Positions 1 through 64,000 of a DNA stretch of 64,000 nt are shown piece by piece. This stretch comes from Ophiocordyceps camponoti-saundersi (nom. inval.) (Eukaryota > Ascomycota > Sordariomycetes > Hypocreales > Ophiocordycipitaceae), in NCBI GenBank assembly GCA_003339415.1, contig PDHQ01000070.1:1-64000 (forward strand). The letters run 5' to 3'. How positions within the stretch are numbered: the stretch's first letter is position 1; each line of letters opens with the position of its first letter. The position numbers and the translations under genes were made by a program. The notes below the pieces were generated by a model. That model saw only the letters and a list, made by a program, of their open reading frames with translations, was not told the origin of the DNA and searched no databases.

Positions 1-660
1 TATTTATTTACTAATTATTTCTTAGAGTAACCCGCTTTTATATTAGAAAAATAATACTTTTCGCTTCCCTACTCTAACTATTTTAGCCCGAAAATTTTTA
101 GCTATTCCGGCTATATTAGCCTTAATTAAGGCTATATTTTCCATATCGGGTAATATAATTACGTTATCGAGGAATAACCTTAAACCGGAAACTATAGAGT
201 AGTTAATTCTACTTAAAAACTAGAATTTAATATTAAATAATTTCTAGGAAATTACAGAAGAGGAAAATAAAGCTTTAGAAGAAGACGATTAAAGCTTATA
301 AGTCTTCTATTATAGCTAGTTTTTTTTACTTATTATTATATAAGTTTTTCTAGCTAATAATATAATTTTTTATTAATATTAACTCTTTATATATTAATAA
401 TTTTATAAAGCTAAAGATTTTTAATAATTAAGTATATTTAACTTATATTTAAGCTTTTTTTAAGCTATATTATACTTTTATTCTTTATTATATTATTATT
501 TATTAAGTTATTATTATTATTACTAGGTTTTATTTCTCTTATTAATATATAAGGTTTAAGAATTTTTTCCTCGCTTAATAATAATCTAAATAAAAAAAAA
601 CTTAATTTCTATATAGTATTTCTATCGCGCTATTTATTAGTATTTTTTTTAAATTAAAAT

Positions 661-842
661 AGCTTACGTAAGCTAACTAAAAATTTAATCCTTTTAGTTT
701 TTAGTCTTTAGTTAGTTAGTCCTTATATTTAAGGACTAACTAAAGTCCTTAAGCTAACTAACTAAAGACTAACTAAAAGGTACGTACTTTTAGTCCGGAC
801 TTTTTTTAGTTAGTCCTAACTAACTAAAGACTAACTAATTTT
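661..842. repeat. Palindromic AT-rich repeat cluster (possible MITE relic)
   Basis: Short words of the form CTAACTAACTAAAG and their reverse complements are arranged as nested hairpins. One hairpin near 714-738 has arms AGTTAGTCCTTA and TAAGGACTAACT around a 4-nt loop. A longer imperfect inversion pairs about 691-719 with about 753-779. The arrangement resembles a foldback element or MITE. No target-site duplication could be fixed, so the class is a guess. Confidence 0.45.
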
Positions 843-879
843 AAACCCTAAGTATCTTATATATAAATTATCTATAAAG

Positions 880-3119
880 GAGGTATTTACAAAGATATAA
901 GGTTTTAAATCTTAAGGGCTATAAGCACCTCCGAGCGTAAGGCCTAGGCTTTTCGTACCGTAAAGGTATCGTATTAAATTCTTCTATATAAGAAGGTACG
1001 AGGCGGTTAGATTAAAGTTACCTTCGTATAATTTACTATTTATAAAGGCTAAGTTAGGCCTTATACCGTTAGAGAGATAATTTATACTACCTATCCTTTT
1101 TAGCTATTTTTTTTAAGGTATTACGAGCGGCTATATCTTCTAATTAGCGGGTATTTTAACCTTAGGCGGCTAGGGCGTTTATATAGCGTTCGTAACGCCT
1201 TCGCTAAATAGTTCGAGTATTTTAGTAATATATTTCTCTTAGTATACGTAGATTATATATATAGTATAGTTCTTATAGAATTATAAGCTTAAAAAGGTAG
1301 TAAGTTTGCCTAAGTCGCGCAGATCTTATAATTCCTTTAAAATGCCCTTACCTTTATCTATAAGAGTAGCTATAAGCGCTATAATTATAGTATCGTTAAC
1401 GTAAAGGAGTATAATAAATTTTTTAAGATAAGTATAGATATAAAACTTAGATTTAAGTTATTATTATCTATAGTATTTAAGGGCCTCGCTTACGTATATA
1501 AACTATATTACGGGCGATAACTTAAGGCTATATAGGGCTCGATTAAGCCTATATACTTAATTCGTGCTATCTTCGAATAGATATAGCTAATCGACGAAAA
1601 ATTCCTCTTAATAAGGGGCGTTTACGAACGCGTTAATAACGTTAAATTATTATTATTCGAGATCTTAGGAGGCTACGATCGATAAGAATACTCGAATAGA
1701 AGAAAGGTATGCGATAGCGGTATAAAAGTCCTCGATAGAGTATAAGGCCTCTTCTTTATCCCCTTTTATATACTAGCGTACTTTAGTAATTATAGTTTTA
1801 TTTTTAGGCGTTTTTATCGTAAATACCTATTTACCGGGCAGAACTTACTTACCGATAGGTTAATTAACGAGATCCTAAGTCCGTTAACTATATAAAGTTT
1901 TAATTTCCGTATTTATCGCTAGGCGCTAGTAGGAGAGATAATCGGGTCGCTTACGGATATCCTACTAGCTCTTAGGCGTTAATAGTATTAAAACGTTAAA
2001 TATAGCGTTAATCGGAAAGATAAAGTTAGGAATCTCTGCCTCTTCCTCGTCGATATCGCGGAAAATAGTATTAGTAGTAAATTTAGCTATAGCGGCCGTT
2101 ATAGAATAGGTCTTATAATTAGTAGCGGGTATCGTAGCCTTATTCCTTAGCTTAGCTTACGGAGGAGCTTCTTTATTAGCTAGATTATTAAATTAAGTAT
2201 TATAGGGCGTTTAATTAAGCGTAAGGAATTATATTATATTCGGAGGCGTAGCTAGTTTTTTAGATTAAGAAAGGCTTATAATTTTATTACCTAAATTAGG
2301 TACGTTTCCCGCCTTAGGGTTACTAGCAGGCTTTTATAAGCCTTAATCGCTAGGACGATTATAATTATTATTATTATTATTATTATTAATATTATTAGGT
2401 CCGAATCGGAAGAATTCGTCTTTATTAAGTTAATCTTCCTAATCTTCCTTAATCTTAGGCTTTATAACGTATTTAACTATTTAATCGAGCTTTAAATCGG
2501 CTAGGTTATAGAACCTAACGTCTCTAGCCTTAATAATCTTATCTTTTTCGGGTAGATATATCTTATAGATATGCTTATAAAGCCCTTCTATGCCGATAAG
2601 GCGACCTTCCTTAGCTTAAGGGGCTATTTTAGCGCTCTAAATCTTATATTAAGGAGGGATAATAACGTATACCTTATAACCCTATAATCGTATATATTTA
2701 ATCGAATATTTATATAAAACGCGGATCGCGGCTATTACTATCTCGATAAGGCTTTAATTTTTCGGGTTAGTTAACGATAGTAATATATTCTATATATAAG
2801 CACTAAAGTCGATAAAAAATAGCTATAACTTCTCGGGCAGCTTCGTCTCGATATAAATAGCTCTTATAGCCTCTATAAGGGTGCGGCTAGCACGCTCGGC
2901 TCTGCTATTCTAGGTAGGAGTATAAGGGGCATAAAAGCGTAAGATAAAGCCCTTATTAGCGGCCTAAGCCTTAATCTTTTATTACGTAAATTTAAGGGTA
3001 TTATCGAAGCCTATTACTTAAATACGGTAGCCGCTAGTAGTAGTATTAACGCTGCGTTTCTACGCTTTAAGCTATTTAAAAGCTTTATTACGGGTCTTTA
3101 TAAAAAGAACTTAATAATA
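880..3119 (-). mobile_element. Ty1/copia-like retrotransposon, 3' (pol) part, RIP-dead
   Basis: Read on the minus strand this segment keeps two copia landmarks. The integrase signature lies at 2892-2924 and reads YTPT-stop-NSRAER, where the stop is a CAA changed to TAA. The reverse-transcriptase core lies at about 1385-1416 and reads LLYVNDTII, the family's YVDD with one Asp changed to Asn. Integrase lies upstream of RT in the direction of transcription, which is the copia order rather than the Ty3 order. Stops are everywhere. The element is interrupted at 3120 by a Ty3-like element and resumes at 11394. Its own LTRs could not be located, so the outer end is approximate. Confidence 0.75.
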
Positions 3120-3124
3120 GTTAG
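3120..3124. repeat. Target-site duplication GTTAG (left copy)
   Basis: These five bases lie directly before the left LTR and match 11389-11393 directly after the right LTR, as expected for LTR-element integration. Confidence 0.85.
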
Positions 3125-3310
3125 TATAAGGGTTCGGCCTCCGGGCTATTTATAAGAAGGTGACTTTATTATTTAGAATAATTATAAAGAATTATAGAAA
3201 AGGGGTCGTAACGCCTAATAGGGGTAGGCGATCCGCGCGCGCGCCGCGCGCGGAAATAACTAATTACTTTACGTAACTTAGCTATTCGAGCATAGCCCGA
3301 ATCCCTTATA
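3125..3310 (-). repeat. Left LTR of nested Ty3-like element
   Basis: This 186-bp repeat begins TATAAGGG and ends CCCTTATA, the RIP forms of TG...CA termini. It matches 11203-11388 over its whole length. All the differences I can see between the two copies are transitions. It contains a 21-nt palindromic CG tract at 3233-3253. With the element on the minus strand, this is the 3' LTR. Confidence 0.9.
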
Positions 3311-5567
3311 TACCCCGCCGCCCTAGGAAAATAGAAGTTCCGTCCCTAGCGGAGGTATAGGTTAAAATAAAATAAAAATTCCCCTACGCGTTCCTTTTCC
3401 TTTTTTTTCTTTTTCTATATACTACCTATTTTAAAAGTATTAACCTTATTATCTTTACGCTATCGCCGCGCCGCCTTCTCGTGTTATTTTTTCTATTAGT
3501 ATATTACTTTATTTATTATTTTACTAGTATATTAACCGCGCCCTTAACGCTAACTTACGCTATAGGGGAGTATATTATATAAAGAAATAGCGATAATAAA
3601 AACGCCGCGCCGCCGATAAAGGTATTATATATATATACGCCTTACTTTAATAACCTTATAAATAAGGGTACGGCTAAATATGTCCGCGGCCGGGCGGCGG
3701 CCTACTAAGCGTATCGTTTATAGCGTAGGAGGTGCCTCTAAGAAAGGCACCTCTTTATTAGAGATATATACCTTTAGCGGGCTGCCCGCGATTTATAAAA
3801 TATAGCCGCTAGTAATAAAGCCGTCTAGGAGCCCGCCCGCGCCTATAAGGGTAATACTCCTAGTTATTATACTATCTTAACGCCTACTTTCTAGGCCCGC
3901 GCTAACCGCCTTAGGATATAGCTTAATACCGTATAACTTACTCCTCGCGCTATTACTAATATCTTTATATCCCTATTACCCGAGTTATTTAGCTTTAACG
4001 CTTTTATCCTCTTTAGCGGTAATATTATCCCCGCGCTTATACTATTAATATATTATTATAGTATAAGTAGCGCTATAGCGTAATATTAGTAATACTAAGC
4101 TTAGTAATAAGGGTAAGTTATTACTAGCCTTAACGCGTTCGCCTCCCGCTATAAAAAGTCCTTATAGCGGTAAAAGTAAACCTAATAAGATATTCTCGCC
4201 TTATAGCGGGAGGAGGCGGCCGCCTAGGCTAAAGATCGATAATAGTAACTTAAGGCTAACTATAATATTTATATAGCCCTCGCTAACCTCGCCGCCTTAT
4301 CGTCGCTACCCCGCGCTCCTTATCGCGCCCTAGCTAGGCTAAATTAGCCGCCGTAATCGCTATCGTTCGCGGCTAAAAGTTATAATCGCTCGTATAGCGC
4401 GTTAATATCCGGGCCTAATATACTCCTACGTAGCTATAGTAGTTTAAGCTAAGCGTAGTTAGCTAATAATATTAAGGAAGAAAAAAAGTAGTAAAATACG
4501 CTAAATACGTTATAGTAATAAGAGGAAAGATAGGGATAGGAGGGGGGCGGGGTATAATAAGCTAAAAAGAATTTACTAAAAAGGAGGGGGAATTTGCTTA
4601 ATTATTTACTTAATTAAGTTTAAATAGGAGAGTATATTTAGGGCTATTATATATATAAATATCTTCCTAGCGTAACTCGTAATTATCTAAAGTAATATAG
4701 TATTATAAGCTATCTAATAGCTCCTAAGTTAGCGTAATATATCCCTTTTATTTTACTAACGCTTAATAATAAGGGGGTTAGCTTTACGGGCGTTACTTAT
4801 AAGTATTCTTCGCGGTAAGGATTTCCTTAATCTTATATTCGTTAAGGGATAAGTTATTATTAAAGAGTTATAGAGAAAGTTTAGAATAGCTATCGGCGAG
4901 GGATTATAATAAGAGTAAATTATATATAATATACTTAAGTAAATTAATATAAAATATAAAATATATACCTCTTAAAGTATTAAGTATAATAGTTAAAAGG
5001 GATAAGATAGTAACGATTTTATACTTAGCTTTAAGGTAATTAAGTTTTTTAAATAGGCGGTTAGAATAAACGTAGCGAAGATCTAATTATATAAAGTTAC
5101 TAACTTAGAATTATTCCGCGGAGCGACGGGCATTATTAGAGGTATCCTACTACTTTTATTAAGCCTATATAATAGATACTTAAGCTAGCTAGATACTTTC
5201 TTATAGATATTAGGCGAAGGTAATAGCACGCCCTCTTAAGGAGGTAATTAGTGCGGAAAGCGTAAATAGCTATTAGATAAGGTCTAAGTTATATCTATAT
5301 AGTAAGCGGTTTAAACTTACGCTTATTATAAATAACTTTTTATTATTTAACGTAAGTTAGTAAGTAAGTAGGTAAGAAAGCTAGTTAAGCTAAGAGAATA
5401 ATATTATATAATAGAGGATAGCTTATACCTCTTAGTTTATTTATTCTATACCGCTATTAGTTTATAAGTAGTAAGCTATTAATATAAGTTATCTAATATT
5501 TATAAGGCGGTAAAAAGTTAACTAAAAGTAACTTATTTAATTTAAACTATAGTTAGATATAATAGCT

Positions 5568-5572
5568 ATAAG
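5568..5572. repeat. Probable target-site duplication of the inner LTR element
   Basis: ATAAG before the left LTR is paired with ATAGG at 7349-7353 after the right LTR. The single difference is a G/A transition, compatible with RIP after insertion. Confidence 0.55.
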
Positions 5573-7348
5573 TATAAGAGATTAGTTTATAACTAATCGT
5601 AGCTAAATAGGGGGGATTATAGCGGATATATTTAGGTCTTCCCGATAGCGTTTAGTTATCGCGTAAGGTATATAGCTAGCTTAGGAAGGGGGCTTCTCTC
5701 CCTTCTCTTTCCTCTCTTTAATAGCTTTAATTATAACTCTACCTTAGCTTACTTCTATAGTCGCCTTAGTAAGACTATTATATTAATTAAAGCTCCTCTT
5801 ACTACTAACTAAACGTAAAAGTAAGATCTTAGTATAAAACGCCGTTAAATTCTACCTATATTAGAGCCGCTTTTAGCTTATTCTAGCCTAGACTCTTAGC
5901 TAGCCGCTATATATGCTAAATTTGCAATTAACGGAGCCGTAATTAAGGAGCCTAAGTTCTAGTTCTACTATATCTTTTCTTATCTTAGTACTTTTTAGTA
6001 GATATTTTTTCCGTATATTATTATAGCTATAGATTTTTTTTACTAGCTTAAAGCCTTTTTAGCGTATATCTCTAAGCTTCTCGGGGAAAGTTATAAGAAG
6101 CGCTAAGTAAGTCTTTCTTTAGTTAAGATATATTAGGGGCTATTAGAGCCCCTTAGAGAATATATTACGAGGTAAGAATATACCTTTTTTAAGGCTAGAC
6201 CGTTAAACTAATCTAATTATGCTAAGATTATTCTACTCTTATCCGGGCTACGTAAGGAGCTATAAGAGCGCTTAAATCGTAAGAACTAGCTTACGATATA
6301 TATAGCTTTCGCTAGCCTTCTCCGAGGCTTTAATAGAGTATTTAGTTCCGGGAATATTCCTAACGCGCTAGTTAATTTGCCGCCCCCCCTTTTTACTAAC
6401 TTAATAGATATCGCGTTTATATAATCTCGTTCTAGCACTACTAAGCGCCGGCGTTACTATTAATATAACTAAATCGGTTATTTTAAGCGTAACTATCCGA
6501 AGCTTTATAGGTAAATAGGGATATTAGGGTTAGGGCTTTTTATAAGCGGAGTAAGGAAGTTAGAGGTAAATTTAAAGTATTTTAATTAAGGGGATAATAA
6601 GTAAGGAAAGATAAGTATATATTAAATATTATAGCTTAGGTAATTTCTAGCTTTATTACGTTACCTTATATAAGGATAGTCCGCGCGCGGCTTAGGCGCG
6701 TAGATTTATTAGTAGGTATATATTATAATTATATCGCGCTTTAGCTTATAAATTAGCGCTAGCGGTATATAGTAATAAGTATATAGCTAGCTTTATTATT
6801 TATTATAAACGGGGTATTCTCTAAGCTTCTCGCGACTAGTACGGTACTACTTAGTCTTATACGCTAGCTATATAGGTAAGTTTTTACTATTAGTATATAA
6901 GTTTATTAATTCCTACCTTAAGCGGTGCTACGATTCTAAGCTTATTAGAATCTTCCTTATAAAGATTAGGGTTTAATTCCCCGGGCTATAAGGGAGCCCT
7001 TCCGCCCTTTTATCCTTATCTTTACGGAGGCTATTAGGCTATTAGCTAGGGACTATATAGAGTATCTCGCTAGCGTAATAGTATATAACTCTTCTATTTT
7101 ACGCTCTTACCTCCTTAGCTAGCCTAAGGAGGGGGCTATATAAGGGATTAGTCTATAACTAATCGTAGCTAGATAGGGGGGATTATAGCGGATATATTTA
7201 GGTTTTCCTAATAGCGTTTAGTTATCGCGCGGGGTATATAGCTAGCTCGGGAAGGGGGCTTCTCTCCCTTCTCCTTCCTCTCTTCGATAGCTTTAATTAT
7301 AACTCTACCTTAGCTTACTTTTATAGTCGCCTTAGTAAGACTATTATA
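5573..7348 (+). mobile_element. Short gag-only (non-autonomous) LTR retrotransposon, RIP-dead
   Basis: Two 210-bp LTRs (5573-5782 and 7139-7348) begin TATAAG and end CTATTATA. They flank only 1356 bp of internal sequence. On the plus strand, 6455-6496 preserves the spacing of a retroviral CCHC zinc knuckle (CX2CX4HX4C), but every Cys and His codon has become Tyr (TAC or TAT) and two Gln codons have become TAA. No RT, RNase H or integrase trace is visible, and the internal region is too short for pol. It therefore looks like a gag-only element that depended on a partner. Confidence 0.75.
7139..7348 (+). repeat. Right LTR of the gag-only element
   Basis: This is a 210-bp direct repeat of 5573-5782 with transition-type differences. 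It shares the CT-rich block near 7261-7295 and the terminal CTATTATA. Confidence 0.85.
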
Positions 7349-10300
7349 ATAGGAAAGCTATAAAAACGCTACTAAGTATAAATAAAATATCTTACATAAT
7401 ACTTAGCTTTTATAAATATTATTACTTTTAGCTAGATATATTTTAATAGCCGATTAGTAATAATTATAAGGAAGCGAGGCTAAGAAAAATCTATAATAAG
7501 TAAGTTTATTATAAAGTTTATAAAAATAGTTACCTAATACCTCTCTAAGGGCGGTAATAATTATAGTAAGCCTTAGTAATAATAGTATTAAAGGTAATTC
7601 CCGTAATAATAATAATTTCGAATAAATCGCGCTATATTAGCTAATATACTATCTTAATAATAATAATAACGGAGTAATATAAATATAATATTTTTACTAA
7701 GGTGCCTTATAAGTAGGGAATTATAGGTTTTTTAGATTAAGGTAGTTATTAGGGGTTTCTAATTAGGTACCTAAAGTCGGCCTTAGAACTATAGCTAGCT
7801 ACTAGCGGAAAGGGAATAGTTTACGATTTACTCCTTTATGCCCGCTTTAAGAGGGAACTTTCGAGCGCCCTCCTATAGCGCGGTACGTTATACTATATAG
7901 AGCGGATTAGACTATAACGCTATAAGCTATAATTCCTTTAAGTACTTATTTATAAAAGGGGCTAATATCGTAAAAGTAGCACTTTAGCTTTAAACTAATT
8001 ATAATCTAAAAAAACGAATAGATAAGAGCTATATAATATAGCTAAAATATAGAGCGGTATATTATCGCTCCTAATTATAGTAGGATAATATATTAGGATA
8101 AGTTACGTATTTACCTAAGCGGTATTATAAATAGAAGTTAAAAAGAGTAAGCGTTTTAGCTTATCGAGCTTAGCGTTTTAATATAGCTTTTAGAGTAGTA
8201 AAGTATTCTAAGGCTTTATAATCTATAAGTATAGTAAATAGGGAGGAAATATTACGGAGTTTAGCTAACTATACCTTAAGGTAGTAAATAATAGTAAGAA
8301 GTTCCTTATTATAGATCGTATAATTCTATTCTATAAGCTAAAGCTTTTAAGAGAAATATATTATAAGCTATAAGATTTAATCCTAACCGCGCTAAGAAAG
8401 ATAGCTACCGATTACCTTACCTAAATAGTCTACCTTTATAATAATATCGAGATCGGGGCTTTACTAAGTAAGGGCGGGGAAGGAGATAAACGCGTTTTTT
8501 AATCGCTTAAAAATATCTTAATAAGCTAAGGTTTAATCGAAAAGGGCGTTACGCTTCGTAAAGGTAATAAGTAAGGCTATAAGGGAGGAAAACTAAAAGA
8601 TAAAGTTACGATAAAAGTTTACGAAGCTAATAAAATTACGTATATTTTTTATATAAGTTAATACCTCTTAATCTCTAATCGCTAAAATCTTAGCTAGGTC
8701 TAAGCGCACCTCTTATCTAGCGTAGATAATAAACTTAAGGTATTTAACCTTATAAACTATAAATACGTATTTATTAAGGTTTAGATATAGTTTAGCTTAC
8801 CGTAATTTTATAAAAATAATACGGACTTTTTTCTAATAATCTAAAAGTAAGCTACTTAAATAGATAAGAATATTATTAAGGTAAATAGTAATAAAATCCT
8901 TAAAGAAATCGCCTAAGGAAATATTAATATATTATTAAAATAAGGCGGGGGCGCTAGCGAGACTAAAAAGGCAGATAAGGTATTCGAATAGCTTAAAATA
9001 TATACGGAAAGTAGTTAGATATTCCTCGCCTTTTATAATACGTATTTTATAAAAGGCGGCGCGTACGTTAAGTTTAGTAAATTACTAGGCGCTAGAAAGA
9101 TTATATAGAGTTTCCTTTATAAGGGGTAAGAGATAGCGGTCCTATTTAGTAAGTTAATTTAAGGCCTAATAATTAATATAAAACTACTAGCCGCTTTTAG
9201 GCTTTTTAGCTAGGAGGACTAGGGCGGCTATAAATAATAAGCTTACGTAAATCTATCCTTTATTTATTAGATCGGTAATTTATTTCCGTACTTCGAGGAG
9301 GTATTTACGTAATATATTATATAATAGCCTTTAAGGTAATAGCGGTAAAGATCTATTAAGCTACTATTATAGATAAATATAGTAATTATATATACTACGA
9401 TAAGGGGGAAAAACGCTTACTTTTTCTTTATTAAAAAGGTCGCTAAAGTTAGATACCTTAGAAGGTAAAGAAACCGGCGGGGTAAAGGGAGATAACGTTT
9501 TAATTCGCAGGATGCGTAAAATATCTAGTAAGCTAGTAATAAGGAAATAATAACCTATTTGCTAACGAGATTCGCGCCTTATTAGTATAGTAAAAGTTAA
9601 GCTTAGGATAGCGACTATTCGATATTTCGGAATTCGCGTTTTACTATATAAGATAACGAGGTTATTTATAAAGTAAATTACGAGACGCCGTTATCTTACG
9701 TAAAAAGATACGTTATACCGTGCTATTTAAAAAAAGCTAAGGATTATATCTTAAGTTAGGCTAAGGATTATATATATAACTATAAGCGTTTATTAGCTAT
9801 CGATATTAGTAATAAATTAAATAATATAATAGATTAAGGAGGAGTCCTTAAAGTAAACTTACTTCTAATAGCGGATTTAAACCGCGGTACGGATTATATA
9901 TAGAGTAAGGAGAGGAATATATTAGAGATAGTAACGTTATACTTAAAATTCGCTTACGGTAGCGTAGTAGTTATAGCTACTATCTACCTACGCGTCGATA
10001 AAGGTAATAGAATTTATAAGAATAGGGATAAGGAGAGGACTTATATCTATATTCCTTATAATATCTATAAATTAGTTTTTTAAACTACTATCCGTTAAAT
10101 TAACGCGATTATTTTCCTCTTATAAGAGACTTAGTATAAGGGGGATTTTTTTCCTTAATCTAAATAAGCGTCTTAGTCGGCCTCTCCTATTTCTATAAAG
10201 CGTACGAATAAAAATAAGGGCGAAGATAGGTATACTAGATAATCCTTCGTAAAGTAGCCTATTTAGCTATAACGTAGATAACGTCCTTTAACCTAACGCT

Positions 10301-11202
10301 TACTATATTCCTCCGTAAAAATACGGGGAGCGGAATAGTAAGGTCCTAAACGCTACCCCTTATATTTACCGCGTCTCTAACCGCGGGAAAAACGCCTTAA
10401 GGTTATATTAGTTTAGCAGATATCCGTTATAAGTATATTAATATCTTAAGCTACTAGGGAAAGAGTAAGGGAAAAGGGTATTTAACCCTTATTTTCGATT
10501 CGGAATAACTTAATATCGATAATAATAAAACGGATATAGGCTATAGCTAAAACGTAATTATCGAGGGGAATATCGCGTTTAAGATAGTAGCGTCGTAACT
10601 TAGGGGTAAGTACGTAATATAGATATATTACCTTAATTTCGTTTACCTATATAGTACCTCCCGAAAGCGATAGTTTTACCTTAAAATAAATAAAGAAATT
10701 AGAGAATAACTCGGAGGTACCTTAAGAAAGCTTTTCTAACTTTATTATAGCTATCTAATAGCGGTAAAGGTTAGCAAATATTATATCGAGATACTTAAAA
10801 AAGGTCTCGACTTAGTACTAGTATTCCTCGCCTCGCTTAAAAAACGGGGCTATTTTTAACTAAATAGTAAGTAATAGATATTAATAAAGGAAAACCTATT
10901 AGTTATAATCGTTATTAATAAAAGCGTAATCCGCCGATAGCTTATATAATATTAAGGCCCGCTAAGCTAGAAAAAGGGTTTTATCGCTATTAAAGGGGGA
11001 GCTCGATAGAAAAGGTTTCTAGCGTAAAGGCTATAGCGAGGGCTCCGGCTAAGGTTACCGGTATTATATTAAGGAGTAAATAATATCGCGTTACGCTTAT
11101 AAGACCTCTTATAACTTAGAAATTATCGCCTGCTACTATTATAGCTAGGCGATAATTACCTCTTAAGAGATAGGGTTATCTATTATAATAATAGTCGTTC
11201 TA

Positions 11203-11388
11203 TATAAGGGTTTAGCCTCCGGGCTATCTGCGAAGAGGTGACTCTATTATTTAGAACGATTATAAAGAATTATAGAAAAGGGGTTATAACGCCTAATAGG
11301 GGTAAGCGATCCGCGCGCGCGCCGCGCGCGGAAATAACTAATTACCCCACGTAACTTAGCTATTCGAGCATAGCCCGAATCCCTTATA
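11203..11388 (-). repeat. Right LTR of nested Ty3-like element
   Basis: This 186-bp partner of 3125-3310 has the same termini and the same CG palindrome (11311-11331). It is followed by the GTTAG duplication at 11389-11393. As the element is on the minus strand, this is its 5' LTR. Confidence 0.9.
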
Positions 11389-11393
11389 GTTAG

Positions 11394-13150
11394 TATAAGT
11401 ATTAATTCCGTAAAGCGTATACTAATAACCTTTATAAGCTATTAGAGAATATTAGATAAAATTTTAAAAGATATATTATAGGAAACTTATAGGTAAAATA
11501 GCTAAATCTTAACTAATTACGGTATCTGCTTTTCTAAGTTAGTAAGCTTAGTAGTGGAATAATTTAAAGGTATTCTTCTTAATTATAAGGCCGGATTTAT
11601 AGCAGGCCTCGAAGATCTTATCTTTGCTTACGTGCTTAAGGCGTCGATATATTATTATATAATCGACTTCCTTTTCTTTTATAGGTAAGGTAGCTATTAT
11701 AAGAGGCTTCTATACCTTAGCTCTTATAATATTAGTAACGCCGCTAATCTAGGAGAGGTAGCAGACGGTGCGTCCGCGTTATTAAAAGCGTATTCCTTCG
11801 CTATTAATACGGATTTCCTTCTTATTAAGCTAATTAGCAGATATAAGATTAATTAGGATATCTATATTATAAAATACTTCTTTAAAGGTAATTAAATAGC
11901 TATTAAAAGCGTTAATTATAATAGTGCCTTAGCCGTAATAGAATAAGGGCTTACTATTTAATACCGTAAGATAATAAGGGCTATTAAATTCTTCGTATTA
12001 ATTAAATTATCCCTTATTATTAAAAAGGTATAAGGTATAGCTAGTATCGATAATTATAGCGTTTTATAAAATAAGGCTATCGTAACCTTTAAGAGCGGTA
12101 TTAATAATATAAGCTACGGTGCTTTTCCCTACTAATATTATATCCGCGCTATTACTTACGGAACTCGCGTTATTATTCTTATATTACCTATAAATAAGTA
12201 GCGGCCGGAGCTTAGGGTAGAGAACCTAGTATTACTCTTTTAAGTAAATATAACCTTTTAGATAGATATTATAGCCGTAATAAGAAAGGGTTATAATCTT
12301 ATTTATTATATTTATACGCTTCGGTATATAGGGCACGATACGTATCTCCGTTAATAATAATAGCTTCGGCTTATTATTATTATTATTACCGTTACCTTTA
12401 TTCTCCGGCTTCTTTTTTTAAGATTAATTTTATATTACGGAAAGTGCTTTTCCGCTCGATAAGTTACGGCTTATCTCGAAATTAGCGATTCGTAATAAAA
12501 TATATATATTAATATCGTTAAAAGATAACTTAAAAGGGCTATCTATATCGTAATTTTACTTCTTAGTAATAATAAGGTATAAGGTTTAAATAATATTAAT
12601 AGCTTTCTAAGCGTAGATATATAGTATCTTTTTAAAATTAGCCCCTATATTTTTATCCGTAATAATCTAGTTTTAGAGGCCTTAAAGGTCCTTCTTAAAA
12701 GCTCTCTAACTTTTAATTATATTATCTTTTAGCTTAAGCTAATATTAACGTTAAAAAATATATCGAGGTTATATTTTCGTTAATATTTTAGCTTATTTCT
12801 TAGCTAAGAGATAGATATCGTATACTATAATATTTTTATCTTAGCTAAGCTAGGTAATATTACTAATAGCTTTACTAAAAAAGGACTATAAGACGATTTT
12901 TATAATAATCTCTATTTTATCGTTATATTTAATAGCTTTATCTTTATTAATAAGTTAAGTTAGAACCTTATTATTAAAAATAAATAATTTTACCTTATTA
13001 ATTTAGGCTATTATTATAAGAGATCTATACTACTTAATATAGCTTACGGCGCCCTTAAGCTTCGTTTTACTAAAAGATAAAGATATCTTATTCTTTTATT
13101 TATCGTATTTTACGCTTTTTCTTATTATTTTATATTATACCTCCGGATCG
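11394..13150 (-). mobile_element. Ty1/copia-like retrotransposon, 5' part, RIP-dead
   Basis: This segment continues the copia-like element split at 3119. The interpretation rests on position between the Ty3 target-site duplication and the block edge, on the same base composition, and on minus-strand orientation. It should hold gag and the start of pol, but no motif is clear enough to name. Its outer end is approximate. Confidence 0.5.
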
Positions 13151-13340
13151 AGAAAGCTAGTTAAATTTTTTGCTACTAAAATTAGTGCAAAATAATTTTC
13201 TTCGTTTTTATTCTACGTATAGAATTTTCCGTTATACTATAGCGCTCCGAATTAATTAAATAAGCCTAAAAGTAGGAAATAAAGGTATCGTAAACTTTAG
13301 CGTAGCGGAAGCGTATAATAGAAGGCGCTTATAACCTATA

Positions 13341-14075
13341 GTGATATAAGGTAGGCATAGGCTATCGGGTAGGTGCACTGATATGTGTGTATTATATATA
13401 TTAGGTCTAGGCTAGGATAGCTAGGCTAGGTTATGTGCCTATAGGCGAGGTCTAGCGGGGCTAGTCACGTGAACCCCCTTAATAGTAGGCAGCTGGCAGC
13501 TGCAAGCACTTAGGCAAACGCGTATCCGCATAGAGCCCGGGGGAGGGGGTAGGGGAGAGAATAAAAAAAGCGAGAGAGAAAAATGGAAATCACGGAAAAT
13601 AGAACATAAAATACATCTTCAGAAGCTCATATGAGTAAAAATAAGTTGATTCAATGCAAGAAAGCTAATTCGCAATCACCCTTTCACCTCCTTATCTCTT
13701 AACATCGTTAACTCTCTTCACTCTCAGTGCTCGTTTCCAAGCGACGAATGTAGTCTTATTGCTAGTCTTCCACTCGTCGAACCTATATACTAGGGACTTG
13801 AGCGAGCCCTGTAACTCAGCGAGATTGCCGAATAGCTGAATCGCCCGCTTGAAACCTTCGAACGTGAGATTTCGTTTAAGCTGCTCGTAGAACAACTTCC
13901 TATAGGTTCGGTCTCTAGATACCTAGGTGCGTATCAGTGCACGGTGGGTCAATAGATGGTGTCATGAACAAAAGGGAAATAACATGAAATCTCCGTGAGA
14001 TATTGGCTTACAATCGTCCGGGATATGCACACGGAAATCACCGTGAAATCCCCTCAGATAAACATCGCCAAATGC
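13341..14075. other. Transition from RIP block to gene island
   Basis: Normal CpA/TpG content returns within about 100 bp of 13340. A 67-codon open frame on the minus strand (13692-13895) has no start context or motif I recognise and could be a gene relic. I see no other structure. Confidence 0.4.
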
Positions 14076-14082
14076 AAAAAAA
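14076..14082 (-). terminator. Pol III terminator of tRNA-Val
   Basis: A run of seven A on the plus strand is a T7 stretch directly 3' of the tRNA on the minus strand, the usual RNA polymerase III stop. Confidence 0.85.
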
Positions 14083-14156
14083 TGGTTTCGCCCGGGCTCG
14101 AACCGGGGACCTTCTCGGTGTTAGCGAGAAATCATGACCAACTAGACCACGAAACC
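14083..14156 (-). tRNA. tRNA-Val (anticodon AAC)
   Basis: The reverse complement folds as a standard cloverleaf. The acceptor stem pairs GGTTTCG with CGAAACC, the anticodon stem TCTCG pairs with CGAGA around loop CTAACAC, and the T arm is CCGG-GTTCGAG type. The discriminator base is A. The loop gives anticodon AAC, decoding valine. No intron is present. It lies about 0.7 kb inside the edge of the RIP block, so it is one of the first intact genes next to heterochromatin. Confidence 0.93.
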
Positions 14157-14699
14157 TGGTAGGCCAGATGACTAACCGTCTTCGGATGAACGGCAACTCG
14201 TTAACAGAGTATATATAGAACTCTGGTGAGCATACGGAGTACATGCAGACTACAAGATCTGCTTCTGTCTGCCGAAGCAGGAATCACAACATCAAGCAGT
14301 AGCTGTGTGCCTGAAAAACTTTACGAGAGCACAACTTGACTCTCTACGTGAGCTATCTGCTTCAGTTCAAATCTGGGCATGTTGTCTCACCCTTCTTATT
14401 GATTAGGCATAGTAGTACGTAAGTGTTAATGGTATCAACGACGTCAAAGCCTGCTCTCTTCCACATGATGGCTTCGAGCTGCCTGGCAGTTCTTTTGCCA
14501 GTAAATTTATCAAGTACATGCGGCAGGCTGTGATATCATCGCCAATCTATGTAACTACGTATGGCCATCACATCGACTTTTTCACTGATATCATCCTCAT
14601 ATGGCAGTAAGAAGAGCTCGGTTATAATCTCACTCTTCCCATTTTATCTTATTTTCTTACTCGGAATGCTTGTAGGGAGCACATCGCAATATACGTGAT
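14157..14699. other. Intergenic between tRNA-Val and the GTPase gene
   Basis: About 540 bp of ordinary composition without an open frame or repeat I can interpret. It holds the upstream side of the tRNA and the 3' flank of the GTPase gene. Confidence 0.5.
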
Positions 14700-16173
14700 T
14701 CAAGCTCGCCCTACTTTAAAGGACAGAATCTGCTTTCCCAATTAGTCGTCAACGTCAACTCAACCAATGGCCCCCTCTCATCGTGTGCGTGTGTATAGAA
14801 GAGCTCACATCGTTTTTGCCGACGGCGACGGCATCACTCTCGGCCACTCTCAGGTTTCCGACGCCCTCGATATAGGCGATAGGAGCGTCACCCATGACCT
14901 TGCGGGCAACGTCGGCCACCGTCGAGCCCTTGTTCACGAGAACGCAATCGCGGAAGACGAAGCGAGAGTCCGAGGCGCCGGATCCGAAAGTGGTAGTATT
15001 GCGCACCGGAAAGACGGGGACGAGGCCGAGCAGTTCAGCCGCACGTGTTAGAAGTTGCACGACACCTGTAGAGCCGAAGCGGAAGAGGACCATGTCTTTC
15101 AGATTCTCTATCCGCGTGCGATTCTTGTCATCCAATTCCTTGAGGCCGCCACCGTCCGGATCGCCCTCCTCGACAAGGTCCTCCTTGGTATCTACGACGT
15201 CACTGCCCTCGACGTAGCGGATGTAACCCTGCTTTGCCATCTTGCGGAGGAAGATTTCCGAGATGGCGGAACAGAGGACGATAGAAGCCGGATCTTGCGC
15301 CTTGGCGATCTTGGCGATGTTCTTATCAGCGTCCGGATGGTCAATCTTGTTAAGTGCGACGACGGTGGGAAATTTCTCATCGATGAAGCTGTCGACGACG
15401 TGCCGGATCGTACCATCATCCCAGCTTTCGAGCGGCTCTCGCACGGCAGCACGATCGAGCGCGCGGCCGACAAGGCCCGCATTGGCGCCGTAACCGGAGA
15501 ATTGAGCGACAAGGGTATCTAGAGCGCTAGCCTTGACGGCAATATGACGCCTCCGGATCGAAGGCCAGCGCTCCATCAAATTCCCGAGAATCCAGGCGAC
15601 AATCTCGGCGCGCAACCAAGCAATATCAACTGAAGGATCGTAGCCGCGCGTGGGTTTTCCCTCTGCGTCTACCGTTCCGGAAGCGTCAACGACATGAATT
15701 AGGGCGTCGGCATGGCGCAAATCGTCAAGGAATCGGTTGCCCAGGCCACGACCCTCATGCGCGCCGGGAACGAGGCCCGCGACATCGAGGAGCTCAATGG
15801 GCACGGAACGGCGGCCGGCGACGCAGGAGCCATGATTGGGCCGGCAGCGATCTGAGAGGTCAAAGCGAGCGCAAGCACAGTCGATTTGAAGGTAGCCGAC
15901 GGCGCGTTGCGGGTCGATTGTAGTGAAGCTGTCAGGGAAGAAACAGCTGTCAGCGCGTTTACAGTGAAATGGCTATGACCGCACACAGAGAACGCACGGG
16001 AAATTGCCTATTTATCTCGTGACGAGTTCCTCTCAGCTACCAGAATTCTCTTGGACGAATCGCGGGGGCGGCGACGGACCGACTTTGGAGGACGCATCCG
16101 TCAGGCTGTTAAGCGTCGTGCTCTTCCCCGCCGATGGTTTGCCCACCAGCCCGATAAGCGGATCCCGAGGCAT
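14700..16173 (-). CDS. Obg/YchF-family GTPase, YGR210C-like, with TGS domain
   Basis: Four exons on the minus strand (16080-16173, 15998-16007, 14809-15928, 14700-14729) encode 417 residues. The G1 P-loop GKPSAGKS is at residues 11-18, G3 DVAG at about 83-86, the G4 NKID motif near 228-231, and a C-terminal TGS domain ends [13 protein letters not shown]. This matches the archaeal/fungal branch of translation-associated P-loop GTPases, for which yeast YGR210C is the named relative; its cellular role is poorly defined. Exon 2 is a 10-nt microexon. Without it the conserved KVGNFPFTTID segment cannot be joined in frame. The last intron (14730-14808) replaces a spurious tail that simple read-through would give. 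Start chosen at the ATG eight codons before the P-loop, as in the family. Confidence 0.92.
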
Positions 16174-17215
16174 GCCGCGCCTCCGAAGGACCGAGACACG
16201 GCTCGGCTCGGGGCAAAGAAGATGAGGTAGTTGACGATGGACAAGCTGAAGGGGAGGTCTGACCTGACGTTGCCGGGGGTGGGGTTAAGGCTAGCCAATT
16301 GGCAGCAGAGCCCACTTTGTAGATAGTGCCAGCTTACTAAGGCAGTGCTGTCGATGAGATCGGATTTAACTACGGACTTTAACCAACCACTTGCCCCTGG
16401 GTATCAAATCAACTGCATGATCGAACGGCCAAGGCTTCCCGGACTGTTGCAATCGACACTTGAAAGTTCAGTCATACTCAACTTTAGATAGAATATGAGT
16501 AGATGTGTAGCCCAATGGCCAAATGGCCCCCTGACTAACTGTCGTATATATGCCGGCGGGCATTCCGGCTAAGAAGATGCCTCTGGTTCGGTCCGAGCTA
16601 GCACAGTCTGAAAGATTTGGTTGGCAAACTCCAACAGGCATGCTCTTGTGGGAATAAATGGGGAGGTAGGGAGGATTGTGTTTGGACTTGAGAGATTGTG
16701 TCAGTTCTTAACCCTAACCCTACAGACGTACACTTTATCAATATCTAATAGATCAATATAGGCGATAGGCGATCCTACAAGAGAAAACGTGTTAAGAAGC
16801 ATCTTATTATGTAGAAGAAAAACGAAGAGCCGCGTCTGGCATATAGAGGGTAGCTGCAGACACCGATCCGACACGCGTTACTCACAGGCCCTCGCCGCCA
16901 ATTACCTCTGATCCAGGTCGCAGAGAACAAGCAATAGCTTTACCCTGATGTCTAATCCGGTGCTATAAGGATGGGTGCAAGTCGCGGTCAGGGCTTAGTT
17001 CGTGAAGGTCGTGCATTGATAATCACCTCGATTCATAACCAGGGTTGGAGTTTTTATCACATGATATATTACCACCGACGAATTATCAGTGCTAGAAGCT
17101 AACAAAGCTATATAGATACCTTGTAAGGCCTATTACTGTCGTTTTGTGATATCTTCTCGTTCTGAGAAGCAGTATGGATGCCTCTCGCCCTCAATTGAAC
17201 ACGCAAAATTATACC
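16174..17215. other. Intergenic, about 1 kb
   Basis: This holds the promoter side of the GTPase gene and the 3' flank of the receptor gene. I see no convincing open frame. A two-unit telomere-like CCCTAACCCT string occurs near 16710, too short to matter. Confidence 0.5.
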
Positions 17216-18544
17216 TCACACGCCGTTCATGGCATAAGAACCGTCAGCCCCGTCCGACTCGCTGTCATAGAAGCTTTCATCCGACACGGTGGGCACCTTT
17301 TTCGGAAGCGAAGACGCGCTGGCTCTGCTCGTCCCTTGAGAACCGCGAGTTTGAACCGCGTCGTTTGCCGGACGTGATTCCACTGCGGTGCGAGTGCGAC
17401 TCGAGACGGACTTGTCGCTGATGCCCCAGAACGTCTGCCGTATCAGCGGCACCAGAACGGGGACGTTGGTCACGATGACGGCGACGAAGGCTTCGCGATC
17501 TGACCATACGGCTGCGAATTCGGTTAAGGCTTCGTTGTTTTTTAGGATTATGACGCCGCGGATGATGCTAAAGGTCATGGTGAGGATGCCGCCGCAAAAC
17601 ATGATGATGAGGCCGATTTTGTACACTTTTGAGATGCGGACGTGCCAGATCATCTATCAGAATTGGTTAACTTCATACCGTCGTTGAAGAGAAGAACGGA
17701 GCATAACTCACCGGTATGGGGATTAATGTTATGTACAGATCCGTTGCCACGTCGCACACCAGCATAACCCACGCCTGAAGACTCGATGAAGCTGGGTGAC
17801 AAAAGTCTGTTCTCATCCTCTCTTTCATCAGCAGGCTGCTCGTGAAACGTTCAGTTCATCGACTGTGAGGATCATACCTCCAGGATCGGGATTAATCTGC
17901 CATGACTTCTCAAACGGTACACAGCCAAATAGAATAACGCTGATGAGGGCGACGAAGGTGACGACGCAAAAGCCGATGCCAATATTGACCTTGAGCGCCA
18001 TATTATGCACTCGATGGCCGAGCCGCTTATAGAAGAATAGCCAGCATAGCTTCAAGCACCATAGCAAAGCCGCAAACGAGGACCAGCCGGTGAGATGGCC
18101 TTTAGACCCTTCAACCCGGAGACGAAACTCGGAGCTGTTAGGACTGAGAGAAGCGCGCTCATTGTCGGTCATGCTGTGTCGAAAGTTGTGCGTTAGCCTG
18201 TGCAATCGAGTTGCGGGCTTTTGTCTCTCGGGGGTTCCATACCCGCTATTTGCCAGCCCGTGCGCCACGAAGACGACGATGCAAGAAGCTACCAGTCCGA
18301 TAATGTCCAATATCTGTCCGCGAGAGTGGAAGAGATGTGCGTCAGCGTATTGCAGCATGCAGAGCGCCCTCTCCCTCCCCTTGAGTAAATGACGTACCAG
18401 CGCAAAAGCCATGAGAAAATCGTCTATAGCAAGACGGCGAAACGTCTGTATCCTCCATCGCATGGATAGCCTCAGGATGATCAAGATGGCCTCGATGGCG
18501 AAGTAGATCAGCCCCTCCGAGGGAGCGGAGTCGGTGGCTGCCAT
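17216..18544 (-). CDS. Fungal rhodopsin-like (PTH11-type) seven-helix membrane protein
   Basis: Four exons (18398-18544, 17878-18313, 17712-17806, 17216-17653) encode 371 residues. Hydrophobic helices are spread through the first 270 residues. They include IYFAIEAILIILRLSMR followed by RRLAIDDFLMAFAL near the N terminus, the W-L-K-LFFYKR-type helix in the middle, and IGLIIMFCGGILTMTFSIIRG toward the end. The R-x-DD-x-LM pattern after helix 1 and the LFFYKRL segment are typical of the fungal integral-membrane rhodopsin domain found in PTH11-related receptors. I see no N-terminal CFEM domain. A Ser/Lys-rich cytoplasmic tail of about 70 residues ends the protein. The ligand cannot be inferred. 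Confidence 0.85.
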
Positions 18545-21500
18545 CTTTCTAGGATGTCATGCTTCTTGTTTAGAAATGCCGAGGCTAGCAGAGTTGGTGA
18601 TGATGGTATCTTGCCAAGAACACGATGTGGCATAGGGCGCGAACGAAGCTATATAGCTAGATGAAGAGAGGTAGGGGAGGAAAAGGGTTTAGTAGACGAA
18701 AGCAGCGAGGGTGATGAGAAGAGCCAATCGCAACAGCAGGCGGCCCAACTCGCCCATCAAACCAACTCTTGAATCAAGACGTGGTTTTGACTTTTCCCAC
18801 TGCCAACATTTTTCCCTTAATCTATGCTCCGGTTCGATGACTTTCCACTGAAACAAGGAGATTTCCCGCGCCAGTCAGCACACGATCTGTCTCAGGGCGG
18901 GGAAATCATATAGCTTCTTCGCTGTCTGTTGGCTTACAATAGCGACGAAAGGGTTCATGACTCCAATTCCTTCGTTTAGTTTATCACTTTCAGGGTAAAT
19001 TGCTAGGATTCTTCTCCTCTAATCCCTAATTGCTCCCTTTTTGGGTTTCCCCGGATGTGGAAGTCAAGTTGGCATGGCTCAGTCGGCATTGTTGGTCCGG
19101 ATCAACTCTAATACTGTCAAAGCGCCGATTCGTGCTCCTGATAAGGCCTTTTTCTTTTCTTTAAGAGGCCTGCCCTTGTCTTCTGTCTCGATTACCTCGT
19201 TTAAAACCTGGGGCGCTTCGGTGGATGGATGGCGTGGATGTGGGCGAACTTCCAAGGAACGACGCTTTACATGAACTTCTCCGCAGCCTTGATCGAAGAA
19301 AATGTCCGGCGCCACCTCTCCCGGACTAGGAGCTCGGACGATTGTAGCCCTGTTTACATTACGCTATCACCTATCCGTAGCTTTCGAGGCAAGGGCTGAA
19401 TCTGACTGGCTTCATCACGTTGTCCCCCCTGTGGGTTGGTTGCACGGTACATCCCGTCTAGGATGAAACGTCGGTAGTATGGGAGAACGTCTTTTAGGTG
19501 ACTTTATGTCGACCTTGAAAAGTAACGTACAAGTTCGGATCCTCAGTGGCGAATCGAAACAGTTTGAAATTCATTGCTGGCCCTTAATAGGACTTGTTGT
19601 GCAAGGGGGAACGTCATTGTCGAAGTTGAAAGTCAGAGTCCAGAAGGGGTATTATCGGCTAAATCACCGCGAGGAACATACATATCAGGTTGCCAAGCCC
19701 CAGACTTCAAATATCGAGTCATAGACCGGAGTCGTCTTCACCACGTCGAACCTCCTGACCGGGATACCCATAGCGTCAGGCCAGGGCTCGCAGGAATTAT
19801 CTCTGGATGTGTCTGCAGAGGTCCACTCAGATGCATTATGCCGTGCGGACTTGGTTTCATTCGATCAGTTGCCGAGGCGTAAACGGTGTTGGCCCCGGTG
19901 AAGACCTGCCGTCGACAGCTCTGGCAGTGAACCTACTTGTAGTTCGTCTCCAGTCTGTTTCTCGCCCCAGAAATGTGAGGTCGGGATTTTTGAGCTTCAG
20001 TTGAGAGCCGTTTCGAATGGTACCATGCGAACCAGTTTCATACACATCAATCAAGGATTCCATCTCGTCGACGAGGCGCATTGTCCACCCCATCCCGGTC
20101 AATGGCTGGAGGTTTTAGTCACCTATGCCGGGAAAGCCGTATTCCCCGTGAGAGACCGTCTGGCTTTATCACCGATTCTCGTAGTCTCTCGGGCCGAACG
20201 CCCTGCCAAGACTCGTCTTTTGTTTGCCATGCTTGACCTTGTCCTAGACATCGACTCCAACCCTATTCTGTAGGGGTGGCTTTTCTACGCTTTGATGCCA
20301 CTTCGCGGATGTCTAGCGGCCGAGATAATCACGACATCATCGGGCCGGACGAGCTAGAACTCGAAAGATTTGCTACGATTCAAGTGACACGAGTGTGAAG
20401 ATTTCATGTCAAGGGCATATCTTGCGAAGCTTCCTGTAACCGCTAGGATGAAGATTAAGCAGCTCCGTATTGTCTTTCTCTCGTCGAAAATGATAATGTT
20501 GCTTCGTATTTCTCAAAGATGCTTCATACAGCCGGTTGACAATCCCGCCTGTTGTGATTTCTACTCGAGTCTTTCCGCGGCTGAAGTCTTCACGATACTG
20601 AAAGATCTGTGTGAAAATTGTCTATCACCTTGGTCTGATGCTTTCAAATATCAACGCTCTTGCTCGACCATGTAAAATGGCATATTTTCTTCCCTTTCCC
20701 TGAGCCTTATGAAACATCTCGTAGCAGCCAGACTGATGACTTTGTCTCTCATGCTTCCTTCAACAGTCTCAAGTATCCAGGCTGACGTCAGGTTTCCTGT
20801 AGTGACAGAGGAGCGTGTCGGTAGGGCAAAGTCAGCTTGGGAAATGGCGCAAGCCGTGCAATGTAATCCTCCCCCTGACGTGAAAGATAACAAGCAGGGA
20901 ATCCTAAACGATCTATCCGTACTTACGCGGTATCCAATCATGATGCAAAGTTGTAGATTATTGCAGACGTGACTCACCAGCCAAATTAGGCGCCGTCGTG
21001 AGACTTGTGTGAAATAAAAACAGTAACCAAAACCAATGACGTGTCTTTTCTAGCACGTGGTTCTTGTTTCAATCATTGTTCGAAGGTCGAACCTATCATC
21101 AACGATCATTCGCGTTTAATTCACTGTCGTGTGCTCGGCAATGATGTCTAATATCCCTGTACGGAGGCAGTGCTAGCATCCTGACATTCATAGATAATTT
21201 CGTTTCTTGATAAGAAAGAGCATGGATTCAGAGACGTTTTCAAGTACGGACGTAGCATGTGAACATATGCACGTCGTAATGGTCGGCACGGCTTTCTCTC
21301 TCCGGGTACCCCTCAGGCATGAGGAGCGTGGATTTGTGTGTTTACCTTGATATTACGCGCGATGCAACATACAGGGATATTAGTCGGCTGCAATCGTCAG
21401 ATATTGATGAGTCATTGTCAGTTGTTGGTTGCATGTATCTGTATGCCTGTAGAAGCTGTAGGCCGGAATACTTCATTCATACCCCTCGGTTGCATGCCAC

Positions 21501-22505
21501 CTACGTCCGCACAGTACTAGTAGCTTTGCATCTGATATCCGTAGAAGTTCCTGCCTAACAAATTTATGTGATAACTCACTTTCCTCCTATAGGGGTCATA
21601 TTTAGCCAGGCGAAGGCCTTTGAAAGCGGCCTCTGTATCCATAAAAACTAATCAAATCTCGTTTAAAATGCAGTGGTCGACTGGGATACAGTTTAACCCA
21701 GTTCAGCCTGCAAACACCACACTGACCTGCATATTCTCTCTATTCATTGATAGGAATACGAAATCATCAGGAGTCACCCAAAGGCAAGGAATTAGATTCA
21801 TTGACGGCAAGGTAAACGCATTCGTCATGTTCAATTGTTGATGTCAGATTAAACTGCCGACTTCTTCACTCGACAAGGGTTGGCGAACGGAGCATCTTCA
21901 ATCGCGGATCTTGGTCCTCGCGCGTATCTCCTATTCCATCGTCAGCTCCTAGTAACTTGAGGCCGCCTCTCAGATCACGAGGCCATGAGATCCTGGCCAT
22001 CTAGCCTGCAGACGCTTAATTCAGTCTGCATGTAGCCGCAGTTTCTTGTTTACCTGACCTATGAGTAGAGTTATGAGATATTCACTGCTTTCTCTTCTCA
22101 ATATAAGTACTCTTAGATCTGCCCGGCATTCGGTCGTTGTTGACTCCTGTAAGGCGCTGCGCTCTGGAGGCAGAAGAGACCCTTTACAGCCACCAGCATC
22201 TTATCGTCAATTGCACAGTCACGTGAGAGAAATCGGAGCAGGAGTCGGTCCGAATGTCTGCAAATCAAGACCAAGATATGTAAGCATACTGACCGACCTA
22301 ATTACCTAATCACCAGTCTTGTTTTTTCCTCTGCCTTCGGCCCTTCGCCCACCATCCTTTGCCCCATCCTTTGCCCCATCCTTCCATCCTTTCCCCCCGC
22401 ACAGTCACGCTGCACCGTGCCGCGTAAACCCATTGACCGACCACCACCAGGTCTAGCGATCATTCTAACCGACCGACTGCCGCCGCGCCAGACGGCTCGG
22501 ACAAC
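18545..22505. other. Gene-poor stretch of about 4 kb
   Basis: This has normal composition but no frame over 110 codons with recognisable content on either strand. A 78-codon minus-strand frame (19079-19315) continues open upstream and reads like a soluble-enzyme fragment with no start and no clear splice sites, so it may be a gene relic. A plus-strand frame at 20709-20972 begins with a hydrophobic stretch that could be a secretion signal, but nothing supports it as a gene. The right end holds the promoter of the nuclease-kinase gene. Confidence 0.5.
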
Positions 22506-24893
22506 ATGGCCGCGGCAACGATTGTTATCCCACAGCCTCTCTGGATAGATCGCAGAGAATCTCTCGATAATGGCCCCTCGAAGCGTGTCAAGGGACAGCA
22601 CAATTCTGAAGTAAACGATGAGACCACAGACTGGAAACGAAAGTACGAGGAATCGCAACGAGAGTACGAGGAACTGCAACGCCTTCTCCAGAATACAACG
22701 TTCAAGGAATGCCTGACCGCTTATCATGAACATCTCTACTCAATGTTGCCGCAAATCATTGAAAGGGATCCGTCAAAGTGCAACACCGAGGTAGGACACA
22801 CCAAGGTGGACGACAGGGTGATCCCGCCATGTCTTAGCGAGTGGCATGACTTCCTGGACAGGCAAGATGAGATCTTTGAACTGGTGGAGGGGATCTGGCG
22901 GGAAGGCGAACGTGCTTTTGACAACAAGAGCGCAATCATGAGCTTCGCAGGGCAACTAAAGACCAAGAAAATTTCCAATGAGAAGAGCACCGCGTTTGTC
23001 ATTGAAGCGGCTCTCGAGCGCCCGACTAAGATGATGATTGACGAACTCATCAAAAAGGATGACTTCCGAAGGCAGCTCAACATCCCCCGAGGTGTCGAAT
23101 TCAGAAGTGACCTGACCGGTGTCGTCGGGCAAGCTCGGGGCATCGGGAATGGAATCTCTGACCAATACTGTTGCCATACGGCAGGAAGCGTCATCTTTCT
23201 TACGGAGTACAAGCCTCCACACAAGCTGAAGCCAGCGTCTTTCGACCTCATGAAGCCTGGATTGGATATCCACAAGTCAATTGTGAAGCGAAAATTCGTG
23301 CCTGAGAAAGAGAGAAAGGCGTTCCGGAAAGAGATCGATATGGCTGCTGCCATCGTCCAAACATTCAAGGACATGGTACACCAGGGGATCAATTACGGCG
23401 TGCTCACGACAGGCGAAACAATCGTCTTCTTCCACTTCGACCTGAAGAAGAATTCACACGAGCTCTTCTATCACGTGGCCGATTTTTCAGCGGACGCACA
23501 GACACCTGAAAATTATCGACGCACCGCTCTGGGTCAATTTTTGGCGTTCACGTTGATGGCCGCCCGTGGTGAACCGGGCGAGAATTTTACGCAAGACTCA
23601 GACGATATCAGAGGGATGATGGACAAAATGAGGAAGTGGAGAGAACCAAAGTTTAAAAATGAGCAGCCCGACAAGGAGCAGCAAGACCCGCAGCCTCAAG
23701 ATTCCGAGCCGGGAAGTTCGCAGTCTTCCTCAGAAAGCTCTACCGCGGATCCGACTTACCATCCGACGGAACCAGTCTCACCGGATAACGGAGAAAGGCG
23801 GACCCTGCGACCTCGGGCTCAGTCCTCTTCATGCAGACGCGAAGCTGATGAAGATTCCAATTGCTTATCAAACGGCGATGACGACGACGACGACGACGAC
23901 GAGCAGCAGTCGCGAAAACAAGTTCCAGGAGCGAACTTTGGAGGACGACAGGAAGGACAGCAGCCCGAGAGCAATGAAAACAAAGATTCCGACGGAGGAG
24001 CGGGAGCCGCCAGTCAGGGAACCAACGGGCAAAGCAGACCGTACTGCACTCAGCAATGCCTATTGGGGCTCGTGAACGGTGACCAGCTCGACGCCAAGTG
24101 TCCAAACGTAGCACTTCACCATGAGACAGGTCGTTCGGTGAACTCATGTCACCCCATCAACTACGATCAGTTCCTCGAACTTCTCCGAAAGCAGCTGAAG
24201 TGGTCAATAGTCCAGGGAATAAAGCGTGCGGGACGCTACGCTTTTGGCGCTACCGGCATTCTGTTTCAGATAACTCTGCTGAAGTACGGTTATACACTGG
24301 TCTTTAAGGGCGGAGAAGAGACTGCAGGCGGAGCTCTTCAGCACGAGAGGACAGTTTACCGACGACTACAGCCAATCCAGGGCAAGAATGTGCCTGTTTG
24401 TCTCGGGATGATCGATCTGCGAACGGCAGGCGGGTCTATGCACTGGAAGAGCGTAGAAGACGGCTACTCAGAGATTGTCCATCTGCTATTCCTCTCATGG
24501 GCCGGGGTCACGTTGTCCGACGCCGAGATTCGAGGTGAGGCAAGACAGGAAGTCGAAGAAAAAGCGAAGCGGTCGTTTCGCGCGATGCATGAGCTGGGCG
24601 TCATTCAAGAGGACGTTCGACCGGATAACATGCTTGTCAATGACGAAGTGGATGGAATCATGGTTATTGACTTTGAGCGCGCGACGCTCTTGGAGCGACC
24701 GCGTAACCCCCTGCTGGTGAAAGCGGTTCGCCAGAAGCGCAGCCGGAAATCCCATACGACAGAGGGGAAGAGAGCGAAGCGCCATCGAAGCACCAATGCC
24801 GGGCTGTTTTCTGGAGAGCTCTCGTGTGTGAGGTATGAGATCGGGGAATGGATCTCACGCAACCGTGAGTTGACCGAGGCTGAGGCCGCATGA
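22506..24893 (+). CDS. PD-(D/E)XK-like domain fused to a divergent protein kinase-like domain
   Basis: An intronless 795-residue ORF. Residues 40-65 form a Glu/Arg-rich coiled coil. Residues about 160-320 look like a restriction-nuclease fold: Asp219, then Glu234-Tyr-Lys236 on a hydrophobic strand (E-x-K), then Gln285 in a helix before the YGVLTTGE strand. Residues about 380-500 are low complexity with an eight-Asp run encoded near 23877. The C-terminal 240 residues resemble a protein kinase: Lys in LVFKGG, Glu in QHERTVYR, QEDVRPDN in place of HRDxxxxN, and DFE in place of DFG. This nuclease-kinase layout is known from fungal proteins related to the Crinkler architectures. Activity is uncertain because the HRD His is Gln and DFG is changed. 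The ATG has purine at -3. Confidence 0.8.
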   Translation: MAAATIVIPQPLWIDRRESLDNGPSKRVKGQHNSEVNDETTDWKRKYEESQREYEELQRLLQNTTFKECLTAYHEHLYSMLPQIIERDPSKCNTEVGHTKVDDRVIPPCLSEWHDFLDRQDEIFELVEGIWREGERAFDNKSAIMSFAGQLKTKKISNEKSTAFVIEAALERPTKMMIDELIKKDDFRRQLNIPRGVEFRSDLTGVVGQARGIGNGISDQYCCHTAGSVIFLTEYKPPHKLKPASFDLMKPGLDIHKSIVKRKFVPEKERKAFRKEIDMAAAIVQTFKDMVHQGINYGVLTTGETIVFFHFDLKKNSHELFYHVADFSADAQTPENYRRTALGQFLAFTLMAARGEPGENFTQDSDDIRGMMDKMRKWREPKFKNEQPDKEQQDPQPQDSEPGSSQSSSESSTADPTYHPTEPVSPDNGERRTLRPRAQSSSCRREADEDSNCLSNGDDDDDDDDEQQSRKQVPGANFGGRQEGQQPESNENKDSDGGAGAASQGTNGQSRPYCTQQCLLGLVNGDQLDAKCPNVALHHETGRSVNSCHPINYDQFLELLRKQLKWSIVQGIKRAGRYAFGATGILFQITLLKYGYTLVFKGGEETAGGALQHERTVYRRLQPIQGKNVPVCLGMIDLRTAGGSMHWKSVEDGYSEIVHLLFLSWAGVTLSDAEIRGEARQEVEEKAKRSFRAMHELGVIQEDVRPDNMLVNDEVDGIMVIDFERATLLERPRNPLLVKAVRQKRSRKSHTTEGKRAKRHRSTNAGLFSGELSCVRYEIGEWISRNRELTEAEAA

Positions 24894-25941
24894 GAAATGG
24901 TGATGAGGTTTGGGGCGAGGACTTTGCAAGGAGTTGACATTGAGTCGGCGAGGAATTGGCATGGAGTTGGCCAGGAGTTGACGGGAATGGCACGTCGGAT
25001 CGAAGACTTGTTGCCCCTTTGGTTTTGTCTACTAATTTTCATACCTGGCAAGCACATAGGTTGGAGTGGGTAGCTAGGTAGGTAGCTAGCTATTATGTAC
25101 GAAGCGTTGTCACCAGAGTGTAATTAGAGCGCCCAGTGCCCTCTCGTACTAGAAATGCTTATAGTCGAGCATTTCTAGGGAGCTATAAGGCTCCTTTAAG
25201 TCGCTCGCTTTCAAGTTTAACCTATGGAAGCAACATAGTAAGACGACGTTCGTTAACCGGAAGAAGGCTCTCCGTTGAGAAGGTTCCAATCTTTCCTTCG
25301 GATGATCGGACGGGAATAATATTATATCGACGAAAAATCTAAACGCCAGGCTAAGGGAGACTGTCTATTAAAGGACTACGACTTAGATTCCGAGCACTCT
25401 CTGCCTTCGCTAACATCGTTAAGCACTATGGTCCTATCTCGTAGAAGCACTCGTTAAATAGCCGGCGCATAGCTACCGTTAACACCTGCCGCACCTCGAC
25501 GAGGACGACCTGCCCTGCCCTCCATAACTGTCACAAACCACAGCTAGGGCATAGAGGCTAAATAAGCTATAGCCTATCCATATAGCACTCCTGAGAGTGC
25601 CCTATCTTTACGATCAGTAGCTATAGTGACGCGGTGTATTCTAATCATAACGCAGCTTCGAGAAACTTGTGATGAAACTTGGCTGGGCGTGCACCTAGAG
25701 TAGCGGCGAGCTCACGTCCGGTTACGTCACAGACGTAGCTGGTCGAAAAAAGCACATCAACAGACATCACGTGATCGCGCGCTAAGCAAGTCAAGCCGCG
25801 TTAAGCCGCGTTTCTCACGCGAACGTCGATCCAACACCTTCAGCTCATCTCTCGTCTCTCCGCTCTCCTATTTCATCGTCGGGGGAGAGGAAAAGAAAAC
25901 CCCAAGACCGAAACGCGCCTCATCTGGCGCATCTGCCACCA
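24894..25941. other. Intergenic with partly degraded repeat relic
   Basis: Between about 25080 and 25700 the sequence is short of CpA and rich in TAA/TAG, milder than the flanking RIP blocks. This suggests an old repeat fragment. It holds a perfect 11-bp hairpin (25149-25178, 8-nt loop) followed by a second GGAGC/GCTCC hairpin at about 25178-25193. The last 200 bp are the promoter and 5' region of the next gene. Confidence 0.45.
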
Positions 25942-26717
25942 ATGCGCGGAAATTCCGATGCAGAAGCAGACATGCTGTCGCTCGCCGCCTCGGCCGTCTT
26001 CCCCACCCTGCGGGATCATCGGCCCATGGTGTCCTCGCCGTTGACGTCGTCGCCGATCCGCGTCTCAACACCGCCTCATGCACACAATTCGTCGCCTCCA
26101 CACGGACGCGCCATGTCGCCGCTCTCGCCCTCAGATAGAAATTCCCTGCCGAAGCGGCAGGTCCAGTCTTCGCCCATACGGTCGCCTCCACCCAAGTTCA
26201 AGTACGCCTCGCGCCCGATGCGTCCTAATCCTCTCCTGCGGAGTTCCGAGGCCGGTCGCGAAGTCCGCCGTCGGAATTTTTTCCAGAGGATTCGTGATCA
26301 GGCAGATGAGAGGGCTTGGCAGAGGAGGGACATCGAGACTCAGGTGGGCATGACTTGCTCGCTTTACGTACTGTCTCGTCTTGGCTGACTTTCCTGCTCC
26401 AGTTTCTCAAAAACAACTGGCTGGCCAACATCGGCTGCCTATCTCATGATGCTCCTTGCTTGACAGAGGCGGACCTGGTAGATGCCATGGCCTTGCAGCC
26501 AGATGAGCCGCAGCCACCGGAAGACGAGGATGAGATGACGGCCGAGATGTACAGTGAACAAGAGGAAATGGAGGCCATAGCCGCCTCCTTCGAGGACCAG
26601 CACATTACGTCGACATCTGACGACGAGTACGACGAGATATTCGCTGAGCTTGCCCTGCAAGATACACCACTGAAAAATCATCCACCCGACTCGTCCGACC
26701 ACATGGATTTGACATGA
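25942..26717 (+). CDS. Conserved fungal protein of unknown function, acidic C terminus
   Basis: Two exons (25942-26343, 26403-26717) joined across a 59-bp intron give 238 residues. The first half is Pro/Ser-rich with several SSP[IL]R words, then a basic helix RRNFFQRIRDQADERAWQRR. The intron lies just after DIETQ, and exon 2 continues FLKNNWLANIG. The C-terminal third is strongly acidic. The conserved-looking core spans the splice junction, which supports the join. No catalytic motif is visible and I do not recognise the family. A disordered nuclear or scaffold protein is a reasonable guess only. Confidence 0.7.
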
Positions 26718-26925
26718 CGTGGCAAACGTGCACCGACGGTTTTGGTCCGCGGCGTCTGAAAATCGAACAAAAACAGTCGTCCAATTCGTCTTTTAGATAA
26801 TAGCCAGGATATGAGTTACGAAATGCTGGTCTGAAATAGGTACGGATACAGAGGATTGTGTAAGGGTGGGAAAAAGCGGACGGAGTATGAGGGGGTATAT
26901 GTGCAGAGATTCCTAGGTCGCAAAA

Positions 26926-28013
26926 TCACTGGGGATTACACTGGTCATCTGCGGCATTGAAGGCTTCTTGCGCCGACGCCATGTCTCCAACAAGGTCTGA
27001 TGGAGGTGTTCCGGCCGCTTGCATCTGAGGCCTAGTCAGCGAGATGCAGGTGGCGGAGCGTCAGATAAGGTGAGGCGGCTCACTTTTTGCATCTTGTCAA
27101 CGATGTATTCTCGGTCAGCCGGGTTGCTGTCCGAGTAACTGCTCTCTTCAAACTTGGCGACGATATCCTTGACCAGCGCTTGCTGCTCCTCGTACCGCTT
27201 GAGGTCCTCCGATGGCGTCGACTCCCGATTCTTGTCAAACCACTCGGGGAACTTGCTGTTGAGCTCCTTCATGGGCTCGTACAGAATTTCCTTGTTAGTT
27301 AGCTGCTCCATCATGCCCATGAGCATCTTGGACAAGTCCTCGTCTCCGCCGTCGGCATTCAAGTCGCCCGAGGATAGTTGCCTCAACATTTCGGACATGA
27401 AGTCATCAGTGCCGTCCGAGGCCGCGGCTGCGGTTGCTTGTTCACCGGACGTCTGCATGCGCTCCATGGTTCGACGAATGGTGTCTTGGAAAGAGGCGTC
27501 GGTACCGGCGTCTGCCGTAGTCCGGGTGGAACTCGAGGCGGCTGCATCTTGGGTGGTGGTCGTGTCGTTGGCCATTTGCCTGAACATTTCCTCCAACTGC
27601 TCTTGCATGGCCGGCTATTTACGAGCCCGTCAGCGAGGACGAAGATAGCATCTGCGACCGGGCGGTCTCACTGAGTTCTCCAACTCGCCGATCAAATCAG
27701 CCATGCCGGCCTGTAGCTGCTTGGCGAATTCATCTTCGGAGAGCTCGTTTTCCACTTTCTTTGGAGATGAAGCCTCGGTCGAGGCAGCCGTGGCCTTGTT
27801 GGAGTCGAGCTTGACGGTCGAGAACTCGCCCAGCATATCTGGCATCGGTGGTCAGTGGGGGGCGGCGGGTTGAGCAGCGGGAAGATCGTAAAGGGGCGGG
27901 CCGGCATCACCATCCAGGTCGTCGAGATCGTCTTCATCTGGGTCGGGCACATCGTCGACCGCGACGGAAGCATTTGAGGGCGTCTCGGCGTCCTCTTTGC
28001 TCGTCGACTCCAT
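26926..28013 (-). CDS. PEX19: Peroxisomal membrane protein import receptor Pex19
   Basis: Four exons (27911-28013, 27672-27838, 27084-27614, 26926-27024) encode 299 residues. Pex19 binds newly made peroxisomal membrane proteins in the cytosol and delivers them to Pex3. The N terminus is acidic and, after splicing, reads DDLDDLDDMLGEF, the typical Pex3-binding start. The middle holds the helical membrane-protein binding domain (FMSEMLRQLSSG, LMGMMEQLTNKEILYEPM, FPEWF). The spliced C terminus ends CNPQ, a CaaX-type farnesylation box that appears only when the last intron (27025-27083) is removed. The gene is divergent from UBC9 with a 334-bp shared promoter. Confidence 0.95.
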
Positions 28014-28347
28014 TGCTCTAAGCGTTTATGCGTCGATGTGGCGCAACACGAGAACCGTTGTCTGTCTGTCGGATTGAGCCGAGGATGCTAGGCTTACAAC
28101 ATGTGTACTCCGTATCTGTACCTCTTTAACTTGTATCTGCAAGCCCCGCCGAGATCGGGCAGACGCACCAAGTGTGGCGTGGCCATGAAACGCCACGGTG
28201 GCGTAAAACCTACTAATCTGCTATCGTAAGCGGCTCGGTCCAGGTGCCCAAAGGCATCTACCCCACGTCGCTCTTCTCGAAAACCTCACAGTCGATCACC
28301 TCGCGCCTCAACAACGCCCGACTCGTCTTCGGAATACAGTCACAACG
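28014..28347. promoter_or_regulatory. Divergent PEX19/UBC9 promoter
   Basis: This is a 334-bp region between two start codons. It contains a 13-nt near-palindrome CGCCACGGTGGCG at 28191-28203 followed by TAAAA. GGTGGC-type words resemble the Rpn4/PACE proteasome element but do not match it exactly. Confidence 0.4.
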
Positions 28348-28993
28348 ATGGCCTTGTGCAAGAATAGGCTTCAGGAGGAACGGTAAGCACTGACTGGCCC
28401 TTTTCTCCCTCTCTTCTCGATGCAGCCGCGCTTACGATCCCGCCAGGAAGCAATGGCGACGAGATCACCCGTTCGGCTTCTTTGCGAAACCATCCAAAAC
28501 GAAAGAAGGCGTACTGGATCTTAAGAACTGGGAGTGTGGCATTCCTGGAAAGGACAAGACGATTTGGGAAGGTGGTCTCTTCAAGCTGATCATTTCATTT
28601 CCCGACGGTGAGCTCCCCTCCCGCAACGTGATGAAGGCTTAGCGATCTGACGCTACAGTGAAGAATATCCGACAAAGCCGCCCAAATGTGAGTAATCCTA
28701 CGATTCGATCTTAACAATGTCATCTAATCTCTAGTGCAGGCAAGTTTGTGCCGCCTCTGTTCCACCCCAACGTTTACCCTTCCGGCACTGTATGCCTATC
28801 GATCCTCAACGAAGAGGAGGCATGGAAGCCGGCGATTACAATCAAGCAAATCCTGCTCGGCATTCAGGATCTTTTCAACGACCCCAATCCTGAGTCACCC
28901 GCTCAGGCCGAGGCTTACAATCTGTTTAAGCGAGACCGTGCCGAGTATGAGAGGAGGGTCAAGCGCGTCGTCCGTGACAACCCTGCTCCTTGA
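28348..28993 (+). CDS. UBC9: SUMO-conjugating enzyme E2 Ubc9
   Basis: Four exons (28348-28382, 28447-28607, 28664-28687, 28740-28993) encode 157 residues, the exact usual length of Ubc9. The enzyme takes SUMO from the Aos1-Uba2 E1 and transfers it to lysines of substrates, mainly in the nucleus. Landmarks are the [12 protein letters not shown] start, the HPFGF motif, the [15 protein letters not shown] active-site segment with catalytic Cys93, and the [10 protein letters not shown] loop. Exon 3 is only 24 nt. Splice sites were chosen to keep [14 protein letters not shown] intact. A second AG 21 nt upstream of the exon 2 acceptor would add seven residues in frame. Confidence 0.96.
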
Positions 28994-29692
28994 GATAGAA
29001 GCCTTGAAATGGATGAAAATTCGCTGGGGATGGGAAGCAAATCCCATAGGAAGATGACACTGGCGTTGGAACAGAGGATACCATTCAAAACGAGGGGCAA
29101 GCGAGCCATGATTTAAGGCTGGCGTTGGCGTGACTCGAATTTAAAGTCGCTTTTCTCATTTTTCCTTTCAGGGCAGCAGTGGGCACACACCAGGCGCTCA
29201 GCTTACTCTGTTGTGGCTACCAACTTATACACTTAATATACCAGTATCTTCCATTGGTGACGACTCTTGCTCTCACTGGCCGTTTTTCGGTGCATTCTGC
29301 ATGTTGTATCGCCTCGTGAGGTGTCACGACATGACCAGGGTTTAACGCCATCGTCATCCGCAAGCGCATCCTTCGCAAAGCAAACTCTGCTCTCTCAGCA
29401 ATAACAAAGGCCACCTTAAGCCTGATTGGAGAAGCTTGTGGCGAGCATTTTTGTTCTCCAAGGTGGTAGGTAGATTGTAGTAGGTTGTAGGGTGGCACGT
29501 GGACGTAGGTTTAAGCTGGGAGCCCGTTATCGGCGGGCGCCTTCCGCCCCAGTTTTCCGAGGCTCGGTGGGTGCGTGTGCTTGACTCAATATCCTGAAAT
29601 GTATCTTCTTTTCCCTCCTCCTCCCTCCGACGAAGCCGACATCTATCAGCGACAATTTTCTGGCAATTGAATTGCCGTCTTGCACCGCTATC
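28994..29692. other. Intergenic UBC9-ASN2
   Basis: About 700 bp holding the UBC9 3' region and the ASN2 promoter. Near 29460-29510 there are AGGTAG/GTAGG words. I see no gene. Confidence 0.5.
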
Positions 29693-31888
29693 ATGTGTGG
29701 GATTTTTGCCTGTCATCGGTTGGTGGTGGATGTGCCAATTAGGGCTAGCACGCCCACCAAAGACAGAGACAAACTGACGCTGATGTAGTCATCCCGACGT
29801 CCACAAATTCAAGCCGACTGCACTGCGGCTCGCGAAGCAGTATGTCGGGGACCCTGAGCCCGAGGCGGAACATCGAATTGACTTGGAATTGGCAGGATTC
29901 GGCATCGGGGACCCGATTGGAGTGAGTCTGTTGCTGAGGAAGCCAGGCGCTCGTGACTGACGGCGGGACAGGCGGGAGTAACATCTCCAACAAGACGAGT
30001 AGGTCGCTTGTCCTATAGTCTATCCTTGTCTTGACTAAATGCCTCTTGCAGTCCTTTGCCATGAGCGTCTGTGCATTGTCGGCGTTGGTGAGTCTTGGCC
30101 ATTGCGTCGTCTCGAGCCGCCGGCTCTGCTGACCCTGGTGCAGAGTCTGGTGCTCAGCCCCTGACGAACGCCGACGAATCCCTTGTGCTGGCTGTCAATG
30201 GCGAGATCTACAACCATCGTATGATTCGGAGGCATCTCAAGGAGGTGTACCACTTCAAGACGCACTCAGACTGCGAGGTCATCATCCCGTTGGTTCGTGT
30301 CCCTGCCCGACCCATTGCAAGGCCGCTCCCTTGTCCTGATCCTCTCACCAGTACATGGAATATGACCTCAACGCCCCATGTCATCTCGATGGTATGTTTT
30401 CCTTCGTCTTGTATGACAAGACGCAGGATCGCATTGTGGCCGCTCGAGATCCAATTGGCATTACCACTTTCTATCAGGGCTGGTCGTCCAAGGAGCCCGA
30501 CACCGTCTACTTCGCCTCGGAACTCAAGTCGTTGTATTCCGTCTGTGATAAGATTGTAGCTTTTCCGCCCGGCCATGTCTTCGATTCCAAGACGGGTCAG
30601 ACGACGCGCTATTTCCAGCCTTCTTGGTGGGATCCGGCCAAGGTTCCCTCCGATCCGGTCGACTACAAGGCCTTGCGCCACGCATTGGAGAAGGCCGTCA
30701 AGAAGCGGCTCATGGCCGAGGTGCCATACGGCGTATTGCTGTCTGGCGGCCTGGATTCGAGTCTGGTTGCTTCCATCGCGCAGCGCGAGACTTTACGGCT
30801 CAAGAGCAAGGCCCTTGCGGTGAACGGCAATGGCGACGCTCACGGCAACCCGGATTTGGGCGAGGGCCTCGTCGGCATCGACGACGAGGACAACCTCGAT
30901 ACCGTCACCTACCTACCCCAGCTCAACTCCTTCTCCATTGGCCTCCCCGGATCCCCGGACAACAAGGCTGCTCTCGAGGTAGCCAAATTCCTCGGCACCA
31001 AGCACCACGTTATGACCTTTACCATCGAGGACGGGCTCAATGCGCTCTCGGATGTCATCTATCACCTCGAGACGTACGACGTCACCACCATCCGCGCCTC
31101 GACGCCCATGTATCTGCTATCCCGTAAGATCAAGGCCATGGGCATCAAGATGGTCCTCAGCGGCGAGGGCAGTGACGAGATCTTCGGCGGTTATCTCTAC
31201 TTCCATGCGGCGCCCGACAGCAAAGCTTTTCACGAAGAGACGGTGCGCCGGGTCAAGAACCTGCACCTCGCAGATTGTCTTCGTGCCAACAAGTCGACAT
31301 CGGCCTGGGGCCTCGAGGCTCGCGTACCGTTCCTGGATAAAGAGGTGGGTAGCAGGTTACTCCCGTGCAAAATCGTGGTGCTGATTTGATGAGTTTAGTT
31401 CCTCGATCTAAGCATGAACATTGACCCACGAGAGAAGATGATTACCAAGGACAGAATCGAAAAGTACATCATTCGCAAAGCCTTTGACACGAGCGACGAG
31501 CCGGATACGACGCCCTATCTGCCGGAGTCGATTCTGTGGAGGCAAAAGGAACAATTTTCGGACGGCGTCGGGTACGGATGGATCGACGCGCTCAAGGACA
31601 ACGCCGAGCTGCATGTTACCGATGAGATGATGAAGAAGCCGAAGCCGGAGTGGGGTGGCGACGTACCCGACACCAAAGAGGCATACTGGTACCGCCTCAT
31701 GTTCGACGAGCACTTCCCGCCCCACTGCGCCTCGACGGTCATGCGATGGACGCCGACGTGGTGCCGACAGACAGACCCCAGTGGAAGGTGCGTGTGGCCG
31801 ACACAAGAAGCGGGACGGGGAGGTTGCTGACGTTTGACGATGCAGGGCTATATCGACGCACGTTGCCAAGTACGACGACACCGCCTAG
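29693..31888 (+). CDS. Asparagine synthetase (glutamine-hydrolysing)
   Basis: Nine exons (29693-29718, 29789-29839, 29896-29921, 29972-29998, 30052-30087, 30144-30292, 30352-31344, 31399-31787, 31846-31888) encode 579 residues. The enzyme makes asparagine from aspartate, ATP and glutamine in the cytosol. Met-Cys2-Gly-Ile-Phe gives the N-terminal nucleophile of the class II glutaminase. Rebuilding the short exons restores [22 protein letters not shown] and VNGEIYNH. The synthetase half has the ATP pyrophosphatase loop SGGLDSSL, then [12 protein letters not shown] and the [11 protein letters not shown] segment split by an intron. The C terminus is [13 protein letters not shown]. Five of the first six exons are 51 nt or shorter. 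Confidence 0.96.
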
Positions 31889-32087
31889 GGCTTCACAGGG
31901 AGTTCCGGTACGGATGGGTTGGATGAACGGGCTTGGGCGTTTAGGAAGACGGACGGTTCGAGGCGTGTACGGTGGCGGCAGATAGGAGGTCACGAGGGTG
32001 GCTGCCCGGCAACGGGTGGCTGAGGTCGAGGACCAGCCGCCAGGCTAAGGGTTTATATACTAATTCCTTAAGTCCCTATATCACTGA

Positions 32088-32164
32088 GGATGCGTGGCCA
32101 AGCGGCACTCAAGGTTCGCCCTGCATATGAGAAATCCCGTGTTCGAGTCTGGTGAAGCGCCCCA
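32088..32164 (+). pseudogene. Degenerate tRNA-like sequence, tRNA-Cys type
   Basis: It keeps the A-box-like TGGCCAAGCGGC and a B-box-like GTTCGAGTC with tRNA spacing. A CTGCA in the anticodon region suggests GCA (Cys). The acceptor arms (GGATGCG against GCGCCCC), the anticodon stem and the T stem no longer pair well, so it is probably a pseudogene or SINE-like derivative. Confidence 0.5.
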
Positions 32165-32788
32165 GCAACATCTGCTTTTGCCGTTTTTTTTTACTATCCA
32201 AATCACGTGAACTGTTTCTCTGTAGTTGCAAGCCTTTAGAAACGTTGTTCTGAATGTGTATTTAAATTGTTTTTCATACATTCGAGTGGCTTCTTTGGGT
32301 GGTGTTGTTAGTGATGCTATAGTGAGTGTAGGTTGTGAAGTCGTGAGATGTGAACGTGGGGACGTGGGGGATGACAAGGTGGTATTCAGGGTAGGTAACC
32401 TGGGCTTTCTACGACCGGCACTTGGGTACCTACCTCACCTAGGTGTATGTGACAGGACTAGCAGGGATAGTAGTGTCTGTTAATAGCTGTCACATCCATG
32501 ATCTTGCGCGTGCATGAGCCTTGCTGTATCTGCAGGCACATGAGGTTGTGGGAGATGGCCCCTTTTATCAAGCATCTAGGTATGGAGGCATCCAAGTTCG
32601 TCGGAACTTTATTCTGCCGATGCTAGCGGAGATTTATCAAAGTTGTCGTTAAGTAGCCGGTGCAGCGAACTTACATACGTGAGCCGTGAGCGTATAACTT
32701 CCTCTGCCTTCCCCAAGTATATCTTCTTCGCATTACTGCTATTCAAAAACTACCCATGATTACTCTTCCTGCCCTTTAGGAAGGCATT

Positions 32789-32860
32789 CTCTATCTACAT
32801 ATTCCCACACAGCGAACAGCATATGCTATCTACGTATTCCCGCACAGCGAACAGCATATT
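32789..32860. repeat. 35-bp tandem duplication
   Basis: Two adjacent copies begin CTATCTAC and end ACAGCGAACAGCATAT. They differ at two sites where one copy has CG and the other CA, and at the last base. Confidence 0.7.
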
Positions 32861-32914
32861 CTACTATAGCGAGCCTGCTTATCGGTACTTGAAACATCGT
32901 CGAGGGAGGTGATA

Positions 32915-33070
32915 GCAGTGATAGCAGTGATAGCAGCAAGGGCGGCGGCAATCGTGACGGCGAGGGCGAGAGCAGCAGTGGCAGCAGTGACAGAAGAAGG
33001 CGAAAGAGGAGAGCAGTGGCAGAAGCAGCAGAGAAGGGCGGTGGTAGAAGCATCAGGAAATCCAGCAAGA
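32915..33070. repeat. Degenerate GATAGCAGT / GCAGTG tandem repeat
   Basis: Three perfect 9-bp GATAGCAGT-type units are followed by a decaying purine-rich series of GCA and GGC triplets. One plus-strand frame reads Ser/Asp/Arg-rich and the minus strand Leu/Pro-rich. This comes from the triplets and is not evidence for a gene. Confidence 0.6.
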
Positions 33071-33587
33071 AAAGTGACGATGGCTTGAAGTAGCACGTAT
33101 GTATGTACGCGTCAACACGCGCCGTGGTAGGGCAAGGGTCGTACGCCCACCTATGTAAACTCGCTGCACCGGGTATTCAGCGGCAACTTCGATGCGTCTC
33201 TGCCGGCACCTGCAGAGTCGAATTGCGATGATTATGAGTGCTTGCTGTCAAACCATGGATGCTTCGTTAAAGCGGCCGTAGGGGAATTACTGCGACTTGA
33301 ACGGTCGATAGTATTAACAGTGTTGTCACTGGTGGAGACGCCTTTGTGCAGGCAACTTATGCTTCCCTATGCACGAAATATGCCACCAGTGCCCACCGCC
33401 GTGACATATAGGCAGGTACAGTGGGTGTGCCTGGACACTAAGAGCGGTCCGACATTAGCCCGACGGCCGCCAAAAACCTTTTTTCCACCTCGTTCTATCC
33501 CCTTTGCTCTCTCTGCCGCCCTGATCATTAGCCAGCCAAGCCGTCTTCTGTTGATCCCCTTACGATACCATTCCCTTAATCGTCGCC

Positions 33588-34873
33588 ATGCCTGTACCCG
33601 CCTTCTCCGATCTGGCCAAACCGGCAAACGACGTGGGTGCACCTTCCTCTCTTGTTTTTTCAGGAGAAACCCTACTGACTCGGGTTCGCTGCAGCTCCTT
33701 AACAAGGATTTCTATCACCTGTCTGCCACGACGTTTGAGTTCAAGGATACTGCTCCCAATGGCGTCGCCTTCAAGATTATCGGCAAATCAAGCCATGATA
33801 AAGTCACCTCGGCAGCGGTAAGAACAGCCCGTATTTGGTCGGTCCTCTGATGATGAAGCTGACCTTTTTTTTTGTTCTTCGCAGATCGAGGGCAAATACG
33901 TCGATAAGCCTACCGGTATTGAACCCCCCGGAACTCCTGATTCCCCCGTCGCGATACCGCGCCGCGCAGTCGTGGTTGGCAGTATCATGGGCATCGCCGG
34001 CCACGGCCCCAGCGCGCCCCTGCAGTTCGCAGCGCTCATGACGCCCCAGGAGACGAAAGTGCTAATGTTGTACATGCGCGCAGGCCTGTCACTGACCCAA
34101 TCTTGGAACACGGCCAACTCGCTCGACACCAAGCTCGAGGTCAGCGACTCGTTGGCAAAGGGCCTCAAGCTGGAGGGCCTCTTCAACTTCTTGCCCGCCT
34201 CGGCCGCTCGCAGCGCAAAGTTCAACCTCATGTTCAAGCAGCCCAACTTTCACGGACGTGCCTTTTTCGACCTGCTCAAGGGCCCGACGGCCAACGTCGA
34301 CGCCGTCATCGGCCACGAGGGCTTCTTGGCTGGCGCCAGTGCCGGATACGACGTCAACAAGGCTGCCGTTACGGCTTATAGCGCCGCCGTCGGTTACTCC
34401 GTGCCCGCCTACAGTGCTGCCATTACGGCCACGGAGAATCTGAACACCTTTTCCGCCTGCTACTACCACAAGGTCAACAGTCAGGTCGAGGCCGGCGCCA
34501 AGGCCATCTGGAACTCCAAAACGGGCAACGCGGTGGGCCTCGAGGTCGCGGGCAAGTACCGCATTGATCCCGTGTCCTTTGCCAAGGTGGGACTTTTTAC
34601 CCTCCCCTCCCCGGAGTTGTCTTCGCCTCAATGATGCTCATGAGAATATGAAAAAAAAATCTAGGTCAAAATCAACGATCGTGGCATCGCTGCCCTCGCA
34701 TACAACGTGCTCCTCCGCGAGGGCGTCACTCTCGGTCTCGGCGGCTCTTTCGACACTCAGAAGCTCGACCAGGCCACGCATAAGGTATGACTGATCCGTC
34801 ACTTGGAAAAAGCAGTCATGGCTAATTGATTTCTGTTATGCAGCTCGGCGCAAGCTTCACCTTCGAGGGCTAG
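33588..34873 (+). CDS. Mitochondrial outer membrane porin (VDAC)
   Basis: Six exons (33588-33632, 33695-33817, 33885-33915, 34084-34586, 34665-34784, 34844-34873) encode 283 residues, the standard VDAC length. The product is a 19-strand beta barrel that passes metabolites across the outer mitochondrial membrane. Landmarks are the N-terminal helix start MPVPAFSDLAKPANDLLNKD, the barrel segments GKYVDKPTGLSLTQSWNT and GLFNFLP, the family signature YHKVNSQVEAGAKAIWNSK, and the terminal strand KLGASFTFEG. Intron 3 is unusually long (168 bp) and stays open in the coding frame. It was removed because it would break the PTG-LSLTQ join. Confidence 0.95.
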
Positions 34874-35187
34874 ACCGCCTCTGAAACTCGCCAATTTCAA
34901 TTTTCTTACACCGGCCACCATACGAAAATAGATCTCGTAGATGTCTGTATGAAGACCGAGGATTACAGGGGCAAGGAAAATATGGCGATGTGCTGTGTAT
35001 CTTTCTTACACGATGCCCCCCTGGGCTACCAGATTCCCACTCTTAATGTTTCCCGTTGTTATCTATCTCATCTCTCATCCCAATGCGATTTTCTTGACGC
35101 CGTCGTTGATCCTGAATGCTTCAGTGGCAGTGACTATGCACAGCCGCGCTACGATTGAACGACAATCATGCGAATTTGCGCCATATT
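34874..35187. other. Convergent 3' flank, porin and J-domain gene
   Basis: A 314-bp stretch between the ends of two convergent genes. It is TC/AT-mixed with no feature I can name. Confidence 0.5.
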
Positions 35188-36191
35188 TTAATCGTACTCC
35201 CTTTGCCGGTAGCCGAAGCGAGTATACTGTAGATATACAAAAGGTGCGGAAAAGGTGAGGCCGAGAATAGTCGCAACGACGAAGAAATGGCCGACGGGGC
35301 TCATCTGCGGCTCAAACTCGACGCCTTCGTCATCGAGAGCCCGACGACCACGCTGTCGTCGGCGCTCGTCCTGCCGTTGGTGGGTACGGGTATGGGACTC
35401 GAAGTTAAAATGTGGATCCGAAGCCGGGTTCCGGGGGTGGTGAAAGGGATACTGGCCGGGGCCCATACCCGGATGCCGTGGATGATGATGGTGCTCTTGC
35501 TCCGGTTCCCGAGAACTACTCGACGACGTCTCCGACCCCGCCTCCGCCTGACGGGAACGATAGCGGGTGGTGTACCCGGTCGATTCCCGATGGGCGCGAC
35601 GACGGGCCGCGGCGTGGGCGCCCCATCCGCCGTTCCGATAGAAGCTCGGGGCGGGGCCGCGGAAGGGTGTGCTCCGTCGACGACCTGCTGCGTACGACGG
35701 CGGGGCGGATGATGCGGATGTTGAAGAGGCGGAGGAGGAGGAGAGGGTTCGGTCGTAGGCTGCGCGGCGGGTTGGGCTTGCGAGGATGGCGTAGGCGTCG
35801 GCTAGGAGGGAGAAGGTTGTTGAGGCGTTGGGGTCGGTGTGGTTGACGTCTGGATGGAGGGTTTTGGAGAGGGCGTAGAAAGATCTGTAGCTAATCAGGA
35901 TAATCCCCTAATTGAATCTTTATCTCCCTCTTTTCTCTCCCCAGAGCCATTCTATGCACGCAGAGAAGTCGTGTTTATCGTCATCTTCGTTCAATCTCAC
36001 CTCTTGATCTCGGCCGTCGAGGCATCGCGTCGCACCCGTAGCCTGGCATATAGATCTCCGCCTGTTTGAAAGAGGGGCCTCGAGTTGTGCAGTTTTCGAA
36101 AGCAGCTGTGGCAATGTGTTCTCGCGAGGAGGACGGCGCGGAGGGAGCTGAGGATGAGGGATGGTGGTGGTGGTGGTGGTGTTGGTGGCAT
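35188..36191 (-). CDS. J-domain (DnaJ-type) membrane-anchored co-chaperone, probably mitochondrial
   Basis: Two exons (36001-36191, 35188-35884) encode 295 residues. A proline run near the start is followed by an Arg/Ser-rich, acid-free stretch that looks like a mitochondrial presequence. The J domain starts at DLYARLRVRRDASTAEIKR and continues across the 116-bp intron into SFYALSKTLHPDVN, with the HPD tripeptide at about residues 74-76. It ends at AYDR. The middle is Arg/Ser/His-rich and low in order. A hydrophobic segment near residues 265-285 (FFVVATILGLTFSAPF) suggests one membrane anchor. HPD shows it can stimulate an Hsp70. Acceptor 35885 was chosen over one 6 nt upstream because it gives the canonical EIKRSFY. 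Confidence 0.85.
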
Positions 36192-36665
36192 TGTTTCTTT
36201 TGGTGTATGGCTTCTGCTGCGTCATTGATGAGCTTCGAGGGTAGGTTTGGGGGGGGGGGGGTTTTGCGGCTTGATGACGGTTGTGATGACGTAAGGCTGG
36301 TGGGGTGGAGGATGATCTTGGTTCTGGTGGAGGGTTGGGGTTAATTGATCAGGTTGGGGTGAACCCTAACCCTGCCTGATATGAGGATGAACCTCACTGA
36401 CTTGTCTCGTTTGACCCGACTTCCCATGAACCATGTTCAATTGACTTGATGGAGACTTTCTTCATCAGCGACGCGTAACCTTTGAATTGCCGTTAAAGTC
36501 CTCATGAGCTTCACCGAAGCCAATAGGTAGAAACGTTATATAGATTGTATTTCGAACCTCTGAAGAAGAGCACGTTCTCTCCACCGGTCGAATCTCTAGA
36601 GATACATCTGCGAATGGCAACGAAATCTCCTCGAAAATTGAGCGTTGCCCAGCCCTCGACCTTAG
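36192..36665. other. Intergenic, J-domain gene promoter side
   Basis: Contains an 11-12 base G run near 36250 and a two-unit telomere-like CCCTAACCCT near 36365. No gene seen. Confidence 0.5.
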
Positions 36666-38090
36666 CTAAAACCCATGCTGCTCCAGCCACTGCTCCAGCT
36701 CCGCCTCCGCCTTCATCCTCAGCCCGACCCTTTCCCCTTCGTCCATCCCGAGCAGCTCGCGTTCATCAGCCAATCGAAACGGACAAAGCAGCTTCTGAAA
36801 GCGCAACAAGTCGAGTATCCCATCCAAGCCTTTGATATCCCTCAGAGAGACGACGCCATTCTTCCTCATAGCCTCGTTCCACGCCTTGGAAACTCGCCAC
36901 GTCTCGATAGATTCCTCGTTCAGCGTGGTTGGTTGCCTGCTGAAGTCTCCCGATAAGATAGCCGCTTCGATCTCTTTATGCTCATGGCTTATGTTACCGA
37001 AGTCGTGAAGGGCGGAAACGAACTCGTCGAACGGGTTGGAGACGAAAGACCAGTCGAAGTCTAGGATGGCGGTGATGGTTTTACTTTCCTTGTCGAAAAG
37101 CATGTTGTTCGTCGCTGTCATCAAGCTTCAGTTAAAAAACATCATCAGAGTTTTTCCCAATCATCACACGTACTAAAGTCTCCGTGTATCAAGCACTTTC
37201 GATACAAATCGACATCAGCGAGGATTTTCTCGACGCCACCGCCTCGAATCAACTTTTCGATCCTTTTATCTATGCCTTTCCCCTTCCAGCCTCGTATGAC
37301 GGGGCTGCGGGCGGCGGCTTCGAAGCGAGATCGTATCTTGCCGATTTTCAACTCGGCATAAGAGCTCACCGGTTCGCCTTTGGTGAGCGGTGCCTCTCCG
37401 CTGACGATTCGACCGGCGGAATCGAACTTGAGACCGCCGAATTTGGTTACGGTTTCGGGTAATTTCGCAGTCTGAATGGCGCGGAGGAGATGAGCAATCT
37501 GCTCCAACACGTTTTCCTTATCCTTGAAGTCGAGGGAGGAGAATTCCGTATCCAAGTCGACGCCTGGCCTCAGTTCCGACATGATCCAACCGAAATTCTC
37601 CTCATCCGCAACATCATCTTCAAGCTTCTTTGCCGACGCCCAGGCGTAGATGGCCGGCACCAGCGAATCGTGACCGGCTTGCGCGAGAGATGGACGAACA
37701 AGATGCTGGACCGCCACGTCATTTTCCACGCGGTTGGTGTTGTTTATATCGTGCAGGGCCGAGTTGCTGAGCTTCACGACTAGAGTTGACACGCCGGTTG
37801 AGGGTGCTTTTGTCGTACCAGGCTGCGTTCCGGGGAATGAAGTCGACGACGCTGAGGTTGTCAATTCCACTTTGAAGAGGTAGTTGTTGTAGGGGTATTG
37901 GTATTCTTCACTGTAGGCCAGGGTTGAAATGTCGGATGCCTTTTTTTCTCGCAGACGAAGGCCAGTGAGTGAGTGATGAATTTCCGTGTACGTGATATCG
38001 TCTGCTTACCTGGAGGCCGCGACTGCGTAGTAGCTGCTTCACGACGGCGAGTCGTCGCTCATAGCCTGCTTGGTTTGCATTGGTAGTCAT
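36666..38090 (-). CDS. APH-fold small-molecule kinase (aminoglycoside phosphotransferase-like)
   Basis: Three exons (38010-38090, 37174-37939, 36666-37114) encode 431 residues. The catalytic loop reads LIHGDFTTNNML at about 278-288 once the 59-bp second intron is removed. The metal-binding strand follows as ILDFDWSF at about 298. This HGD...N plus DFD layout is the APH/choline-kinase fold. The fungal members are a large family with mostly unknown substrates, and I do not infer antibiotic resistance. The acceptor of intron 1 is an unusual AAG after an A run (37940-38009). It is the only one I found that keeps the SEEYQYPYNNYLFKV segment in frame, so this junction is the least certain. Confidence 0.83.
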
Positions 38091-38559
38091 GTTCTCTTGA
38101 CTGGGTATGAAGGAGGGAAGAAGGAGAAGGAAAGCAAGCAGAAGTAACTGAAGACTTGCTTGATCTGTGTGATATAAAGGCTGTTTTCCCCTCTCCTTAC
38201 AGGTCTGAAAAGGGATCCTTGGCTTATTGGGGATGAAAGAAGAGAAGAGAAGAGGGCGGGGAACAGCATAACTAACGACTTGCTTTTATCATGTTATATA
38301 CACTGCTGATTGCAGACTGCAGTTCAACGTCAGCCGTGAACTGCACGGTGGCGTCTGTAGGTGCATAAAGATGCAGCAAACCAACAAGGTTCGATTATAA
38401 CACGCTCCATACGTAGCAACTATAGTTCATAAGTCATAACAGACGGAGTTCCTACCAACCAACATACATATGTGACAAGGCACCGGATAGAGTCTCTAGT
38501 AGTAGTATCCTTCTTTGAGTTCCTCCCTTCTCCTCCTCCTCCTCCTTCCAGAAACCACT
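38091..38559. other. APH promoter and 3' flank of the repeat/UstYa gene
   Basis: Contains a perfect 9-bp inverted repeat, TGCAGTTCA and TGAACTGCA, at 38318-38345 with a 10-nt spacer. It lies between the two transcripts and could be an RNA hairpin or a binding site. Confidence 0.4.
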
Positions 38560-40037
38560 TCAATGGATACCCATCCCCTTATAATCGACAGTATCAATAG
38601 GCTCCTCGTTAAGATCAGGATAAGCCAACTCACGCCAGCGGATATACTCCTACCGAGATGGATTAGCCAGTGAAACATCAGCATTCTCACGAAAACAAGG
38701 TGGCTCACAAGGCAGTGAATGGCATGAACCTCAATATCCCGCGTCATCTTCTCAGCTTTACCATCGATGTGCCACGCAAGAAGCATCCGAAGATTGGCAA
38801 GGCAGTGCAGCTTATGATACGTGCTCTGCGTGAAGCCAAAGCCGTTGACCTGACCGCCCTCGACGAAGTTGGGCTTCCCCTCGACCTGGTCGGTGCTCCA
38901 GAAGCCGCCGTGCTTGATGGACGAGTTCCAGTAGTCGGACACGAACTCGTCTCCGTGCGACGCCGTCTTCTCCGCTTCTTGCGCCGTCAGCTCCGGCTTG
39001 CCGCGGATCCGGCGCGAGATGTTGATCCTCTCGATCGCTCCCAGCGCGAGGTTTTGGCGGTCGAGGAGGTTGTTGTATCCGGAGTCGCTTTGGTCCTTGG
39101 AGGTTGTGCTTCTCTTGACCTTTTGGTTGTCCGTCATGGTTCCGCTGCGCAGATACATGGCCTCCCGAGCCTCCTCGGCTGTGCTTCTCTTGTTAGGGGA
39201 CGTCATCGTTCCACCACGGAGGTAGACTGCCTCTCTGGCCTCGCCGGCAGTGTCTCTCTTGACCTTGTTAACAGAGGTCATGGTTCCGCTGCGGAGATAC
39301 ATGGCTTCTCTGGCCTCTTCAGCGGTGCTTCTCTTGACCTTTTGGTCACCTGTCATCGTGCCACTGCGCAGATACATGGCTTCTCTGGCTTCTTCGGCGG
39401 TGCTTCTCTTGACCTTCTTGGGATCAGTCATCGTGCCACTGCGCAGATACATGGCCTCCCTGGCCTCCTCAGCAATGCTCCTCTTATTAGGGTACGCCAT
39501 GGCTCCGCTGCGAAGATAAATGGCTTCCCTGGCTTCTCCGGCGGTGCTTCTCTTATTAGGGTACGCCATGGCTCCGCTCCGCGTGTAAGCCGCTTCCCGA
39601 GCCTCCTCAGCCTCACTCCGCTTATGGACGCAAGCGAAGTTCTTAGCGGTGACCGAATCACGAGAGACGGGTAGCTTCATGCCAAAAGCCTGCGAGAGGT
39701 CAATGAGAGGGAGGTCAAGAGCCTCGCGTTCGATGTTGACCCTGACGATAGAGCAATGAGCATCAATGACACGGCTTCTTCCCTTCCACGTGTGATATAC
39801 AATGGTATCAACTCACCGCATCATGGTATCATGACGAAAAGCCTGACCGGAATCACTCTGGTCGTAGAGATGCTCCTTCGCAACGTCGTATCGTTTCCGC
39901 GTATCCTTGGAGAGCGTCTTCTGCCAATCCTGAGGCGAACGAGCCTCTATGGCGCCCGCCGAAGCTGGGATGGACTGCGCCGTGACGGCTACAAGGAGAT
40001 AGGCTAATGCGCCGTGCGGAATCTTGAGGTTGACCAT
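38560..40037 (-). CDS. Secreted Kex2-repeat precursor fused to a UstYa (DUF3328) oxidase domain; candidate RiPP gene
   Basis: Three exons (39817-40037, 38709-39741, 38560-38649) encode 447 residues. Residues 1-27 are a signal peptide (hydrophobic core ALAYLLVAVTA). An RKR site occurs at 47-49. Residues 116-284 are seven tandem repeats of 23 or 25 residues with consensus A-x-EAREA-x-Y-x-R-x-G-x-M, each ending Lys-Arg, the Kex2 cleavage site. Residues about 300-447 resemble UstYa: HKLHC at 383-387 and HAIHC at 413-417, then EYIRWRELAYPDLNEEP. The second HxxHC joins EYIRW only after removing a 59-bp intron (38650-38708) with GTGAG, CTAAT and TAG signals. UstYa proteins oxidatively cyclise Tyr-containing peptides in ustiloxin-type pathways. 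Here precursor and oxidase appear in one chain. Product and activity are inferred. Confidence 0.85.
39111..39617 (-). repeat. Seven coding tandem repeats of 69 or 75 bp
   Basis: Copies of 69, 69, 75, 75, 75, 69 and 75 bp encode the Lys-Arg-ending repeats of the preceding gene. The 6-bp length difference is the presence or absence of Lys-Val before the final Lys-Arg. Variation concentrates before and after the invariant Tyr (Ala/Ile/Met/Val; Thr/Leu) and in the three residues before the processing site. Confidence 0.93.
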
Positions 40038-41899
40038 TTCGAGTGAGGTGTTGCTCGTGAGATGAAGCTGAGAGGATGATGATGATGGAGTGAGGAAGAG
40101 GAGGGAAGGTTGGGAAGAAAGCAACTGAGGATGAACGGATAACTACGTCTTTATATAAGGAGACGCTCTGAGGCTATATACATATGTAGAGTCTTGAAGC
40201 TATATAGAGTCTTGTAAGTTCATATAAAGCCAAGCCAGGAAGTCGTGAGAAAAACCACATACCGACGTCGATGCGTTACACAGCATACGTAGCTTATATC
40301 TCTCATCTAGGCCACGGGTCAAGGTAGACGTCGGTCGAGAACAACACAGGTTGTGTGTATGTACGTATTAGGGATACCTAGGTGGCATGCATCTACCTAC
40401 CTATGTATGGGTGTCAAGCCATCTGACTCGGTGTAACACGCACATGTAATGCTGCTTCATCAAAGGAAAAGAACGGTGTGACAGCTTTCAGCCGGCTCAC
40501 CATCATCGGCTTGCGGAGATGCCGTGAGGGATTTTTCCCTCGTGGTGTTTTCTGACTTACAACTTGCATATACATATATTCTCATTCAAGTGACGCCATC
40601 TTTGCAGCGATATTTGCCCTTGTTGAGATATCTTTACAAGACAGACAGCTACTCTACAGCTTGGATAGCAAATGCCAGGCAACAAAGGCTTCCAATATAC
40701 AGGAAAAATATCTACTATCAAGGCTATACTCAGTTCGAATGCCTCCATCTACGTACATGGACAGATCTACTCTTCTATGACTGAAACGCCAAGATGAGAC
40801 ATCGCCAACATCACCATCACCATCATCTTCATCACATCTTCCCCCCCCTCAGGGAAATCATCACCACAAAACCCTCTCGTCCGATACCCGGCTTTTCGCT
40901 TGCAAGTCATCGGACAATCAGCTTACACCTACATACATACATACATCTCCTCATTGCCGAACCACGGGACAGGTCTAGATCCCATCCACTCTCCCCCCCC
41001 CTTTGTGTAACTCGAACATGCCCACTGCCGGAAGTGCTCATCCGTAACCATCAGTCTAGAACTGGCTAATTCACGACGTAACGTAGCCCCCTACTGCTAC
41101 CATCTTCACGCCAAGCAATACATACATATGTAAGAAGCATAAACACCGCTGCAACTCTCAGATCTCTCTCTCAACTCCAACCACCCCATTCTCTTCTTCT
41201 CCGGCTTATTGTATCAGACTATCCGTATCCATAATGCCAGCCTGCATATCGCCGCTTACACCCCGAAGAAGCACCCACACAAACCCCATCACCTTCTCCC
41301 CCTGCCTCTTATCCCCGGCCCATTCTCCTCCCCCGTCTTTCGGCGCCTCACATCCGCACTCCAACACTGCAACTTTACGGCTCCGTATGCGGATGCGTTC
41401 CATCCCGTTGCCATCCATCTATACCTCACCGATCCGCTTATGATTGCCGAGCATGTCAGATGCTGACCAACACAGCTTCTCAACACTACACTCTAATTCT
41501 GATGGCCTCTCCTCACAACCATCACCGCTCACACTGCACAACTCATCGTGCAAAACCAACCCGCCATCAAACCCAAACCTCACAAGAGTTGAACAAAAGG
41601 ACAGCTCTGCAACGAAACAAACAAACGACGAAACCGCCATATGTCCCTTCTATGTGCTTGTATCATCTGCAGTATGTAACCGAATTGCTTCATCCTCCCC
41701 CCCCCTAATCCTTCTTTACCCCCCTTTACCCCTTACCGAGAGAGAGAGAGAGAGTAAATGCCAAGCCTGCCTGCGCCCGCGACTGTATTCGTACATACAC
41801 ATGTAAAGCCGTAAAAGAAAGCGTTCCTCCCCTTCTCACCCTTCTTCACATCATGCTGGGAAAAAATGTGCATAGAAAAAAAGGAAGACCTTCAATCCA
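40038..41899. other. Intergenic, 1.86 kb
   Basis: This holds the promoter side of the repeat/UstYa gene and the 3' flank of the mannosidase gene. The plus strand is C-rich with CAT/CAC triplet runs near 40800 and a (GA)n tract near 41740. Several frames of 60-120 codons exist here, but none has a motif or a plausible gene structure. Confidence 0.5.
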
Positions 41900-43732
41900 C
41901 TAACCCGGTCTCGGACGCTTCAGCGGGTGAGCCTCCGTGTTAAGCACCCACTGATCCAAGTTGATGACACTCTCGTCCTCAAAGATGAGGTAAAAGTATT
42001 TCGTCGTCTCGGAGAGCCAGAATGTCTGTCCCGTGAGGCGCAGGTCAGCACACGAAAACGAATGGGGGGAAAAACAGTAGAACAGAGGGGAAGGGATGGA
42101 AGAGCTCACCTCCATAGAGTCCGCCTTGAGACTCCCCCGAACCCTCACATCATCAACTGACGCAAACGCCAACTCCGTCTCCGTCTCCCTGACGATGCCC
42201 TCCCACATCCGCCAAGCAGCATCGCGCCAGAGCTGCAGTCCAGTGATGCGCCACAGATAAAATACGCTCTCCACCGCCTCGGGCCGAAGAAGGTATCGCG
42301 CATCGCGGACCCGCACGAACCCGGCCGGCAGCTTCTCGTGACCGTTGAGCGATCTGGTAGCCGACGCGGCAACGGCGGCGGAGGAGGCGTCGTAGTCGTC
42401 TTCGCCATCATGGCCGTCGCCGAGTCGGCAAGGCCCCTCTAGCCGATCGCACGCCACCAGCTCCGAAATCTCGGGCATGATGTTGGTCGCGAACGAGTCG
42501 TAGGCCCACACGCATCCGGCAGTCAGTCGAGACCCCAGGGCGACGTAGTCGCTTCGCGAGAGAAGCCTGCCAGCGAGCGCGTAGGTCCCGCCGGCGAAGC
42601 AGGTGAGATGCTGCATCTCGGGCGTCAGCGTCGCCCGACCGTCGTCCCAGGCTAGCCGTCCAGCCATGAGCACCTTATCGTCCTCCTTGGGCGTGGCCGG
42701 TCGGAAGAGAAGCCGCTCGTGGGCGGCGTCGAGGGCCCGCGTCGCCATGTCCTCGTATTGCGGGTCGAGACCACCCAACAGGGCGTGCATCTTGGGCAGA
42801 TACTCGTAGAGGGAATCAGCCCCGGCACCGAGCGTAAAGACGTCGCCGTCGGCCGTCTCGTCGCGCAAATCGACGACGCGAGGCCACAGTCCCGGAACTT
42901 TGGTGTCGGTCTGCGCGCGGCGGAAGAACTGCTTGACCCGCTCGCCGGCGTCGTAGTAGCGCGCGTCACCTGTGAGCTGGGTAAGCCGAGTGAGCTCCAG
43001 ACAGAGAGAACCGGCCGCGGCCGTGGGCATGCTCGCGTCGGCCTTTTGCTGTCCGGACCTGGCACGCGCCTGGTCGAGCCAGCGAGTCGGCAGCCGATTC
43101 GGCGTATCAAAGGCCGCATAGAGCATGTTTCCGAGCTCGACCGCCTTGGCGAGAAGCACAGCTTCGCCCGAAAGGTCGTATGCCGCCAGGAGACCGCCGA
43201 GGTGGCGGATCGTCACCTCGAATACGTCCAGGGGCTTGCCGTCGTGCGTCTTGGACCAGTCGAGGACGGCCACCTCACGGACCGCCAGCTTGAAATCGTC
43301 GCGAAGGCCCATGATCCAGAGAGTGTCGAGGGCGTCAACCAACTGCGCAGCCCAGCCAGAAAAGGTCTGACGGCCCTTGCCCGACAAAGGCATGAGCTCG
43401 TCCTTTCCCCATGCATGCGCCTTGTAGGCCTCCCAGCTCTTCACGAAGGCCCTTTTCACAGCGTCTCTGCGAGCCCTCGCCACATCATCGCGCCCCGAGG
43501 ATTTCTTCGTCGCCTGCACGCGCGGAAAGGCCTTGGGTCTGCCTGTGGGAGGACGGCGAACCCGCGCGACAGGATGAGAGGGTTTTACCCGAGTCCAGTC
43601 AAAGCTGCTGGCGACGTAGCGCACACTTCCAGCCGTCGTGATCCTCGGACCACCGCGGCCGAGCAACAAGGTGAGGATGAATGCAAGGGCGGCCAAAACG
43701 GCCAGGGCGCCCAGTCGACGCAAGTTCAGCAT
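41900..43732 (-). CDS. GH47 class I alpha-1,2-mannosidase, type II membrane protein
   Basis: Two exons (42110-43732, 41900-42025) encode 582 residues. Residues 6-25 form a signal anchor, placing the enzyme in ER or Golgi, where GH47 enzymes trim alpha-1,2-mannose from N-glycans or mark misfolded glycoproteins. Family landmarks are LVDALDTLWIMG near 131-142, GADSLYEYL with the catalytic Glu near 303-311, HLTCFAGG near 375, RPEAVES near 483, ETTKYFYLIF, and the calcium-binding Thr in NTEAHP close to the end. The stretch about 430-465 is an Asp/Ala/Ser insertion. The only intron (84 bp) is a multiple of three and has no stop, so read-through would insert 28 residues before the essential C-terminal motif. 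Confidence 0.92.
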   Translation of the reverse strand: MLNLRRLGALAVLAALAFILTLLLGRGGPRITTAGSVRYVASSFDWTRVKPSHPVARVRRPPTGRPKAFPRVQATKKSSGRDDVARARRDAVKRAFVKSWEAYKAHAWGKDELMPLSGKGRQTFSGWAAQLVDALDTLWIMGLRDDFKLAVREVAVLDWSKTHDGKPLDVFEVTIRHLGGLLAAYDLSGEAVLLAKAVELGNMLYAAFDTPNRLPTRWLDQARARSGQQKADASMPTAAAGSLCLELTRLTQLTGDARYYDAGERVKQFFRRAQTDTKVPGLWPRVVDLRDETADGDVFTLGAGADSLYEYLPKMHALLGGLDPQYEDMATRALDAAHERLLFRPATPKEDDKVLMAGRLAWDDGRATLTPEMQHLTCFAGGTYALAGRLLSRSDYVALGSRLTAGCVWAYDSFATNIMPEISELVACDRLEGPCRLGDGHDGEDDYDASSAAVAASATRSLNGHEKLPAGFVRVRDARYLLRPEAVESVFYLWRITGLQLWRDAAWRMWEGIVRETETELAFASVDDVRVRGSLKADSMEVSSSIPSPLFYCFSPHSFSCADLRLTGQTFWLSETTKYFYLIFEDESVINLDQWVLNTEAHPLKRPRPG

Positions 43733-44682
43733 GATGGCGAGCGCATTCGGAGAAAGGGGAGCTTTTGGATGTCAGGAGAGACGAACACACAAAGAGGATA
43801 GCAAGCAGCCAAAGGAGCGAGCAAGCAGAGGATAAAGGAAGGAAAAAGGAGTCGGTGCGCGAGGCTGCAACAAAAGGGAGCTTGACTGGACTGAGGTTGG
43901 TCAGGCTGCTCTCTAGCTCTCTTTCCCCCAGTTAGTACTCCGTACTTTCCCCCTCTCCCCTCTCCCCTCTCCCCTCTCCCCTCTCCCCTGATCCTGATCC
44001 TGATCCTGATCCTGATATAGTGGTACGTACCGTCAGCCTTACCTGAACCCCTTCCTTCCCTTCCTTCCCTTCCTTCCTTCCTTCCTCCTCCAGTCAGTCC
44101 TGGGTAAGGGTTGCTCGGCCCGTTGCGGCCCCGGCACGAGACTCGGACCCAGACTCATGCAAGAAACGAGCGTCTTCTCTCTCTGTTACACCTATCATCT
44201 CTCCTCAGCTTCTTACCACCACTACTGCTACTATGGTACCACCATAAACGAATATCCTCTGCTTCATACTACCCCGATGAGCCACTCAACAGCACATAAC
44301 CCGTCCCTCTCCCCCCTAAAAGACTGCGGTGTAACACAGCCTCTCCCCTTCTTCAAGCCCCTTTCATCGCCTTTGCCAGCAAGTCGGCAACCACCAAACC
44401 GCGAGGTGCATGCTTTCATGTTAACCGCGATAACATAACGGGCTCCCTCCGGACCACGTCCCCTTCAACCTTCGACGCTTTTTCCCCCCAACTCCAGCGT
44501 CGAGATCTTTGGTGGTGTTCCTCTGGCGGCCACATGTAGCGGCGGCGTGACCGGCGACAGACGACACCCCCGTCAGGGCAAGCTCCGTCGCCGATACCAA
44601 TTCAGTAGACTCCCAAGGTGAGCCTTTTTTTTTTCTGCTAATCGACTTGCGCGCGTCCATGCTCTCCGTCTACCGCGTTAAA
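43733..44682. other. Mannosidase promoter with microsatellites and UPF1 3' flank
   Basis: Contains CTCTCCC-type repeats (about 43951-43988), five GATCCT units (about 43988-44017) and CCTT-type repeats (about 44048-44090) within 360 bp of the mannosidase start. The remainder shows no gene. Confidence 0.6.
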
Positions 44683-47600
44683 TCAGTCGTAACCCCCACC
44701 GATCTGGCTGTGGAACGCGGTGCTGATGCTCTTCTCGTCGTCGTCGTACCGTCGCCCGTAACCACTGCCGCCGTGCGACATGCGTCCGTTGCTCTCCACG
44801 TACTGCTTAAGCCGATCGCTCTGCGTGTACGACACGGGTCGCGTCCCCGTCACCGCGTCGTGCAGCCCCGCTCCAAGGCTGACGCCGCCCTGTCCGACGC
44901 CTTTGCCGCCGATGACGCTCGTCGCCGTAGTCGTCTCCGTCAGCTCAGAGTTGGCCACGCTCTCGCCCGCCACGCTCTCAGCCGCCCGTGCACGGCCCTT
45001 GTTACCCCGTCCGGGACCAGCCACGCCGGGGAGCCCGGGCCAATGCTCCGGCGTGAAGCTCGAGAACATGGCGGGAAACGAAGTGTTGAGCGCCGCGCCG
45101 CCGCCATAAGCAGACCCCTGGATCGAGGACACGTCGTCGGGGATGTACGACATCATCGAGCCTCCGTCTAGGTCGCGCCCTCCCATGCCGTTGTGTCGAC
45201 CGTTGGCATAACCACCCGGATTGGCGTAGTGCGAATGGTAGCCGTTCTTCTGCCGATAACTCATCTTGGGGCGACTGAACTGGAGCAGGCATGCCTGGAG
45301 GTTGGTCAATGGTCCCTCGACGAAGCACTTGCGGTCCTTGAAGTGCACCAGGAGGCTGTGCCAGAGCTCGTGCTTTGATAGCACCTTGGGGTTGCCCAGG
45401 ATCACCAGTCCGTACTTGGCCCGGGTCAGAGCCACGTTGAGGCGACGCGGATCCGACAGGAAGCCGATGCCCTGGTTCTCGTTGGATCTGACGCAAGAAA
45501 GTACGATAAAGTCCTTTTCGCGGCCCTGAAAGGCGTCGACGGACGCGACCTCGACCTCCTTGTACTGCTCCTTTTTGTACTGGCCCGAGTTCTGCATCGT
45601 CGTCACAATGTAGCTGCGCTGGCCCTCGTACGGCGTGATGACGCCAATCTCGCTCGGCTTCACGCCAGCCCTGAAAAAGCGCGTCACCGTCTTCTCCACG
45701 TTGGACGCCTCCGTGCGGTTGAGGTAGGATGTGCCCGAGGTGGAAATCTCCTCGCTGCCTAGGTTCGACCAAAACATCATAGGCATGTCGGCGACGGGCC
45801 AGGGAAAGTCAACATCCTTGCGGAGGCGCTGCTCGTGCGTCACGCCGTTCTGCAACGCACCCTCGTAAAACATGTTGGAAGGAAACTCCGAGAGGCAGGG
45901 GTGCATCCGGTACTGGATCTTGAGACGGATCGGGGACAGCTGCAGGTGAATCAGGCGCTCAAACAGCGACTGGTTAAGCCCGGCCTTGGCCGCCTTCTTA
46001 TTCATGATGACAGGGCCCAGCTGCTTGTGGTCGCCAACCAGTACCACCTGCTTGCAGCCGAGGACGAGAGGAATCAGGCACTCGGGCTCGGCCGACTGGG
46101 TCGACTCATCGATGAGCACGTTGCGGAATTTCATCTTGGACAGGCGGGGGTCGCCGGCGCCAACGCAGGTGCAGCAGACCACCTCGGCATTTTGAAGAAT
46201 CTCGCGCTCGGCCTGCTTGGTGAGCTGCTTGAATTTCTTCTCATCCTGGCTCGAAAGCTCGCCCACGTCGGCCTTGAGCTGCGACAGCTTGACGAGCTCC
46301 GTGTTGTGGTCCGCCATGCGAACTTGCTCATGCAGGGCCAAGAAGCTGACCGACGACTCGACATCTTCGCGCGACTTGGCCGTAAGGCGCGCCACCTTGA
46401 GCCCGGTCCGGTGGATGCGCTCGCAGAGCTGATCGACAGCGACGTTGGATGGCGCACAGACGAGGACCTGGTTTCCCGTCGTCTTGGCCAGGTGGTAGAT
46501 GATGGTGGCCGACGTCACCGTCTTTCCCGTGCCGGGTGGACCCTGGATCAGACTGATGGGCTTCTGCAGGACCGACTTGATGGCATCGACCTGGCTCTGA
46601 TTCAAGTCCGGCAGGCCCGGGGCCGACCACTTCTTCAGCTGCGTCGCCTTCATGGGCTGTAGGTGCACCTCGTGGCCGAGAAGAACGTAGTAAATGTAGC
46701 CCGAGACGCTCATCTCATCGACGGCAAATGTTTTCATGGCGAGCTGCATGCGGTCGTAAGACGTTGCCTTCCAGACATAGTCGGCTGAGAAGTTATGCGA
46801 CAAATCAGTGGGCACTTGCTTGTCATTGCCATTCTTGCGCAACTCGAGGCAAACCTCGTCGGACTGGCTGTTGGGGATCTTGATGACATATCCCACACCC
46901 TCCCAAGGATCGCGGAGCTCGCCGTTGTAGCGCAGGCGCATCTCGTCGCCGACAGCGAGCTTGACGTCACCAGACTCGATCTTGTGGAGATTGAAGCTGA
47001 CGAGGTGCTTATTGTTGAGGCCGTAGTCCCAGCGCACCGTCAGCCCGTCCTCCGACTGAGCCTCCTTGAGCTTTTTATCATAGTCGGACTCCATCTTGAC
47101 CAGGGGGCCAAAGGTGTTCTGATAGTGGTAGGGGTCCTCGTATCGGAGAAGCACCGGGTCGGGATCGTCGTCGATGTTAGAAGCCTTTTCGAGATCCACC
47201 GCCGTGGCGTTGGGGTCCACCTTCCACATCTCCTCCAGCCTGCATATGGTATTTACCGACACGTGGCGGGCGCGGAGCTGCTCCGAATCTGAGGGCGGAC
47301 TGACAAGCCAGCTCAAGAAGGCCCTCTCCTCGATGAGAGGCTCCCAACGCGAAATGTCCCAGTTCATATCTTTGTTAGAGGTGCTCGCGGCGCAAGGCTG
47401 GCGACAGAGCAGGACGACAACAGTGTCTGACTTGGCCGGAATAAAACCCAGCAAAAACGCATTCTTCGTCCCACAGTTGTAGCACTCGAGAACGGTATCT
47501 CCAAGGGCCGAGTCTGGGTGCAACTGGACCTCCTTGTGTCTCGCGCGGACGAGGTGGTTGACAATGTGGGTGGAGGAGCCATTGCCTCGGGCGCCGCAGA

Positions 47601-48030
47601 ACCATTTGTTGCAAGTAAGGCACTTGACGACGGAAGCGGGAGAGTGTATGCCGCAGTATCTATGAAGATGGCGTCAGCTGTGAATAAAGTGGCACGAAAA
47701 ATTGAAAAGACAAGGACTTGCGAAGCCGAAAGCGGGCGGGGGTGACACTTACGTGCAAGCATGGGCAGGAAGTTGCTTTTCCTCGCTCACATCCTTGAGC
47801 TTCATGCCCATCATTCCATCGACAGGAACGCTGTTGAGGCTATCATTATCTTCCTCCTCGAGCGCCTCCGTCTGGTTGTCGTCGTCGTCGGCGCGACGTC
47901 GGCCGCCGGTGTTGCCGAAAAGGAGACTCTCATCGTGGTCAAGGGCGGACAAGTCGTCGGCCCCAGCGTTGATGGCCGCAGCTGAGTCGGAGATGAGGTG
48001 GTTTCCCACGTGCGTGAATGCACCTTCCAT
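44683..48030 (-). CDS. UPF1: NMD RNA helicase Upf1
   Basis: Two exons (47753-48030, 44683-47659) encode 1084 residues. Upf1 is the ATP-dependent 5'-3' RNA helicase at the core of nonsense-mediated decay. An acidic N-terminal tail precedes the Cys/His-rich domain starting [18 protein letters not shown] (residues about 92-109), which binds Upf2. Helicase landmarks are GPPGTGKT (466-473), [24 protein letters not shown], the DEST motif [16 protein letters not shown] and [13 protein letters not shown]. The C-terminal tail of about 150 residues is Gly/Ser/Asn-rich. The start is the ATG of MEGAFTHVG. It is divergent from IMP4. Confidence 0.96.
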
Positions 48031-48616
48031 GGTGCTCGATCGAGATTGAAGTCGCAAACGTGGCGGTGGTAGTTATCTTGCTGTGGTACTTTGATGTCGT
48101 TAGAAGAGAAAAGAACAGATGTCGCGAGGAGGAAGGAAGATTCTTAGTCGCAGATAATGAGGCTCCCGTTCAAATAACTGACCTCCTAGTCACCAAAGTG
48201 CAGTTGATTCCAGAAAGACCGCACAGCGCGGTCGCTTCAGGCGGCTTCGGGTTGCGAGGTTTCAATATCACGTCGGAAGCGGTTCACATCATCGCGGCGA
48301 AGGATGCTTCGCGAGGCTTTTGCTTAGTATCGGCGCGTTTACTCAGGATTCGATCGTAGCTGGCCGAGGATGTAGGATAAATGGGCTGGGCCTGGATGCG
48401 GCCTTGGATTGGGGATTTTTTTTCTGGCTTGAATTGCTGCGAAGGCGAACTCAGCCGGAGTTTCGGTGGGACTATCATCAAGGCCACGTGATACTCACTA
48501 AGCGCCTTAATCGATAAAGGCAGAACTTCGGTACATTTCATGATTGGGTCAGATTTTCATCGTGAGTTGAGGTAAAAGTTGACGAACTTCTAAAGTGTTT
48601 AACAAACAGAGCAATC
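48031..48616. promoter_or_regulatory. Divergent UPF1/IMP4 promoter
   Basis: A 586-bp region between two start codons that contains a T8 tract near 48415. No recognised binding site. Confidence 0.5.
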
Positions 48617-49578
48617 ATGATAGTGAGTCGCTCGTCGATACGGGACACTTTTGCAGGAGACTGATCATGACAAAAAACGAATAACAGCGCAAGCAAGCGC
48701 GCCAACGGCGCGACTATCTCTACCGGCGGGCGCTGCTCCTCCGCGACGCCGAGATGAGCGAGAAGAGGGCCAAGCTTCGGGCGTCTCTAGCAGCAGGAAA
48801 ACCGCTAGAAGCATCTGTCGCCAACGACAAGTCTCTGAGAAAAGACTACGCATACGACGAGTCCATGCCGGAGCGGACCACCGACGAGCAGCTCGACCTG
48901 GACGACGAGTACGCTCAGCTCTCGGGCATGGTTGACCCGCGAGTGTTAGTAACAACTTCACGAGACCCGTCGACACGGTTATCTGCCTTTGCCAAAGAGA
49001 TTCGACTACTACTGCCGACGTCGGTACGATTGAACCGTGGAAATCTGATACTCCCAGACTTGGTGCGGTCGGCAGAGTCAGCTGGGCTATCCGACATTGT
49101 GCTGCTTCACGAGCACCGCGGCACACCTACGGCGCTGACGCTGACACATTTCCCTCACGGGCCTACGGTGTCTTTTTCGCTGCACAATGTGATTTTACGA
49201 CACGATATCCCCGGCAGCGTTCGGGGGACTGTGAGCGAATCGTATCCGCATCTCATCTTTGACGGATTTACAACGAATCTGGGGCGGCGAATGGTCAAGA
49301 TCCTGAAACACATTTTCCCTCCTCGGGAACAGATCACGAGCAAGAACAAGGTGGGGAATCGCGTGGTGACGTTTAAGAATATGGAGGATAGCATTGAGGT
49401 GCGGCATCACGTCTTCGTGAGGACGGGGTACGACAGCGTCGAGCTAGCCGAGGTGGGCCCAAGGATGACGATGAGGCCCTTTGAAATTCGAGGCGGAACG
49501 CTGGAGAACAAGGATGGCGATGTCGAGTGGCATCTGACTCAGTACACGCGAACCGCGAAGAAGAAGAGCTACCTGTAG
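48617..49578 (+). CDS. IMP4: U3 snoRNP protein Imp4 (Brix domain)
   Basis: Two exons (48617-48622, 48688-49578) encode 298 residues. Imp4 acts with Mpp10 and Imp3 in the small-subunit processome to cleave pre-rRNA for 18S. Exon 1 contributes only Met-Ile. Exon 2 continues RKQARQRRDYLYRRALLLRDAE, which restores the basic N-terminal helix typical of Imp4. The Brix domain begins at VLVTTSRDPSTRLSAFAKEI, with NRGN and GPT-SFSLHNVILRHD segments, and ends in the MRPFEIRGGTLE region. A later ATG at 48754 would lose the conserved helix, so the split start is preferred. Confidence 0.93.
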
Positions 49579-49985
49579 TGCGCAAAAAGAGGAAATGGCG
49601 TTGACAGGGGGAGGTTTCGACTGCGGGCAATCAGCTGCCGGGCTAAGCCACGAGTTTGCGAGCCTTGGCAGAGTTTTATGCCGTGAAAGGCATGGAGGAG
49701 GCGCAGCCAGTCGTGCAATAAACTGCGATGCTGGCTAATCTAGGAAGCACACCTTTTGAAAGGCTTGCTGAGGCTGTGAGAGGGCAGCGAAACCAGAGCC
49801 ATAAAACACTTTCTTTCCCGTGTCCTCCCTCAAGAACAGGGAAGGTAGCGAGAGGAGTTGGCATTGGCCGGAGTGACACACGGACGATGACGCTTGCACG
49901 TGTCCTGGCAGCAGTCAACCCCCTCCCAGGTTAGCTTCTGTCTGCGACTACCTAACTGCACTACTTCCCTCCTGCATCATCCGCC
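49579..49985. other. IMP4 3' flank up to the right RIP block
   Basis: About 400 bp of normal composition. CpA/TpG content collapses within about 50 bp of 49990-50040. Confidence 0.5.
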
Positions 49986-49999
49986 CCTAGGACCCACTA

Positions 50000-52900
50000 T
50001 TAGTGCCAACAGCAAAGCGAGCCTAGAACGCTAATACCCCTATTTTCCGGCCTTTGGCCCCAAACTTCGACGATAATTACGATACCTTACCAAGGCCCCG
50101 TCGTAGCCGATAAGAGGCACGAGGTATCTTCCGCGATACTCGCTATTATCGTAGAAAACCTAGAGATAGTCCCTATTATACTACGCCTAGCGAGGGTCCT
50201 AAAGAGGCTTACGGCCGAAGGTTAAGAGCCTTAGACCTAGGAAAGTAGCCGCCGCTAAACCCTTTCCTCGTCTATCTACGCTAAGGCTATTAGCCCCGCC
50301 GTCGAGGAAATACTCTCGTAGAAGGCCGAAGAAGTAAAGGTCCTTCGAATAGCTACCTTTACCCTCGACTAAATAATCGCCGGCTTTACTATAAGATATA
50401 AGAAAGCTTACGCTTAGGGCCTCGCCTACGCCTTTAAGAACGCTATTTACTACTACGCTACTAGCTTAGGATAAACGCGATATGCTAACGCGTATAATAC
50501 GCTAGTTCTAATTATAGAATAATAATAAACCCCCCTTATATATACGCGTAAGGTATATAAGATAACTTAGGTAAGGGTAGCTAGCTTACCCCCCCCGAAC
50601 CTAACCCTTAAGGCTACGCCCGCCTAAAGAAAGCTTACGATAACTAACCTAACTGCTACGGTAAAGTCCCTCTAGACGCGCCCTAACCTACGTATCTTTC
50701 TTCAGTTCGCGGAGAACGCTACCTAAAGGGACTCTCTACTTTTCGCTATACGTAAAGCTATCGCCGAAGCTCTTTAACGCCTTATCTAAGACTTCCCCTC
50801 CGCTAGTATAATAAAGATAGGCTTCTTAGTTACCGCTACTAACGCCGCTACCTAATAAGTAGCCTTATAGAACGCGGAATAAATCCGAACCGCTCTATAT
50901 TATATTAAAGTTAACGCCCCCGAGAAGTAAGTTACCTACGCCGTCCTATAAGTCCTAATAAATATAACTAATCTCTTCGATAAGTCGCCGATCCTAATCT
51001 CTAAACTTATATAAGAAAAGGTTAAGGTTTAAATAGGTCTTAACCTAGTTAGCTACCGCCCCTCCGCCTACTAGGACCCCCTAAATAAAAGGTCCGAGAT
51101 AACCTAGCTTATCTCCTTTAACTAGAAGGTTAAGCTATTCCGTCTTTTTAATATTAGTTAGGCCGCTAGGGAGATTATAAAAAACTCCCCCCTAGTCTAA
51201 TACTAAAAGTATTATAATTAATACGGAGCCCGCCCTTATAACCGAAAACCCTATTATAAGACTTATAGCAGGTAGGAGTATAGTAAATATAACTAACTTA
51301 CGTAATATACTAACTACTTCGGGCTATATATATTAATATAGGGAGCCTACCCCGCTAGATTACGCTATATTAATAGCACCCTCTCTTAGCTAACTAGCTA
51401 GTAGAGGAAGAAGATCTAGCAAACGGGCCTAGCTACCTTTAAATAAGTATACGGGAAATAATTACTAAACCCGCCTAACGAAAGTAACCCCCCCTCCTCT
51501 CTTAAGGACTATAACTTAGCACTATTAGGCCTAGAGAGCAGTAACGCTATAAATAGCTAGTAAGCCCTTATAGCCTTATAAGCCTCTTAAGACTCTAAGT
51601 CTAACTCTAACGTATAAGTCGCCGACGCCGCGCCCGACCTATCTCTAGCCCTAAAGAACCCGGAAACGCCTATCCTACTACCTAGCTATACTTAGCTAAT
51701 AGCTAATATAGATATAGAAAAGAACGAAGGAGAACTTAGCGCCCTAGTAACTTATAAAGCTAAGACCCCTAGCAAGCTTACTTAGAAGGCCGTCTAGTAG
51801 GGGCGAGTTTAGAAGACTAAGCTAGCTAAGGCTACCCGTAGCACCTAATAAGCACGCACTCTATAACCTAAATATACTACTAAACTAAGTATAATAGAGA
51901 TTACCTTAAGGTATTCTAAGCGAATATAGCGAAAGATAGCGTAGTATACGATATTATACTAAAATTTACTTTTATAAATACTACGAATATAGTCCTAATT
52001 TAGGAGCCCTATTATAATAATAACCCCCCCTTAAAATATAAATAAAGTTATACCTTAAGTTTAATTACTATACCCTAGTTAATAGCTAGACTTATAAGGC
52101 TAAGAAGCCCCGCGTACTAACTTATATAAGGCGCGGTACCGGCCTTAACGCGTTCTTATAGCGAGAGCTAGAGGCGCTAAAGATAAACTATAGAGACCTT
52201 ATATAAACTAAGGTTTATAATATTATTATCGTTAATACCTATATCTAGCCGAGGATTAAGAACCTCTAAACGCTTCGTATCTTATTTAGATAAACCCCTA
52301 TAGCACGTACCCTTATCGCTAGAGATTTTAATCTTAAGCACCTTACCTAATAGCTAAGACTCCGCTAAGGCGAATAGGACTTAGGGGCCCCTCTCCTAGT
52401 AAACTATACCTTCCGGCATAACCTCGTAATTTTTAATAAGATCGGCCGCCTAATATATAATTATAGTAATATCCTTAACTTAGCCCTTTTAAATATCCTT
52501 TTAGTAAGTATTATTATTACGGAATACTTTTATATTAGCTCGGACCACGCTACCCTAATTATAGTCTTTAAGGGTATCCTTATAGCGGCCGAAATTAACC
52601 GAAAATTTACGCTTAAGGATTACCCGAACGAATAAGTAGCGTACGTAGTATAAGTATAAGCGGGGGTAACCCTACTACTACTAGCTTTAGATAAACCTAA
52701 CGCCCTAAATACCCTCGCTAAAGCTATCGCTATATTACTCTAAAATAGCCTTATTACTATAAGCAGACCCGCTAAATAAGGAGCTAGAAAAACCCCCTAG
52801 TAGATAAAAGATTATACTATACTTATAGGCAGATTCCGTAATAAATATCGCCGCTACTTACGAGGAGAGAATACGAAGGAAGCTAGATATACCCTACGTA

Positions 52901-55900
52901 TAGCTATATATAAAGTAAAGAGAGACTACTATCGTAATATTATTAAAAATATCGTAATAGATAAGGATATCTACTAAGTTTTTAGCTAGTATAAGCGCAG
53001 ACCTTAGTTCGCCCCTCCCCCTTTATAGGTCGGTAAAAGACTTATTACCGAACTTACCGAGAAAGTATAAGCCCTTAGATATTACCTACTTAAACGCTTT
53101 TTATAAGATAACGACCTCGCTTAATTAGAATAAATATACCTAGTTAGGATAATAAAGTAGTAGGACGGCCTCCTTATAGAGGAAGTTTATAAGTTAGTTT
53201 ATAGCGCGGGAAATACTACGCTAAAAGTAAACGGTATTACTATCCGTATACTTCGCGCTACCTAAAAGTAGATAGAGAAGCTAATATACGAACTATATAA
53301 TACCTACCTTTAGATAAGCTACTACCCGACCCCTTTTAAGAGGGTATAGGTCGCCCTCCTACCTAAATAAGGTAAAGACCTTACTATAGTTAAAAGTTAA
53401 AGACTTATCGCACTATTATCTTACCTTAGAAAAGGCTTAGAACGCCTTATCGCTAGATAAATTACCTAAAAGTATATAGAATACGGCGTCCTTTCGAACT
53501 AGCACGCCGGGGCTCTCCTAATACGCTTATTAATAAATATCGTTAAGGCCCTTATATATAATATAGAGGAGGCCTTTAAACGGGGACTAGTAGCAACCCT
53601 CGTTATAGTAGATATCTAAGGCGCTTTTAATACTATCTTACGTAAGCGACTCCTCTCCCGAATATATATATAAGGCTAGCCCCCTTAACTACTATAATAG
53701 GTTATATCTTTTATAATATACTACCACGCTAGCGCTAAACTCGCGCACGCTGCTACCCCGATAAAACCGCTATTCTACGGCCTCTTATAAAGCTTACTTA
53801 TCTTCCCGGTCCTCTATATACTCTATATAGCGCTAATATACTAGCTTAAAAACTTACGAAAAAGGTTCGTATACGCGGATAACTATACTATACTCGCTAC
53901 AGGGAAAACTTTTATAGAGATTATAGCTTAGGTATAAATATACTTAGATAAAACCCTTATATAAAGAGTATCGAACGGTATAAGCTTTAACCCCGGTAAG
54001 ATAGAAATTATATATTTTACCCGGTAACGATACTCGCCGGCACCTACTATCGTCTACGCCTAAAGAGTTATCTCCGCTAGCTTAGGCGCTATAAAATAGC
54101 TAGGCCTCTAACTAAATAGGAAGCTAAGTTTTAAGATATATATCGAGACTAAGGTAGCTAAAGCCCGGCAAGTAGCCGACTACGTTAGAGGACTTAGCCG
54201 TATATAGACTAGCACCCTACCCGCCGTAACTTAGAAAGCTATTAGGGCGGTAGTAGAAAGTAAGGCACTTTTTAGCTCCTAGGTCTAGTAGCTAGGCCTT
54301 ATATAACTAGCTTATAAAAAAGGCTTTTCCGCTAAAGTTACTAATAGATTAAAATAATAAGTATATAAACTATAAGTAATTATAAACTAAGCTATTAAGG
54401 GCTACCTCCTCGTCTAGCGTATTATTAGGATATTAGTACTTTACCGTAAAGTAAGTATACCGCTAGTAAAGATTATACTAAAAGCGGCACGCTTAGGATA
54501 CGCTATAAGACTAAGATACCTTAACTATATATACTTACTTATTATATAAGTAAAGTACCCTTAGAAAAATAGGAGGGGTAAAGCGCTACGGGCAACTAAC
54601 CTATAGCGTACCTTCGCCCTAGCTATCCCTTTTATAAGACCGGTACTAATACCCTTATCGTTTAAGCCTACGATTTAGGCACCTTTCTTATTAAAGTAAG
54701 AGGCGGCCGACGATTTTTATAACTAGCTATAACTCTTACCTTTAGAGGACCTAGTAATTTATACTAATAGGTTAAAGAAGATAGCTATATTAAACCTCCC
54801 GCCCCGTCTAAGCTACGAGTTTACGGTTACGTAAGATAATATTACTTTTACTAAAAGCTTAGGCGGACTATAGTAGGTAAAAGTCTTTAACGTAAAGGTC
54901 TAGGGCGCTTTAGAAAGACTATAGTTAGCGGTAACGCTCGCCGAAGGCCTCTTATAGCTACCTTAAATTTATATCTACTTAGATAACTAAGTAGTTATCT
55001 AACGACTAAATAGCACCGTAAAAGGCTTTTTATAAGAGGAATAGTTACTTTTTCGTAAGACTGCCTCGACGTACCTAAGATAGGTCTTCGCTTACTAGGT
55101 CCCTAGCTATAGCGGTATCGCTAGTAATAAGAGAGCTAATAAACTAGCGAATAGAGGGGTAGATAGAGGCCCGACCCGATATAACTAACTTACGCTTACC
55201 TACGCCGGTATAAAGCTACGCGAAATAAAGCGGTATCTTTTCCGTAAATAATAGGAATAGAACTAGCTAACCTCTTATAAGGAATATAGCTTAGAAGCAC
55301 GCTATAAAATTACTAAGAAGATACTTACGCTCCCTTAATATTTTCTTTACTACTTATTAGCTACCCGCTTAGGTTACGGAGACTTCGCTAACTACTACGA
55401 AAGATTCCTCTATTAAGACGCCGAGCTATATTATAGCTATAGAAAAAGGAAAACCCTAACCTATATCTTATACTACCGTAAAGCTAGAGGCCTCGCCTCG
55501 TAATAAGGGCGCACGAGAGTAAATATAGCATAACTCCTAGGTATTAGCTAGAAATAGTTCGCTTATAAGATTAACGCTATATATTTCTTTAAAGATATAT
55601 ATTTACGCTATTAATATAGGAAAGCGACCGTACTTATATTACTTTAGTAAGGGTTAATTAACGCCGCGCTAGGCGAAATCTTTTAGCTTATAGTAGACCG
55701 GCCCCCCCCGCGGTAACGGAGGAGGCGTAAGCGCCGTAAGGTAAGCGCTAAACCTAATATCTCCGAGTCTAGCGCTATAGCTATAATATAAGCTACTAAT
55801 ATCGAGGTACGCTTTTAGAACCGAATAGTTCTAAGGGCGCCCTTAACCGCTAACCTATCCCTTATTCTTTATTCCCTTTATATATTTACCTAGCCCGCTA

Positions 55901-56100
55901 AAAGACCCCCTACGCTGTAAAAGTATTATATTACCCCCTTTAAGTCGTATTTAATATAATAACCTACTATTACCGAAAGCGCACTAGCTTCGATACCGCC
56001 TACCCGCTCGGCTAATTATATATAATAAACTAGATAGCGGGGCGCAGGCGGCGCCTTATGCCCCTAAGGAGGCGAGATTAGGGGCTCCGCCCCTATATCT
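50000..56100 (+). mobile_element. Tad1-like LINE (non-LTR retrotransposon), RIP-dead
   Basis: Plus-strand remnants appear in LINE order. An apurinic endonuclease motif SSDHATL is at 52537-52557. RT motif A, VDI-stop-GAFNTI, is at 53608-53637, where Gln was changed to a stop. The RT core YADNYTILA is at about 53866-53895, from YADD by one Asp to Asn change. A possible RNase H remnant (VIYTN-R, from YTDGS) is near 54755-54775. A C-terminal ATRLGYGDFANYYERFL segment is at about 55354-55413. The upstream 2 kb should be ORF1. No LTRs flank it. Order and C-terminal segment fit the fungal Tad1/I group. Ends are estimated from base composition. Confidence 0.82.
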
Positions 56101-56575
56101 CTTTAGCGTAAAATAGACACACACACATATATACCTAACTGCACTAACCTAATAGCTAACAAACCCTTAGCCCCGCCTATTAAGAGAATCCTATCGCGCC
56201 TAAAACTGCTTGATTTTCCCGACGCCGCGCAGAGGGGGAGGGGGAGGGGGAGGGGGGAGGATCTGCAAAGAAGAGCAGTGTTTAATAAAGCGAGGCTATA
56301 GTGAGGCTTGTGGCTTTTCGGTAACATAGTTAGTATTAACGAACGAATAAACACGCTACCTTAATATAGTAAGGGAAGAAGACGGAAAAGTGGATCGCTA
56401 CGAGAAACGGGTCCGCCCACTTCTAAAAACGCGTAGACGGGCAAGGTAAAGTTACTTGTCCACTGAATTTCGCCTAACCAGGTATATACACCTATCTACG
56501 TGAATGTTTGTCTGCTAAGGGAGAGGGGGGGAGGGGGGGGGGGGGCTAGGGAGGGTTAAGGGGCCCGTTTTTAGT
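56101..56575. other. Short gap that escaped RIP, with G-rich tracts
   Basis: CpA/TpG reappear here between two RIP-degraded elements, so this is probably single-copy DNA. It carries G-rich tracts at about 56230-56260 and 56518-56546, and a short CA repeat at 56118-56128. A minus-strand 83-codon frame is not convincing. Confidence 0.6.
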
Positions 56576-57099
56576 GTTTTTAAGAGCTTATTTCAGCTAA
56601 TCAAGCCGGGCAGGCCGGGTTATAGGGATATAGAAGGGAACCTATAACTAAGCCGTATTTCCTAGGGAAGAGAGGTATCTATAAGTTAATATAAGATAAT
56701 AAAAATATAAGGCTATAAGTTAGGCTTATAAGGGACGTTTTTAGTATTTTCTAATAGCTTAGTAATAAAGCTATAAGTAAAGCTAATAATTAAGCTTAAT
56801 AACGCTATTTTTAGTATTTTCTAGTAAATTATATACCCCCTTTAATATACGCTTATACGTATAATCTACTAGTAGTTATATATACTAAGCTAGCTACTAG
56901 ATATAATATATAGGAAAGGGAGATAAGCTAGCTACTAATCGTAAGATTATAAAATAGCTATTATAAAAAATATAAATATAAGTAAGAGTCTTTTAAGAAT
57001 TAAAATAGTAACTATAAAAGAATTTAAATTATTACCTAAAAGAATACTAAGCTAATTATATAGCTAGGAGCTTAAAAAAGATTTCCTAATATAATCTTA

Positions 57100-60000
57100 A
57101 AAGTATTTACCTAAGGGGATTTTACGGTAATTTCTAAGTATATTAGTAAAATAGAGATTTCCTAGTATATAGTAATTTCCTAATATATAAGGATTTCTTA
57201 ATAAAATCTAAAGATTTCTAAAGGTATATTTTAATATTAGATCTTACTAGAAATTTTAGTAAAATCCTAAAAGTTATTATAGAGAAATCTTAAGAGGAAA
57301 TCCTAATAATTTCCTAAGCGTAAAGGTAATAAAGTTTCTAGGGGAAATCTAAGTAAAATCCTAAGGCGGGAAATCCTAGGAAATCCTAAGGAAATATTAT
57401 AAGGGGTTAGGCGATTTATAAGGGTATTATTATATATCTTATATTAACTCCCTAAGCTAGAAAAGAATTCTAATAGCTTTATTATCTCCTTATTTTATTT
57501 TAGAAACTATTATTATACTCGAAGGCTTTTTTATATTAACTCTAATAACTATATTTATTTATAGATTAAAAAATATTATCGGGGATTTATATATAAAGAA
57601 CTAAATTAATCTATATAAGGTAAGAAAAAAATAAAAAAATAAGATAAGAATAATAAAGGAGAATTATAATATATATTAGATATATATAGAAAAGTATATA
57701 TTACGGTAAAAGGTATTATAATATTAAAAAAGAAAAATAAGAATAATAAGAATATAATATAATAGTAAATTAAAAGAATAGAATAAAGGAAAATATCTTA
57801 TTATTTTTATTATATAAAGTAGCGTAAGTTATAGTAATAATATAAAAGCGAATATAGATAATTTTACTATAACTAGCGTAAAAAATATAATTTATAGCTT
57901 TAAGTATAATATATTTTATAAAAATAAAGGCGTCTAAGATATTATAAATAGTAATAAGGTTAACTATATTATAAATAGTTATACTTATTCTTAAGTATAT
58001 ATTATAAGTAGTTTATAGCGAATAGGCTTTATATAGCTTTTTTATTATAGCTAATATTCTTTCTTTATTTATAGCGTATAAAATATAAGATAAATAGTAT
58101 ATAATTAATATTATATTATAAAAATATTAAAAAACGATACTAAAAGTATATTAATTTACGGGGTTCTTACCTAAGCTTAGTAAATATAATAGTTATTACT
58201 TATTAATAGTTAAATAACTTAAAAATCTATTACTTATTAATAGTTAAATAAATATAAAAACCGTTATATATTAATAGTTAAATAGTGCGACGCGTGCTCT
58301 TAATATAAAGCGTATTATTAACGTATTTCTTTACTATAGTTCGTACCGATATTATATAAAAAGCTAAGGAATACCTTAATCTATTATTATATTAATAAAA
58401 AGGTCTATATTAATAAGTTTAATAATTATAATATATTTAGTATTATTAAAAAGTTTAACTAAGCTACTTATCTAACTATATAGTTTTTTAAAGATATTAT
58501 CGGAAGCTATCTTAACTAAATTTAAGATATTAAAAACTAGAATACTACTAAAGTTTAAAGTTATTTTATTTCTAATAATATCGCTTTAAGCTAAAAAAAG
58601 TATATAATTAATAATAATAGCTAGAAATAATATAATAATACCTTTACTAGGTAAATACGTTTATTCTCTTATATAAATATATAAGTCCTAACGGTTTTTT
58701 TCGTAAAACTCTAAAATCTTATTAGAATTATTTAATACGGACTTCTTATTAATAAATATAGCGACCTTATTAATATCGAGCGATATATTCTTAAGAGTAA
58801 GAGTATTAAGTAAAATAAGTATAAGAATAGGGAAATTAATAATTTATTTATTACTAATACCGAATATCTTCGCTATATAACTTAGGCTAAGGGAAGTATT
58901 ATATTTAGCGAGGTATTTATTAAAGTAAGTTACTTAAATTAGAGTAATATTTATATTTTAAAATATTAAAGCTTATTTATTATAATATATTACGAAAAAA
59001 GTAAAAAAGTATTTAATAATTTAGATTAAATTATTATAATAAGTTACTAAGAAATTATTATTAGCTTTCTTAACTTTTTTAGCTTTTAGAATTTTTTAAA
59101 ATTAGATTATAGTTTTAGAGACTATTATAGGGGTTCTAAGTTATTAAGAGGTAAAGTAAATTTACTTATTAGGGGTTCTAAGAACGCTCTATTAAGTTAG
59201 AGTAAGAGGAGTAATAAAATACCTTACTAGGGCTTTACTAAAAATAGAAGCTACTCCCTTAACCTTAGTCTCTTTTTCTATAGCTGCTAATACTATTTAT
59301 TTTATCTTACTAAGGTAGTTAGTATATAAGATAATAGCTAAGATCCTCTTAATTTCCTCTAATTTTTCGGAGTTTTAGTAAATTTACCCGCTAACTAAGC
59401 TCTTAATATAATCTTTTATAATTTCTAATAGCGCGTACGCGCTATAGTAATTTTTTCTAAGTTATTTAGATTATAAAAAGATATTTTTTTTAATATTAGT
59501 AAAGGAGTATAATAGCGTAAGATAGGTATAGCTTCTTAATAAAATAGCTAATATTTTAAAAGTAAAGCTAATAGTAAAGGAAGATATTATAGTAATTTAT
59601 TAAGTAGAATATTTAAGCGCTATAACTTTAGAAACTTTAAGTAAGAAATAGTCGAAATTAAAATATTCGTTATTTAAAAATAAGTACTTAAAATTATAAT
59701 CCTTATTATTAGGGAGTTTTTCGCTATTAGCTTATCTCTTTACTTTTCGGTTAATATAGTAAATATAACTATTTAATTTACTAAAAGATAAATTATAGCT
59801 TTTTACTTAAAATACTTATTTCTAAGCGATAAATATTATTTATTACGGCCGTAAAATATGTTAACTAAATAATAATATTAGCACTATAAACTAAGATTCT
59901 AAGCTAAGGAGAAGGGAAAGAAAAGAGGAAAACTCCCGTAAGCGAAATCTTAGTAAAATATATAAAAGTATATGCTAGTAAAGATAGGAGAGGGTAAGGG

Positions 60001-60190
60001 GAAATCCTAATAAAAGGTTAACTTTATTTCCGGGTAATTTCCCCCTAAGGTTTTCTTAAGGATTTTACGATAAGGTTTCTAAGGTTATATAACTATAGTT
60101 AGAAATCCTTAGAAATTACCGTAAAATATTTAGAGGAAATTTATTAAAAATCTTCGAAAATTACCGTAAAATATTTAAAGGAAATCTTTA
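57100..60190. repeat. Segment bounded by inverted AT-rich repeat arrays (possible DNA transposon)
   Basis: The word ATTTTACGGTAATTTCTAAG at about 57119 appears inverted near 60110. Both ends consist of degenerate arrays of GGAAATCCTAA- and TTTACGGTAATTT-type words running about 250-300 bp. Inverted arrays about 3 kb apart resemble the ends of a DNA transposon. I could not find a transposase domain between them. Confidence 0.4.
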
Positions 60191-60199
60191 TAATTACTA

Positions 60200-63100
60200 G
60201 CGCGTAATATTACCCCTTAATAAAAGTTTTAATATACTTATTAAGATTAGTAATAGCGACTATATAGCTAGGTACTTAGGGAAATAGCTATATTATCCTA
60301 ATTATCGTTTTAATATTTATAATCTATAGTAGCGGCTTTAACTTAGTATTAGAAATTAATAGGCGGACTAGCGGTATCTAGGAAATAGTTATAGAATTCC
60401 TTAAGGGCTATAAGCGTATAATAGAAATTCCTAGCCGGGTATTATATCTTATCCGGATCGTAACTATATTAGCAGACTTAATATTCTAACTAATAACGCT
60501 ATTTAGTAACTTAAGATTAAAAGATTTACTTAACCTCTTATTTTAGTATATTATCGATATCTTTTAGCTTAGCGAGAGATATCTCTTACCTTAATAGCGG
60601 ATTTATAGTAGCTTTCCGAAAGCGGTTAGTATAAAATAAGTTCGTTATCTAATAGCTATCTAATAAGTTAAAGATATAGCTATAGCTTTATTCCTTAATA
60701 ACTATAAAAGGTTTTAATTATTATATATCTAAGCGTATTATAAGTATAGTTATAAAGAAGCTCTTATAGTTAAGGAATACCTTATTACTAATTATAAAAT
60801 TTACTAGGTAACGCTTCCTATTTACTTATATTTCCTACTTATAGCGAGCTTTCTTAGTAGCGGCTTAAGCTTACTATTATATTTCCTACGCGTAGGTAAT
60901 AAGTATACGGGCTATAATAATTAAGCTTAAGGTAGTTAAGGGATCTTAGGGACTAGCTACCGAGAGGGGGTTCCGTATATCCTTACTAAAGGTAACTATA
61001 AGCGGTATTATACTAATTAAAGCGTGCTATAAAGAGTTATACGCGAAGTCTAAAGCGGGAAGGAACGCGCTCTAATTATCTTATTACTTACTTACGTAAA
61101 ACTAAAACCTCTAATTTAAGTACTAATTAGTTACTTCTACGCTACCTTATATTTAAGGGTAAAGAGCGCTACCGTAATAGTACTTAATACTAATTAGCTA
61201 GTTAATTTCTTAAAGAAATCCTAAGATAAATAAGCTAGTATTATTAGTAATTTATATGTTTAGTATACTTAGGAAATAATAAAAATATCGGAAATAGCGT
61301 CCTATAAGTATCTTAGCTATATTATTCTTCTTACTAAGTAATATAGCGATAATCTTACTTAATTTATAGATAAAGGTTTAAATATAGTTATACTTAAAGC
61401 GGTCCTTTAATATAACTTTCCTATTATAAGTAATATACTCTTAAATAGAAGTTAGAATAAGTAAGGGGTATAGTAAACTTAAGGTCTTATCTTACGGCGT
61501 TTTATTCCTCTAATACTTATAATAGTTATAGATAAACCGGCGGATATTTTACTTTATCCTAAGCTAGTAATAGCTTTATTAAAATATCTAAGTAGTTTTA
61601 TTTTATCTTTTATAGGCGAAGATAGCTAGCTTATATATATTCCGAATTAAGGCGGTGCGGAGGAAGAAATACTACCGGCTATCTTACTTAAGGATAATAA
61701 GGAGATTACCGTAAAATCTAAGGTTTTAGTTCGCGTTCTTTTCTTAAATTAATTATACTAACTCCGCCCCTAATAAGATAGAGTTTTCTACTAAGCGGAC
61801 TAAGGTAATTATAGGAGATAGGGTTAAGGATTTAAACCTAAAGCTATCTAGGGAAATTATAGCTAAATTTTTTTTTTTTTTTTTATAAACTTTTATTATT
61901 AGAAGCTTAGCCGTTTTCTATAAAAGTATATCCGCGGCTATATTTAGCTAGCTAAGCTAGTATAGGAAATAGATATCGAACTAAGTAAGGAAATTAAACT
62001 ATTAAACCTAATAGATAAAAAGTAGCCTTTTTATCGTAAAATAAACTAAAGCTTCGTAATCTATAATTATATTAAACTTTTAGCTAAGTAGCTTTAAGTA
62101 GAAATTTTCGAAGCTTTATATAATAGCGAGAAGTTCGCGGTTTTAAATCGGGTAAGCACGCTTAGTAAGGTTTATTATCTTCGAGAAAAAGCTTATAAGC
62201 TTCTATATTTAATTATTTTACTATTATTAAAATATACCGGCGGTAGTATTTCGGGAGGCGTTAATCTTAAAGTAGGTTAGGAGTTCTAAGTAGAAGAAAG
62301 TAAGTACCGGGGCTTATATAGCTAGCTCCTTTATTTTATTAAAAGCCTCTTTCTATTCTAATCTAAGCTTAAAAGCGGTATCTTTCTTAAGGAGGTAATT
62401 TAGGGGCTTAGCTATAATATTTATATAGTAATAGAAGATCCTAATAAAGTTATAAAGTTTTACGAATAAGCAGATAGCTTTACGGTCCTAAAAGTTTTTA
62501 AATTTCTAATTTTAGATCGCTTATATTTTATAAGGGTTTATACTAATTCCTTAGCCCGCGTATAATATTATACTAAAATAGTTAATTTCTATAATATTAA
62601 ATTTCGATTTTCGGATATCCCTTTATAAATTAGCTTAATATAAGCGCTAAATTATTTCTCGATATTCCTCTTAATATTCCGCTTTTTCGCTATCTAAGTA
62701 AATTAATATATTATTAGCGTATATACTTATATAATAATTAAGGAGGTTATAAAGCTAAGCGTTAATAAAGTTCTAAAATTAAATAAGCTTTACTTTAAGG
62801 CTAAATAAAAAGATAAGCTAGCGGAATATACTAAACTTTATACGGAAAGCTATAAGGTACTTAGAGTTAGGGTTAAGATATAGGCGATAAAACGCTTAAA
62901 TTATATCGATTTTCGAAAACTACCTCGCTTCCTAATAGCTAAACGCTATACTTTCTAAAAAAGGAGTAGGTAAGATTTAACTTTTTAAGTAATTATTTAT
63001 TTATCGGTAATTAATATAAAAGCGCTAAGCTATTAAGTATAGCTTTAGCGCGAAGAGAATAGAGGCGGCGTAAGAACTAATATTTAGCTTAATAAACCTA

Positions 63101-64000
63101 ATCTTAAGTAGGTAGTTAATAGTTTCCTTCTTTAGCGGTAAGTATTTTATAAGTATTTTATAGGAAAGGGGTTTTACTAAGTTTAAAAGCTTCTTAAATT
63201 TTAAAATAATATTATAGCTAGGTTAGGAACTAGCTAAAATATAAGCTTTTTTCTTATTAAAAAATTTTTTAAAATACGTAAAAGTTAGAGAAATTATATT
63301 ATATATATAAGCGATATACTCGGGTTTTTCTCCCTAAGGGAATAGGATTTCCTATTTTATATATATATAGCTAGCTAAGCTTAACTTCGTAATTATAGTT
63401 AAGTTAAAATTATTTTTTAATTTTATAAGGGTTATAAATATTAATAAGGTTATCGTTTCCTATTATATTTAGCGGGGGTTTTATTATACTTAATAGATAA
63501 GTTACTTTTTTAAAGCTTCTTTATCTATATCGTTAGTTTCCGAGTTATTTTAAATTAGGGTTTAAGCTTACTTTTTCTTCCTTATAAGCTAAACGAAGTC
63601 GTTTTTTTTCCGCGAATATTAGAGGATTTAGTACTTACGCTTATCCTAATAGAGAAGGTAGTTCCGGCGCTTAGCGTCCGCTTAAATAGCTAAATCTAGA
63701 TTTCCGGAAAAAAGGGGCTTTTCTAATAATAAAATCGAGGGCAAGTATTTAGCGAGGGCAGGTAGGTTATCTAGCTAAACTAATTTCCAAGCTACGTAGT
63801 TAAGTAATAGTCTTTTTTCGGCTATTTAGAATAGACCGATAAAAAGGTCTTAAGCGTAGTTAGTTACTTAATAAATTTCCTAAGGAAAATACTATCCGTT
63901 AATTATTAAGGTAATAATTAGGTGCTCGTAGACTATACTAGCCTAATAGCCTTAGAAATCTACGAGGGGGACGGGATAGATAGGGATAAGTTTAGCACTA
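60200..64000 (-). mobile_element. Second Ty3-like retrotransposon, RIP-dead, runs off the window
   Basis: On the minus strand the RT core at about 62690-62725 reads IYANNILIYLDSE (YADD with both Asp changed to Asn). The RNase H motif at about 61960-62075 reads NIIIDYEALVYFT, with His changed to Tyr, followed by a QFDI-type segment. RT lies upstream of RNase H in this orientation, as in Ty3. The sequence differs from the Ty3-like element of the left block, so it is a different family. No LTR is visible within the window. Confidence 0.72.

What the first reader, a model, noticed from the sequence alone, without database searches (positions are those of the whole stretch)
38560..40037. Single-chain fusion of a Kex2-processed repeat precursor and a UstYa-type cyclase
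Seen: signal peptide, seven Lys-Arg-ended repeats each with one invariant central Tyr, and a C-terminal domain with two HxxHC motifs 30 residues apart, all in one spliced frame. Known: in ustiloxin, phomopsin and asperipin pathways the Kex2-processed precursor and the UstYa/DUF3328 oxidases are separate genes. Inference: this protein may cyclise its own repeats, or those of sister copies, before Kex2 releases them. That would be a one-gene RiPP, comparable in logic to plant BURP-domain autocyclases. No methyltransferase, peptidase, tyrosinase or transporter gene sits beside it. I cannot check whether such fusions have been reported.
Basis: partly seen in the sequence, partly recalled or inferred. 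Interest (0 to 1): 0.93.

Follow-up and report, generated by a model that had tools for sequence, protein, structure and literature searches.

The report
Fungal peptide precursor fused to its oxidase
A gene from an ant-infecting fungus joins, in one protein, a string of repeated peptides and a copper-oxidase-like domain of the kind that normally comes from a separate gene and ties such peptides into rings; the same joined gene is found in related fungi, so the protein may modify its own peptides.

Summary
On the minus strand at 40037-38560, three exons encode 447 residues, identical to NCBI CP533_5979 of Ophiocordyceps camponoti-saundersi. All seven KR-ended Tyr repeats and both HxxHC motifs lie in one exon, so the fusion does not depend on splicing. 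The C-terminal domain matches Pfam UstYa, barely over the cut-off here (25.2 vs 25 bits) and better in some relatives. Two searches gave 36 family members, this one included; those with names fall in 13 genera. 35 of 36 carry repeats, 28 of 36 repeats plus two intact HxxHC motifs. Between the seven repeats, synonymous sites are near saturation while the peptide is conserved (pN/pS 0.15). A domain-only search found no stand-alone close relative; a split precursor/UstYa pair exists in the same genome. Best reading: a one-gene, self-modifying dikaritin-like RiPP. The chemistry is inferred, not shown. Kex2 release is less certain across the family: 78 of 129 repeats follow a dibasic site, 7 of 7 here. 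Ten searches of the held papers, several with capped lists, showed no report of such a fusion.

The parts
38560..40037 (-). whole gene: signal-like segment, leader, seven repeats, UstYa-type domain, 447 aa, three exons
   Evidence: gene model; identical NCBI protein P0001
39817..40037 (-). exon 1: hydrophobic N-terminal segment (residues 1-20) and first part of the leader
39742..39816 (-). intron 1, 75 nt, GTGAG..CAG
   Evidence: some unnamed relatives read without splicing lose similarity just upstream of this boundary (P0020, P0021, P0023, P0025, P0026)
38709..39741 (-). exon 2: rest of leader, all seven repeats and the UstYa-type domain through both HxxHC motifs
38650..38708 (-). intron 2, 59 nt, GTGAG..TAG
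   Evidence: 14 of 36 members have Val (GTN) right after HCL, as this intron read through would give, 20 of 36 have HCL[ED]Y as when spliced, 2 of 36 neither
38560..38649 (-). exon 3: conserved C-terminus (EYIRWREL...EEPIDTVDYKGMGIH) and stop
39645..39929 (-). conserved leader region, residues 37-106 (contains intron 1), predicted helical
   Evidence: pLDDT of residues 41-100 is 65-83 per 10-residue block
39111..39617 (-). seven repeats (residues 116-284), each with RExxY and ending in Lys-Arg
38563..39110 (-). C-terminal UstYa/DUF3328-type domain, residues 285-447 (contains intron 2)
   Evidence: Pfam PF11807 25.2 bits at residues 342-424
38802..38816 (-). first HxxHC motif, HKLHC 383-387
38712..38726 (-). 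second HxxHC motif, HAIHC 413-417
36666..38090 (-). downstream APH-type kinase-like gene (3 exons, 431 aa); next to the fused gene also in the Diaporthe ilicicola prediction P0014; involvement unproven

Best explanation
This is a one-gene ribosomal peptide pathway. The protein enters the secretory pathway by its N-terminal signal. The C-terminal UstYa-type domain forms the dinuclear copper site of DUF3328 enzymes and oxidises the conserved tyrosine of each attached repeat, in its own chain or in the partner chain of a dimer, most likely making a side-chain cross-link. Proteolysis after the Arg that ends each repeat (Kex2 in this species) then releases the modified peptides and the enzyme. Shown here: the fusion, its conservation, the UstYa match, the motif conservation and selection on the repeats. 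Inferred: secretion, copper, catalysis on the attached repeats, cross-linking and release.
For: Repeats and both motifs are in one exon. Pfam UstYa matches here and in 18 of 20 aligned members at E<=0.01, best 4.1e-10. Profile comparison aligns the domain through both motifs with one canonical UstYa frame of the same genome at 95% probability, but only 58%, 12% and 5% with the other three frames tried. 28 of 36 members have repeats and two intact HxxHC motifs, with 25 residues between them in each. Tyr stands at the centre of 83 of 85 distinct repeats found without using that position; R-4, E-3 and M+6 are at 95-99%, though those were used in the finding. pN/pS is 0.15 between the window's repeats. 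A domain-only search found no close stand-alone relative: 33 of 34 hits carry repeats, the exception being a frame without organism name. The CctR paper reports that HxxHC(x)nHxxHC forms a binuclear copper centre and that motif mutants lose activity (PMC12435403, abstract and passages).
Against: No product, RNA or biochemical data. The match in this protein is 0.2 bits over the cut-off, five of eight members rescanned singly are below it, and the six-frame PF11807 search of the genome did not list the window gene among its 11 matches. The C-terminal domain and repeats were modelled at low confidence (mean pLDDT 46.5 and 47.5), so no geometry could be read. The domain of P0001 has only the two motif cysteines, so the C-terminal disulfides described for CctR cannot form, and beyond residue 40 no stretch is hydrophobic enough to look like an anchor. 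Four Metarhizium-type members of 36 have a changed first motif and one or two repeats, so activity may not be kept everywhere. Repeat boundaries are dibasic in only 78 of 129 cases.
Confidence: 0.66

Rival explanations
1. The repeats are released as linear, unmodified signal peptides, as in alpha-pheromone-type precursors, and the UstYa-type domain acts on something else or only helps folding and export.
For: Most repeat precursors have no cyclase nearby: 22% of 7878 KEPs are accompanied by a DUF3328 gene (PMC7329392, abstract and passages). The repeat unit here is 23-25 residues and not obviously like the YVIP and YAIG cores of phomopsin and ustiloxin.
Against: Two intact HxxHC motifs in 29 of 36 members, 28 of them with repeats; a near-invariant Tyr is what UstYa enzymes use; the fusion is kept across 13 named genera.
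Confidence: 0.17
2. The attached domain is a docking or dimerising partner; a separate UstYa enzyme of the genome does the oxidation in trans.
For: The genome has other UstYa loci: 11 matches on seven stretches of six contigs. Ustiloxin needs UstYa, UstYb and the tyrosinase homologue UstQ together (PMC6514808, passages). CctR acts as a dimer (PMC12435403).
Against: The domain keeps its own HxxHC pair here and in 29 of 36 members; no other UstYa match fell in the window's contig, though that search also missed the window gene itself.
Confidence: 0.1
3. The repeats are not released; they form an extended arm or pro-region of a secreted enzyme.
For: In Drechmeria 9 of 10 repeats, and in the Diaporthe-type P0014, P0018 and P0019 all but the first, follow QR, SR, AR, DR or ER, which are poor Kex2 sites as recalled. 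Repeat number falls to one in several members.
Against: All seven repeats here, and 78 of 129 in the family, follow KR or RR; an Arg precedes 128 of 129. The window's repeats are under strong peptide-level selection.
Confidence: 0.06
4. A gene-model or assembly artefact joins two genes.
Against: One uninterrupted exon carries repeats and both motifs; 34 of 35 other members carry repeats, and all but one of those also an HxxHC-type motif downstream (P0029 is cut short).
Confidence: 0.01

Closest known systems
Dikaritins (ustiloxin, phomopsin, asperipin-2a, victorin, epichloecyclin; list from PMC10512285)
   Same: Secreted precursor with Kex2-ended repeats and a Tyr in the unit; UstYa/DUF3328 partner
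   Different: There precursor and UstYa are separate genes; here one chain, with no tyrosinase, methyltransferase or peptidase among the eight neighbouring frames scanned
Kex2-processed repeat proteins (KEPs; Le Marquer 2019, Umemura 2020)
   Same: Meets the repeat criteria of Umemura 2020: at least 3 repeats of 8 or more residues between dibasic sites; signal-like N-terminus
   Different: Carries an enzyme domain; in the 12 of 22 passages shown DUF3328 is described as a neighbouring gene
DUF3328 copper oxidases such as CctR, AprY, ApnU
   Same: Two HxxHC motifs, in two successive predicted helices (low confidence)
   Different: Domain is short, lacks the membrane anchor and disulfide cysteines described for CctR, and is fused to a candidate substrate
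Plant fused BURP-domain burpitide cyclases
   Same: Logic: cores and copper cyclase in one autocatalytic chain, multicore precursors common (PMC12186524, passages)
   Different: Different domain (Pfam finds UstYa, not BURP), different kingdom, Kex2-type boundaries
Borosins (omphalotin OphA)
   Same: Fungal RiPP with precursor fused to its modifying enzyme (PMC6514808, passages)
   Different: There a methyltransferase with the core at the C-terminus; here an oxidase-type domain with cores on its N-terminal side

Membership tests
UstYa/DUF3328 (PF11807) | profile match over the curated cut-off | tested here: met
   25.2 vs 25 bits; 18 of 20 members at E<=0.01; of eight members rescanned singly 3 are over the cut-off and 5 below
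UstYa/DUF3328 (PF11807) | two HxxHC motifs | tested here: met
   383-387 and 413-417; 29 of 36 members with two intact motifs
UstYa/DUF3328 (PF11807) | membrane anchor, as in CctR | tested here: not met
   only the N-terminal signal-like segment is hydrophobic; maximum 1.3 beyond residue 40. A feature of CctR; I do not treat it as defining the whole family
UstYa/DUF3328 (PF11807) | C-terminal disulfide cysteines, as in CctR | tested here: not met
   the domain of P0001 has only the two motif Cys. A feature of CctR; not treated as defining
UstYa/DUF3328 (PF11807) | copper- and oxygen-dependent oxidation | not testable with these tools
   needs purified protein
Kex2-processed repeat protein | at least three repeats of 8 or more residues between dibasic sites | tested here: met
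   seven repeats of 23-25 residues ending KR; criteria from PMC7329392 section 13
Kex2-processed repeat protein | signal peptide | tested here: inconclusive
   hydrophobic N-terminus, similar starts in members with a complete N-terminus; no signal-peptide predictor on hand
Dikaritin RiPP | precursor plus UstYa homologue(s) that cyclise Tyr-containing cores | tested here: inconclusive
   both parts present, but in one chain; product unknown
Dikaritin RiPP | separate precursor and UstYa genes in a cluster | tested here: not met
   one gene; neighbours scanned are porin, asparagine synthase, GH47, UPF1, Brix and APH
Autocatalytic fused RiPP (burpitide/borosin logic) | core peptides and modifying enzyme in one polypeptide | tested here: inconclusive
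   candidate cores and enzyme-type domain are in one polypeptide; that they are core and enzyme is inferred
Autocatalytic fused RiPP (burpitide/borosin logic) | enzyme modifies its own cores | not testable with these tools
   needs biochemistry or mass spectrometry
BURP-domain cyclase | BURP domain | tested here: not met
   Pfam scan at E<=1 lists only UstYa and, below its cut-off at E 0.29, CHB_HEX_C_1

The most novel reading that the evidence does not exclude
A fused, self-modifying class of dikaritin-like RiPPs: one secreted polypeptide carries its own dinuclear copper oxidase and installs tyrosine cross-links in its tandem cores. It is spread across insect-, nematode- and plant-associated Hypocreales (lifestyles as recalled), including ant-infecting Ophiocordyceps, and is a fungal counterpart, independently evolved, of plant fused BURP cyclases.
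Probability: 0.55. Interest if true: 0.9.

Novelty: new variant of a known kind. Interest (0 to 1): 0.8.

Why it matters
If right, one gene is enough to make a side-chain modified peptide in a fungus, so enzyme and substrate come in a fixed pair whose chemistry can be tested from a single open reading frame. Genome mining that looks for a UstYa gene beside a repeat gene could misread this class. It would add to borosins and plant burpitides a further case of RiPP precursors fused to their modifying enzyme, and a second copper-based one.

Tried and rejected
Structure: two AlphaFold jobs (full-length P0001 with 20 sequences; single-repeat relative P0012 with 32) gave mean pLDDT 46.5 and 47.5. 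I ran no fold search on them because low-confidence models give meaningless matches. PDB sequence searches found nothing credible (0 hits at E<=1; 3 hits, best E 0.059, chain 4D2).

Other Pfam matches: five families each matched one of 20 members at E<=0.01 (among them a snake-toxin and a DUF model); I take them as chance on repeats, since none recurs.

APH kinase as an obligate partner: promising because Diaporthe ilicicola P0014 is a predicted merger of the two genes. Partnership is left open.

Codon comparison with Biopython NG86 was discarded: it took in an eighth chance RExxY near the C-terminus, and only 10 of 28 pairs gave a usable dS. It was redone on the seven repeats with uncorrected pN/pS. 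A first repeat logo was biased because its pattern required Tyr; one search repeats it without that position. One search's fixed-offset cleavage-site count missed shifted registers; one search replaces it.

Rows dropped: alignment A1 used 20 of the 29 proteins; A2 used 32 of 36 (without P0014, P0028, P0029, P0136); the domain tree used 28 of 36; the profile used 14. The tree has 7 of 25 inner branches with strong support, so it does not decide whether Diaporthe got the gene by transfer.

Literature: ten searches showed no report of a precursor/UstYa fusion. Lists were capped: 25 of 6,008, 31 of 32, 25 of 134,356, 20 of 308, 17 of 18, 25 of 245; some of the terms were broad and gave mostly unrelated papers. 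Most RiPP chemistry papers are in subscription journals not held; the DUF3328 cyclase paper PMC12143957 is not held. Supplementary tables, where such proteins may be listed, could not be read. Passages on Beauveria ustYa genes (PMC12142624) could not be tied to the fused gene.

Full report
What is there. The minus strand at 40037-38560 carries a three-exon gene of 447 codons. The predicted protein is identical to NCBI CP533_5979 of Ophiocordyceps camponoti-saundersi (P0001), whose contig length, 157,706, equals that of the window's contig C670. From the N-terminus: a hydrophobic, signal-like segment; a leader of about 95 residues; seven repeats of 23-25 residues ending in Lys-Arg; and a 163-residue C-terminal domain with HKLHC and HAIHC. 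The gene is single in its genome: a protein search found only its own three exons.

Identity of the domain. Pfam UstYa (PF11807) matches residues 342-424 with 25.2 bits against a cut-off of 25. The match is marginal for this protein; 18 of 20 aligned members match at E<=0.01 with a best E of 4.1e-10, and P0012 scores 34.9 bits over profile positions 55-184. Of eight members rescanned singly, three are over the cut-off (P0004, P0008, P0012) and five below it: P0014, P0020, P0027, P0132 and P0134, the last four without organism name. The six-frame PF11807 search of the genome gave 11 matches and did not list the window gene. A profile of 14 family domains aligns with one canonical UstYa frame of the same genome at 95% probability, through both motifs and the segment after them; three other frames gave 58%, 12% and 5%.

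Distribution. The full-length search gave 29 proteins at E<=0.001 and a domain-only search 34 at E<=1e-5, together 36, the window's own included. Named sources cover 13 genera: Ophiocordyceps, Drechmeria, Pochonia, Conoideocrella, Beauveria, Purpureocillium, Claviceps, Lecanicillium, Metarhizium, Epichloe, Aphanocladium, Hirsutella (Hypocreales, as recalled) and Diaporthe (not Hypocreales, as recalled). 35 of 36 have at least one recognisable repeat, with 1 to 10 per chain. 29 of 36 have two intact HxxHC motifs, 28 of these with repeats. The exceptions: four Metarhizium-type members whose first motif departs from HxxHC (P0013, P0024, P0028 and the unnamed P0131), P0014 whose second motif departs, P0135 whose first motif is missing from the predicted protein, P0029 without the domain, and P0136 without repeats. 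The domain-only search reached no stand-alone close relative: 33 of 34 hits carry repeats. It is word-limited (136 candidates), so canonical UstYa proteins were out of its reach. Fourteen of 36 members have valine right after HCL, as the window's own intron 2 donor would be read; 20 of 36 have HCL[ED]Y as when spliced.

The repeats. Finding repeats without using the central position gave 85 distinct ones, with Tyr in 83, Pro in one (at the divergent end of P0029) and His in one (P0132). R-4, E-3, R or K at +2, G+4 and M+6 are the other conserved positions, though these helped to find them. Among the window's seven cores (17 codons, 21 pairs), pS is 0.75 and pN 0.12, ratio 0.15: old copies held to one peptide by selection, not a recent tandem expansion. 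Arg precedes 128 of 129 repeats in the family but the site is dibasic in only 78 of 129; here it is KR in 7 of 7, in Drechmeria in 1 of 10. Kex2 release is therefore well supported for this species and doubtful as a family rule.

Mechanism. DUF3328 is now reported as a family of binuclear copper enzymes: in CctR the HxxHC(x)nHxxHC motif forms the copper centre, motif mutants are inactive, and the enzyme works as a dimer on O2 with electron input (PMC12435403, abstract and passages). [quoted passage not shown] A chain with an intact motif pair and tandem Tyr repeats is most simply read as enzyme plus substrate. I put about two in three on oxidation of the attached repeats, and somewhat less on a cross-link in particular. 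Which atom pairs with Tyr is unknown; the +2 basic residue and the +6 Met are the first places to look (inference). Differences from CctR that could matter: no hydrophobic anchor besides the N-terminal segment, no further cysteines in the domain, and a short C-terminus. Structure prediction did not help: the domain was at pLDDT 28-64 per 10-residue block, although both motifs fell in two successive helices. The leader is better predicted than the enzyme (residues 41-100 at 65-83 per block) and conserved, so it may be a recognition or folding element (inference).

Surroundings. Between about 30 and 50 kb I scanned eight frames or models: asparagine synthase (two), porin, GH47 mannosidase, UPF1 helicase, Brix protein, the APH-like kinase, and one frame without a match. 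Other parts of the window were not scanned with Pfam, and small or spliced genes could be missed. No other UstYa match fell in this contig, and an HxxHC scan of the window showed only single motifs and one cysteine- and histidine-rich low-complexity frame at 32989/32929 besides the gene itself. The APH-like kinase (38090-36666) starts about 470 bases after the stop. The same genome has an ordinary split arrangement at C659, a repeat precursor with 14 similar units ending KR or RR beside UstYa frames, so both designs coexist.

Known or not. Plant burpitide pathways occur as fused and split types (PMC12186524, passages), and the omphalotin precursor is fused to its methyltransferase (PMC6514808, passages). 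For DUF3328, the passages I read treat precursor and enzyme as separate genes (PMC7329392, 12 of 22 passages and section 13, and a search for fusion words with no hit; PMC12048977, PMC10512285, PMC9233826 and PMC9632046, passages). Ten searches with partly capped lists showed no report of a fusion. The library lacks most subscription journals, and supplementary tables were not readable; some of these proteins may be listed there as KEPs without comment.

Verdict. A new variant of a known kind: a fused dikaritin-type system.

Noticed in passing
L022 (G000 C659:61000-70999), minus strand, about 1693-926, with HxxHC frames near 3238/3148 and 5055: Ordinary split arrangement in the same genome: a repeat precursor frame with 14 similar units ending KR or RR, centred on Trp (DEAWKFH...), beside separate UstYa frames.
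   Followed up: partly
window 36666-38090, minus strand: APH-type kinase gene next to the fused gene; the pair is also adjacent in the Diaporthe ilicicola prediction but on different contigs in three other genera.
   Followed up: partly
relatives P0013, P0024, P0028, P0131: Metarhizium-type members have a first motif that departs from HxxHC and only one or two repeats: enzyme motif and repeat array may decay together.
   Followed up: no
L018 (G000 C22:189000-198999), plus strand: A frame with NVTLHRR-type repeats lies near a UstYa match; possible second split precursor.
   Followed up: no
L016 (G000 C15:95000-104518), plus strand: A frame with charged, low-complexity EKRRKEKLEAD-type repeats lies near two UstYa matches; it met the script's repeat count but does not look like a peptide precursor.
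   Followed up: no
window 38670-39674, plus strand: A 334-codon antisense frame overlaps the fused gene; probably a by-product of its codon usage.
   Followed up: no
protein residues 37-106 (window 39929-39645): The leader between signal and repeats is conserved and predicted as a small helical unit, better than the enzyme domain itself.
   Followed up: no
P0014, P0018, P0019: Diaporthe ilicicola and two unnamed members form one supported group in the domain tree among Hypocreales; transfer or ancestry is not resolved.
   Followed up: partly
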